Source: Pelagibius sp.
Lineage (GTDB): Bacteria; Pseudomonadota; Alphaproteobacteria; Kiloniellales; Kiloniellaceae
Assembly (NCBI RefSeq): GCF_028289705.1
Contig: NZ_JANQOI010000149.1
Location: 1-49,489 of the forward strand
Reading direction: 5' to 3'
Length of the DNA stretch: 49,489 nt
Made by a program: the position numbers and the translations under genes. Position 1 is the first letter of the stretch. Each line of letters starts with the position of its first letter. The notes beneath the pieces are model-generated. The model did not search any database and was not told the origin of the DNA. It saw only the letters and a list, made by a program, of their open reading frames with translations. Positions 1 through 49,489 of this stretch are shown piece after piece.

Positions 1-694
1 CCCGCACCACCTCGCCGTCCGGCAGCGCGATGCCGGCGCGCCAGGCCGTGCCGTCCGGGCGGCGGCCCAGGGCGGCGATCTCGCCCATGTCGATCAGCAC
101 ATCGGTGAGGCCACGCGCGCGCAGGAGCGTCGCGACCCGGTCGGCAATATAGCCCTGGGCGATCCCGTTGAAGGTGAGGGCCATGCCCGGCCGGTCGAAG
201 GAGAGGGACCGGGAGTCGTAACGAAGGTAGCGCCAGCCGCTGCGCCTTTGGGCTTCGGCAATCTCGTCACGGCGCGGCCGCAATCCCTCCGCGGCGCGGC
301 GGGCATGGAGTTGCCAGAGCGGCTGGACCGTCGGATCGAAGGCGCCGCTCGTGGCGCGGTGAAGGACGCCCGACAGCGCGATGAGTTCAAGGAATTCGGG
401 CGGCGGAGCCGCCAGTTTTCCGGACTCGTTCAGCCGACTGAGCGCCGAGTCGGTGCGGTGCAGGCTGAAGATGTTTTCCAGCCGGAAGATCTCCGCTTCG
501 ACGGCGGTGAAGACCTCCCGGGCAGCGGTGTCTTCCAGGCCGACCAGCGTCATGGAGGCATTGGCGCCCAGGGCGATGCCGCGCCAGCGCGCCACCGGGG
601 GCTTGGCACTGGCCCCGTATGGCAGGGCCATGGCGGCGGCGGAGACGGTCAGGAAGCGGCGGCGAGTCAGGCGGTGTGTCAGGCGGCGGGTCAT
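1..694 (-). CDS. nosX: NosX/ApbE-type FAD:protein FMN transferase, 3' end cut by window edge
   Basis: Likely attaches FMN covalently to a threonine of periplasmic flavoproteins; in nos clusters the target is NosR. The first 30 residues carry a twin-arginine signal (TRRRFLT followed by an alanine-rich hydrophobic stretch), so it should be exported folded by Tat. Family-like segments are visible in the middle (FDPTVQPLW, FNGIAQGYIAD, LIDMGEIAALG). About 231 codons are present; the C-terminal third lies beyond position 1. The ATG overlaps the nosL stop as ATGA, so translation is probably coupled, and it is the last visible gene of the nosRZDFYLX operon. The call is by family features and position; housekeeping ApbE is the alternative name for the same activity. 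Confidence 0.9.
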   Translation of the reverse strand, partial: MTRRLTHRLTRRRFLTVSAAAMALPYGASAKPPVARWRGIALGANASMTLVGLEDTAAREVFTAVEAEIFRLENIFSLHRTDSALSRLNESGKLAAPPPEFLELIALSGVLHRATSGAFDPTVQPLWQLHARRAAEGLRPRRDEIAEAQRRSGWRYLRYDSRSLSFDRPGMALTFNGIAQGYIADRVATLLRARGLTDVLIDMGEIAALGRRPDGTAWRAGIALPDGEVVR

Positions 695-1203
695 TGCAGG
701 CGCCCCCCCGGCAGATCGATCTCGACGGCGCCCAGCACCGCCTCCATGGGGATCTCGTCGAGGGCCATGACGCTGCCGCCATGGCGCGCCGCGAAGGCTT
801 CCGCGGCTGATGTGTCGCCGAAGGGGGCGACTTCCGGTGCGCCCATCCCGCCGACCACATCAGCACCGACGACGAAGGTGGCCGCAGCGGCATCGACCCA
901 GTTGTCCGCCCCGGGCTCCTCCCAGCTCGGCGCCTCGGCCATGTCGCTGACATAGACGGCGGTGATCGGCGCCTCACGCTCCGGGCTGCGCAGGTAGGCC
1001 AGGGCATCGCGCACCTGGGCGAAGAAGATCGGCTCGGCAAAGCCCTCGAGGTGGATTTGGGCCTTGGGGCCGCCGTGGTCGGCGATCCACATCTGGCAGA
1101 AGTGGCTGAGGGCGGTGTCGCTGAGCGGGACCGGATCGGGGACGACCGCCACTTCGTCGTTGCAGGCGGCCAGCAGGAGCAAGGCAAGCAGAGCGCGTTT
1201 CAT
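691..1203 (-). CDS. nosL: NosL copper-binding lipoprotein
   Basis: Outer-face lipoprotein that is known to bind Cu(I) and help deliver copper for NosZ assembly. The start MKRALLALLLLAAC gives a short signal with a lipobox (LAAC, Cys14), so it should be lipidated. A Cys/Met motif (FCQM) lies in the region where NosL proteins carry theirs, and the central text (DMAEAPSWEEPG, NWVDAAAATFVVG) looks like the family. At 170 aa it has the usual NosL length. I chose the start at 1203 because it overlaps the nosY stop as ATGA and gives an immediate lipoprotein signal; a longer in-frame reading back to 1485 has no such features. It sits between nosY and nosX, as in other nos operons. Confidence 0.92.
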   Translation of the reverse strand: MKRALLALLLLAACNDEVAVVPDPVPLSDTALSHFCQMWIADHGGPKAQIHLEGFAEPIFFAQVRDALAYLRSPEREAPITAVYVSDMAEAPSWEEPGADNWVDAAAATFVVGADVVGGMGAPEVAPFGDTSAAEAFAARHGGSVMALDEIPMEAVLGAVEIDLPGGRLQ

Positions 1204-2024
1204 GGCTCGACCCTCCCAAAAGCAAAGCGGGCAAGGCCCAGGGCCAGCAGCGGCCAGAGAAGCAGCGCCGCCGGTGCCGCCCAGGCGGGCAGGGCGTTGG
1301 CTGCGCCGGTCATGCCGGTCGCCAGCGCCACCCCGTCCGCTGCGGCGACGTTCCACAGCCGAAAGGCATCGGCGGGATTGACCGTCAGCAGCCAGGGAAA
1401 GACGTTGCGGGTGAAGGTGCCGCCGTCGTCCAAGACCACGGCACCAAGGAGTCCCAGGTCGTAGAGCACGACGAAGACCAGCCACAGCCCGGCCGCAAGT
1501 CCGGCGGCTGCGGTGGCGCTGCCGGCGATGGCGGAGACGGCATAGCCGAGGGCGAGAAAGCTGGCGCCCAGCAGCACCGAGGTGCCGATCAGGCGGGCCA
1601 GCGCGATCAGGCTCTCGGTCCCGGCGCCCCCGGCCAGGGCGGCCGCGGCCCCGGCCGCGCCGAAGCCGATGGCGAAGGCAAAGGCGAGAATGGCCAATTG
1701 GGCGGCGAACTTGCCCAGCAGGAGCTCGCCGCGGGAGACCGGATAGGTCAGCAGCAGGGCGAGCCCGCCGCGCTCGGCCTCGCCGGCGATGGCATCGAAG
1801 GCCATCATCAGCGCCAGCAAGGGCGCGAGATAGACCGAGAGCGTGGTCATGGAGGCAACCGAGACGGTGAGCAGGTCGACGCCGAGGGCACCGGTCGGCG
1901 CCGCACCGGCGAAGGTGAGCGCGAGGGCAAAGAGGGTCATGATCACGGTCGCCATCAACACCCAGCGATTGCGGCGGGCGAGGGCGAACTCGGCGGTGGC
2001 CACGGCCAGAATGCGGGCGATCAT
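1200..2024 (-). CDS. nosY: NosY, ABC-2 type permease of the NosDFY system
   Basis: Inner-membrane permease that pairs with the ATPase NosF and the periplasmic NosD in maturing the copper centres of nitrous oxide reductase. The 274 aa protein has a hydrophobic segment near residues 20-45, then several more through to the C terminus, typical of ABC-2 permeases. Early sequence such as FDAIAGEAERGGLALLLTYP is typical of the family. The gene overlaps both neighbours by 4 bp (nosF upstream, nosL downstream), indicating one translationally coupled transcript. Order and size match known nosY genes; the specific copper role is carried over from the family. Confidence 0.93.
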   Translation of the reverse strand: MIARILAVATAEFALARRNRWVLMATVIMTLFALALTFAGAAPTGALGVDLLTVSVASMTTLSVYLAPLLALMMAFDAIAGEAERGGLALLLTYPVSRGELLLGKFAAQLAILAFAFAIGFGAAGAAAALAGGAGTESLIALARLIGTSVLLGASFLALGYAVSAIAGSATAAAGLAAGLWLVFVVLYDLGLLGAVVLDDGGTFTRNVFPWLLTVNPADAFRLWNVAAADGVALATGMTGAANALPAWAAPAALLLWPLLALGLARFAFGRVEP

Positions 2025-2938
2025 CGGCGCTCCTCCCCGGATGTCTCGAGTCCGGAATAGTGGCGGTAGAGGTCCTCCAGGCTGGGCGGTGTCACCTCCA
2101 CATCGGCGACCAGTCCGCCCAGGGCGGCGATCCGCGCCAGCCGGTCCATCTTTTCATCCGGCCGGCAGCGCAGTTCGATGGCGGTGCCGTTGACCCGTTC
2201 GCCACCGAGTTGGGCGTGGATTTCCGCCGCATCGTCGTGCTGGGCCGTGAGCCTGAGGCGGATCGGCAGTCCGGCGCGCGCCCGCAACTCCGCCAGTGTG
2301 CTGTCGGCGACGAGCCGGCCCTGGCGGAGGATGGCGATGCGGTCGGTCTGCGCCTCCACCTCGGTCAGCGCATGAGAGGCGATGACCACCGCCGTGCCGC
2401 GCGCGGCGATCTCGTCGATGATGGCGTAGAGTTCGTGGCGCGAGATCGGGTCGAGCCCACTGGTCGGTTCGTCGAGCAGAGCCACCTGCGGGCGCCCCAA
2501 CAGCACCTGCGCCAGTCCCAGGCGCTGGCGCATGCCCTTTGACCAGGTGCCGATGCGCCGCCCGGCAGCTTCCGCCAGGCCGACACGCTCCAGCAGCGGG
2601 TCGACGGCGCGCGGCGACTCGCCGGCCAGCCGCGCGAAGAGCCTGAGCTGCTCGCGTCCGGTGAGCAGGCGGTGAAAGGATACGGCTTCGGGCAGATAGG
2701 CCGAGGCCTGCCGGGCCGCGGCGCTGCCCGGCGCGGCGCCGGCGACGACGATCTCTCCGGCGCTCAAGGCCGTCAGGCCGAGCACCAGCTTCATCAGGGT
2801 GGACTTGCCGGCACCGTTGTGGCCCAGCAAAGCCAGACGCTCGCCTGGCTTCACGACCAGGTTTATGCCGCTCAGGACTTCGGCGCGGCCATAGCGCTTG
2901 ACCACACCGTCCAAGGAGAGGGCGGGGCTATCCGTCAT
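2021..2938 (-). CDS. nosF: NosF, ABC transporter ATPase of the NosDFY system
   Basis: Cytoplasmic ATPase that drives the NosFY complex needed for CuZ site assembly. Walker A is GHNGAGKST at about residues 39-47, the ABC signature is WSKGMRQR near residue 133, Walker B with the catalytic Glu is ALLDEPTSGLDP near 155, and the switch His is in IASHALTE. At 305 aa it matches NosF, with the extra C-terminal part seen in this subfamily. It overlaps nosD at its 5' end by 11 bp and nosY at its 3' end by 4 bp. There is no reason to suspect an unrelated ABC ATPase in this operon position. Confidence 0.94.
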   Translation of the reverse strand: MTDSPALSLDGVVKRYGRAEVLSGINLVVKPGERLALLGHNGAGKSTLMKLVLGLTALSAGEIVVAGAAPGSAAARQASAYLPEAVSFHRLLTGREQLRLFARLAGESPRAVDPLLERVGLAEAAGRRIGTWSKGMRQRLGLAQVLLGRPQVALLDEPTSGLDPISRHELYAIIDEIAARGTAVVIASHALTEVEAQTDRIAILRQGRLVADSTLAELRARAGLPIRLRLTAQHDDAAEIHAQLGGERVNGTAIELRCRPDEKMDRLARIAALGGLVADVEVTPPSLEDLYRHYSGLETSGEERR

Positions 2939-4193
2939 GGCGGGCCTCCCAATCCGGAACCGGGATCTCCACCGGTTGCATCAGCGGGCGGCTGTCGACG
3001 ATGCCGCCGGGCAGCAGGGCGGGGAAGGCCGACTGTGCCCAGCGCACGAGTTGCACCGCCGGCGCGCCGAGCAGCAGTTTTGCCGCCGGCTGCGTCCAGA
3101 GGATGTGGTCCATCTGGTCGTTGGGCCGATAGGGCGTGTCGGCGATCCCGTCACCGTCCACGTCGTAGGCGGCGAAATCGCTCCAGTGGTTGCCCCGCTC
3201 CTCGGCGGACCAGTCGAGCCAGCGCGAGCCGACGTACTTCACCTGGGTGCGGTTGCCCAGGAAGGCGTTGCCGGTGATGGCGTTGCGCTCCGAGCCGGCG
3301 GTGAAGTGGATGCCGATGTCACAGCCTTCGAAGCGGTTGCCCTCGACCCGATTCTTGTGGGCGTTGTAGAGGAAGAGACAGCGGTTCTCGCCACCGCGCA
3401 CCAGGTTGCCCGAGACCTGGGAGCTGTTCGCGTAGTTCAGCATGATCCCGTGCTCGGCATCGCCGATGGAAACGTTGTCGGTCACCCGCACGCGCTTGGA
3501 GAACATCACCGCGAAACCGAGATCGTTGCCGATGGAGAGATTACCGGAGACTTCGCTGTCGTCGGCGTACATGTAATGGACCGCAAAGCGCAGTTCGCGG
3601 AAGCGGTTGTTGCGGAAGGTGTTCTTTCTAGAGGTGTTGACGAAGATGCCGTCCCGGCCCCAGCGGACGTCGTTGCCCTCCACCAGGGCGCCGGGCGCGT
3701 TCCAGACGTAGACGCCGTTGCCGCGCTGATTGACGCGGTGGTCGCGGCGGCCCTCGATAACGTTGGCCGAGACCCGGGCGTCGCGGGCGCCGTGGATATC
3801 GACGCCATAGAGGTTGCCGAGCAGTCTGTTGCCTTCGACCATCGCACGGGCGGCCTTGCGGCCGAGGGAGACGCCCGAATCGATGGTCTCGTGGGACGAG
3901 CCCGAGCCCACGATGGTCAGGTCGCGCAGGGTAACGTCCGGCGCCGCGACGGTGACGACGCTGCCCTGGCCGTTGCCCTCGATGGTCGCTTGGCCGCCGC
4001 CCTCCAGGGTCAGCGGCCGGTCGATGACGATGGGGCCCTGGTGAGTGCCGGGGGCGAGCAGCAGGCGGTCGCCCGCCGCTGCCCGTTCCAAAGCCCTTGT
4101 CAACGCCCCGGGCTCAGCCGGTACCTCCCACTGCGCCGCCATCGCCGGCAGCGGCGCGGTCAGGAGGATAAGGATGAGCCCGAGGCGCAGCAT
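2928..4193 (-). CDS. nosD: NosD, periplasmic beta-helix copper maturation protein
   Basis: Periplasmic protein that works with NosFY in building the copper sites of NosZ. A Sec signal is visible (residues 1-19, ending AMA-AQ). Much of the remaining 421 aa is a run of parallel beta-helix repeats of the NosD/carbohydrate-binding type, rich in V-x-G-N-x-x-x-G-N turns (for example VSGNLSIGNDLG, VEGNRFEGCDIG). The gene begins only 4 bases after the nosZ stop and overlaps nosF, fixing it in the nos operon. Length and repeat content agree with known NosD. Confidence 0.94.
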   Translation of the reverse strand: MLRLGLILILLTAPLPAMAAQWEVPAEPGALTRALERAAAGDRLLLAPGTHQGPIVIDRPLTLEGGGQATIEGNGQGSVVTVAAPDVTLRDLTIVGSGSSHETIDSGVSLGRKAARAMVEGNRLLGNLYGVDIHGARDARVSANVIEGRRDHRVNQRGNGVYVWNAPGALVEGNDVRWGRDGIFVNTSRKNTFRNNRFRELRFAVHYMYADDSEVSGNLSIGNDLGFAVMFSKRVRVTDNVSIGDAEHGIMLNYANSSQVSGNLVRGGENRCLFLYNAHKNRVEGNRFEGCDIGIHFTAGSERNAITGNAFLGNRTQVKYVGSRWLDWSAEERGNHWSDFAAYDVDGDGIADTPYRPNDQMDHILWTQPAAKLLLGAPAVQLVRWAQSAFPALLPGGIVDSRPLMQPVEIPVPDWEARHDG

Positions 4194-4197
4194 CTGG

Positions 4198-6117
4198 TCA
4201 GGCCCCCCGTGGCTCGACCAGCATGCGGCCGCGCATCTCCATGTGAAGCGCGTGACAGAACCACTGGCAGTAGTACCAGTGGACGCCGGGGCGCTCCGCG
4301 ACGAAGGTGACCGAGGCCGTGGCCTGCGGCGCCACCTCTATGGAGATGCCGAAGTTCGACAGGCAGAAGCCGTGGGTCAGGTCGTCGATGTCGTCCAGGT
4401 TGGTGACATAGATCGTGACCTCGTCGCCCTGCTTCACCGTGAACTTCTCCAGGCTGAAGGTCGGCGCGACGGAGGTCATGTAGACCCGCACCTTGTTGCC
4501 GTCGCGGATCGGCTCCTCGGCGCCTTCCTCGAGATCGACGCCGTCGGCGGCCGCCTGACGCACCGCATCGGCGAAGATGGGATCGTCGCGCTTCCAGACG
4601 ATGTCCGGGTTCACCTTGGAGCGGTGGACCAGGATGCTGTCATGGGGCTCGGCGAAGGTCGGCCCGTCGTGCACCACCTTCATCTCGTCGCTGGAGATGT
4701 CGATGAGCTGCTCGTTCTCCGGCTTCAGCGGCCCGACATTCAAGAAGCGGTCCTTGGAGAACTTGTTCATCGAAATCAGCCACTTGCCGTCCGCCTCCGC
4801 GGTTTCGCCCATGGAGGTGGAGTTGTGGCCCGGCTGATAGTGGACGTCGACCTTGGAGATGATCGGATCCACGTCGGACCCTCCATAGGCCTGGATCGCC
4901 TTTTCCATGTTCCACTTCACCACCTGGCTGTCGAGGAACAGGGTGGTGAAGCAGTTGCCCTGGCCGTCGAAGGCGGTGTGCAGCGGGCCGAGGCCCAACT
5001 GCGGTTCGGCGACGATGCAGGAGCGCGGGTCGGCGTCTTCTTCGAAGAGGGCATCCACCTTGGTCACGTCGATCACCGAGACGGTGGGCGAGAGCTTGCC
5101 GTTGATCACCACGTGGCGCTTGTCGGGCGCCGTGTTGCAGCCGTGCGGGCTGTTGGGGATGGGTACATAGCGGGTGTACTTGGAGCCCTTGCGCCCGTCG
5201 AGCACCGGCACGCCGTTCAGCATCTGGAAATCGCCGGCGGCGACCCCCTCCTCGATGCGCTTGATGTTGAAGATCACGGCGTGGTCGGTCTCGCTCGCCG
5301 TCATCTCCGCCAGGTTCACGCCCATCTCGGAGTTGTAGCTGGTGGCGAAGGCGTACTTGCCCTGGTAGTCGGCATCGCAGTTGTCGAGGTTGCCGCTGAC
5401 GATCACCTGCCAGGCCACCGTCATCTCGTCGCCGTCGATGGCGCTGAAGATGTTCACATACTGATCCGGCTCGTCGAGGATCATGCCGTCGTTGACCAGC
5501 GGGGCCTCGTGCTCGCCGTTGGCGAAGACGTAGCCGGTGCGCGGGAACTTCTGGGGACGCAGCCCGTGGATGTCCTTGGCGTTGGGGATCTCGATGATCT
5601 TGTCGCACTTCATGACGTCGCAGCGCACCCGGGCGACGCGGGTGTTGGCCTTGTCGTTCATGAAGAGATAGCGCCCGTCGTAGGTCCCGTCGGTGAAGGA
5701 CATATGCGGGTGGTGCAGATCGCCGTTCTCATAGGTGACCTTGCCCTGGGCCGCGAGATAGGTCTTGGTCTCCGGCAGCAGGCCCTCGGTCAGGATCTTG
5801 AGCGACTCGTTGGTCTGTCCCCAGCCCGTGGCCGAGCAGCGGTTGAAGACCGGCACGCGCATGAGCTCCCGCATGGAGGGGACGCCCAGGATGCGCATTT
5901 CGCCGGTCTGCCCCGATGACCAGAAGCCGTAGTACTCGTCCAGCTCGCCGGGCTCGAGGGCGAACTTGCCCTCGGCGGCGCGGGCCGGGCGGTTCGCGAC
6001 CAGGGCGGTGCCGCCGGCGGTGGCGGAGGCGAGCACGGCGCCCCCGGCGGTCGCGCCGAGCAGGTCGCGGCGGGTAATGGCCCAGGGGTGGGCCCGGGGA
6101 TTACTTTTCTCAGGCAT
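4198..6117 (-). CDS. nosZ: NosZ, nitrous oxide reductase, Tat-dependent clade I type
   Basis: Periplasmic dicopper enzyme reducing N2O to N2, the last step of denitrification. A Tat signal (TRRDLLG at residues 15-21) marks it as the clade I type. The C-terminal cupredoxin domain holds the CuA site [12 protein letters not shown] with Cys617, Cys621, His625 and Met628. In the beta-propeller, histidine-bearing segments such as [22 protein letters not shown] and HNSTSMGE provide candidate CuZ ligands. I set the start at 6117: it is preceded by GGAGAGGA and gives a 639 aa protein with a proper signal, whereas the longer reading adds 14 residues without function. It overlaps the nosR end by 8 bp, so it is coupled to nosR. 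Confidence 0.98.
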
Positions 6118-8290
6118 GGGTCCTCTCCTTTGTTGAAGCAGGGGCGGCAAGCTTGCCATCGTGAAGTTTGGGGGCCGCCTTCATGCGTTCTGCAGCGACC
6201 TCAAGGCGTTTGACCTGGCGCGCCACCACCGGGCAGCGCTCCTTGGACTGATAGAGCATCTGGCAGTGCAGGCAGTTGACGCATTCGTTGGGATTGATCT
6301 CGCCGGTCGGGTGGATGGCCTGCACCGGGCATTCGTTGGCGCAAGTTTTGCACGGCCGCCCGCATTCGTGATAGCGCTTCAGCCAGTCGAACATGCGCAT
6401 GCGCGCAGGGATCGCCAGGGCCGCGCCCAGCGGGCAGAGATAGCGGCAGTAGAAGCGTTCGACGAAGAGCCCGATCACCAGAAGGCCGACGGCGAAGGTG
6501 ACGAAGGGCCACTCGCGGGCGAACTTCAGGATGATCGCGGTCTTGAAGGGCTCGACCTCGGCATAGGCTTCGGCCAGCGGGATGGAGGCCAGCGAGATGC
6601 CGAAGAGCCCGAGGAAGATCATGTATTTGACCGGCCAGAGGCGCTCGTGCAGGCCCCAGGGCAGCTCCCACTGTGGTACCCGAAAGGCCCGCGCAATGCG
6701 GTTGGTCAGTTCCTGCAAGGCGCCGAAGGGGCAGAGCCAGCCGCAGTAGGCGCCGCGGCCCCAGAACACCAACGCGGCGGCGACGGAGAACCAGAGAATG
6801 AAGACCAGCGGGTCCAGCAGGAAGGCATCCCAGGTGAAGCCGCCGCGCAGCGCCCCGGCCAGCGCCATCAGGTTGACTACCGAAAGCTGCGCGTTGGCGT
6901 ACCAGCCGAGAAAGACCAGCGTCACCGTCAGGTAGCCCATGCGGAACCAGAAGAGCCCGCGTTCGCTGACCGTCGCCTGCCGCTGAAAGAAGAACATCCC
7001 GGTCAGCACGACCAGCATGACCGCGAGGCCGGCGATCTCGACTTGACGCTCGCGCCAGACCCGCTGCCAGAGCGCGGCCTTGGCGGCGGCCTCGTCGTCG
7101 GAGAAATCGACCGGCGGTGCGAGCGGCAGCAGGTAGCGCTCCGGCAGGCGGTAGCCCAGGTCGAAGGTGAGGTAGCTTCTGTCCACCGGACCGACGGCGC
7201 GCTGCGCCAACAGTTGCAGGCGCCAGGGCGCTGCCGGATCGAAGCCGGCGTCGGCGGGAATCTTGAAGAGATCGAGTTCGTCGAAGCTCGGCGCATCGGC
7301 CGCCGCGATCTCCCCCAGGCGGCGGTGTTGGCGGTCGAAGAAGCGCACCGAGCGGTCGCCCTGGATGAGCTGAATGCGGTCGAAGATGCCGCCGCGCACG
7401 TAGCCCGAGCCCTTGAAGGAGTAGCGCCCGCGCCCGGCCACCAGAATGGCCTGCTCGCCTTCCTCCAGCCAGGCGGTCAGGTTGCCGTACTCCGCCTCGC
7501 CCAGCAGGCTGAGACCGATGGAGGGCACGGAGACGAGGGCCGCCTTCATGTCGATGAAAGTTTCGCTGTCCGGTCCCTTCTCCGGCCGCGCCGCCGCGCG
7601 CTCGTCACCGGAAGCGGCGAAGGCCGCGTTGATCTGGCCGACGTCGAGGGTGAGGCTGCGCACCGAGCCGTCCCCGGCAAGGGTCACCCAGCTTTCTTCG
7701 GCAAGCAGACTGCTGTCGATCTGCCGTTGCGGCCCCCGGACCTCCGGCGCCAGGCCGCCAAGGCCGAGGCCGCGGGCTACCCTGAGCCCGGCGCGCACCA
7801 CCGAATCGTCGATCACCATCACGGTGACGGTGGCGCCGGAGATGATGTCGAGGTCATGGGCCGAGCCGCCCGCCGCCGCCTCGGCCTTGAGATCGAGGCC
7901 GGCATAGCCTTCGGTGAGGCTGCGGACTTCGGACTCGGGAATGCCGATGAGCACGATGGGCTCCGAATGCTCGACCAACTGAACGCCGGTCAGAACTGCA
8001 TCCGGCGAGATGGCCGCGACCACATGGATCGGCTTGCCGGAATAGCCCGTGGTGCCGACGAAGTCCGATGTCAGGAAGGCCCAGGCGACGGTCTCACCGT
8101 CTTTGACGACGGGCGCGACGGGGATGTCGTCGCGCAAAGCACCGAAACCGGTGGCGCCCGGCACCAGGGTTTCCGCCTTGAGGGTGGTGAGGAAAGAGGG
8201 CAGCAGTGCCTGACCGGCTGCGCTGGCCGAGTCCGCGACCAGACCGGCCAAAACGACCATGAAAGCGGTCAGGCACACACCAAGGCGCAT
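6110..8290 (-). CDS. nosR: NosR, membrane flavo-iron-sulfur protein for N2O reduction
   Basis: Membrane protein thought to pass electrons from the quinol pool to NosZ and needed for nos expression and activity. After a signal segment, a periplasmic FMN-binding domain carries the flavinylation motif SGAT with the acceptor Thr154. Transmembrane segments follow, with two CxxxCP motifs (CGWLCP, CRYLCP). The C-terminal cytoplasmic part has two [4Fe-4S] motifs: C643, C647, C650, C654 and C670, C673, C676, C686. I chose the start at 8290 because a GGAGGA lies 8 bases upstream; an in-frame ATG 30 bases earlier lacks one. The product is 726 aa, usual for NosR. A perfect FNR/NNR-type site lies 57 bases upstream. 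Confidence 0.97.
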
Positions 8291-8346
8291 GGGGGGCTTC
8301 CTCCATAACGGGATGCGCACTCTGCATGACCTGGCGGACCGGCTCC

Positions 8347-8360
8347 TTGACTTGCGTCAA
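8347..8360 (-). promoter_or_regulatory. FNR/NNR/Dnr-type binding site ahead of nosR
   Basis: The sequence TTGAC-TTGC-GTCAA is a perfect inverted repeat with the spacing of CRP/FNR-family sites, of the form reported for NNR and Dnr in denitrifiers. Its centre lies about 63 bases upstream of the nosR ATG. A site centred at -41.5 would therefore give a leader of roughly 22 bases. It lies in the short gap between the nirI stop and nosR, so nosRZDFYLX can be switched on independently of nirI. Which regulator binds is an inference; none is encoded in the window. Confidence 0.85.
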
Positions 8361-8381
8361 GCTGCCGGGCTCGCCTGTGCC

Positions 8382-12336
<3,955 letters not shown>

Positions 12337-12350
12337 CCAGCGCGAACGCG

Positions 12351-12377
12351 AAGGGCGGCGGTCCATCCGCCGCCCTT
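12351..12377 (+). terminator. Strong RNA hairpin between nirS and nirE
   Basis: An 11-bp perfect inverted repeat (arms 12351-12361 and 12367-12377, loop TCCAT) lies 15 bases after the nirS stop. No T-run follows, so it is more likely to stabilise the nirS message or attenuate read-through than to stop transcription fully. That would suit the large excess of NirS needed over the heme d1 enzymes encoded downstream. Confidence 0.7.
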
Positions 12378-12408
12378 CGACCGTCAAGCCGGCAGCCGGG
12401 AGGACGCT

Positions 12409-13200
12409 TTGAAAAAGCCAGGACAGGTCTTTCTGGTCGGTGCGGGTCCGGGCGATCCGGATCTTCTCACACTGAAGGCGGCGCGGGCCCTGGCCACGGC
12501 GGAGGCGGTGGTCTACGACCGGCTGGTCTCGCCTGAGGTCCTGGCGCTGACACCGCCGACGGCACGGCTGATCCCGGTCGGCAAGGCGCCCAAGAACCAT
12601 CCGGTTCCTCAGGAACGGATCAACGAGATCCTGGTCGATCTGGCCCAGGGCGGCCTGACGGTGGTGCGTTTGAAGGGCGGCGATCCCCTGATCTTCGGCC
12701 GCGGCTCGGAGGAGCTTGCGGCCTTGAAGGCGGCCGGGGTCCCGGTCGAGGTGGTTCCGGGCATCACTGCGGCCCAGGGCGCCGCGGCGGTGACCGGCGT
12801 TCCGCTGACCCATCGCGGACTGGCCTCCGGCCTGCGCTATGTCACCGGCCACTGCCGCGACGACCGGCCCCTGGATCTCGATTGGCCTGGCCTGGCCGAT
12901 CCCGACACGACCCTGGTGGTCTACATGGGCGCTGCCAACATTGCCGAGATCGCGGCGCGCCTGATCGCGCAGGGAATGCCGGCGTCGCTGCCGGTGCTGG
13001 CGGTGGCCAGCGCCACGACGCCACGGGAAAGGCGCCTTGTTTCCCAACTCGATGAGATTGCCGCGGACGCCGCCGAGGCGGGATTCGCCGGGCCGGTCCT
13101 CTTCGTGATCGGCCAGGTCGTTTCCCTCTACCGAAGCTGCCCGGCCGAGGTGCTGGCGATGCTCGCCGCCCGGCCCCTGCGGGACGCCGCCTATGCCTAG
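12409..13200 (+). CDS. nirE: NirE, uroporphyrinogen-III C-methyltransferase
   Basis: SAM-dependent enzyme that methylates uroporphyrinogen III twice to give precorrin-2, the entry step to siroheme and heme d1. SUMT signatures are clear: VGAGPGDPDLLTLKA near residues 10-24, YDRLVSPEVL, VRLKGGDPLIFGRGSEE and the TGVPLTHRG segment. There is no CysG-type dehydrogenase/chelatase domain; 263 aa is the stand-alone size. It starts at TTG 12409, with GGGAGGA a few bases upstream. Its end overlaps nirC by 8 bp. Its place inside the nir operon argues for NirE over a cobalamin CobA. Confidence 0.93.
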   Translation: MKKPGQVFLVGAGPGDPDLLTLKAARALATAEAVVYDRLVSPEVLALTPPTARLIPVGKAPKNHPVPQERINEILVDLAQGGLTVVRLKGGDPLIFGRGSEELAALKAAGVPVEVVPGITAAQGAAAVTGVPLTHRGLASGLRYVTGHCRDDRPLDLDWPGLADPDTTLVVYMGAANIAEIAARLIAQGMPASLPVLAVASATTPRERRLVSQLDEIAADAAEAGFAGPVLFVIGQVVSLYRSCPAEVLAMLAARPLRDAAYA

Positions 13201-13519
13201 GCTCCCTGCGCTTTTCCCGCTCGCGGTCTTGCTGTTTGGAATGCCGCCGCTCGATGCCGCGGAGTTGGCGCCCGGGCGGGCCGCCGAGCTGGAACGCCTG
13301 GTGCTGCAGGACTGCGGTTCCTGCCACGGCCTGACGTTGAAGGGCGGGCTCGGCCCGGACATCCGCGCGCCGACCCTGGCGGGACGCTCCACCGAGGGAC
13401 TGGCCGCGATTGTCCTTCACGGCGTCCCGGGCACGCCCATGCCACCCTGGCATCCGCTTTTGAGCGAGGCGGAGGCCCAGTGGATCGCCGAATACCTCTT
13501 GAATGGAGGGGCTCCATGA
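13193..13519 (+). CDS. nirC: NirC, small c-type cytochrome (c55x)
   Basis: Periplasmic mono-heme cytochrome that in other denitrifiers can give electrons to NirS and assists late d1 biogenesis. The 108 aa protein has a signal (cleavage likely after LDA near residue 22) and one heme site CGSCH (Cys41, Cys44, His45). A Met-Pro-Pro-Trp segment near residue 83 is a possible axial methionine region. The gene overlaps nirE by 8 bp and nirF by 4 bp. Confidence 0.9.
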   Translation: MPRLPALFPLAVLLFGMPPLDAAELAPGRAAELERLVLQDCGSCHGLTLKGGLGPDIRAPTLAGRSTEGLAAIVLHGVPGTPMPPWHPLLSEAEAQWIAEYLLNGGAP

Positions 13520-14682
13520 CCCGTATCCTCGCCGCGGTCCTGCTGGCTCTGACCATCGGTTTCACCGTCTGGGTCAACAACGCCCTGGCCGAGACCCTGC
13601 GGGGCAGCGGCGACCTGGGCGTTGTGGTGGAACGCACCGCCGGGGCGATCCTGATCGTCGACCAGTCTGAACGCGCGGCCATCGGCCGGGTTACGGGCTT
13701 GGGCGATCTATCCCATGCCTCGGTCGTCTTTTCGCCGGATCAGCGCTACGCCTTCGTCTTCGGCCGCGACGGCGGGCTCAGCAAGGTCGACCTGCTGAAG
13801 CAGACGCTCGTCGGCCGGGTGCTTCAATCCGGCAACGCCATCGGCGGTGCGATCTCCGACGACGGCCGTCTGGTCGCCGTCTCCAACTACGAGCCAGGCG
13901 GCGTCCGGGTCTTCGACGCAGAAACCCTGGACATGGTCGCCGACATCCCCACGGGATCAAAGACCATTGGGCTGGTGGATGCTCCGGGTCGCCAATTCGT
14001 CTTCACGCTCTGGGACCATGGCGAGACCTGGATCGCGGACCTCTCGAAGGGCACGCCGGAAATCACAAAAATCGAAGGCATCGGCGAGAACCCCTATGAC
14101 GCCCTGATCACCGCCGACGGGCGGCGCTACATCGCCGGGCTTTTCGGCGAGGACGGGCTGACGGCTCTCGACCTCTGGCAATCGCCGCCGGCGCCGCGCC
14201 GCATCCTCGCCGGCTATGGGCGCGGGGAGGCGCCCTTGCCGGTCTACAAGATGCCGCACCTCGAAGGCTGGGCGCTGGCGGGCGAGCGTTTCGTGCTGCC
14301 CGCCGTCGGCCGCCACGAAGTGCTCTGGGTCGATGCCCGTAGCCTGGAGGAAACCGGCCGCACCAAAACCCATGGGCAGCCGGTCTTTGCCGTAGCCCGT
14401 CCCGACGGCCGCCAGGTCTGGGTCAACTTCGCCCATCCCCTGAACGATACCGTCCAGGTGATCGACACCCCCTCTGGCGAAGTGATTCACAGCCTCAAGC
14501 CGGGACCCGCGGTGCTGCACATGGAGTTCACGCCGCGCGGGCACGAGGTCTGGGTTTCGGTCCGGGATGCGGGGCGGATCGACATCTACGACACCCGCAG
14601 CTTCGAGAAGCTCGGCGAGATCGCCGCCGAGACACCTTCGGGCATCTTTTTCACCGCCCGCGCCCACCGCACGGGGTTGTGA
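13516..14682 (+). CDS. nirF: NirF, heme d1 biosynthesis protein
   Basis: Periplasmic protein of the d1 propeller fold that acts late in heme d1 synthesis; in Pseudomonas NirF is reported to bind d1-type tetrapyrrole and to meet NirN and NirS. The N terminus has a signal ending near NNALAET, without a lipobox cysteine, so it is probably soluble rather than a lipoprotein. The body resembles the d1 domain of NirS without a cytochrome c domain (DQRYAFVFGRDGG, AVSNYEPGGVRV, WVNFAHPLNDTV). I chose ATG 13516 because it overlaps the nirC stop and follows GGAGGG. The product is 388 aa. Confidence 0.92.
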   Translation: MTRILAAVLLALTIGFTVWVNNALAETLRGSGDLGVVVERTAGAILIVDQSERAAIGRVTGLGDLSHASVVFSPDQRYAFVFGRDGGLSKVDLLKQTLVGRVLQSGNAIGGAISDDGRLVAVSNYEPGGVRVFDAETLDMVADIPTGSKTIGLVDAPGRQFVFTLWDHGETWIADLSKGTPEITKIEGIGENPYDALITADGRRYIAGLFGEDGLTALDLWQSPPAPRRILAGYGRGEAPLPVYKMPHLEGWALAGERFVLPAVGRHEVLWVDARSLEETGRTKTHGQPVFAVARPDGRQVWVNFAHPLNDTVQVIDTPSGEVIHSLKPGPAVLHMEFTPRGHEVWVSVRDAGRIDIYDTRSFEKLGEIAAETPSGIFFTARAHRTGL

Positions 14683-14685
14683 GCC

Positions 14686-15678
14686 ATGAGCCCGATCCTC
14701 GACCCCACCGATCATGCGCTGCTGGACGGCTGGCAGCATGGCTTCCCGCTCGTCTCGCAACCCTTTGCCGAGATCGGGCGCCGTCTCGATCTTTCCGAAG
14801 CGCAGGTTCTGGAGCGCCTGCGCCGGCTCTCCGGCGCCGGGGCCATCAGCCGCATCGGCGCCACCTGCCGGCCCAACACCGCCGGCGCCAGCACGCTGGC
14901 CGCCGTCGCCGTGCCCGACTTCCAGATCGACGCGGTCGCGGCCGTCATCGGCGCCGAGCCCGGTGTGAACCACTCCTATCTGCGCGAGAACGACTGGAAC
15001 CTCTGGTTCGTGGCCACCGGCCCCGACCGTTCTCATGTCGATGCGACCCTCGCCCGGCTTCGCGAGCAGACGGGCCTCGAGATTCTCGATCTGCCGCTGG
15101 TGCATGCCTTCAATGTCAATCTCGGCTTTGCGCTGGACGGATCGGGCCGCCTGCCGCCAGCGAAAGAAGCCGCCGACGCCAATGTCCTGACGGCGGACGA
15201 CCGCCCGATCATGCAGGCGCTCTCCAGCGGACTGGCGCTGGTTCCACGCCCCTTTGCCGAACTCGGCTCAGCGCTCGGTCGACCGGAGTCCGAGATCATC
15301 GCGCGCATCGCCGTGCTCGCCGAAGCGGGGGTCCTCTCGCGCATCGGTGTGATCGTGCGCCATCGCGCTCTCGGCTGGCGCTCCAACGCCATGGTGGTCT
15401 GGGAGCTGCCGGAAGAGGAAATCGGTCGTATCGGACCGGCGCTGACCGCGGTGCGCGGCGTCACCCTCTGCTATCAACGCCGCCCGGTGCCCGGGGTCTG
15501 GCCCTACACGCTCTACTGCATGATCCACGCCCGCACCCGCGCCGAGGCCCTGGCGGTGTTGGGGCGTGCCTGCACCGAGCTGGGGCTGGCGGAGGTTCCC
15601 CACCAAGTGCTGTTCAGCATCCGCTGCTTCAAACAGACCGGGGCGCTGGTGTCAGCGCCCAGTGGAGCGGCTGCATGA
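14686..15678 (+). CDS. nirDL: NirDL, fused siroheme decarboxylase subunit
   Basis: Member of the NirDLGH/AhbAB family that removes acetate side-chain carboxyls of siroheme to give 12,18-didecarboxysiroheme, a heme d1 precursor. The 330 aa protein is two tandem Lrp/AsnC-like units. Unit one is about residues 1-165 (helix-turn-helix near 25-60, GAISRIGATCRPN). Unit two is about 170-325 (GVLSRIGVIVRHRALGW, LCYQRRP). NirD and NirL are separate in some pseudomonads and fused in others, including Paracoccus-type clusters, so the fusion is not a mutation. It ends in ATGA overlap with nirG. Confidence 0.93.
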   Translation: MSPILDPTDHALLDGWQHGFPLVSQPFAEIGRRLDLSEAQVLERLRRLSGAGAISRIGATCRPNTAGASTLAAVAVPDFQIDAVAAVIGAEPGVNHSYLRENDWNLWFVATGPDRSHVDATLARLREQTGLEILDLPLVHAFNVNLGFALDGSGRLPPAKEAADANVLTADDRPIMQALSSGLALVPRPFAELGSALGRPESEIIARIAVLAEAGVLSRIGVIVRHRALGWRSNAMVVWELPEEEIGRIGPALTAVRGVTLCYQRRPVPGVWPYTLYCMIHARTRAEALAVLGRACTELGLAEVPHQVLFSIRCFKQTGALVSAPSGAAA

Positions 15679-16139
15679 AGGAGCCCTTGCACGATCTGGA
15701 CGATACCGACCGGAGGATCATCAACGCCCTGCAGGAGGGGTTTCCGATCGCGCCGAGGCCCTATGCCGCAGCGGCAGCACGGCTCGGCCTGACCGAGGCC
15801 GATCTGATCGCGCGCCTCACGGCGTTGCGCGAAAGCGGCGCCATCACCCGCTTCGGACCGTTCTTCGATGCCGCCGCCATGGGCGGGGCCTTCTGTCTCT
15901 GCGCCATGGCTGTGCCGCCGGCGGAATTCGAGGCGACGGCGGCCAGGGTCAATGCCCGCCCGGAGGTCGCGCACAACTATGCCCGCGCGCATCGGCTCAA
16001 CATGTGGTTCGTGCTGGCCACCGAAACGCCGGCGGGAATCGAGGCGATGGCCTGCGCTATCGAGGCGGAGACCGGATACCCGGTCCTGCGCCTGCCGAAA
16101 CTCGAAGAGTTCTTCATCGGTTTCAGGGTGGTGGCATGA
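15675..16139 (+). CDS. nirG: NirG, siroheme decarboxylase subunit
   Basis: Single-unit Lrp-like protein, 154 aa, of the siroheme decarboxylase family, acting with NirDL and NirH. The HTH-like N terminus (DLDDTDRRIINALQ, then GLTEADLIARLTAL) is followed by the ligand domain with AITRFGPFFDAAAMGG and EVAHNYARAHRLNMWF. The start at 15675 overlaps the nirDL stop; a reading back to 14679 in the same frame runs out of frame through nirDL and is not real. G versus H is assigned by operon order and length. Confidence 0.88.
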   Translation: MKEPLHDLDDTDRRIINALQEGFPIAPRPYAAAAARLGLTEADLIARLTALRESGAITRFGPFFDAAAMGGAFCLCAMAVPPAEFEATAARVNARPEVAHNYARAHRLNMWFVLATETPAGIEAMACAIEAETGYPVLRLPKLEEFFIGFRVVA

Positions 16140-16615
16140 CGATAGCGGAGGTCGACAGGCAGATCGTCGAAGCGACACAGGCGGGCCTGCCGCTGACGCC
16201 GGCCCCCTATGCCGAGGTCGCCGCGAAGCTCGGCCTCAAGGAAGCCGAGGTGATCGACCGCATGACGGCGCTGCAGGCCCGCGGCGTGATCCGCCGCATC
16301 GGTGTGGCGCCCAATCACTATGCCCTGGGCCTGGTGGCCAACGGCATGACGGTCTGGGACCTCGAGGATGGGCAGGCCCGCCGTCTCGGCGCTGCAGTCG
16401 GTGCCCTCGACTTCGTGTCCCACTGCTATCTGCGCCCGCGCGTGCTGCCGGACTGGCCCTATAACCTCTTCGCCATGGTCCATGGTCTCGACCGGGAAGA
16501 GGTCGAGGAGAAGCGAGGCGAGATCGCAAAGCTGCTCGGCAGCGCCTGCCGGGCCAGCGACATTCTTTACTCGACCCGGATCCTGAAGAAGACCGGGTTC
16601 AGGCTCGCCCGATAA
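16136..16615 (+). CDS. nirH: NirH, siroheme decarboxylase subunit
   Basis: Last of the four siroheme decarboxylase units, 159 aa. It shows the same fold ([42 protein letters not shown]) and a typical closing segment ([30 protein letters not shown]) seen also at the end of NirL. It overlaps nirG by 4 bp and is followed after 11 bases by nirJ. The RRIG and HY residues are the kind used to hold the substrate carboxylates in related AhbA/B, by analogy. Confidence 0.88.
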
Positions 16616-16626
16616 GGAGAGCGCCG

Positions 16627-17835
16627 ATGTTCCGTCTCTCGCATTACATGCGCCAGCTCGTCTCGCCGACGCCGCCGCGCCCGCGCCGCGGGCCGGTCAA
16701 ACCGGTGGTGATCTGGAACCTGACACGCCGCTGCAATCTGCGTTGCCGGCACTGCTACTCGGTTTCCGCCGACCACGCGTTTCCGGGCGAGCTCACCCAC
16801 GAGCAGGCGATGGCGGCCCTGGAGGATCTGGGGGCCTTCGGGATTCCCGCCTTGATCCTCTCGGGCGGGGAGCCATTGGCGCGGTCCGATCTTTTCGAGA
16901 TTGCCGAGCGGGCCCGGGAGATGAAGCTCTATCTCGCGCTTTCCAGCAACGGCACGCGCATCGTCGGTGAGCAGGCCGACCGTGTGGCGGCCATCGGCTT
17001 CGACTATGTCGGCATCAGCCTCGATGGCATCGGTGCGACCAATGACTGGTTCCGCGGCAAGGAGGGCGCCTTCGATCAGGGGCTTGCCGGCGTCCGGGCC
17101 TGCAAGGCGCGCGGGGTCAAGGTGGGTCTGCGCTTCACCCTGACGGAGGACAATGCCCATCAGCTTCGCGACCTGCTGGCCCTCGCGGAAGCGGAGGGCG
17201 TGGACAAGTTCTACCTCTCCCACCTGGTCTATGCCGGGCGGGGCGACAAGCATCGCGGCGCCGATGCGGGCTGGCGGCGGTCGCGCCACGCCATGGATGT
17301 TCTGATCGACCGCGCCTGGATCGCGGCGGCCGAGGACCGGCCGCTGGAGATCGTCACCGGCAACAACGATGCCGATGCGGTCTACTTCCTGCGCTGGGCG
17401 GCAGAGAACTTCCCGGCCGAGCAGGTGGACCATCTGCGGGCGCATCTGGCGGCCTGGGGCGGCAATTCGTCGGGCCTCGGCGTTGCCAACATCGACCCGC
17501 AAGGCAGGGTCCATCCGGACACTTACTGGTCCGACTACACCGTGGGCAGCGTGAAGGAGAAGCCTTTCTCCGAACTCTGGACCGGCGACGATCCGATGCT
17601 GGCCCAGCTTCGCCGCCGGCCGCGGCCCTTGAAGGGCCGCTGCGGCGCCTGCGCCTTTCAGGACGTCTGTGGCGGCAACACCCGCATCCGGGCTCTGCAA
17701 TTGACCGGCGACCCTTGGGCCGAGGACCCGGCCTGCTACATGGCCGATGAGGAGATCGGCGTCGAGAGCGCGGACCGTCTGACCGTCACGCCCTTCCTGG
17801 GAAAAAGCCATGATCCGGTTCATTGCTACTACTAG
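16627..17835 (+). CDS. nirJ: NirJ, radical SAM enzyme of heme d1 synthesis
   Basis: Radical SAM protein thought to replace propionate side chains with the oxo groups of heme d1. The [4Fe-4S]/SAM motif CNLRCRHC is at Cys36, Cys40, Cys43. A SAM-binding GGEP motif ([10 protein letters not shown]) and YVGISLDG follow. The C-terminal SPASM-like part has cysteines in [13 protein letters not shown] and a last pair-forming Cys in DPACY, for an auxiliary cluster. Length 402 aa is usual. An AGGAG ribosome site is at 16615-16620, and the gene overlaps nirN by 26 bp. Confidence 0.95.
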
Positions 17836-19387
17836 CGCGCTGCTCTTCGGGGCGTTTGCCGGGCTGGCTGCGGCAACGGTACAGGCGCAGTCTCTTCAGC
17901 CGGCCGAAGCGCTTTACCGCGCGCACTGCGCAGCCTGCCACGGCGCCAACCGCCTGGGCGGCACCGGTCCGGCCCTGATCCCCGAAACCCTGAAGCGCCT
18001 GCGCGGGCCCAAGCTGGCCAAGGTGATCGGCGAAGGCCGGGCGGCCACCCAGATGCCGGCCTTCGGCGCTGTGCTGACTGGCGAGGAGATGGCGGCGCTC
18101 ATCGACCATGTGAAACAACCCCTGGCAAAGGTTCCGGACTGGGGCCCGGAGGAGATCGCGGCGAGCCTGCACCTTGAGCCGGACTATCGCCCGGCCGCTG
18201 CTCCGGTCTTCGACGCCGACCCGATGAACGTCTTCCTGGTGGTCGAGACCGGCGACCATCATGTCAGCGTGCTGGACGGGGACCGCTTCACGGTGATGGA
18301 CCGCTTTGCGACTCCCTTTGCGGTGCACGGCGGCCCGAAGTTCACGCCGGACGGGCGTTTCGTCTTCATCATGTCGCGCGACGGCTGGGTGCAGAAGTAC
18401 GACCTCTGGAGCCTTGCCGAGGTGGCGCGGGTCCGCGCCGGTCTCAACAGCCGCAACATCGCGATTTCCCGGGACGGCCTGCATCTCGCCGTCGCCAACT
18501 ACCTGCCGCAGAGTCTGACCATCCTCTCCGCCGAAGACCTTTCGGTCGAGCGGGTGTTCCCGGTGGTTGCCAAGGACGGCACGCCCTCGCGGGTCTCCGC
18601 AGTCTATCAGGCGCCGCAGCGCGACAGTTTCATCCTCGCCCTCAAGGACGCGCCGGAGATCTGGGAGATCGCCACCGACCCCGAGGCCGAAGCGGTCTAC
18701 GAAGGCTACGTTCACAGTTACGAAAAGGGTATGGTGGAGGCGATCGCTTCCTCTGAGGGCCTCTTCGCGCTGCGGCGCATCGAGGTCAGCGAGCCCATCG
18801 ACGACTTCTTCTTCACCCCCGACTACCGCAACCTGATCGGTGCCTCGCGCGACGGCGCGCGGGGGGTTGTGGTCAACCTGACCGTCGGCCGTGAAATCGC
18901 CGAGCTGCCGCTGCCGGGCATGCCGCATCTCGGCTCCGGCATCTCCTGGGTCAGCGGCGGGCAGCGGGTGATGGCGACGCCGCACCTGAAAGAGGCGCGC
19001 CTGTCGGTCATCGATATCGAGCGCTGGCAGGTGGTGGAGACCATCGACACCCTTGGCCCGGGCTTCTTTCTGCGCAGCCACGAGAACGCCGCCCACGTCT
19101 GGGCCGACGTCTTCTTCGGCCCCAACCGCGATGCCGTCCACGTCATCGACAAGGAGAGCCTGGAGATCGTCAAGACGCTGCGCCCCGTGCCCGGCGCCAC
19201 GGTGGCGCATGTCGAGTTCGACCGCAGCGGCCGCCATGCCCTGGTCAGCGTCTGGGAAGAGGAAGGGGCGGTCATCGTCTACGACGCGGCAAGCCTGGAA
19301 GAAGTAGCGCGCCTGCCCATGCGCAAGCCCTCGGGGAAATACAATGTCTGGAACAAGATCACTTTTTCCGAAGGCACCAGCCACTGA
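17810..19387 (+). CDS. nirN: NirN, cytochrome cd1-like heme d1 dehydrogenase
   Basis: Periplasmic NirS paralogue that, in Pseudomonas, performs the last dehydrogenation of dihydro-heme d1 and hands it on. A signal (cleavage near VQA-QS, residue 27) is followed by one heme c site CAACH (Cys40, Cys43, His44) and a d1-type propeller. The cytochrome domain is shorter than in NirS and lacks the NirS N-terminal arm. GAGATGGTTCT-like variation aside, features such as [13 protein letters not shown] and the closing [11 protein letters not shown] echo the NirS ending [10 protein letters not shown]. 525 aa. It overlaps nirJ and the chelatase-like gene. Confidence 0.92.
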
Positions 19388-20171
19388 GCCCCGGATCGTG
19401 CCACGAAGCGCCCTGATCGTGGCCCACGGTTCGCCGTCGGAGCCCCGTGGGCCGGAAGCGGCGATCAGGGCGCTGGCGGCCCGGGTCGCCGACCGACTGC
19501 CTCGATGGACCGTGCGGGGCGCGACCCTTGCGGCGCCGGGTGCGGTGGAAGCGGCTTTGGACGGGGCGGACGATGACGTGCCCCTGATCTATCCCTTCTT
19601 CATGGCCGACGGCTGGTTCGTCCGCAAGACGCTGCCCGAACGGGTCCGCCGCATCCGGGGCGAGCGCTTCGAGATCGTCCGGCCCTTCGGGCTCGATCCG
19701 GCGCTGCGTCGGCTTTGCCTGGACTGTCTTCGCAGGGCCGCGACGCGCGAGGGGGTTGCGCCAAACAGGACTGCTGTGCTGCTGGCCGCTCACGGCTCCC
19801 CCTCGGATCCGAGGCCGCACCGGGCCGCCGAAGGCGTCGCCCAGGCAATAGCCGCGGCGGGCCTGTTCCGGGAGATCCGTCTCGGTTTCATCGATCAGGC
19901 TCCCTTGGTGGCAGAGGCGGCCAGGATCGATGCGCCGGCGCTCTGCCTTCCGCTCTTCGCCGGCCGCGCCGGGCATGTTGAGCGGGACCTGCCGCACGCG
20001 CTGGCCGATGCCGGCTTTCCGGGGGTCATGCTCGATCCCATCGGTGTGCAGCCGGAGGTCTCGGAGATCGTCGCCGCGGGCCTTGTGAGGCATCTCCAGG
20101 AAAGCTGGATGCCGCGCCCCGCTGCGGTGCCGCAGCAGCCGGTTTCGCATCCAAAGCCGCTTACTTTGTGA
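19344..20171 (+). CDS. CbiX/SirB-type sirohydrochlorin chelatase-like protein at the end of the nir operon
   Basis: Probable class II chelatase that would insert iron into sirohydrochlorin, providing the siroheme that NirDLGH consume. The 275 aa protein is an internal duplication: LIVAHGSPSEP (His28) in the first half and LLAAHGSPSDP (His150) in the second. The second active-site histidine of the family appears only in the second half (AGRAGHVERDLP, His211); the aligned place in the first half is Trp91 (ADGWFVRKTLP). The working site is therefore probably C-terminal. The start may be ATG 19344, 44 bases inside nirN after GGGGAA, or GTG 19398. Iron as metal is inferred from context; cobalt or nickel is possible. 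Confidence 0.8.
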   Translation: MSGTRSLFPKAPATEPRIVPRSALIVAHGSPSEPRGPEAAIRALAARVADRLPRWTVRGATLAAPGAVEAALDGADDDVPLIYPFFMADGWFVRKTLPERVRRIRGERFEIVRPFGLDPALRRLCLDCLRRAATREGVAPNRTAVLLAAHGSPSDPRPHRAAEGVAQAIAAAGLFREIRLGFIDQAPLVAEAARIDAPALCLPLFAGRAGHVERDLPHALADAGFPGVMLDPIGVQPEVSEIVAAGLVRHLQESWMPRPAAVPQQPVSHPKPLTL

Positions 20172-20184
20172 TGAATTCTCGGCG

Positions 20185-20202
20185 GACCGTGGGCCCGCGG
20201 TC
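20185..20202. terminator. Weak hairpin between convergent nir and TRAP transcripts
   Basis: GACCG and CGGTC flank a GC-rich centre, allowing a short stem in RNA from either strand. It fills the 30-base gap between the chelatase stop and the end of dctM. No T-run is present, so termination strength is uncertain. Confidence 0.3.
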
Positions 20203-21461
20203 TACTTGAACCAGACTGCCGTCGCCGGGGTGAAGCTGACGATCATCAGGGTCACGAACATGGCCAGGATGAACCACTTGCAGTAGGGCATGACCTCTTC
20301 GATGCGCAGTCCTGTGGTCGAGCAGACCGTCAGCAGGACGGAGGCCACCGGCGGCGTCTGCTGGCCGATGCCGAGGTTCAGGCAGACGATCACGCCGAAA
20401 TGGATCGGGTCGATGCCCATCTCCCGCGAGAGCGGGAGCAGCATCGGCACGACGACGATGATCGCGGCGGAGGCATGGAGGAACATGCCGAGCGCCAATA
20501 GGAAGAGGTTGATCAGCAGCATCCGCAGGATGAAGTCGTCGGTGATCTCGCCCAGCCCCGCGGCGATCTGCTGGGGAATCTGCTCGTTGGCCAGGAACTG
20601 TCCGAGCACGGCGGAGCCGGCGATGATCATCATCACCACGGAGGTCTGGCGGACGGTGGTCGAGGCGAGTTCGTAGACCCGTTTCAAACCGAGGTCCCGC
20701 TGCAGCGCCCAGCCGAAGACGAGGGCGGCGACCACGCCGACGGCGGCGGCCTCAGTCGGGGTCACCAGGCCGCCGATCAGCCCGCCGACCACCACCACGG
20801 GGATCAGCAGCGGGATGAGGGCGCGGCGAAAGCTGTGTCCGAGCCGTCCGGGCTCGAAGCCCTCATCGACGGGATGGTTCTCGCGCAGGGCGAAGATGTA
20901 GCTGGTGACCATGAAGGCGCCGCCCAGCAGGAGGCCGGGGACGATACCGGCGATGAAGAGGTCCTTGATGGAGGTGTTGGTGGTGACCCCGTAGAGGACC
21001 ATGGGAATGGAGGGGGGAATGATGATGCCCAGGGTCGCGCTGGTCGCCGTGACCGCGGCGGCGAAGCTCCTGGGGTAGCCCTGCTTTTCCATCGAGGGCA
21101 CGAAGACCTTGCTCATGACCGCGGCATCGGCGACGGCGGAGCCGGACATCTCCGCCATGAACATGGAGGTGACCACATTGACGTGGGAGAGGCCGCCGCG
21201 CAGCCAGCCGACGAGGGCGCGGGCGAGACCGATGATGCGGTCGGAGATGGAGGTGGCCCCCATCAGCTCGCCCATCATGATGAAGAGCGGGATCGCCAGC
21301 AGGATCACCCGGTTGACGCCGGAGAACATTTGGATCGGCGCCATGATCAAATCGATGCCGGAGAGCGCCATGGCGCTGGCGGCGGCGATCATCAGCGCAA
21401 AGCCGATGGGCATGCCAAGCGCGATCAGTCCGATCAGCAGAAGGAGGACGCCCCAGGCCAC
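20202..21461 (-). CDS. dctM: TRAP transporter large permease, DctM family
   Basis: Twelve-helix-type inner-membrane subunit that moves an organic acid with sodium. The 419 aa sequence is hydrophobic throughout and carries family features: GMPIGFAL at the start, MSGSAVADAAVMSKVFVPSM, TSATLGIIIPPSIPMVLYG and TPTEAAAVGV. It starts at GTG 21461 with GGAG upstream, 13 bases after the dctQ stop. The substrate is not readable from the sequence; the linked amidohydrolase suggests a carboxylate, possibly aromatic- or lactone-derived. Confidence 0.93.
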   Translation of the reverse strand: MAWGVLLLLIGLIALGMPIGFALMIAAASAMALSGIDLIMAPIQMFSGVNRVILLAIPLFIMMGELMGATSISDRIIGLARALVGWLRGGLSHVNVVTSMFMAEMSGSAVADAAVMSKVFVPSMEKQGYPRSFAAAVTATSATLGIIIPPSIPMVLYGVTTNTSIKDLFIAGIVPGLLLGGAFMVTSYIFALRENHPVDEGFEPGRLGHSFRRALIPLLIPVVVVGGLIGGLVTPTEAAAVGVVAALVFGWALQRDLGLKRVYELASTTVRQTSVVMMIIAGSAVLGQFLANEQIPQQIAAGLGEITDDFILRMLLINLFLLALGMFLHASAAIIVVVPMLLPLSREMGIDPIHFGVIVCLNLGIGQQTPPVASVLLTVCSTTGLRIEEVMPYCKWFILAMFVTLMIVSFTPATAVWFK

Positions 21462-21474
21462 GCCTCAGTGCTCC

Positions 21475-22020
21475 TCACCCCTTGCGGGTGAGCGCGGCGC
21501 GGATCTGCGGCAGCAGCGCCAGGAACAGCAGGACCGCGGCCAGGGGCAGGATCAGCATGAACCAACCCTGGGCGATCTCCGCCGTTTCGATTTCCGTGCG
21601 CCCGGATACCCGGATCATTCTGACCGACTGCCAAAGCAGGACGAGGAGGAAACCGGTGATGAGCGCCGCGTTCAGCAGGGCCACGGCCTTACGCAGCGGC
21701 GCCGGCAGGGCTTCGGCCAGAAGATCGAAACTGATATGCCCGTTGCGGCGCATCGTCAGATAGGCGCCGAGGAAGGCGACCCAGACCAGCAGCAGGCCCG
21801 GCACCTCGTCGGCGGTGACGCTCACCGAACCGAAGGCTTCACGGACCGAGAGGTAGAAGGGCTGAAGCCAGGGGTAGTCGCCAGCCAGGGTCCTGAGCAG
21901 ACCGAGGACGAGGTAGCGGTTGACGACGTTGATGCAGATCAGCAGGGAGGACAGGGCGAAGGCCAGAACCGCCATGCCCTCCACAAGCCGATCGAGGAGG
22001 CGCAGCATCGCCTGCGGCAT
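21475..22020 (-). CDS. dctQ: TRAP transporter small permease, DctQ family
   Basis: Four-helix membrane subunit that partners DctM. About 181 aa with hydrophobic segments near residues 15-35, 65-90, 105-130 and 145-170, and the family-type stretch LLVWVAFLGAYLTMRRNGHISFD. I chose ATG 22020 over GTG 22023; both abut the dctP stop at 22024, and the overlap of dctP end and GTGATG suggests coupled translation. Confidence 0.9.
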   Translation of the reverse strand: MPQAMLRLLDRLVEGMAVLAFALSSLLICINVVNRYLVLGLLRTLAGDYPWLQPFYLSVREAFGSVSVTADEVPGLLLVWVAFLGAYLTMRRNGHISFDLLAEALPAPLRKAVALLNAALITGFLLVLLWQSVRMIRVSGRTEIETAEIAQGWFMLILPLAAVLLFLALLPQIRAALTRKG

Positions 22021-22023
22021 CAC

Positions 22024-22998
22024 CTACTGGGCGGTTGCGCGCACGAACTCCAGAAAGTCCTCTCCCTGGCTGGAGATATAGTCGTCATAGGAGGAGGCGG
22101 TCCTCTCCTTGAAGGCCGCGAAGTCCACCTGATTGATCTCCAGCTTACCCTTCATGTCCTCGAAGTATTTCGTCTCCAGGGCCGCGGAGGTGTTGTAGGC
22201 CTGATCGGTGATCTGGCGTCCCACGTCGACGAAGACCGCCTGCTGCTCAGCGGTCAGGCTGGAAAAGAAGGCGTTGGAGGCCAGCAGGAACGACGGCGTA
22301 TAGACATGGCTGGTCAGCGACAGGTGGGAGGCCACCTCGAAGTGCTTCTGCTCATAGAAGCCGTAGGCCGCCGCCTCGGCGCCGTCCACCACGCCGCTCT
22401 GCAGCGCCGTGAAGGTCTCGCCCCAGGAAACTTTCTGCGGGGTCGCGCCCATCTTCTGGAACACGCCCTGACGGAATTTTCCGCCGGAGATGCGGATTTT
22501 CAGGCCGTCGAGGTCGGAGGGGGTGCGCACGGCGCGGGCCCCGTTGATCACGTGGCGGAAGCCGTTCTCATAAACGCCGATGACCTTGACGCCGCCGACC
22601 TCTTCGACACGGTCGCGGACCGCATTCTCGAGGCCGGCCTTCATCGCCCGCTGCACGTGGGCGCGGTCGGCAAAGAGCCACGGCAGGTCGAAAACGCCCA
22701 GCTTCTTGTCGAGCTTCATGACCCCCGAGGCGACGTTGATCATTTCGATCGAACCGGCCTGCACATTGGCGATCAGGTCCTTCTCCTTGCCGAGCTGGCC
22801 GCCGGGGAAGAAGGAGAAGGCGAACTGCCCGGGCAGGCGGCGCTCGATCTCCTCGGCGAAGAGCTTGGACTGGGCATGCAGGGGGGAGAATTCGGAGACA
22901 TGGCTGGCGATTCTCACGTCCCGCGGTTCGGCCAGGGCGGTGGTGGCGGCAGCGAACGCACCCAGACAGCCCAGCGCCAACCTTGAAAGCTGCTTCAT
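22024..22998 (-). CDS. dctP: TRAP transporter substrate-binding protein, DctP family
   Basis: Periplasmic solute receptor, 324 aa, with a Sec signal (cleavage near ALA-EP). DctP features include HVSEFSPLHAQSKLFAEEIE, FFPGGQLGKEKDLIANVQAG, the ligand-arginine region NGFRHVINGARAV and LKIRISGGKF, and WGETFTALQSGVVDGAE. A GGGAGG ribosome site lies 6 bases upstream. The gene follows the GntR regulator by 27 bases on the same strand, so the regulator and transporter are probably one transcript. The bound arginine region suggests a carboxylate ligand, as in the family generally. Confidence 0.93.
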   Translation of the reverse strand: MKQLSRLALGCLGAFAAATTALAEPRDVRIASHVSEFSPLHAQSKLFAEEIERRLPGQFAFSFFPGGQLGKEKDLIANVQAGSIEMINVASGVMKLDKKLGVFDLPWLFADRAHVQRAMKAGLENAVRDRVEEVGGVKVIGVYENGFRHVINGARAVRTPSDLDGLKIRISGGKFRQGVFQKMGATPQKVSWGETFTALQSGVVDGAEAAAYGFYEQKHFEVASHLSLTSHVYTPSFLLASNAFFSSLTAEQQAVFVDVGRQITDQAYNTSAALETKYFEDMKGKLEINQVDFAAFKERTASSYDDYISSQGEDFLEFVRATAQ

Positions 22999-23025
22999 CT
23001 AAACCTCCCTTTCTCGATTCGGTTC

Positions 23026-23781
23026 TTAGCGAATTCTGGTGTGATAGTGGAACTGATCGGCCCGGCCCCAGGAGCGACGCCATTCCAGTGCGGTGTCGTC
23101 GAAGCCATGGGACAGCCGCTCTATGACGATCACCGGCGCGCCCGGGGCGATCCCCAAGAGCTCTGCGGTGGTCTGATCGGCGGCCTCCGCGGTCAGTTCC
23201 TCGTCGGCATAGGCGATCACCTGGTCGCAGCAGTCTTCGTAGAGCGGGTACAGCAGGGGGCCGAAGTCCTCGACCGGCAGCTCCAGCAGGGGCCGGAAGA
23301 GGGCCAGCGGCAGCCAGATCTCCTCGACCAGCACCGGGCTGTCGTCAAACAGGCGCAGGCGGCTCATGTGGATCGCAGGCGTGCCCGCCTCAAGCTGCAG
23401 TCCCTCGGCCGCTGCGTCGGGCAGGTGTGCGATCTCGCGGCCCAGGATGCGGCTCTGCGGGCCTGAACCCTCGCGGTTCAGGCCCCTGAAGCGGAAGAAC
23501 CGCAGCAGCGCATGATCGAAACTCGGTTTGCGGACGTAGGTTCCCTTGCCGTGGAAGCGCTCCAGGACGCCCTCCGCGACAAGCTGGGCGACCGCCTGTC
23601 TGGCGGTCCCGGGCGCCAGTCCGTACTGCTCGGACAGCTCGTTTTCCGAAGGAACGCGGTCGCCCGGGCTGCGCGCGCCCTGGGAGATTTCCTGGCGCAG
23701 CACATCGGCCAGGCGCTGATAGCGGGGTAGTCTTTCGTCACCTTTGAGTTGGGGCATTGACCAACTCGCTTTCTTAGTCAT
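23026..23781 (-). CDS. GntR/HutC-type transcriptional regulator with UTRA ligand domain
   Basis: DNA-binding repressor or activator, 251 aa. Residues about 17-85 form the winged helix (RYQRLADVLRQEI, then GLAPGTARQAVAQLVAEGVL and FHGKGTYVRKP). Residues about 100-245 form a UTRA domain that binds a small ligand (LVEEIWLPLALF, PVIVIERLS, and the closing EWRRSWGRADQFHYHTRIR). It is divergent from the amidohydrolase gene and just upstream of dctPQM on its own strand, so it very likely controls both. An ATG 24 bases further in is an alternative start. The ligand is unknown, probably the transported acid or its product. Confidence 0.9.
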   Translation of the reverse strand: MTKKASWSMPQLKGDERLPRYQRLADVLRQEISQGARSPGDRVPSENELSEQYGLAPGTARQAVAQLVAEGVLERFHGKGTYVRKPSFDHALLRFFRFRGLNREGSGPQSRILGREIAHLPDAAAEGLQLEAGTPAIHMSRLRLFDDSPVLVEEIWLPLALFRPLLELPVEDFGPLLYPLYEDCCDQVIAYADEELTAEAADQTTAELLGIAPGAPVIVIERLSHGFDDTALEWRRSWGRADQFHYHTRIR

Positions 23782-23788
23782 AAGGTTT

Positions 23789-23806
23789 AACTATAGTTCT
23801 CTATAG
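23789..23806. promoter_or_regulatory. AT-rich palindromes, candidate GntR operator
   Basis: A perfect 10-base palindrome AACTATAGTT (23789-23798) is followed after two bases by a second CTATAG (23801-23806). It lies in the 49-base gap between the GntR gene and the amidohydrolase, and is AT-rich in an otherwise GC-rich region. Adjacent palindromes near the start of a GntR/HutC regulator commonly are its binding sites; that is inference here. Confidence 0.55.
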
Positions 23807-23830
23807 AAGCAGTTGTGTCAAGGAAGTGGC

Positions 23831-24649
23831 ATGTTTTTATCCGGTGCGAATGCGCTGATGGGTGGGATCGACGGACGATTTGACGGACATGCCCACGTTT
23901 TCAAACGATCGCTGCCCATGTATGTGCACCGCCGTTACACGCCGCACATCGACGCGCCACTGGCGCAGTATCTGGCGCATCTGGCGGAGTCCAACCTGCA
24001 GGGCGGCATCCTTTCCCAGCCCTCTTTTCTGGGCAGCGACAACTCCTTCCTGCTGACGTCCCTGGCCTACGCGCGGCATGTCGAGGACGTTACGCTGCGC
24101 GGCGTGGCGGTGCTCGATCCCGGCGCGACGCAGGAGACTCTCGCCCGCTTGACGGCGGCCGGCATCATCGGCCTCAGACTCAACCTGCTGGGTGACGCAG
24201 CCTTGCAACGCTTCGACCTCGCGCGGATCAAGCCGCTGCTGAAGCGGGTCAGCGATCTGGGTTGGCATGTCGAACTGTACTGTGAAGGCCGGCGTTTGGC
24301 CGACTTCTTGCCGCCGTTGCTCAGGCACTGCGAGCGCGTTGTCGTCGACCACTTCGGCCTGCCGGACCCACAGGACCCGCTTGCCTGCCCCGGGCAGGCC
24401 GCCATCCTGAAGGCGCCACGGGACCGCCTCTTCGTGAAAACCTCCGCCCCCTACCGCGTGTTTCGCGATCTCGATACGAGAGCCGCCGTGGAAAGCTGCG
24501 GGCCGATTTTCCGGCGCCTTCTGGACCGGCTGGGACCCGGGCATCTGCTCTGGGGCAGCGACTGGCCCGGAACCCAGTTCGAGGACCGCTACAGCTTTGC
24601 CACGACGGTCGAGTGGGAACGCGCCTGGCTCGGCTCAACCGTTCACTGA
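23831..24649 (+). CDS. Amidohydrolase family 2 metal-dependent hydrolase (PDC lactonase-like)
   Basis: TIM-barrel hydrolase of the group that includes 2-pyrone-4,6-dicarboxylate lactonase and related lactone-opening enzymes. The N-terminal metal motif is FDGHAHVF; later His/Asp positions lie in VVVDHFGLPDP and, near the C terminus, LLWGSDWPGTQ, where the Asp is the family's catalytic base. About 272 aa, within the usual 270-300. I chose ATG 23831 because AAGGAAG lies just upstream, rather than a TTG at 23813. It diverges from the GntR-TRAP transcript and probably processes the imported compound. The precise lactone or ester is not determined. Confidence 0.85.
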   Translation: MFLSGANALMGGIDGRFDGHAHVFKRSLPMYVHRRYTPHIDAPLAQYLAHLAESNLQGGILSQPSFLGSDNSFLLTSLAYARHVEDVTLRGVAVLDPGATQETLARLTAAGIIGLRLNLLGDAALQRFDLARIKPLLKRVSDLGWHVELYCEGRRLADFLPPLLRHCERVVVDHFGLPDPQDPLACPGQAAILKAPRDRLFVKTSAPYRVFRDLDTRAAVESCGPIFRRLLDRLGPGHLLWGSDWPGTQFEDRYSFATTVEWERAWLGSTVH

Positions 24650-24654
24650 AAACG

Positions 24655-25650
24655 CTACGCCGGGTCTTCGCCGAGCAGGCGATAGCAGGTTGCCCAGTGC
24701 GCCGCGCCCTCGGGCAGCGGCGGCGGGACCGCGCCGCGGCACTTGGCGACAGCGTAGCGGCAGCGCGGGTGAAAGGCACAGCCGCCGGGCAGCGTGACAG
24801 GCGAGGGCGGTTCGCCGGGCAGCAGGGTAAGGTCGTCCAACGAGGCCTCCAGGGTCAGCCTGTTGCCGTTCAACGCCTGGGTATAGGGATGCAGACCCTC
24901 GCTGAAGACCTCCCGGGCGCGGCCGTACTCGACCACCCGGCCCAGATAGAGCACGGCAACGCGGTCGGCGATGCGGTTGACGACCGAAAGGTCGTGACTG
25001 ATGAAGACGACCGCCAGACCCTCGCTCTTCCTCAGGTCCAGGATCAGGTTCAGGATCTGCGCCTGAATGGAAACGTCGAGGGAGGCGACGGACTCGTCGC
25101 AGACGATGAGTTTCGGATTGACGGCCAGGGCCCGGGCGATGTTGAGCCTTTGCCGCTGGCCGCCGGAGAACTGGTGCGGATAGCGCTCGGCAGCCTCGGC
25201 GTCGAGGCCGACCCGCGACAAGAGGGAGACCAGGAACTCCTTGGTGTCCCGGCGCTTGATCAGTCCGTGGGCGAGCGGCGCTTCGGCGAGCTGGCTGCCG
25301 ACGGTGCGGCGCGGATTGAGCGTGGCCGTGGCATCCTGGAAGACCATCTGCACCGCAAGGTTCGCCGGCTCGCCCCGGTCCTGCACCGGCCTGTCCTCAT
25401 AGAGGATCGTCCCCGCATCCGGCGCCTCCAGGCCGGTCATCAGGCGGCCGATGGTCGACTTGCCGCAGCCGGACTCGCCGACGAGGCCGAGGATCTCTCC
25501 GGGGTAGACCGACAGGTCGACGCCGTTGACCGCGCGCACCCTGTCCGGCGGCGCTTTCAGCTTGGTGGCCATCAGGGCGCGGTCGATCAGGTCGGGCTTT
25601 TGCTGGTAATGCCGGACCACGCCGCGCAGCGTGAGCAGGGGCCTATCCAT
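24655..25650 (-). CDS. Peptide/nickel-type ABC transporter ATPase, DppF/OppF family
   Basis: Second ATPase of an oligopeptide-type importer, 331 aa. Walker [10 protein letters not shown] is near residue 60, signature FSGGQRQRL near 165, Walker [14 protein letters not shown] near 185, and the switch region VVFISHDLS. The C terminus has the oligopeptide-ABC cysteine motif ([14 protein letters not shown], then CY), which binds an iron-sulfur cluster in some relatives. I chose ATG 25650; the longer reading back to 25740 overlaps the other ATPase out of frame. It overlaps the upstream ATPase by 8 bp and is last in the operon, ending 5 bases from the convergent amidohydrolase. Confidence 0.92.
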
Positions 25651-26626
25651 CAGATGACCCGCTGCCCCGGGGATGCCAGCAGGTATAGCTGTGCGCTCCC
25701 GCGCTCTCGCCCGGAAGCGACAGGCAGGCCTCGCTGGCATGCGCGCAGCGCGGACGAAAGACGCAGCCCTCGGGCCGCTGCGCGATGGAGGGTGCGCTGC
25801 CGGCGATCTGCCAGAGCTTGCCGTTTTCCAGGGGCTCGTTCTCCGGCGAGCTCTTCAGCAGCCCATAGGTATAGGGGTGGCGGGGGTTCGTCAGCACTTC
25901 CCGGGTCGGCCCCTGTTCGACGATGCGCCCGGCGTACATCACCGCCACCCGGTCCGCCAGGCCGGCGATCACCGAAAGATCGTGAGTGATCCAGATCAGG
26001 GCCGCCCCCTTGGAGCGCACCAGGCGCCGCACTTCGATGAGGATCTGGGCCTGGACCGTGACATCCAGCGCAGTCGTCGGCTCGTCGGCGACGATCAGGT
26101 CCGGCTCGTGCAGCAGCGCGATGGCGATGGCGACGCGCTGACGCATACCGCCGGAGTACTCGTGGGGATAGGACGACAGGCGGCTTTGCGCCTGGCCGAT
26201 CCCCACCATCTCCAGGGCTTCGGTGGCGAGCTGTCGGGCATGGTCCCTGGTCGTCTTGCGGTGCGCCAGAATGGCCTCGGTGATCTGGGTGCCGATGGTG
26301 AGGGTCGGGTTCAGGGTCATCATCGGGTCTTGCATGATCATGGCCAGGCGGCTGCCCCGCAGGGCGCGCAGGCGGCTTGGCGGCATCTTCGTCAGATCCT
26401 CGCCCTTGAAGAGGATTTCCCCGGCGGACACGACGCCCGGATCGTCCAGCGCGCCCATGATGGAAAAGCCGGTCAAGGTCTTGCCGGAACCCGATTCACC
26501 CACAAGCCCCAGGACCTCGCCGCGATTGACGTGGAAGGTCAGATCCTCGACGGCATGGAGCGCGCCGGCGGCATAGTCGAAGGTGATTGTGACGTCGTTG
26601 AGCTGCAGCAGCGGGGCTTCGGTCAT
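25643..26626 (-). CDS. Peptide/nickel-type ABC transporter ATPase, DppD/OppD family
   Basis: First ATPase of the importer, 327 aa. Walker A GESGSGKT at residues 43-50, signature YSGGMRQRV near 160, Walker B LIVADEPTTALDV near 180, and ALIWITHDLS. A C-terminal CVFRPRCAHASEAC motif followed by a later Cys matches the family. I set the start at 26626 because it forms an ATGA overlap with the upstream permease; the same frame stays open back to 27013 but that part is antisense-frame noise inside the permease gene. Confidence 0.92.
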   Translation of the reverse strand: MTEAPLLQLNDVTITFDYAAGALHAVEDLTFHVNRGEVLGLVGESGSGKTLTGFSIMGALDDPGVVSAGEILFKGEDLTKMPPSRLRALRGSRLAMIMQDPMMTLNPTLTIGTQITEAILAHRKTTRDHARQLATEALEMVGIGQAQSRLSSYPHEYSGGMRQRVAIAIALLHEPDLIVADEPTTALDVTVQAQILIEVRRLVRSKGAALIWITHDLSVIAGLADRVAVMYAGRIVEQGPTREVLTNPRHPYTYGLLKSSPENEPLENGKLWQIAGSAPSIAQRPEGCVFRPRCAHASEACLSLPGESAGAHSYTCWHPRGSGSSDG

Positions 26627-27516
26627 TTCCTCAGCCTCGGATTCGACAGTTCGCGCAGACGGTCCGCCAGGAGGTTGATGGAGACGACGACGAAGAGCAG
26701 CGCGATCCCCGGGTAGAAGCTGATCCAGGTCTTGCCGGAGAGCAGGTAGTCGAAGCCGTTGGCGATGAGAAGCCCCAGGGAAGGCTCGGTCACCGGCAGG
26801 CCGAGCCCCAGGAACGACAGGGTGGCTTCCAGGGTGATGGCCGAGGCCAACTGCACGCCGGCGATCACCAGCAGCGGCGGGCAGACGTTGGGCAGCAGGT
26901 GCCAGAACAGCACCCGCCAGTGGGGCAACCGCAACAGACGGCAGGCCTGGATGTACTCCTTGGAGCGTTCGACCACCGCGGCGCCCCGGACGGTGCGGGC
27001 ATAGAAGGCCCATTGGACCATGGCCAGGGCGAGGATCGTCTTGTCCAGCCCGCGCCCGAAGATCGCCAGCAGCACCAAGGCGATGAGGATCGTCGGAAAG
27101 CTCATCTGGATTTCCGCGATGCGCATGATCAGCGAGTCGACCGTGCCGCGGAAGTAGGCCGCGATCAGGCCCAGGGTCGTGCCGACCACGAAGGCCAGGG
27201 CGCCCGCCGAGAGGGCGACGGTGAAGCTGGCGCGCAGCCCGTAGATGACGGCGCTCACCATGTCCCGCCCCTGGGCGTCGGTTCCCAGGAGGTAGAACGC
27301 GCCGTCGCCGCCGCTGGAGAGTGGTGGCAGTTCCCCGTCGAAAAAACTGACCTGGGCGAGGTCGTAGGGGTCCTGCGGCGATACGACCGGTGCGAAGGCC
27401 GCAAGCAGCATCAACGCCAGGGTCGACGCGAGGCCGAAGACCGCCAGCTTGCTTTGGGAGAACTCGCCCCAGAACTGGACCAGCGGCCCGGCCTGGCGTG
27501 CCTCGGCGGCGCTCAT
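26623..27516 (-). CDS. Peptide/nickel-type ABC transporter permease, DppC/OppC family
   Basis: Inner-membrane permease, 297 aa. The N-terminal segment (SKLAVFGLASTLALMLLAAFAP) followed by SPQDPYDLAQ and LGTDAQGRDMVSAVIYG is diagnostic of DppC. The EAA loop that contacts the ATPases lies around AAVVERSKEYIQACRLLRLP and further helices follow. It overlaps both its neighbours by 4 bp. Confidence 0.93.
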   Translation of the reverse strand: MSAAEARQAGPLVQFWGEFSQSKLAVFGLASTLALMLLAAFAPVVSPQDPYDLAQVSFFDGELPPLSSGGDGAFYLLGTDAQGRDMVSAVIYGLRASFTVALSAGALAFVVGTTLGLIAAYFRGTVDSLIMRIAEIQMSFPTILIALVLLAIFGRGLDKTILALAMVQWAFYARTVRGAAVVERSKEYIQACRLLRLPHWRVLFWHLLPNVCPPLLVIAGVQLASAITLEATLSFLGLGLPVTEPSLGLLIANGFDYLLSGKTWISFYPGIALLFVVVSINLLADRLRELSNPRLRK

Positions 27517-28484
27517 CGGATGGTCCCGCGCGCCCGGGGGTCGAGCAGGGTATAGATCAGGTCGACGATCAGGTTGATGACCACGAAGAACAGAACGATC
27601 AGTGTCAGATAGGTGATGATGACGGGGCGGTCGAGGCGGTTGATGGAGTCGATGAGCAGCTTGCCCACGCCCGGATAGGCGAAGACGGTCTCGGTGACGA
27701 TGGAGCCGGCGAGAAGGCTGCCGATCTCCAGGCCGAGAACCGTCACCACCGGGATCAGCACGTTCTTGAAGGCGTGGAGCATGACCACCCGGAACTCATG
27801 CAGGCCTTTCAGGCGGGCGAATTTCACGTACTCCATCAAGAGGATTTCCCGCATGCCCGAGGCGACCAGGCGAATGATCAGCGAGACGGTGGTCAGGGAG
27901 AGCATCAACGCCGGCATCAGCAGGTGCTTCCACCCGTCGGCGGAGAGGATCGCCCAATGCATGCCCAGCAACTCCACCGTATCGCCCCGTCCGATGGAAG
28001 GAAGCCAGCCCAGGCTGACCGAGAACACCATGATCAGCATCATGCCGAACCAGAAGGTCGGCAGACTGAACCCGATGATGGAGCCGGCCATGATGGACTG
28101 CGCCGCGGCGCTTTCGGGTTTCAGGCCGGCGGCGATGCCGAGCGGGATGCCGAGAAGGACCGAGATGAGGAAGGCCGCGAGCGTGAGTTCGATGGTCGCG
28201 GGCAGGCGCTCGGCAATGACGTCGACAACGGGCCTGCGCGATACGAAGGAGTTTCCGAAATCGCCGACGGCCATCCGCCCGAGGTAGTTGAGGTATTGCA
28301 CGTGGATCGGATCGTCGAGGCCGAGGCGCTGGCGCGCCTCTTCGATCTCCAGCTCCGTCGCGTTCTCGTGGGCCAGCAGGGCGATGGGGTCGCCGATCTT
28401 GAAGACCCCGACAAAGCTGACAACGGTGAGGACAAGAACGACGCCGACCGCCTGCACCAACCGCCGAAAGACAACTTCAAGCAT
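27513..28484 (-). CDS. Peptide/nickel-type ABC transporter permease, DppB/OppB family
   Basis: Inner-membrane permease, 323 aa. It shows the DppB pattern: an N-terminal helix (RRLVQAVGVVLVLTVVSFV), a periplasmic loop with RQRLGLDDPIHVQYLNYL, the GDFGNSF motif, and the coupling loop around MEYVKFARLKGLHEFRV. It is separated from the binding-protein gene by a 57-base gap containing a strong hairpin. Confidence 0.93.
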   Translation of the reverse strand: MLEVVFRRLVQAVGVVLVLTVVSFVGVFKIGDPIALLAHENATELEIEEARQRLGLDDPIHVQYLNYLGRMAVGDFGNSFVSRRPVVDVIAERLPATIELTLAAFLISVLLGIPLGIAAGLKPESAAAQSIMAGSIIGFSLPTFWFGMMLIMVFSVSLGWLPSIGRGDTVELLGMHWAILSADGWKHLLMPALMLSLTTVSLIIRLVASGMREILLMEYVKFARLKGLHEFRVVMLHAFKNVLIPVVTVLGLEIGSLLAGSIVTETVFAYPGVGKLLIDSINRLDRPVIITYLTLIVLFFVVINLIVDLIYTLLDPRARGTIR

Positions 28485-28501
28485 CCGCTACCTCGCAGAA
28501 A

Positions 28502-28535
28502 GGGGCCAACCCGGCGGCCGGTTCGGGTTGGCCCC
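28502..28535 (-). terminator. Strong hairpin between binding-protein and permease genes
   Basis: Perfect 12-bp inverted repeat (28502-28513 and 28524-28535) with a 10-base loop, just after the binding-protein stop. Such stems after the first gene of an importer operon commonly stabilise the binding-protein message or reduce read-through, giving more receptor than permease. No T-run follows. Confidence 0.72.
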
Positions 28536-28541
28536 CGGCGC

Positions 28542-30107
28542 CTAATTGGCGGGCTTGGCTCTCATCGCCAAGGTCATCAGGTCGACGGCTGGGGTATAGA
28601 CGGTGCCATTCGACGTGCCCCAGGACGCCTTCTGAGCGTAGAGCGGAATGATGCCATAGTCGCCGATGGTAATGGACATGGCATCGTGCAGCAGCTTCTC
28701 CCGCTTGTCGGTATCCAGGGTCGTTTGCGCTTCCGCGATCATCCGGTCGACATCGGGGTTGGAATAGCGCCCACGGTTGGACGGGCCCTTGCCGTTCGGC
28801 TTGTCCCGGGTCACGGCGATCCCGTTCAGGGTATAGCCGGCATCGCTGGCGGTGCCCCAGCTATGCAGCATGTAGGCATACTCGAAAGCGTTGGTCTTCG
28901 GGATGTAGACCGAGTGGGGCATGGTCTCCAGCGAGGTCTTGACCCCGATCCGGGTCCAGGACTGCGCCAGGACCTGTGCCACCTGCGGCGCATAGGCGAT
29001 GCGGTCCGTCGAGGCGTGGAAGGTGATCTCGAAGCCGTCGGGATAGCCCGCTTCCGCGATCAGCTTCTTCGCGCCCTCCGGGTCGTAGGTCTCCACCGGG
29101 ATGTCGGTGTTGTATCCGAAGAAGCCGGGCGGCACGAGGTTCGACGACAGCACGCCGTCGCCGCCAAGCGCCCGTTCGATCAGCGCCTCACGCGGGATCG
29201 CCATGGAAAGCGCCTGGCGCACGCGCTTGTCCATCATCGGGTTCTTGGCGAGGGGATTGCCGTCGCCGTCGCGGGCATAGTTCTCCTGCACCGCATCGCG
29301 CTGGACATCCAGCGAGACGAAGACGACGCGGTTCGTCGGGCCCGAGTGGACACTCGTCGACGCGTTGTCGTTGAGGCGCGGCACGTCGTTGGAGGGCACG
29401 CGTTCGATCAGGTCGAGCTCGCCCGAAAGCAAGGCGGCGGTGCGTGCCGGGCCGCTTTCGACGATCCGGATCTCGACGGTCTCCCAAGGCTCCGCGCCGC
29501 CCCAGTAGGACTCGTTGCGCGCCAGCTTGTAGGACTCCGACGCGCGGCTGGAGACGAAGCGGTAGGGGCCCGTTCCGACCATGGCCTTGCCGGTGGTGTA
29601 GTCGGCCGTCGCCGCGCCCTTGCCGACCTCGTCGCTGACGATGGTGAACTCGGCCAGCTTGTTCGGCAGCACCGGCGAAGGCTTGTCGGTGACGAACCTC
29701 AGGGTGTGGCTGTCGACGACTTCGATCTCCTTGATCGGCTGCACCGAAGAGGCATAGGACGAGGGACTGTCGGGCACGTTCGGCAAGCGCTCGATGGTGA
29801 AGACCACATCGGCGGCATCGAAAGGCGAGCCGTCGTGGAATGTGACGCCCTCGCGCAGTTTGATCTCCCACACCGTGTCGGAGATCGCCTTCCACGAGGT
29901 GGCCAGGCCGGGCTGCAATCCGTTCTGGTTGATGATCAGGGGGTCGAAAACGTGCCGGATCAGGGCAGAGTTCGTTCCGGAGTTGTGGAAATGCGGATCG
30001 ATGGATGTCGGCGCCTGGGCGAAGGCCATCTTTAGGTCCGCCGCGGATGCCGGTCCGCTGAGCGCCGCCGCGGCCGCGACGCCTGCAGTGATCAGGAAAC
30101 GCCTCAT
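28542..30107 (-). CDS. ABC transporter substrate-binding protein, family 5 (peptide/nickel type)
   Basis: Periplasmic receptor, 521 aa, with a Sec signal (MRRFLITAGVAAAAALSGPASA). Family 5 features include TSIDPHFHNSGTNSAL near the N terminus, a long HDGSPFDAADVVFTIER segment, and LSMAIPREALIERALGG. GAGGAGGG lies 6 bases before the ATG. It heads the importer operon. The ligand could be a peptide or another amide- or amine-bearing compound; the sequence does not decide. Confidence 0.93.
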   Translation of the reverse strand: MRRFLITAGVAAAAALSGPASAADLKMAFAQAPTSIDPHFHNSGTNSALIRHVFDPLIINQNGLQPGLATSWKAISDTVWEIKLREGVTFHDGSPFDAADVVFTIERLPNVPDSPSSYASSVQPIKEIEVVDSHTLRFVTDKPSPVLPNKLAEFTIVSDEVGKGAATADYTTGKAMVGTGPYRFVSSRASESYKLARNESYWGGAEPWETVEIRIVESGPARTAALLSGELDLIERVPSNDVPRLNDNASTSVHSGPTNRVVFVSLDVQRDAVQENYARDGDGNPLAKNPMMDKRVRQALSMAIPREALIERALGGDGVLSSNLVPPGFFGYNTDIPVETYDPEGAKKLIAEAGYPDGFEITFHASTDRIAYAPQVAQVLAQSWTRIGVKTSLETMPHSVYIPKTNAFEYAYMLHSWGTASDAGYTLNGIAVTRDKPNGKGPSNRGRYSNPDVDRMIAEAQTTLDTDKREKLLHDAMSITIGDYGIIPLYAQKASWGTSNGTVYTPAVDLMTLAMRAKPAN

Positions 30108-30202
30108 CTTACCCTCCTCTGTTTTTCTTCGCTTCTCTCAGGTTCTGACTCGAAATGAATGGCTTGATTGCAATGGCTTGCGAACGTCGCCCCTAGACCA
30201 CA

Positions 30203-30290
30203 CCGTCACCCTCGGGCTTGTCCCGAGGGTCCATGGAAAGACCGAGATCCGGACTTCGATGGATTGCCGGAACAAGTCCGGCAATGACGG
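30203..30290. repeat. Palindromic intergenic repeat with two internal hairpins
   Basis: An 88-base element bounded by CCGTCA and its complement TGACGG. Inside are two perfect 9-bp stem-loops: arms 30208-30216/30222-30230 with loop CTTGT, and arms 30263-30271/30277-30285 with loop ACAAG. The two loops are themselves complementary. The look (…CGGGCTTGTCCCG… and a mirrored AACAAGTCCGG) is that of a short palindromic repeat found in many copies between genes of alphaproteobacteria. It lies between the peptide importer and the MmgE/PrpD gene and could also act as a bidirectional terminator. Family-wide occurrence in this genome cannot be tested here. Confidence 0.8.
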
Positions 30291-30332
30291 TTCGGGAGGC
30301 ACGAGGGCAGAGAGCCTTTGGCGGACAAGATT

Positions 30333-31721
30333 TCATTTTTGATCGGGCTCTTGGGTTCTTTGCAGAAAGCTTCTGAAGTCCCGGACGTCCGGGACCTGGT
30401 CGAGGGCGAAGACCTTTTCGATCATCGCCCGGCAAGGATCCGCTCCGAGCACGGGGGCCATCAGGTCTTCCGCCTTGGCGGCGACCTCCGGCCTGTCGAG
30501 CGGATCCTCGTAAACCCCTTTGACGGCGTAGGTTCGGTGTGACAGCCGGCGCCCATCCAGCAGATGCACCTCGACGATGGCCTGGCGGATGGGTTTGGCC
30601 TTGCGCAGGATCTCGCTGGGCACCAGGGAGACCTTCTCCTTCATCGCCAGCACGGCTGGATCGCGCATACGCGCGGGATCGTGGCTGTCCTTGAAAGTGA
30701 AGCGGCCGTCGACCAGCATCAGCGCGACGCAGAAGGGACAGCTGATGTCCGACATGCCGCGGTCGACGACCACGTCGATGACGCCGGGCGGCATGTGGAC
30801 CCGCACCTCTTCGACCTGATCGCCGGTCACGCCCTCGTTCTTCATCAGCCATTCCAGGGAATCGAGCACCGCCTGGATCGGCGAGCCCACGCACCATTTC
30901 TTGATGTTGGTCAGGGTGATTTCGAAACGGGTCCCGAGGCCGTCGATCAGCACGTCCCGGTCGGGCTGGCTGGAAAAGGCGTCCATGAAGTTCCCGCGCC
31001 CGTTCAGCACGTCGTCCAGGCCGGTGAAACCGGCGGCCACCATGGTGGCGGCGGAGACGCCGTTGCGCGCCGGCATGCCGCCGAAGTGGAAGGCCTTTTC
31101 GATGTGGTCCGCATCGCGCATCCAGGTGGCGATGCCGGAGGTCTGCTGGGCGACGTTGGAGAAGAGATAGGGCAGGCGGTCTCGTGGAATGTCCAGCAAG
31201 AGGCCCGCGGCGGCCGCCGCCCCCCAGGCGCCGCCGATGGAGTAGGGCCCGTGGCCGCGGTCGTAGATCTCCCGCGGGCCGAGGGCGAGGTTCACCCGGG
31301 CATAGAGGTCGTAGCCCAGCACCACGGCGCGCAGGAAGTCGGCCCCCGAGGCCCCGACCTGCTCGGCTGCCGCCAGGGCCGCCGGCACCACCACGCAGCC
31401 GGGATGGCCGATGGCTGCGGGGTGGCTGTCGTCGGTCTCGTCGGCGTGGGCGATCATGCCGTTGGCCAGAGCGGCGTTGACGGTCGAGGTCAGAAAATCC
31501 GTTCCCGCGATGCTGGCGGTGGGGACCCCGCCCTGCGCGCGGCAATAGGCGATGGCGATCCGGCCCACCGGCAGGTCAACGCCGGTCACCATGGCCGCGA
31601 AAGTGTCGAGGACGTGGTGCTTCGCCTTTTCCGCAACCGCCTCCGGCAGGTCTGCCTGCCGGGCGTGGGCGACATAGTCGCAGAGACTGGTGATGTGATG
31701 AGAGGTGCTTGCCTTCAGCAA
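30333..31721 (-). CDS. MmgE/PrpD family protein
   Basis: Member of the MmgE/PrpD family, whose best-known members are 2-methylcitrate dehydratase and cis-aconitate decarboxylase; many members have other, unknown substrates. 462 aa. Family landmarks are visible: KHHVLDTFAAMVTG, ANGMIAHADETDDSH (the His/Asp-rich active-site stretch), HPGCVVVPAALAAAEQ, and HFGGMPARNGVSAATM. The reading begins at TTG 31721; no in-frame ATG comes before about residue 44, and GGGAA lies upstream. It diverges from a LysR gene that may control it. No other methylcitrate-cycle genes are nearby, so PrpD proper is not supported. Confidence 0.85.
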   Translation of the reverse strand: MLKASTSHHITSLCDYVAHARQADLPEAVAEKAKHHVLDTFAAMVTGVDLPVGRIAIAYCRAQGGVPTASIAGTDFLTSTVNAALANGMIAHADETDDSHPAAIGHPGCVVVPAALAAAEQVGASGADFLRAVVLGYDLYARVNLALGPREIYDRGHGPYSIGGAWGAAAAAGLLLDIPRDRLPYLFSNVAQQTSGIATWMRDADHIEKAFHFGGMPARNGVSAATMVAAGFTGLDDVLNGRGNFMDAFSSQPDRDVLIDGLGTRFEITLTNIKKWCVGSPIQAVLDSLEWLMKNEGVTGDQVEEVRVHMPPGVIDVVVDRGMSDISCPFCVALMLVDGRFTFKDSHDPARMRDPAVLAMKEKVSLVPSEILRKAKPIRQAIVEVHLLDGRRLSHRTYAVKGVYEDPLDRPEVAAKAEDLMAPVLGADPCRAMIEKVFALDQVPDVRDFRSFLQRTQEPDQK

Positions 31722-31819
31722 ATCCGATGCTTCCCGCTGCTGTCTGCCTGCCTGTTCGTCTGGCCTTCGGTTGACAACAGCCTAGCGGCACGCAGAATGG
31801 CCGGGCCAATTCAATCGAG

Positions 31820-31833
31820 GAATAGAGTTATTC
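31820..31833. promoter_or_regulatory. Inverted repeat, candidate LysR-type operator
   Basis: GAATA-GAGT-TATTC lies in the gap between the MmgE/PrpD gene and the divergent LysR gene, about 35 bases before the regulator start. LysR proteins often bind an inverted repeat in exactly such a position, here at an AT-rich island. The match to a T-N11-A core is loose, so this is inference. Confidence 0.45.
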
Positions 31834-31867
31834 TGGCGCTTCGGAGGGCCGGCCCGGTGTTTGTACC

Positions 31868-32764
31868 GTGGATCTGAAATGGCTCGACGATCTGGTTGCG
31901 CTGTCGGAAACCGGGGGTTTTGCCCGGGCGGCGCGGCGGCGCATGGTGACCCAGCCGGCCTTTTCCAAACGCATCCGCGCGCTCGAGGACTGGGTGGGCG
32001 TGAAGCTGGTGAGCCGGGATTCCCACCCCGTCACCTTGACGGAAGCCGGCGAACAGTTCCTGGTCTCCGCCAGGCGGATCAACGAGGCCGTGCTTGCCGC
32101 CAAGTCCGAGGCCCAGGCCGCGGCGGGCCAGCAATCCGATCTGGTGATCTTCACCGCCGCCACCACGCTCTCCCAGCGTTTCTTTCCCAAGTGGATCACG
32201 GAGGTGAAGGCGCGGCATCCCGAACTGCGCGCCCGCATGCAGTATTACGGGCACTTCAACGCGCATTTCGAGGCCTTGATCAACCGCGAGGTCGATTTCT
32301 TCATCAGCTACCACGACGGCTCGGCGGGCCCTTACATCGACAGCACCGGGTTGATCTGGAAGCGGATCGGCACCTCCGCGCTGCTCCCGGTATCGAGCCC
32401 CCTGGAGGACGGGACGGCGGCCTTCGCGCTGGCGGACCCGCCCGGCGGGCCGGTCCCCCACCTCGCCCGCACCGAAGGCTCCTATCTGGGGGCGGTGCTG
32501 GTCTCCCACATCCAGCACTGGGGTCTTTCGTTGGACGATGTCTTCGAACTGACCAGCACGGTGGCCATCCGCAACATGGTTCTGGAAGGCCATGGTCTGG
32601 CCTGGCTGTCCAGCGAGAGCATCGAGACGGAGATCGAGGCCGGCACGCTGGTCCCCGCCCATGCCGACAAGTGGCGCGTGCCCCTGGAGATCCGGCTCTA
32701 TCGCCTCGACCGCCGCATCAGCGGCCCCGCCGAAAGCCTCTGGGATCAGGTCGAGAGCGTTTGA
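31868..32764 (+). CDS. LysR-family transcriptional regulator
   Basis: 298 aa regulator with an N-terminal winged helix (WLDDLVALSETGGFARAAR, VTQPAFSKRIRALEDWVG, then LTEAGEQFL) and a C-terminal periplasmic-binding-like ligand domain. GTG 31868 is the likely start. It diverges from the MmgE/PrpD gene, the usual layout for a LysR regulator and its target, and is convergent with the molybdoenzyme cluster (13-base gap). The ligand is unknown. Confidence 0.9.
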   Translation: MDLKWLDDLVALSETGGFARAARRRMVTQPAFSKRIRALEDWVGVKLVSRDSHPVTLTEAGEQFLVSARRINEAVLAAKSEAQAAAGQQSDLVIFTAATTLSQRFFPKWITEVKARHPELRARMQYYGHFNAHFEALINREVDFFISYHDGSAGPYIDSTGLIWKRIGTSALLPVSSPLEDGTAAFALADPPGGPVPHLARTEGSYLGAVLVSHIQHWGLSLDDVFELTSTVAIRNMVLEGHGLAWLSSESIETEIEAGTLVPAHADKWRVPLEIRLYRLDRRISGPAESLWDQVESV

Positions 32765-32777
32765 GACGGCCTCGCGG

Positions 32778-35027
32778 TCACTCCGGGTCCGGATAGGGGC
32801 GGACGCGGACGAGACAGGTCATGGCGGTGCAGGCCTGGCCCAGGGCCGAGGTGGCGACGTCGCGGGTGACGGCGTTGGGGTTTCCCGAGAGATCGAGCCG
32901 GTTGTCTGCTGCGTCGGGTTCGAACCAGGTGCCGGTGGCCATGGCGGCGACGCCGCGCCGGCAGAGGTCCGAGACCTTCACCCGGGCGCGGCAGGCGCCG
33001 CGCGCGTTCTCCACCAGTGCGAGGCTGCCGTCGCCGAGGTTCCGGGCCCTGGCGTCGGCCGGGTTGAGCCAGAGATCTTCGGGCTCGCCGGCACCGCCGG
33101 CGGCGGTCTGCCCGAGTTGGCTGTGCAGCCGGAAGGCGGGCTGCCGGCTCAGGAGGTGCAGCTCTTCCGCCTCCGCAGTGCCGAGCCATTCGTCCGGAGC
33201 CACCCAGGCGGGATGGCCGGGCAGGCCCGCATAGCCGAAGGACTGCACCCGCTCCGAGACGATCTCGATGCGCCCCGAGGGGGTCTTGAGCGGCGCCTGC
33301 TCCGGCGCCGCGCGGAAGTCCTCCAGATAGACCTCCGGCCGCTCGGGTGGCGGGACCTGCCAGACCCCCTCCTGCCAGAAGGTCTCGAAGTCCGGCGCCG
33401 CCAGGCCCTGTGCGTGGGCGGCGGTCTCGGTCTTGCGCCAAAGCCGGCGCAGCCAGCCGGCCTCATCCAGGCCCTCAGTGAATTCTTTCGCGCAGCCCAG
33501 CCGCTCGGCCAGCTCCGCGAAGATCGCGACGTCGTCGCGGGCACCGGCCAGCGGGGCGATGAGCTGCGGCATGGCAAAGACGTGCGGATCGCGGGAGGAG
33601 CCGCCGATGTCGTTGCGCTCGGCCGTCGTGGTGGCGGGCAGCACGATGTCGGCGCGCTTGGCCGTGGCCGTCCACCAGGGCTCGTGCACGATGACGGTCT
33701 CGGGCCGTGCCCAGGCGCTCTGCAGGCGAAACAGGTCCTGGGCGTGGTGAAAGGGGTTCCCGCCCGCCCAGTAGATCAGCCGGGTGTCCGGATAGGTCAC
33801 GCGGTGGCCGTTGAAATCGATGGTCGCGCCGGGCCGTTCCAGCATGTCGGCGATACGGGCCACGGGCACGGCCGAATCCGAAGGGTTGGGCAGCGACTCC
33901 ATTGAGGGAACCAGGCCGCGCCGCGCGCCTTCTCCGACGGCGTTCAGGGAGCCGTAGCCGAAGGTGAAACCGCCGCCGGGCTGACCGATCTGGCCGAGCA
34001 TGGCGGCCAGGGCGATCAGCGCCCAGTAGGACTGCTCGCCATGTTGGGCGCGCTGCAGCGACCAGGTTGCCGTCACCATGACACGGCCCGTCATCATGCG
34101 CGCCGCCAGGTCTTCGATCTGCCCCGCCGGCACGTCGCAGAGCGCCGCGGCCCAGGCTGCGGTCTTGGCAACGCCGTCCGTTTCGCCGCGCAGGTAGGCG
34201 AAGAAGCGCTCATGGCCGACGCAGTAGCGCTCCAGGAAATCGCGGTCGGCCCGCCCGCGGCGCAGAAGCTCGTGGCACAAGGCCAGCATCAGGGCGGTAT
34301 CGCTGTTGGGGCGCAGCGCGATCCAGTCGGCCTCGAGGGTCTCCGGCTTATCATCGGCCATGGGGCTGATCACGACGAAGGCGGTGCCGCGGGCCTGCGC
34401 CCGTTCGACATGCCGGTCCATGTGGTGGAAGCCGGCGCCGCCGGAGGTGACCCGCCAGTTCTTCGGATTGAGGCCGCCGAAGGCGACCAGCAGGTCCGTG
34501 TGTTCGACGATGGAGTCCCAGCTCGTCGCGGCGCTGGCCACCGCATCGTGGTCGCCCAAGACATGGGGCAGCACCGCGTGGGCGGCGCCCCAGCTATAGT
34601 TGCCGACCTGATTGGTGAAGCCGCCGGATGCGGCGAGAAAGCGGCGGAGCTGGCCGCGCGCGTGATGGTAGCGCCCGGCGCTCGACCAGCCATAGGAGCC
34701 GCCGAAGACCGCATCATGGCCATGGCGCGCGCGCACCCGGGTGAGTTCGTCGGCCACCAGCGCCAGGGCATCATCCCAGGCGATGGGGACCATCTCCTCC
34801 CGGCCGCGGCCCCGGCCGTTGGCGCCCTCGCGGTCGCGCAGATAGCTGGCGCGGACATAGGGCTGGTCGATGCGGGTCTTGGAATAGACCAGGTCCGGCC
34901 AGGCGGCGATCATGCGGGCGCTGGCGCCGCTGTCCGGCAAGGGCTGCGCGTCGGTCAGGCGGCCATCCTCGATGCTGGCCTCGAAGGCGCCCCAATGGCA
35001 GACGCTGGTCCGGGTGGTAGCCGACAT
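32778..35027 (-). CDS. Cytoplasmic DMSO reductase-family molybdoenzyme, BisC/TorA-like
   Basis: Bis-MGD molybdenum enzyme, 749 aa, of the group that reduces S- or N-oxides such as DMSO, TMAO, biotin sulfoxide or methionine sulfoxide. The segment GGSYGWSSAGRYHHARGQL (from about residue 109) matches the YGWKSPGR region of DorA/TorA/BisC, where Ser ligates Mo; Ser116 is the aligned residue here. No N-terminal Fe-S cysteine motif and no Tat signal are present, so it is single-subunit and cytoplasmic, like BisC. Other cofactor regions: WDSIVEHTDLLVAFGGLNPK, IYWAGGNPFHHAQDL and, near the end, GQACTAMTCLVRV. It is last in the TRAP/DapA-like cluster, 18 bases after the tautomerase stop. Confidence 0.86.
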   Translation of the reverse strand: MSATTRTSVCHWGAFEASIEDGRLTDAQPLPDSGASARMIAAWPDLVYSKTRIDQPYVRASYLRDREGANGRGRGREEMVPIAWDDALALVADELTRVRARHGHDAVFGGSYGWSSAGRYHHARGQLRRFLAASGGFTNQVGNYSWGAAHAVLPHVLGDHDAVASAATSWDSIVEHTDLLVAFGGLNPKNWRVTSGGAGFHHMDRHVERAQARGTAFVVISPMADDKPETLEADWIALRPNSDTALMLALCHELLRRGRADRDFLERYCVGHERFFAYLRGETDGVAKTAAWAAALCDVPAGQIEDLAARMMTGRVMVTATWSLQRAQHGEQSYWALIALAAMLGQIGQPGGGFTFGYGSLNAVGEGARRGLVPSMESLPNPSDSAVPVARIADMLERPGATIDFNGHRVTYPDTRLIYWAGGNPFHHAQDLFRLQSAWARPETVIVHEPWWTATAKRADIVLPATTTAERNDIGGSSRDPHVFAMPQLIAPLAGARDDVAIFAELAERLGCAKEFTEGLDEAGWLRRLWRKTETAAHAQGLAAPDFETFWQEGVWQVPPPERPEVYLEDFRAAPEQAPLKTPSGRIEIVSERVQSFGYAGLPGHPAWVAPDEWLGTAEAEELHLLSRQPAFRLHSQLGQTAAGGAGEPEDLWLNPADARARNLGDGSLALVENARGACRARVKVSDLCRRGVAAMATGTWFEPDAADNRLDLSGNPNAVTRDVATSALGQACTAMTCLVRVRPYPDPE

Positions 35028-35045
35028 GGTCCCTGCGCAGCCTCG

Positions 35046-35252
35046 CTAGGTTTCGCCGCGCTGGCGTTTGCGCTCGGCAACGGTGATGCCGCCCACAGTC
35101 CATTCTTCCGGCGCAATATCCTCGAAGACGACATAGACGTGCTCGGCGTGGGCATTGCAGCAGCGGGCGATGGTCTCCGTGATCTCGCGGGCCGCCTCCT
35201 GCTTCTGTTCGGCCGTGCGGCCGGTGGCCAGGGTCACGCGCACGATGGGCAT
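35046..35252 (-). CDS. 4-oxalocrotonate tautomerase-like protein
   Basis: Small tautomerase-superfamily enzyme, 68 aa. Met is followed directly by the catalytic Pro (MPIVRVTLATGR), and Arg11 in mature numbering is in place. The mid part HVYVVFEDIAPEEW is typical. AAGGAG lies 6 bases before the ATG at 35252; a longer reading to 35321 would hide the proline and is rejected. It probably moves a double bond or handles an unsaturated 2-oxo acid in the surrounding pathway, by family analogy. Confidence 0.88.
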   Translation of the reverse strand: MPIVRVTLATGRTAEQKQEAAREITETIARCCNAHAEHVYVVFEDIAPEEWTVGGITVAERKRQRGET

Positions 35253-35262
35253 CGGGCTCTCC

Positions 35263-36027
35263 TTATCCGAGGCTGAGGCCGCCATCCACATGGAGGGTCT
35301 GGCCGGTGATGTGAGCGGCATCGTCGCTCAGCAGAAATTCTATGGCCGCGGCGATGTCGTCCGGCTCGGCGATGCGCCCGGAAGGGGTAAGCGCCGCGGC
35401 GGCGCGCCAGGCCTCCTCCGACATGGCCGAATGCCCCGTGGCTTCCTTGCGGGTGAAGCCGGGCGCGACGCAGTTGACGGTGACGCCTCTGCCCGCGACC
35501 TCGGCCGCGAAGGTCCGGGCCAGGCCTTCAATCGCCCCTTTCGCCGCGGCGGTGACGGGAAAGATCCGTCCTCCGGGCGCGCGGTGGACGACGAAGGAGC
35601 TGACCGCGACCACCCGCCCCCGGGGGGAGGCCTCCAGTTGGCCGCGTGCCGCGGTGATGAGGTCGAAGAAGGCCCCGGCCATGGTCTCCAGGGAGCGGTC
35701 GAAAGCCGCCCGGTCCGCGTCGCCGACGGGCGTCGGCTGGGCGAAGCCGGCATTGGACACCACCTGGTCTAGGCGGCCGAAGCGGGCGATGGCCTGATCC
35801 ACCAGCGCGGCGGCGCCTCCCTCGGCCAGGTCGGCGAAGGCGGCCTCGGCTTCCGCGCCGGCGGTGCGCAGCTCTTCGACCAGGGCTTGCAGCGCGGGGC
35901 GCTTGGCGCCGTCGCTGCCGCCGCGGGCATGAGCCAGGATGGCAAGGCCCGGTCCCGCCAGGCGCCGGCAGGTGGCCGCGCCGATACCGCTGGAGGCGCC
36001 GGTGACGAGAACGACCCGCTCGGACAT
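35263..36027 (-). CDS. Short-chain dehydrogenase/reductase family protein lacking the catalytic Tyr
   Basis: Rossmann-fold SDR, 254 aa. The cofactor motif TGASSGIG is at residues 9-16, NAG near 91 (SNAGFAQ), and the active-site Ser in VVAVSSF. The usual YxxxK is TAAAK (FPVTAAAKGAIEG): Lys is present but the catalytic Tyr position is Thr. CVAPGF and the closing ITGQTLHVDGGLSLG match FabG-type SDRs. It lies 4 bases after the DapA-like stop and 10 before the tautomerase. It may be a weak or re-purposed dehydrogenase, or a non-redox binder. The base sequence clearly encodes ACC (Thr) there. Confidence 0.88.
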   Translation of the reverse strand: MSERVVLVTGASSGIGAATCRRLAGPGLAILAHARGGSDGAKRPALQALVEELRTAGAEAEAAFADLAEGGAAALVDQAIARFGRLDQVVSNAGFAQPTPVGDADRAAFDRSLETMAGAFFDLITAARGQLEASPRGRVVAVSSFVVHRAPGGRIFPVTAAAKGAIEGLARTFAAEVAGRGVTVNCVAPGFTRKEATGHSAMSEEAWRAAAALTPSGRIAEPDDIAAAIEFLLSDDAAHITGQTLHVDGGLSLG

Positions 36028-36031
36028 CGAT

Positions 36032-36973
36032 CTATTCCGCCGCCGCGGCCCGGGCGCCCAGCTTGTAGCCGTAGGCCCGGTCCAGCTCCAGCTTCGCCGC
36101 GATATCCAGGCCCGCCTGGAGCGCCGCGCCGTCGAGCGCCGTCAGCGGTTTGCGCAGCGGCCCGGCCGGCAGGCCGACGGCCCGCATCAGGCTCTTGATG
36201 GCCACCGGATTGATCGCCGAATAGGCGAAATGCAGCATGTCCAGGTTGCGCAGCCAGGCCTCCCGGCAGGCGAAGGCGTCCTCGCCGCTTTCCCATTTCT
36301 TCGAGATGACCGCCATCTCGCGCGGGATGACGTTGCCGGTCATGTTGGCGGTGCCGTCGCCGCCCAGCGCCATCATCGGCACCACGAGCCCCAGGTTCGG
36401 CGAGCAGCAGCACATGATCGCCATGTCGGGTTTGGCCGCGCAGACCTGCGCCACCTGGCCCACGCGGGTGGTGGACTCCTTCAGCACCACCATGTTGGGG
36501 TGCTCGGCGAGGCGCAACAGGTCGTTCCAATGCAGGTCGGTCTTCACCCGCGGCGGGTTGTTGTAGAAGCCCACCGGCAGGTCGACGGCGTCGCAGACCT
36601 CCAGCGCGTAGTCGGTGATGTCGGCGTTGGAGGCGCAGATATAGGCGGGCGCGGCGATGATCGCGCCGTCCGCCCCCTCGGCCTTGGCATAGCGCACGTT
36701 GTCGACCGTCATGGCGGTGTTCTGGCCGGTGCAGCCGTAATAGAACAGCATGCGGCCGGTCTTCATCTTCGCCGTCTCGGAGATCACCTTGCGCCGCTCT
36801 TCGGCGGAGAGCATGGAGACCTCCCCGGTCGAGCCCATGATGAGCACGGCCTCGGTCCCGTTCTCCTCGTGAAACTGCAGCAGCGTGCGAAAGCCCTCGA
36901 AATCGATGGAGCCGTCGTCGTTCATGGGCGTCACCAGAGCGACGAAGGAACCTTTGGGTTTGATGTGCGCCAT
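36032..36973 (-). CDS. DapA/dihydrodipicolinate synthase-family lyase
   Basis: Class I aldolase-fold enzyme, 313 aa, of the DHDPS/N-acetylneuraminate lyase superfamily. Schiff-base Lys165 (VVLKEST), Tyr137 (GFYNNPPR), and the pyruvate-carboxylate motif GSTGE at residues 47-51 are all present. The specificity motif differs from true DapA (NNPPR instead of NVPxRT), and a run of three cysteines (residues 188-190) lies where family members have small hydrophobics. It is therefore more likely a 2-oxo-acid aldolase, lyase or dehydratase in a catabolic route than lysine biosynthesis. It follows dctM by 15 bases. Confidence 0.85.
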   Translation of the reverse strand: MAHIKPKGSFVALVTPMNDDGSIDFEGFRTLLQFHEENGTEAVLIMGSTGEVSMLSAEERRKVISETAKMKTGRMLFYYGCTGQNTAMTVDNVRYAKAEGADGAIIAAPAYICASNADITDYALEVCDAVDLPVGFYNNPPRVKTDLHWNDLLRLAEHPNMVVLKESTTRVGQVAQVCAAKPDMAIMCCCSPNLGLVVPMMALGGDGTANMTGNVIPREMAVISKKWESGEDAFACREAWLRNLDMLHFAYSAINPVAIKSLMRAVGLPAGPLRKPLTALDGAALQAGLDIAAKLELDRAYGYKLGARAAAAE

Positions 36974-36988
36974 CTTCTTCTCCGCGGA

Positions 36989-38278
36989 TCAAAAGAGGTT
37001 GGGTGAGACAAGTTTCGGAAAGGCCAGCACCAGATCGGGCAGCCATAGGGACAGAACTGCAACAGAGACTGTAAGGCCGACGATCGGCAGGACAGCCAGT
37101 ATGGCCCGGCCCAGGGGAACGTCGCCGATCTGCGCGGCGATCAGCAGGCAGATGCCGTAAGGCGGCGTGATCAGCCCGACCGAGAGCACGATGGTGGCCA
37201 GCACCCCCATGTGCACGGGGTGCATGCCGGCGAGATCGCCCAGCGCCTGGATGATCGGCAGGAAGATCAGCACGGCGGAAATCGGGTTGAGCACGGTTCC
37301 CACCAGCAGCAGGAAGCCGACCAGCAGCAGCATGATGCCGAAGGGGTTCTCGGTCTGCTGGGTGATGAACGCGACGACGATCTGCGCGGCACCCAGGTAG
37401 GCCATCAGCCAGCCGAAGATGCCCGCGCCCGCCACCGTGAACAGCGGCACCGAGAACTCCACGGTCGCGTTGGCCAGGTGGCGCGGCATGTCGCGGAAGG
37501 GGATGTCGCGGTAGACGATCAGCGACAGGACCAGCGCCCAGATGACGGCGCTGATCGCCGCCTCGGTGGGGGTGAAGAACCCGCTGATGACGCCGCCCAG
37601 CACGACGACGGGAATCAGCAGCGGCGCGACGCCGCGCCCCAGCGCGCGGCCCAGCGGCATCAGGCCCGGAAAAGGGCTGGAGGGGAACCCCCGCCGCACC
37701 GCCATGACGTAGGTGTAAGCCATCATGAAGAGCCCGATCACGATCCCCGGAACGACGCCGCCGAGGAACAGCGCGCCGATGGAGACGTTGCCGAAGGCAC
37801 CGTAGACGATGAGGATGATCGAAGGCGGGATGATGACGCCCAGGGTGGAGGAGGCCGCGGTCAGGGCGACGGAAAAGGCCGGATCGTAGCCAGCCTTCTT
37901 CATGGCCGGGATCAGGATCGAGCCGACGCTGGCGGTGTCGGCTGCCGCGGAGCCGGAAAGGCTGGCGAAGACCATGGAGACGAAGACGTTCACATGGCCG
38001 AGGCCGCCGCGCACATGCCCGACCGTCGCATTGGCCACCGCGAGCAGGCGGTCGGTGATGGAGCCGGCGTTCAGGATGCGCCCCAGGAACATGAAGAAGG
38101 GCACGGCGAGCAGCGGGAAGCTGTCGATGTTGGAGTACATCTGGTTGGCGACCGAGGCCAGCGGCAGGTCTTCCAGCAGCATCACGAAGATCGAGGAGAG
38201 GATTAGCGCGAAGCCGATGTTGACCCGGAAGGCGATCAGAACGAAGAAGCCGGCGATCAGAACGACGAGCGGGTTCAT
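36989..38278 (-). CDS. dctM: TRAP transporter large permease, DctM family
   Basis: Large membrane subunit, 429 aa, hydrophobic throughout. Landmarks: NIGFALILSSIFVML, SLSGSAAADTASVGSILIPAMK, AASSTLGVIIPPSIILIVYG and TPTEAAISAV. I chose ATG 38278, which overlaps the dctQ stop as ATGA; the open frame upstream to 38575 has no hydrophobic start and belongs to dctQ's shadow. It carries the imported compound for the following DapA-like/SDR/tautomerase/Mo genes. Confidence 0.93.
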   Translation of the reverse strand: MNPLVVLIAGFFVLIAFRVNIGFALILSSIFVMLLEDLPLASVANQMYSNIDSFPLLAVPFFMFLGRILNAGSITDRLLAVANATVGHVRGGLGHVNVFVSMVFASLSGSAAADTASVGSILIPAMKKAGYDPAFSVALTAASSTLGVIIPPSIILIVYGAFGNVSIGALFLGGVVPGIVIGLFMMAYTYVMAVRRGFPSSPFPGLMPLGRALGRGVAPLLIPVVVLGGVISGFFTPTEAAISAVIWALVLSLIVYRDIPFRDMPRHLANATVEFSVPLFTVAGAGIFGWLMAYLGAAQIVVAFITQQTENPFGIMLLLVGFLLLVGTVLNPISAVLIFLPIIQALGDLAGMHPVHMGVLATIVLSVGLITPPYGICLLIAAQIGDVPLGRAILAVLPIVGLTVSVAVLSLWLPDLVLAFPKLVSPNLF

Positions 38279-38739
38279 TCCGGCGTTCGCCGCTTGAGCA
38301 GCGTCTCGAGCAGAAAGAGGGCCATCAGGGCGCCGCCCAGCGGGATGGGCAGAAAGAACCAGACCTCGGAGATTCCGATGGAGGGCGACACCCGCCGCGT
38401 CGCCATCTCGGCCAGGGTCGCGCCGTAGCGGATCAGAACGGCGATCACGACGATGGCGGCCAGGGTCGACAGCACGGACTGGATGCGGCGGCCCAACACG
38501 GCCCCTTCCGGCAGCAGGTCGACGACATAGTGGCCGCCGCGCCGGAAGGCGACGGCCGCGCCGATGAAGATGCACCAGGAGAACAGCAACTGGGCGATGT
38601 CCAGGGTCCAGATTAGCGGCGTCTGCAGCAGGTTGCGCGCCGCGACCTGGGCGAAGACCGTGGCGATCATGGCGGCAAAGGCGAGCGCCAGAAAGGCGAC
38701 CAGCACCGCCTCGATCCGGTCGTTGATACGGACGAGCAT
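38275..38739 (-). CDS. dctQ: TRAP transporter small permease, DctQ family
   Basis: Small four-helix subunit, 154 aa, with hydrophobic segments near residues 12-32, 48-65, 85-105 and 125-145 and the FSWCIFIGAAVAFRRGGHYVVD stretch in shortened form. It is separated from dctP by a 68-base gap holding a strong hairpin and overlaps dctM by 4 bp. Confidence 0.9.
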   Translation of the reverse strand: MLVRINDRIEAVLVAFLALAFAAMIATVFAQVAARNLLQTPLIWTLDIAQLLFSWCIFIGAAVAFRRGGHYVVDLLPEGAVLGRRIQSVLSTLAAIVVIAVLIRYGATLAEMATRRVSPSIGISEVWFFLPIPLGGALMALFLLETLLKRRTPE

Positions 38740-38761
38740 CCGAAATCCGGGCCCTTTGGTT

Positions 38762-38794
38762 GCCGCGGGCCGCCCGTGCGTGCGGGCCCGCGGC
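38762..38794 (-). terminator. Strong hairpin between dctP and dctQ
   Basis: Perfect 10-bp inverted repeat (38762-38771 and 38785-38794) with a 13-base loop, 14 bases after the dctP stop. As in the peptide importer, such a stem is expected to favour accumulation of the binding-protein message. No T-run follows it on the minus strand. Confidence 0.7.
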
Positions 38795-38807
38795 GGTCCT
38801 CTCTAGA

Positions 38808-39797
38808 CTACTGTCCCGTCACCGCTTTCATCGGCGCGACGAGGTTCAGTTCCTCGGCCAGCGAGGCCTGCAGCGGCGCCAGCGCCGCCTGGAACTCGCC
38901 GACGTCCGGCCTGGTTACGGTGACGCCGTTCTCGGCCTGCAGCTTCTTCACCAGTTCGCCCTCGTACTGCCGGGCCTTTTCGATGCCGAGAGCCGAGGCT
39001 TCCGCGGCAACCTCCATCACCACCGTCTGCAGGTCGGCCGGCAGCTTGTCCCAGGCGCGCCCGCTCATGGAGATGTGATTGACCTGGATCGTGTGCGCGG
39101 TGAGAGCCAGATAGGGCGCCACCTCGTAAAGCTTCGAGCCGGCGTATCCGGGGATCGAGCTTTCCAGGGCCTCGGCGACACCGGTCTGCACGCCGGCATA
39201 GAGCTCGCCCCAGGCGATGGTGACCGGCAGGGTGCCCAGCGCCTCCCAGGTCTTGGAGATCATCGGCGAGGGCGGCGTGCGCATCTTGTAGCCCTTGATG
39301 TCGGCCAGGGCGTTCACCGGCCCCTGGGAGTTGGACAGGTTGCGCGTGCCCGATCCGCCGAGCGCCAGCAGCTTCATGTTGAGCTGGCGGTCGTCATAAA
39401 CCTCCCGGAAGTAGGACTCCGCCGCGGTCCCGGGGCCGACCTTCGCCATCAGGTCGTCGAAATCGCTGAACAGGTAGGGCATGGAGAAAATCTGGTACTC
39501 CGGCACCTGCTTGGCGGCGTTGTTGGTGGAGCTGATCATCAGGTCGATGGTGCCGAGCCCCATTTCGCCGATCACCGCCGGGTCTTTGCCGAGTTGTCCC
39601 GCATCGAAGACCTGGACCTCGATAGCGCCGTTGCTGCGCTCCGCCAGTTCGGCCTTCATGAAGGCGGCCATGTCGTTGTAGGGATGCGGCGACTTGACCA
39701 GGGTGTGAAGCCGCATTTTGTAGTCGGCGGCCTGGGCCGCTGGAACCGCGACCGCCAGGGCCACGAAGGCGGAAAGAAGCCACTTTGCGAGTGCCAT
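38808..39797 (-). CDS. dctP: TRAP transporter substrate-binding protein, DctP family
   Basis: Periplasmic receptor, 329 aa, with a Sec signal (MALAKWLLSAFVALAVAVPA, cleavage near AQA-AD). DctP landmarks: HTLVKSPHPYNDMAAFMKAE, VFDAGQLGKDP, GSGTRNLSNSQGPVNALADI and WGELYAGVQTGVAEALE. ATG 39797 follows GGGAGGG by 6 bases, which decides against an ATG five codons upstream. It heads the TRAP/DapA-like cluster, 123 bases after the LysR gene on the same strand. Confidence 0.93.
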   Translation of the reverse strand: MALAKWLLSAFVALAVAVPAAQAADYKMRLHTLVKSPHPYNDMAAFMKAELAERSNGAIEVQVFDAGQLGKDPAVIGEMGLGTIDLMISSTNNAAKQVPEYQIFSMPYLFSDFDDLMAKVGPGTAAESYFREVYDDRQLNMKLLALGGSGTRNLSNSQGPVNALADIKGYKMRTPPSPMISKTWEALGTLPVTIAWGELYAGVQTGVAEALESSIPGYAGSKLYEVAPYLALTAHTIQVNHISMSGRAWDKLPADLQTVVMEVAAEASALGIEKARQYEGELVKKLQAENGVTVTRPDVGEFQAALAPLQASLAEELNLVAPMKAVTGQ

Positions 39798-39908
39798 AAG
39801 AACCCTCCCCATGATGTGCCGTTTCCCGCCGCTGGACGGCGGGCCTAAGGACCTCGCTTCAGCTTCGCGCCCCGCGACATAGAATCAAATACAAAATCCC
39901 GCTAACGG

Positions 39909-39925
39909 CATAATCAAATGTTATG
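39909..39925. promoter_or_regulatory. Inverted repeat ahead of dctP, candidate LysR operator
   Basis: CATAA-TCAAATG-TTATG is a symmetric 17-base repeat at the very end of the LysR gene (it covers the stop codon) and 112 bases upstream of dctP. Nearby bases (39886-39898) repeat ATCAAATA and are AT-rich, a likely promoter for dctPQM and the downstream genes. Size and symmetry suit a LysR-type site; binding is inferred. Confidence 0.5.
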
Positions 39926-40826
39926 AGGTTGTGGTGACGGCCGGATGTTCCACCATATGGGCCATTGCCGCCTCCGCAAACAGCTCGGCGAGGCGGGACA
40001 CCGGAACGCCGGCGGGCCGCATCAGGCGGATGTCGAAGGGCGTTTCCGGCTGGAACCGCGCCACCGCGATCCTGTCGGGACCGAAGAACTCCGCCGTCAG
40101 CGGGTCGACGATGGCGATTCCGACCCCTTCGGCCGCCAGGGCGCAGGCGGCGTAGGAGGGCTGGGACTCGACCTTGATGTCGCGGCGGATATCGGCGGCC
40201 AGGAAACTCTGGGCCACATGCTGGGAGGCCAGGGTGTGGTGCGACAGGGCGACCAGCGGCTCCTCGGCCAGGTCGCTCACCGCGATCTCGGCGCGTCCGG
40301 CCAGCCGGTGGGCGCGCGGAATGGCGCAGACGCAGGCCAGGCGGTAGGTCGCCAGCACCTCGATGTCCGGCCGGGTTTCGGGAAGCTGGGCCAGACCGAG
40401 GTCGAACTGCCCGGCGGCCAGCAGGTCGATGATCCGCGGTGAGGTATGGACGTCCATGGTCACCTTGACCGAGGCCCTGGCCCCGGTGAAGGCGCTCACG
40501 ATACGCGGCGCGACGGCGAAGGAGACTGCCGGCATGGTCGCCAGGCGGACATGGCCGCGCCGCAGGTCGCGGATTTCCCGGGCCGCCGCCTCCACCCGGT
40601 CGAGGCCGATGAAAAAGCGATCGGCCTCGTCCTTGAGGTTCACCGCTTCGGGCGTCGGATGGGCGCGTCCGCCGCTGCGCACGAAGAGCGGAAATCCGAT
40701 GTCGGCCTCCAGGTCGGCGATCAAGCGGCTGACGGCGGGCTGGGAGACCCGTAGCATCTCCGCCGCGCGGGTGATGCTGCCGTAGGTCATGACCGCACGG
40801 AAAACCTCGATCTGACGCTGGTTCAC
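39921..40826 (-). CDS. LysR-family transcriptional regulator
   Basis: 301 aa regulator with a clear N-terminal HTH (QIEVFRAVMTYGSITRAAE, VSQPAVSRLIADLEADIG) and a C-terminal ligand domain. The HTH text resembles the subgroup governing amino-acid or organic-acid uptake. It starts at GTG 40826 with GGAAGGA upstream. It lies 42 bases after ppc and 123 bases before dctP on the same strand, and is the best candidate controller of the TRAP/DapA-like cluster. Confidence 0.9.
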   Translation of the reverse strand: MNQRQIEVFRAVMTYGSITRAAEMLRVSQPAVSRLIADLEADIGFPLFVRSGGRAHPTPEAVNLKDEADRFFIGLDRVEAAAREIRDLRRGHVRLATMPAVSFAVAPRIVSAFTGARASVKVTMDVHTSPRIIDLLAAGQFDLGLAQLPETRPDIEVLATYRLACVCAIPRAHRLAGRAEIAVSDLAEEPLVALSHHTLASQHVAQSFLAADIRRDIKVESQPSYAACALAAEGVGIAIVDPLTAEFFGPDRIAVARFQPETPFDIRLMRPAGVPVSRLAELFAEAAMAHMVEHPAVTTTS

Positions 40827-40868
40827 CGCTCCGTCCTTCCGCGGGCTGACCGACTCAGCATTGGCCCC

Positions 40869-43652
40869 CTATCCGCTGTTGCGCAGGCCGGCGGAGATGC
40901 CGTTGATCGAGAGCTGAACGCCGCGCAGCACCTTCGGGTTCTCGGATTTCGCCCGGTACTCCCTGAGTAGGTTGACTTGCAGGTGGTTGAGCGGGTCGAG
41001 GTAGGGGAAGCGGTTGGAGATCGAGCGTGACAGCAGGGGGTTGCCGGCGAGCAGCCGCTCGTTCTCCATGATCGCCAGCAGGGCCTCCACCGAGTCCTCG
41101 TGCTCCTTGCGGATGCGCTGGAAGATGGTCCGTCTGAGGTCCTCGTCCTCGACCAGTTCGGCATAGCGCGAGGCGATGGCGATGCTGGTCTTCGAAAGCA
41201 CCATGTCCATGTTCGACATCTGGGCGCGAAAGAACGGCCAGTCGCGGTACATCTCCCGCAGCAGCGCCAGGCCGTCCCCGGGGTTCTCCTGCAGCCAGGC
41301 TTGAACGGCGCTGCCGAAGCCGTACCAGCCCGGGAGCATCAGGCGGCACTGCGACCAACTGAAGACCCAGGGGATGGCGCGCAGGTCTTCGATCCTGCCC
41401 AGCGCTTTGCGCGAGGCGGGGCGCGAGCCGATGTTCAGGGTCGCGATTTCGTTGATCACCGTCGAGGCCCAGAAGTACTCGTCGAAGCGCGGCGTCTCGT
41501 AGACCAGCGCGCGATAGGCCTGGAAGGCCTTGGCCGAGAGCGCCTCCATGACATCCAGGTAGGACGGCGGAACATCGTTGTGTTCCGGGCGCAGCAGGGA
41601 GGTTTCCAGACAGGCCGAGACGATGATCTCCAGATTGCGCCGGCCGAGGTCCGGGTTGGTGTACTTGCTGGAGATGATCTCGCCCTGCTCGGTCACGCGG
41701 ATGTGCCCGTCCACCGCGCCGGGCGGCTGGGCGAGGATGGCATCGAAGCTGGGCCCCCCGCCGCGCCCGACGGTGCCGCCGCGGCCATGGAACAGGCGCA
41801 GGCGCAGGCCGTGCTTGCGGAACAGCTCGATGAGGCCGATCTCGGCCTTGTACAGCTCCCACCCCGAGGTGACGTAGCCGCCGTCCTTGTTGCTGTCGGA
41901 ATAGCCCAGCATGACCTCCTGGACTCCGCCGAGACTGTCGACCAGCCGGCGGTAGGCCGGGATGGCCAGCAGGCGGTCCATGATGCCGATGCAGTTGCGC
42001 AGGTCTGAGATGGTCTCGAACAGCGGCACGATGTTCACCGCGCTGTGGCCGTCCGGCGACACCAGGCCCACCTCCTTCAGCAGGACCGTCAGCTCCAGCA
42101 GGTCGGAAACGCTCTGGGTGTTGGAGATGATGGCGGTGGGAATGGCCCTCGGGCCAAAGCGCCGGTGGCCCTCGGCGGCGGCGCGCAGGATCGAGAGCTC
42201 CTTTTCGGTTTCCTCGGAGTAGGACCAGAAGGCCCGGATCAGCGGGCGCTTGGTGGTCAGCTCAGCGGTCAGGAGGTCGATGCGGTCGTCCTCGGCCATG
42301 GCGGCATAGTCCGTGCCCGGCGCGACGGCCTCCAGCAGTTCCGCCAGGGTATTGGCGTGAACCGCCGAGTTCTGGCGCATGTCGAGGCTCGCCAGATGGA
42401 ACCCGAAGCAGTCCACCGCCCGGCGCAGGTGGCGGAGCCGGCCTCTGGTCAGTGGCTGCGAGCGGTTGGCCGCCAGGGAGTCGTGGATCACGTCGAGATC
42501 GGCGAGCAGCGCCCCGGCGTCCCGGTAGGGGGGAAGCGTATCGGAGGGAAGGTCGACTTCGGACTCGTCCTGCAGCAGCGCATGGGTGAGCGCCAGCCTT
42601 GCGCGAATGTTGGCGACGGCCCGGCGATAGGGTTCGACGCGCCGGTGGGGAGAGATGTCCGGCGACTGATCGGCCAGGGCCGTCAGCGCCTCGGACACCG
42701 CCACCATGCGCACTGAAAGCGACAGCTCCAATTCGAGCTGGTCCAGCTCCTCGAGGTAAAACCGCAGGGCTCTGTCGCTTTGCATCTGCAGTGTTTGGTT
42801 CATGCCATCAGCGGTCACGAAGGGATTGCCGTCGCGGTCGCCGCCGATCCAACTGCCGATGCGCAGGAAGGAGGCCACATGAACCGGCGCCCCCGTGGGG
42901 TCCATGGCGGAAATCCGGTCTTCCAGGCGGGCGTAGAGCCGCGGCAACTCCCGCAGGAAGGTATAGTCGTAGTAGGTGAGGCCGTTCTCGACCTCGTCCT
43001 CCACCTGAAGCTTCGTCTGGCGCAGCAGGTTGGTCTGCCAGAGCGCCAGGATGGCCTCGCCCAGCCGGGCGTCGATGTCCGCTTCCTCTTCCGGAGTCCA
43101 GGCCTCCCGTTCGCGGTGGTTTATGAGCTCGGCGATGGCCATCTCCCAGCGCATCGTGCTCTTGCGGCGGACCTCGGTGGGATGCGCCGTCAGCACCGGG
43201 CTCACCAGGGCGTCGTCGAAGAAGGCCTGCAGGTCGGCCGCGCTCAGCCCGACCTCTGCCGCATGCTGAAGGGCCAGGGCCAGTGTTCCCGGCCGCGGCG
43301 GGGAGCCGGCGATGTCGTGCGCCCGCGTGCGGCGGATGTGGTGCTGGTCCTCGGCAAGGTTGGCGAGGTGGGAGAAATAACTGAAGGCGCGGATGACCTG
43401 GACTTCCTGCTCGGGGTTGAGGCTCGCCAGGATCTCCTCCAGGTCGTGCTTGGCCTGCAGCTCGTCGTCGCGGTGAAAGCGGATCGAGGTCTGGCGGATC
43501 TTCTCGACGACATCGAAGATCGCCTGTCCTTCCTGCTCGCGCACCGTGTCGCCGAGCAGGCGGCCGAGCAGCCGGATGTCCTCGCGCAGAGGTGTGTCCT
43601 TGTCCGCGGTGACGGCGGCATCCAGCGGAGTCTGTTCGGCAGTCACGACCAC
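40869..43652 (-). CDS. ppc: Phosphoenolpyruvate carboxylase
   Basis: Cytoplasmic enzyme that carboxylates phosphoenolpyruvate with bicarbonate to oxaloacetate, refilling the TCA cycle. About 927 aa, usual for bacterial PEPC. Catalytic motifs: [12 protein letters not shown] near residue 175, [16 protein letters not shown] near 590, [15 protein letters not shown] near 625, and the conserved C terminus ending SAGLRNSG (normally NTG). Starts are GTG 43652 or GTG 43646. It stands alone between a LysR gene and a divergent FAD enzyme and appears to be a housekeeping gene. Confidence 0.97.
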
Positions 43653-43890
43653 AGTGCCCCAATGTTCGTCTCGATCTCTCTTGCTTACACTGCAAGCGGG
43701 AGCGGATCACCCTCAAAGAGCCGCCACGGCGCCCAAAGACTGTGCTGAGCGGATATGCTTGCGCTTTCCGGTGGCGGTCCCGGGTGGTCTGCCGGTTAGT
43801 TGGGAATGGCCCTTAATCGCACCGTTCGACCCGGAGAGACTGGATCTCCTGCCGGCGCCATTAGACTGAAACCGAGGTCCGTGACCTGCT
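43653..43890. other. Divergent intergenic region between ppc and the FAD oxidoreductase
   Basis: 238 bases that should contain both promoters. I see no convincing operator, hairpin, small ORF or RNA gene in it; a TATGCT near 43755 could be a -10 element, without a matching -35. Confidence 0.4.
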
Positions 43891-45186
43891 GTGACCGACG
43901 TCTTTACCTCTGACTGCAAGCTGACTCCTTATTGGTGGGAGCACAGCCCAAGGCCTCAGTTGCCCGAGGGCCCGCTTCCCGCGAGCGTGGATGTGGCCGT
44001 TGTGGGGTCGGGCTACACCGGCCTCGGCGCCGCGCTTGCTGTTGCGCGCGCCGGGCGCTCCACCCTCGTCCTCGACGCCGGGGACGCCGGTTGGGGCTGC
44101 AGCACCCGCAACGGCGGCCAGATCAGCACCTCCATAAAGCCGGGTTACGAGATGCTCGCCCGCCGCCACGGCGAGGAAGCGGCCTTCGCGATCGTCCGCG
44201 AAGGCCAGAACGCCCTGGCCTGGATCGGCGAGTTCGTCGCGGCGGAGGGCATCGACTGCGATTTCAAGGTCCCCGGCCGCTTTCACGCGGCGCACTCTTC
44301 GCGCCACTACGAGCGGCTCGCGCGAGCCATCGCCGAGCAGCCGAAGGGGTTGGAAGTACCGGCGCAGGCGGTGCCGCGCAGCGAACAGCGGCGCGAGCTT
44401 GGGACCGACGCCTATCACGGCGGTGTCGTCTTCGAGGCGCATGCCTGCCTCGACCCCGGCCGCTTTCACCAGGGTCTGCTCGAGCGGGTTCTCGGCGCCG
44501 GGGCGGCGGTCGTGCCGCACTGCGCGGTTACGGGGATCGAAAGGGACGGCGATGGCCATGTCCTGACAACCGGGCGCGGGACGCTGCGCGCCCGCGAGGT
44601 TGTCGTCGCGACCAACGGCTACACCGGGACGGTCTCACCCTGGCAGCGCCGCCGTGTCGTCCCCATCGGCAGCTACATGATCGCGACCGAGCCGCTGGCC
44701 AAAGACGTGATGGACGGGGTGATGCCCAGCGACCGCATCGTCAGCGACACGCGCCGGGTGGTCTACTACTACCGGCCATCGCCGGACCGGAGCCGCATTC
44801 TCTTCGGCGGCCGGGTCACCAGCGGCGAAACCGACCCTCTGCGCAGCGGCGCCCTGCTGCGCCGGGACCTGGTGCGGCTCTTCCCGGAGCTCGCGACGAC
44901 GCGGGTCAGTCACTCCTGGATGGGTTTCGTCGCCTATACCTTCGACACCCTCGCGCATCTCGGCCGTCACGAGGGCGTCTACTATGCCATGGGCTATTGT
45001 GGCTCCGGCGTTTCCATGGCCGCCTATCTCGGAACCAGGGTGGGGCAGAAGCTGCTGGGCCTGGCCGAGGGGCGCACGGCGCTGGACGACGTGGCGTTCC
45101 AGACCCGCCCGCTCTACAGCGGCCGGCCTTGGTTCCTGGCGGCGCCGGTCGCCTTCTACCGCTGCTGCGATGCGCTGGGTCTTTGA
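43891..45186 (+). CDS. FAD-dependent amine/amino-acid oxidoreductase (DAO/PuuB-like)
   Basis: DAO-superfamily flavoenzyme, 431 aa, resembling gamma-glutamylputrescine oxidase and related amine oxidases. The ADP-binding motif GSGYTGLG is at residues 39-46, followed by a GWGCSTRNGGQ segment near 68-78 typical of PuuB-type enzymes. The end of the FAD domain shows MGYCGSGVSMAAYLG. It starts at GTG 43891. It converges with the transporter/GMC operon (10-base gap). The substrate is likely an amine or N-methyl amino acid; the polyamine link is inferred from the neighbouring Pot-type transporter. Confidence 0.85.
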   Translation: MTDVFTSDCKLTPYWWEHSPRPQLPEGPLPASVDVAVVGSGYTGLGAALAVARAGRSTLVLDAGDAGWGCSTRNGGQISTSIKPGYEMLARRHGEEAAFAIVREGQNALAWIGEFVAAEGIDCDFKVPGRFHAAHSSRHYERLARAIAEQPKGLEVPAQAVPRSEQRRELGTDAYHGGVVFEAHACLDPGRFHQGLLERVLGAGAAVVPHCAVTGIERDGDGHVLTTGRGTLRAREVVVATNGYTGTVSPWQRRRVVPIGSYMIATEPLAKDVMDGVMPSDRIVSDTRRVVYYYRPSPDRSRILFGGRVTSGETDPLRSGALLRRDLVRLFPELATTRVSHSWMGFVAYTFDTLAHLGRHEGVYYAMGYCGSGVSMAAYLGTRVGQKLLGLAEGRTALDDVAFQTRPLYSGRPWFLAAPVAFYRCCDALGL

Positions 45187-45196
45187 TCAGGAGCGG

Positions 45197-46834
45197 CTAG
45201 GACCAAGAGTTCCTCTGCAGGATCAGGTCGCTGGCCTTCTCGCCCACCATGATCGACGGCGCGTTGATGTTGCCGGAGGTGAGGGACGGGAAGATCGAGG
45301 CATCGGCGATGCGCAGGGCCTCGGCGCCATGGACCCGCAGGGTTGGATCGACGACGCAGGACGCGCCGTCGGCCCCCATGCGGCAGGTGCCGGCAGGGTG
45401 GAACACGGTGTTGCCTTGCTGGCGGGCGTAGGCAAGCAGGCTGGCCTCGTCGTCGCCCGTCGGATGGGGAAGCGCCGCTTCCGCGATGATGCGCCGCATC
45501 GCCGGCGTCTCGGCAAGGTTCCGCAGGAAGCGAAGGCCCTCGACCACCTCCTGCCGGTCATGATCGGTATCGAGGTAGTTGGGCTGGATCTCCGGCGCCG
45601 CATCGCGGTCGGAGGATCTGAGCCTCAGGATGCCGTGGCTGGTCGGCCGGCAGGGCGAGACGCTGATGTGGAAGGCGGCGTAGGGGTCCGGGTTCATCAG
45701 CGGGCGTGTGCCCGGCGGCGCCTTCAGATAGCTGAGCGGCGAGAAGTAGAGCTGCAGGTTCGGGCGGTCGAGATCGGGCCGGCTGCGGATGAAGCCGCCG
45801 GCGTGGTTGAGGCTGAGCGCCAGCGGTCCGCGCCGGGCGGCCAGGTACTTCATGCCTGCCCAGAGCTTGCCCCACCAGGGATAAAGCTCGTCGTTCAGGG
45901 TCGGGACCTTGCTCCGGTAGATCAGCCCGACGTCGAAGTGATCCTGCAGATGGTGGCCGACGGCGGGGCTGTCCAGGACCGGCTCGATCCCCAGGGCTTT
46001 CAGCTCTTCGGCCGGTCCGACGCCAGAAAGCAGCAGAAGCTTCGGCGTATTGATGGCGCCGGCCGAGAGGATGACCTCCGCCGATGCGCGCGCGGTCTCG
46101 TGGCGGCCCTTGCTCAGGTATTCGATGCCGACGGCGCGGCGTCCCTCGAAGAGGATGCGCTGCGCCTCAGCCCCGGTTTCGATGCGCAGGTTGGCGCGCC
46201 GGCGCGCCGGCCAGAGATAGGCCCTGGCGGCGGACATGCGCATCCCGTTCTTGACCGTGATGTGGTAGGTGCCGGCGCCTTCCTGGCGGGCACCGTTGAA
46301 GTCTGCGTTGCGGGACAACCCTGCCTCTTCGCAGGCGCTGAGGAAGTCCTCGCAGGTCGGGTGCAGGTCCTTCGCGGGCGCCATGACATGTAGCGGGCCG
46401 GCGCCGCCGTGATGATCGCTTTCGCCCCAGGCGTGACTCTCCATGCGTTTGAAGAGCGGCAGGACATCCTGCCAGCCCCAGCCGGGATTGCCGGCGGCTT
46501 GCCAGTCCTCATAGTCCTCGGCCTGGCCGCGGACGAAGACCATGGCGTTGATGGAGCTGGAGCCGCCGAGCACCTTGCCCCGGGGCCAGTAGCTCGTCCG
46601 GCCGTCGAGGCCGGGCACCGCCGCGGTCTCGTACATCCAGTTGACCCGCGGATCGTAGAACGTCCGGCCGTAGCCGATGGGGACCTGGACCCAGAAGCGG
46701 CGGTCGTCGGGTCCGGCTTCCAGCAGCAGGACCCTGTGCCGGCCGCTCTCGCTCAGGCGCGCGGCCAGCGCGCAGCCCGCCGAGCCGGCGCCGACGATGA
46801 TGTAGTCGTAGCTCTCCGTTCCCGGGCCGGTCAT
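45197..46834 (-). CDS. GMC-family FAD oxidoreductase, choline dehydrogenase-like
   Basis: Alcohol-oxidising flavoenzyme, 545 aa. The FAD motif GAGSAGCALAARL is near residues 16-28, GMC signature 1 lies around RGKVLGGSSSINAMVFVRG, signature 2 around SAGAINTPKLLLLSGVGP, and the catalytic His in TVFHPAGTCRMG with NAPSIMVGEKASDLI at the end. BetA is the best-known relative, but many GMC enzymes oxidise other alcohols. It begins 9 bases after the permease stop, so it probably acts on the imported compound. Confidence 0.9.
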   Translation of the reverse strand: MTGPGTESYDYIIVGAGSAGCALAARLSESGRHRVLLLEAGPDDRRFWVQVPIGYGRTFYDPRVNWMYETAAVPGLDGRTSYWPRGKVLGGSSSINAMVFVRGQAEDYEDWQAAGNPGWGWQDVLPLFKRMESHAWGESDHHGGAGPLHVMAPAKDLHPTCEDFLSACEEAGLSRNADFNGARQEGAGTYHITVKNGMRMSAARAYLWPARRRANLRIETGAEAQRILFEGRRAVGIEYLSKGRHETARASAEVILSAGAINTPKLLLLSGVGPAEELKALGIEPVLDSPAVGHHLQDHFDVGLIYRSKVPTLNDELYPWWGKLWAGMKYLAARRGPLALSLNHAGGFIRSRPDLDRPNLQLYFSPLSYLKAPPGTRPLMNPDPYAAFHISVSPCRPTSHGILRLRSSDRDAAPEIQPNYLDTDHDRQEVVEGLRFLRNLAETPAMRRIIAEAALPHPTGDDEASLLAYARQQGNTVFHPAGTCRMGADGASCVVDPTLRVHGAEALRIADASIFPSLTSGNINAPSIMVGEKASDLILQRNSWS

Positions 46835-46843
46835 CGCTGCAGG

Positions 46844-47704
46844 CTATCCGGCCGACTTGTCCCGCTGGACCACGATCGAGAGCAGGGCCAGCAGCCCCGA
46901 GCCCACCATCAGGAAGAAGGACACGGCATTCAGCACCGGGGTCGAGCCGACCTTCGCCATGCGGTCGAACATGGTGATGGTGAGCGGCGCCTCCGAGCCG
47001 ACCAGGAAGAGGGTCGTGTTGAAGTTCTCGAAGGAGACGAGGAAAGCGACGATGCCGCCGGCGATCATGGCCGGGCGCAGGAAGGGCAGGGTGATGGTCA
47101 TCAGCACGCGCGCCCGGCTGGCGCCCAGGTTGAGGGCCGCCTCCTCCATGGCCGCGTCGAACTTCTTCAGCCGGGCGATGATCACCAGGGAGGTGATGGT
47201 GGTGATGAAGGAGAACTGCCCCAGGACCACCAGCAGGATGCCCGGGCGCAGGAACTCCAAGTCCATGTCGTAGCGGTCCTCCAGGCCGTTGGCGACGGAG
47301 CTGGCGAGCACCAGGATGGAGATGCCGAGGATGACCCCCGGAATGACCAGAGGGACGATCATTACGATGTAGAAGAAGTTCTTGGCCGGAAACTCGCGGC
47401 GCACGAAGAGAAAGGCGTTGCAGGTGCCGGCGAAGACCGAGAGGACCGCGACCGCCGAAGCGATAATGAAGGAATAGTAGAGGCCGCGCAGCAGGCGCCG
47501 GTCGTGGAACATGCCCAGCTTCGGCTCGGTGTCGTTGAAGAACCAGTCCAGAGTGAAGCCCTGCCAGGGCAGCGCCGGGAAGAGGGAGTCGTTGAAGGCG
47601 AAGGTTCCGGCGGAAACCAGGGGCGCGGCTAGAAAGATGAAAAAGGCCAGCACATAGGCGCGGTAGCCCAGCAAAAAGGCCCAGTTGTTGCCGGTGTTGC
47701 CCAT
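46844..47704 (-). CDS. ABC transporter permease, PotC family
   Basis: Inner-membrane permease, 286 aa, of the spermidine/putrescine-type (PotC/PhnV-like) family. N-terminal helix LAFFIFLAAPLVSAGTFAF in shortened form, then hydrophobic segments and the coupling loop AAMEEAALNLGASRARVLM. A closing SFENFNTTLFLVG is typical of PotC. It follows the PotB-like gene by 12 bases. Confidence 0.9.
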   Translation of the reverse strand: MGNTGNNWAFLLGYRAYVLAFFIFLAAPLVSAGTFAFNDSLFPALPWQGFTLDWFFNDTEPKLGMFHDRRLLRGLYYSFIIASAVAVLSVFAGTCNAFLFVRREFPAKNFFYIVMIVPLVIPGVILGISILVLASSVANGLEDRYDMDLEFLRPGILLVVLGQFSFITTITSLVIIARLKKFDAAMEEAALNLGASRARVLMTITLPFLRPAMIAGGIVAFLVSFENFNTTLFLVGSEAPLTITMFDRMAKVGSTPVLNAVSFFLMVGSGLLALLSIVVQRDKSAG

Positions 47705-47716
47705 GGCGCCGCTCCC

Positions 47717-48586
47717 TCAGCTTCGCGCGATGGTGCCGGCCAGGGTCTGGCGCGAGAGCTTCAGGCCGAGCCAGACGACCAGGGAGGTGAAGGCAAGCAG
47801 CAGGAAGCCGAAGGCGGCGCCGGACTCCCAGTTGTAGCGGGTGATGAACTGTTCGTAGATGGTCTCGGTGAACCAGCTCGAATTCTTGCCGCCCAGCAGA
47901 ATGGGGGTGAGATAGCTGCCGGCAGTCAGCATGAAAACGATGATGCAGCCGGAGACGATGCCCGGCATGGCGTAGGGAACGATGATCCGGCGCAGCACCG
48001 TCCAGCCGTTGCCCCCGAGATTGTAGCCGGCCTCGATCATCGCATCGTCCATGCCGTCGAGGGTCGAGACCAACGGCACGATCATGAAAAGAATGACCGT
48101 GTAGACGAGTCCGATGACCACCGTCACGTCGTTGTAGAGCAGCTCGACCGGCCCATTGAGAAGCCCGATGGCCTGCAGGGCCGAGGAAATCACGCCGGTT
48201 TCCCGCAGCAGCAGAATCCAGCCGAAGGCGCGGATGAGGTCGCTGACCCAGAGCGGCACGAGGCAGAGCAGGAAGAGCGCGCCGCGGGTGCGCCAGCCGG
48301 CGACCTTGGCGATGTAATAGGCGATGGGAAAGCCGGCCAGCAGGGCCAGGGCGGTGACCAGCAGCGACATGGAGCCGGTGCGCAGCAGGGTGTTCCAGTA
48401 GATCGGTTCGTGCAGGAACTCGATGAAGTTGCCGAAACCGAACTCATAGACCCGGGGCGCCACCTTCTCCCGCAGCGCCAGCACGCCCATGCCGATGTGC
48501 GGCAGCACGATCAGCAGCAGGATCCAGAGTGCAAAGGGCATGAACAGCAGGATCAGCGACAGCCGCTTGATGTCGCTTTGGGTCAT
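47717..48586 (-). CDS. ABC transporter permease, PotB family
   Basis: Inner-membrane permease, 289 aa, pairing with the PotC-like subunit. It shows the N-terminal helix (LILLFMPFALWILLLIVLP) and a coupling loop with MDDAMIEAGYNLGGNGW, and ends with SLVVWLGLKLSRQ. ATG 48586 overlaps the ATPase stop as ATGA; a longer reading to 48898 covers the ATPase gene out of frame. Confidence 0.9.
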   Translation of the reverse strand: MTQSDIKRLSLILLFMPFALWILLLIVLPHIGMGVLALREKVAPRVYEFGFGNFIEFLHEPIYWNTLLRTGSMSLLVTALALLAGFPIAYYIAKVAGWRTRGALFLLCLVPLWVSDLIRAFGWILLLRETGVISSALQAIGLLNGPVELLYNDVTVVIGLVYTVILFMIVPLVSTLDGMDDAMIEAGYNLGGNGWTVLRRIIVPYAMPGIVSGCIIVFMLTAGSYLTPILLGGKNSSWFTETIYEQFITRYNWESGAAFGFLLLAFTSLVVWLGLKLSRQTLAGTIARS

Positions 48587-49489
48587 TGCGGGGCCGCCTG
48601 GGCCGCAAAGCAGAGGGCCTGGTCCGGCGACCAGGTCAGCACCACCGTCTCCCCGGGTTGCACGTCCTCGCTGCCGCCGGTGAGGGTGACGTCCGCCTCG
48701 ATCAACTCGCCGCTGCCGGTGCGGACCAGCACCCGGCTGTTGGCGCCGTTGAAGAGCAGGCTGTCCACGACCCCTTCGAGGTGGTTGTGGTTCGCCGGCG
48801 GCGTCGTGCCGCTGTGCTCGGTGCGGATGAATTCCGGGCGGACGAAGACCTCCACCGGATCGCCGCCTTGCGGGTTCTGCCCGCTGCCCGGCGTGCAAAC
48901 CAGGCCGAGGCCGGCGGCGGTCTCGACCCGGATGCCGCCGTTGGCGGCCTCCAGCACCCGGCCCTGCCAGCGGTTGGCGTCGCCGACGAAACCGGCCACG
49001 AAGGCGCTGGCCGGCCGGTGGTAGAGTTGCTGGGGCGAGCCGATCTGCTCGAACTTGCCGAGATTCATCACCGCCACGTTGTCGGACATCACCAAGGCTT
49101 CCGACTGGTCGTGGGTGATGTAGACGAAGGTGGTGTTGAACTGGTGCTGGAGAAGTTTCAACTCGATCTTCATCGCCTCGCGGAGTTTCAGGTCCAGGGC
49201 GCCCAGCGGCTCGTCCAGCAGCAGCACGTCGGGGTCGAGCACCATGCAGCGGGCGATGGCGATGCGCTGCTTCTGGCCGCCGGAGAGCTGGTGGATTTCA
49301 CGCTCCCCTACGTCCGGCAGGGCGATGCGCTCCAGCACGCGCTTGACCTTCTGCTCGATCTCGGCCTTGCCGGCGCCGTTGCAGCGCAGACCGTAGGCGA
49401 TGTTCTCGTAGACGTTCATCATCGGGAACAGCGCGAGATGCTGGAAGACCATCTTCACGTTGCGCTTGTTCGGCGGCGTGTTGAGGACC
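48583..49489 (-). CDS. ABC transporter ATPase, PotA family, 5' end cut by window edge
   Basis: ATPase for the PotB/PotC permeases. The N-terminal Walker A lies outside the window; visible parts are the Q-loop (MVFQHLALFPMMNVYENIAYG), signature LSGGQKQRIAIARC, Walker B DVLLLDEPLGALDLK, and the switch YITHDQSEALVMSD. The C terminus has the TOBE regulatory domain (EVFVRPEFIRTEHSG). Residues before MKMVF at 49458 continue the frame (NTPPNKRNV), so the gene extends past 49489. A PotD-like binding protein is expected upstream, beyond the window. Confidence 0.92.
   Translation of the reverse strand, partial: VLNTPPNKRNVKMVFQHLALFPMMNVYENIAYGLRCNGAGKAEIEQKVKRVLERIALPDVGEREIHQLSGGQKQRIAIARCMVLDPDVLLLDEPLGALDLKLREAMKIELKLLQHQFNTTFVYITHDQSEALVMSDNVAVMNLGKFEQIGSPQQLYHRPASAFVAGFVGDANRWQGRVLEAANGGIRVETAAGLGLVCTPGSGQNPQGGDPVEVFVRPEFIRTEHSGTTPPANHNHLEGVVDSLLFNGANSRVLVRTGSGELIEADVTLTGGSEDVQPGETVVLTWSPDQALCFAAQAAPQ

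Follow-up and report, generated by a model that had tools for sequence, protein, structure and literature searches.

Eight neighbouring genes of Pelagibius sp. form a real but rare gene set, which we tentatively read as an accessory operon for the catabolism of a single imported organic acid bearing an S-oxide or N-oxide group. In our best reading, a TRAP importer would take up the presumed oxide-bearing amino, imino or oxo acid, a BisC-like molybdoenzyme would deoxygenate it and a DapA-like enzyme would cleave it through a Schiff base. The genes lie in the window, the whole 49,489-nucleotide stretch of DNA that was analysed, in the following order of transcription:

39921..40826, minus strand: LysR-type regulator, 301 aa (PF00126, PF03466)
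38808..39797 (start may be 39812), minus strand: dctP, TRAP solute-binding protein (TIGR00787, PF03480)
38275..38739, minus strand: dctQ, TRAP small permease subunit (PF04290, 94 bits)
36989..38278, minus strand: dctM, TRAP large permease subunit (TIGR00786, PF06808)
36032..36973, minus strand: DapA-like class I (Schiff-base) lyase (PF00701, TIGR00674)
35263..36027, minus strand: SDR-fold protein, Thr replacing the catalytic Tyr, cofactor motifs kept (PF13561, 152 bits)
35046..35252, minus strand: 4-OT-type tautomerase, with Pro following the initiator Met (PF01361)
32778..35027, minus strand: BisC-like molybdoenzyme, no visible export signal (bisC_fam TIGR00509)

The sequence-only reading had described seven co-directional, closely spaced genes, and all seven were confirmed at their positions, running on the minus strand from 39797 to 32778. 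The LysR gene (39921-40826) is an eighth member that it had missed. Taking the dctP start as 39797 (the alternative being 39812), the successive gaps are 123, 68, -4, 15, 4, 10 and 18 bp, so that the seven genes are spaced by -4 to 18 bp except for the 68 bp between dctP and dctQ. Pfam and NCBIfam profile comparisons placed each of the seven in the family that had been named for it. Promoter-like and terminator-like sites in the locus were not above chance (1 vs. 0.9 and 5 vs. 3.9 in shuffles, respectively), and an Rfam search gave no match above gathering scores. PrpD (30333-31721) and the adjacent ABC genes were excluded as operon members because none of the relatives' lyase loci compared matched PrpD or the window's binding protein at 300 bits or more.

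A set confined to close relatives, which had been named as grounds for abandoning the original idea, is not what we found: complete or partial versions occur in several families, so that conservation extends past close relatives, although the set is rare. Apart from the window, only L009 and L019, both MAGs, showed the full order from LysR to the molybdoenzyme. Within the available stretch of 42 other DapA-like loci, such a molybdoenzyme was found in 10, the Tyr-less SDR in 9, TRAP genes in 8, a nearby LysR gene matching with 200 bits or more in 8 and the tautomerase in 4; the 32 loci lacking the molybdoenzyme include some whose contigs end. The 42 loci include close kin (e.g., L024/L025, L091/L099 and L089/L100) and one, L034, with only an 80-bit lyase fragment, and the SDR of L026, which is cut off where its contig ends and scores 46 bits, was counted by hand. 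Genes were called with our own codon-usage script, which gives approximate starts and misses some genes; the SDR in L008 and both dctQ and the tautomerase in L019 were recovered by ORF search. Several names given to neighbouring genes rest on one tested member of their cluster.

The lyase and the molybdoenzyme are linked more often than chance would allow. The lyase directly precedes the molybdoenzyme in L010, L014, L087, L091 and L099, with 11-33 bp between matched stretches, and the order is reversed in the Bradyrhizobium pair L024 and L025 (153-159 bp), where the importer is of a different type; the two genes also occur together beside other importers. L012 has the lyase, tautomerase and molybdoenzyme in sequence with the SDR divergent upstream, and in L116 the gene immediately before a BisC-like enzyme is a distant paralogue of the lyase (52 bits). 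Among 385 genomes sampled from the class, where scoring was limited to the few best candidates of each genome, 16 had the lyase, 80 a BisC-like enzyme and 12 the two together (one-sided Fisher p 2.8e-6, ignoring kinship). Five of these 12, from four genera including the window's own, carry the two genes in one gene run within about 1.1 kb.

The molybdoenzyme slot of L019 is occupied by a different BisC-like lineage. In the tree it groups with BisC-like enzymes that are not linked to the lyase, and the branches with good support require at least two changes in linkage. Therefore, it is the slot and not one lineage that is kept. On the lyase tree, linkage to the molybdoenzyme is scattered (eight changes; 48 of 500 shuffles were as low), so the molybdoenzyme comes and goes. 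In the Pelagibius locus L008 the rest of the operon is present and the molybdoenzyme is absent. Both trees are quick searches with SH-aLRT support only. This scatter, together with the frequency of partial sets (the tautomerase being in only 4 of the 42 loci), is what one would expect of a loose neighbourhood in which genes share a strand and short gaps yet serve separate functions. However, the same gene order appears in distant genomes, and a DctP of this type (E up to 1e-70) was found in 3 of the 385 class genomes, in each of which it shares one gene run with the lyase; we regard a mere neighbourhood as distinctly improbable.

The importer is complete, with DctP, DctQ and DctM present together, as a TRAP system requires, and with DctP (184 bits against TIGR00787) and DctM (359 bits against TIGR00786) above their cut-offs. 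The molybdoenzyme scored best against bisC_fam (870.4 bits) but under the curated cut-off of 1017.55, and is therefore named BisC-like only. Its N-terminus, MSATTRTSVCHWG, has no twin-arginine leader visible by eye; BisC likewise lacks an export signal. The protein aligns to the DMSO reductase 1eu1 (E 1.3e-175), and all 37 aligned molybdoenzyme rows have both the YGW motif and a Ser at the position that we take to be the Mo ligand. It thus resembles the S/N-oxide reductases BisC, TorZ and MtsZ in sequence family, ligand-position Ser, YGW motif and missing export signal, and differs in its score under the bisC_fam cut-off. According to passages of a review (PMC7759655), its relatives BisC and MtsZ reduce biotin sulfoxide and methionine sulfoxide; the same passages treat BisC-type enzymes in terms of repair, with the electron donor of BisC said to be unknown.

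The lyase matched PF00701 with 172 bits and the dapA model TIGR00674 with 173.4 bits, under the cut-off of 206.15. Its catalytic Lys, Tyr and Arg, whose roles in Schiff-base chemistry we take from those of the family, are invariant in an alignment of 21 sequences. Comparisons with PDB sequences and predicted folds had DHDPS-type entries among the matches listed and indicated no substrate. The enzyme therefore shares predicted fold and catalytic residues with the DHDPS (DapA) family but scores under the dapA cut-off, and its carriers mostly own a separate dapA. A role in lysine biosynthesis was rejected because 11 of the 13 carrier genomes tested (out of 18 known carriers with a G handle) possess a separate dapA match above 300 bits. 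The two exceptions are the drafts G000 (best 209.6) and G439 (215.1); for G000 the low score probably means that the draft is incomplete there, as scores of 344 and 336 bits were obtained in two genomes of its genus.

The neighbours of the lyase in some relatives raise a serious rival, which we nevertheless consider unlikely, namely that it acts as a hydratase-aldolase on products of ring cleavage or on unsaturated dicarboxylic products, following NahE-like logic. The tautomerase and lyase would then end a meta-cleavage-type chain, yielding pyruvate and an aldehyde, the SDR would act on the aldehyde side, and the molybdoenzyme would deoxygenate an N-oxide or be peripheral. The lyase of L022 has an FMO-like gene next to it and LigA/LigB genes at a distance of about 5-6 kb; L034, the locus with the lyase fragment, has LigA/LigB genes assigned through shared cluster membership, plus a Rieske gene, and both have an amidohydrolase upstream of the lyase (the L034 copy was tested). 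Rieske and LigB genes lie 5-9 kb from the lyase in L020, and a Rieske gene about 9 kb from it in L095. The presence of the lyase among aromatic ring-opening genes in L022 and L034 suggests a more general pyruvate lyase. Further points in this direction are the DSBA-family gene that follows the tautomerase in L008, DSBA being the family of 2-hydroxychromene-2-carboxylate isomerase, and the tautomerase of the window operon itself. The latter begins with MPIVRV, with Pro after the Met, and carries the Tautomerase domain (49.8 bits against PF01361, gathering score 22); its closest solved structures are 7puo and 3mb2. It shares domain family and N-terminal Pro with 4-oxalocrotonate tautomerases but scores too low for the thresholds of each of the seven NCBIfam models that it matched (52.6 vs. 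80, 48.7 vs. 55 and 56.9, others lower), and presumably also departs from those enzymes in having Tyr, not Arg, in its VYVV stretch. Against ring cleavage, visual inspection of the genes listed for the TRAP-type loci L008, L009, L010, L012, L015, L019, L026 and L087 revealed no ring-cleaving dioxygenase. The lyase, moreover, keeps the DHDPS-type Arg after YNNPP, and the predicted-fold matches listed for it are DHDPS-type.

A sugar-acid or 2-keto-3-deoxy acid pathway, with TRAP import, SDR action, a split by the DapA-like aldolase and the molybdoenzyme as a travelling repair enzyme, would account for the sialic-acid binders 4mmp and 4mnp among the best solved relatives of DctP, and for a 2-keto-3-deoxygalactonokinase gene about 1.4 kb from the L097 lyase; NAL and KDG enzymes also belong to the lyase family. 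However, the repeated pairing of lyase and BisC-like enzyme, with another BisC-like lineage in the same slot in L019, and an SDR without its catalytic Tyr fit it poorly, and we consider it quite unlikely. The SDR reads T-A-A-A-K where Y-x-x-x-K is expected and so lacks the classical SDR dehydrogenase motif. It belongs to a Tyr-less subfamily: in all 29 distinct sequences scoring 150 bits or more, a count that includes the protein from the window, the Tyr position is Ser or Thr, unlike in FabG-like classical SDRs, and the Lys is kept throughout. In the class sample the Tyr-less SDR co-occurs with BisC-like enzymes in 20 of 29 cases (p 5.9e-9, ignoring kinship), 13 of them without the lyase; therefore, part of this co-occurrence may reflect genome type. 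A literature search found no fitting paper on Tyr-less SDRs.

Amine-oxidising flavoenzymes lie beside the lyase in some relatives, and in L026 a HypDH/opine-DH-type subunit is fused in frame to it. When 148 of the 200 near genes were compared with Pfam, DAO ranked first (7 genes), and it was absent among the 25 families listed, with counts down to 2, for 137 of the 148 far control genes drawn; one far gene outside those 137 (L096:667-3090) is a flavoenzyme of the same kind. A phmmer recount, whose four queries came from these same loci, gave 7 of 200 near vs. 2 of 199 far genes (two-sided Fisher p 0.17). The flavoenzymes hint at an amino or imino acid substrate, although the difference between near and far genes is not significant. 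In L028 and L029 the gene immediately before the lyase belongs to the cystathionine beta-lyase family, and L086 has a member of that family at a distance of 3.4 kb. Flavoenzymes also recall hydroxyproline catabolism (4HypE, D-HypDH, HypD), which, as outlined in parts of a published account (PMC4113996), combines transport, a DAO-type oxidase or dehydrogenase and a DHDPS-family deaminase, so that the lyase would be the pyrroline-hydroxycarboxylate deaminase HypD. The importer and DHDPS-family enzyme follow the same logic, but the operon lacks a proline racemase and an aldehyde dehydrogenase and adds the molybdoenzyme, tautomerase and Tyr-less SDR. Three proline racemase matches in the genome lie on C10, C50 and C158 and none on the window's contig, C96; those on C50 and C10 are 1.4 kb and about 8 kb from other DapA-family genes, which are 24% and 27% identical to the lyase of the window. 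This placement disfavours the hydroxyproline route, which we regard as very improbable.

Returning to the oxide-bearing acid, the LysR protein would sense the compound and turn the operon on, and the TRAP importer would bring the carboxylate in, both roles being those of their families. The cytoplasmic BisC-like enzyme may then take the oxygen off S or N, and a flavin amine dehydrogenase, absent from the operon here but suggested by some relatives, could convert the amine to an imine or 2-oxo acid. Because its catalytic residues are conserved, the DapA-like enzyme is expected to bind the 2-oxo or imino acid as a Schiff base, followed by cleavage or elimination that most likely releases pyruvate. 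In the weakest step, the tautomerase might shift an enol/keto form and the Tyr-less SDR might handle an intermediate of imine or enamine type, for which no Tyr acid would be required. We count for this reading the repeated gene order, the lyase-molybdoenzyme pairing and co-occurrence, the kept slot, the sulfoxide-reducing relatives of the molybdoenzyme, the catalytic residues of the lyase, the L026 fusion and the cystathionine beta-lyase family neighbours. Against it we count the presence of the molybdoenzyme in a minority of loci, its scattered linkage on the lyase tree and its sub-cut-off score, the full order in just two further loci, the aromatic neighbours in L022 and L034, the non-significant flavoenzyme excess, the co-occurrence of SDR and BisC-like enzymes without the lyase and the lack of a flavin amine dehydrogenase in the operon. 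Of the sequence-only idea of uptake, reduction and cleavage, a linked, conserved, catabolic-looking set stands, as does the kinship of the molybdoenzyme, with its Ser and YGW, to enzymes that reduce S-oxides; the shared substrate is still conjectural. No named pathway with this set was found in our searches, the literature included, as that reading had also held.

A bolder version, which we think improbable, is a new route in which BisC-like sulfoxide reduction would be followed by a flavin imino-acid dehydrogenase giving a ketimine, and the DapA-like enzyme would open or cleave this sulfur analogue of the DapA product; the Tyr-less SDR would then found a new imine-handling class of SDRs. Candidate sulfoxide amino acids for it are possibly cyclic, such as cycloalliin or chondrine. 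The literature search found no fitting paper on sulfoxide amino-acid catabolism with TRAP, nor on cyclic sulfur imino acids. The Tyr-less SDR subfamily poses a separate, clean question of enzymology. If the operon does serve an oxide-bearing acid, the BisC-like enzyme, through its conserved pairing with importer and lyase, would gain a nutritional role and a small set of testable substrates.

We examined the gene set running from a LysR regulator to a BisC-like molybdoenzyme, which is a real, conserved and uncharacterised catabolic operon. The sequence-only reading had listed seven genes linking a TRAP importer to a lyase, an SDR, a tautomerase and a molybdoenzyme; these seven are correct, but the LysR gene had been left out, and the full set is as follows.

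40826 to 32778, minus strand: eight co-directional genes in the order LysR, dctP, dctQ, dctM, DapA-like lyase, SDR, 4-OT-type tautomerase, BisC-like molybdoenzyme
39921-40826, minus strand: LysR gene, the first of the eight

From LysR to the molybdoenzyme the intergenic gaps are 123, 68, -4, 15, 4, 10 and 18 bp. No open-access paper was found that brings together dihydrodipicolinate synthase, biotin sulfoxide reductase and a TRAP transporter, and a wider search of the open-access literature found nothing fitting this gene set; both are weak evidence of absence. Just upstream of LysR (window:40869-43652) lies a 927-aa gene, PEP carboxylase-like by eye and without a family call, which has no cluster mate among the relatives' loci. 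Beside the operon, an MmgE/PrpD gene and what reads by eye as an ABC peptide-type transporter group occupy window:24655-31721; in three loci of other genomes (L011, L023, L085) the lyase is also flanked by ABC genes that belong to these broad clusters. ARAGORN also called a selenocysteine tRNA on the minus strand at window:17572-17664, within the span of a gene called on the plus strand (16627-17835); the tRNA may be a false call.

A lyase scan of named genomes gave 27 loci, which came from Alphaproteobacteria, Betaproteobacteria and Chloroflexota as well as from one MAG classified under Acidimicrobiaceae; with 16 further stretches, minus one copy, 42 loci were available besides the window. 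Within their examined stretches, many of which are cut by contig ends, the molybdoenzyme was found in 10/42, the Tyr-less SDR in 9, each TRAP gene and LysR in 8, and the tautomerase in 4. The complete gene order was seen in L009 and L019, and L012 has all eight genes, but with the SDR in a divergent upstream group. L010 and L087 are without the Tyr-less SDR and tautomerase; downstream of the molybdoenzyme they carry an SDR of another kind together with a D-amino acid dehydrogenase-type gene (L087 copies tested). The Pelagibius locus L008 is without the molybdoenzyme, and two Bradyrhizobium loci (L024, L025) have the molybdoenzyme followed by the lyase, with a tripartite-tricarboxylate-type binding protein (by eye) in place of TRAP. 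At E up to 1e-70 the lyase occurs in 1 of 8 genomes of the genus (the window's own) and 4 of 61 of the order; the gene set is an accessory trait.

In a class sample of 385 genomes (cut-offs of E up to 1e-90 for the lyase, 1e-150 for the molybdoenzyme, 1e-50 for the SDR and 1e-70 for DctP), the lyase was carried by 16, the molybdoenzyme by 80 and the SDR by 29. Lyase and molybdoenzyme occurred together in 12 genomes (one-sided Fisher p 2.8e-6) and SDR and lyase in 10 (p 6.9e-9), kinship ignored in both. Genome type may play a part in this co-occurrence, since the molybdoenzyme was also present in 20 of the 29 SDR genomes (p 5.9e-9, kinship ignored), 13 of them without the lyase. DctP of the window type was found in three genomes, and in all three it and the lyase belong to one gene run. 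The Tyr-less SDR has a second context: in L149:8822-10410 and L158:8065-9709 the gene directly downstream of it is aspartate-dehydrogenase-like, and TAXI-type TRAP genes and an Asp/Glu racemase-family gene lie closely upstream (L149 copies tested).

Two identities do not fit the lyase. A lysine-biosynthesis enzyme was ruled out in most carriers tested (11/13). The best dapA match in the G000 assembly scored 209.6 bits, compared to 344 and 336 in two genus mates, and canonical dapA is probably missing from this draft. Hydroxyproline deaminase is disfavoured by context, as two different DapA-family genes of this genome have proline racemase genes 1.4 kb and ~8 kb away. The window set is similar to the hydroxyproline logic described in the eLife neighbourhood study (PMC4113996) but is without key parts of that system.

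What, then, is the substrate? PMC7759655 describes the reduction of biotin and methionine sulfoxide by BisC and MtsZ. Three genes resembling D-hydroxyproline/opine dehydrogenase subunits (subunit make-up from PMC4575208) neighbour the lyase as a set in L009, L019 and L026 and lie at a greater distance in L027; in L010, L087 and L032 the lyase has D-amino acid dehydrogenase-type genes near it. In L026:8522-10924 an alpha-like subunit of this type and the lyase form one open frame (residues 28-473 44% to the L009 subunit, 494-799 67% to the window lyase), in a single draft genome where sequencing error is possible. A cystathionine beta-lyase family gene (TIGR01324, cut-off 366; 489 bits in L028, 390 in L086) is the immediate 5' neighbour of the lyase in L028 and in L029 (the latter by cluster); in L086 it is ~3.4 kb off. 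These neighbours suggest that the compound is an amino or imino acid and perhaps contains sulfur. The complete tally of amine-oxidising flavoenzymes, 7/200 genes within three of the core versus 2/199 six or more away (p 0.17), leaves this case short of firm; Pfam scans were also run on part of both gene sets. Our preferred reading, held tentatively and at somewhat under even chances, is that an S- or N-oxide acid is deoxygenated and then undergoes Schiff-base cleavage.

A pathway needing molybdoenzyme chemistry would be expected to show in-place swaps or repeated pairing. A tree of 37 rows unites the linked molybdoenzymes of the window, L009, L010, L012, L014 and L057 in one group (support 100). 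L019 shares the operon order, yet its molybdoenzyme is placed with BisC-like enzymes that are unlinked, forcing at least two changes of linkage; it scores 745 bits to the window enzyme versus 984-1144 for L009, L010, L012, L014 and L087. At L116:7814-11128, too, a BisC-like molybdoenzyme comes directly after a DapA-family gene, here one only distantly similar to the window lyase (52 bits). Counting against a meaningful slot, linkage is scattered on the lyase tree, with 8 changes, a number equally low in 48 of 500 shuffles.

Alternatively, the lyase family may release pyruvate in more than one pathway, and a ring-cleavage reading may apply to the window too. LigA, LigB, Rieske, FMO-like and amidohydrolase genes, some of them at one locus only, surround the lyase in L022:8893-16893 and its fragment in L034:8243-18509, and by cluster some of the same genes recur on the short contigs L018 and L021. 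In L089, L096 and L100 the lyase instead sits beside dapF and SRP54-type housekeeping genes. Given surroundings this varied, from aromatic ring-opening dioxygenase genes to dapF/SRP54 genes, the lyase family may serve several pathways.
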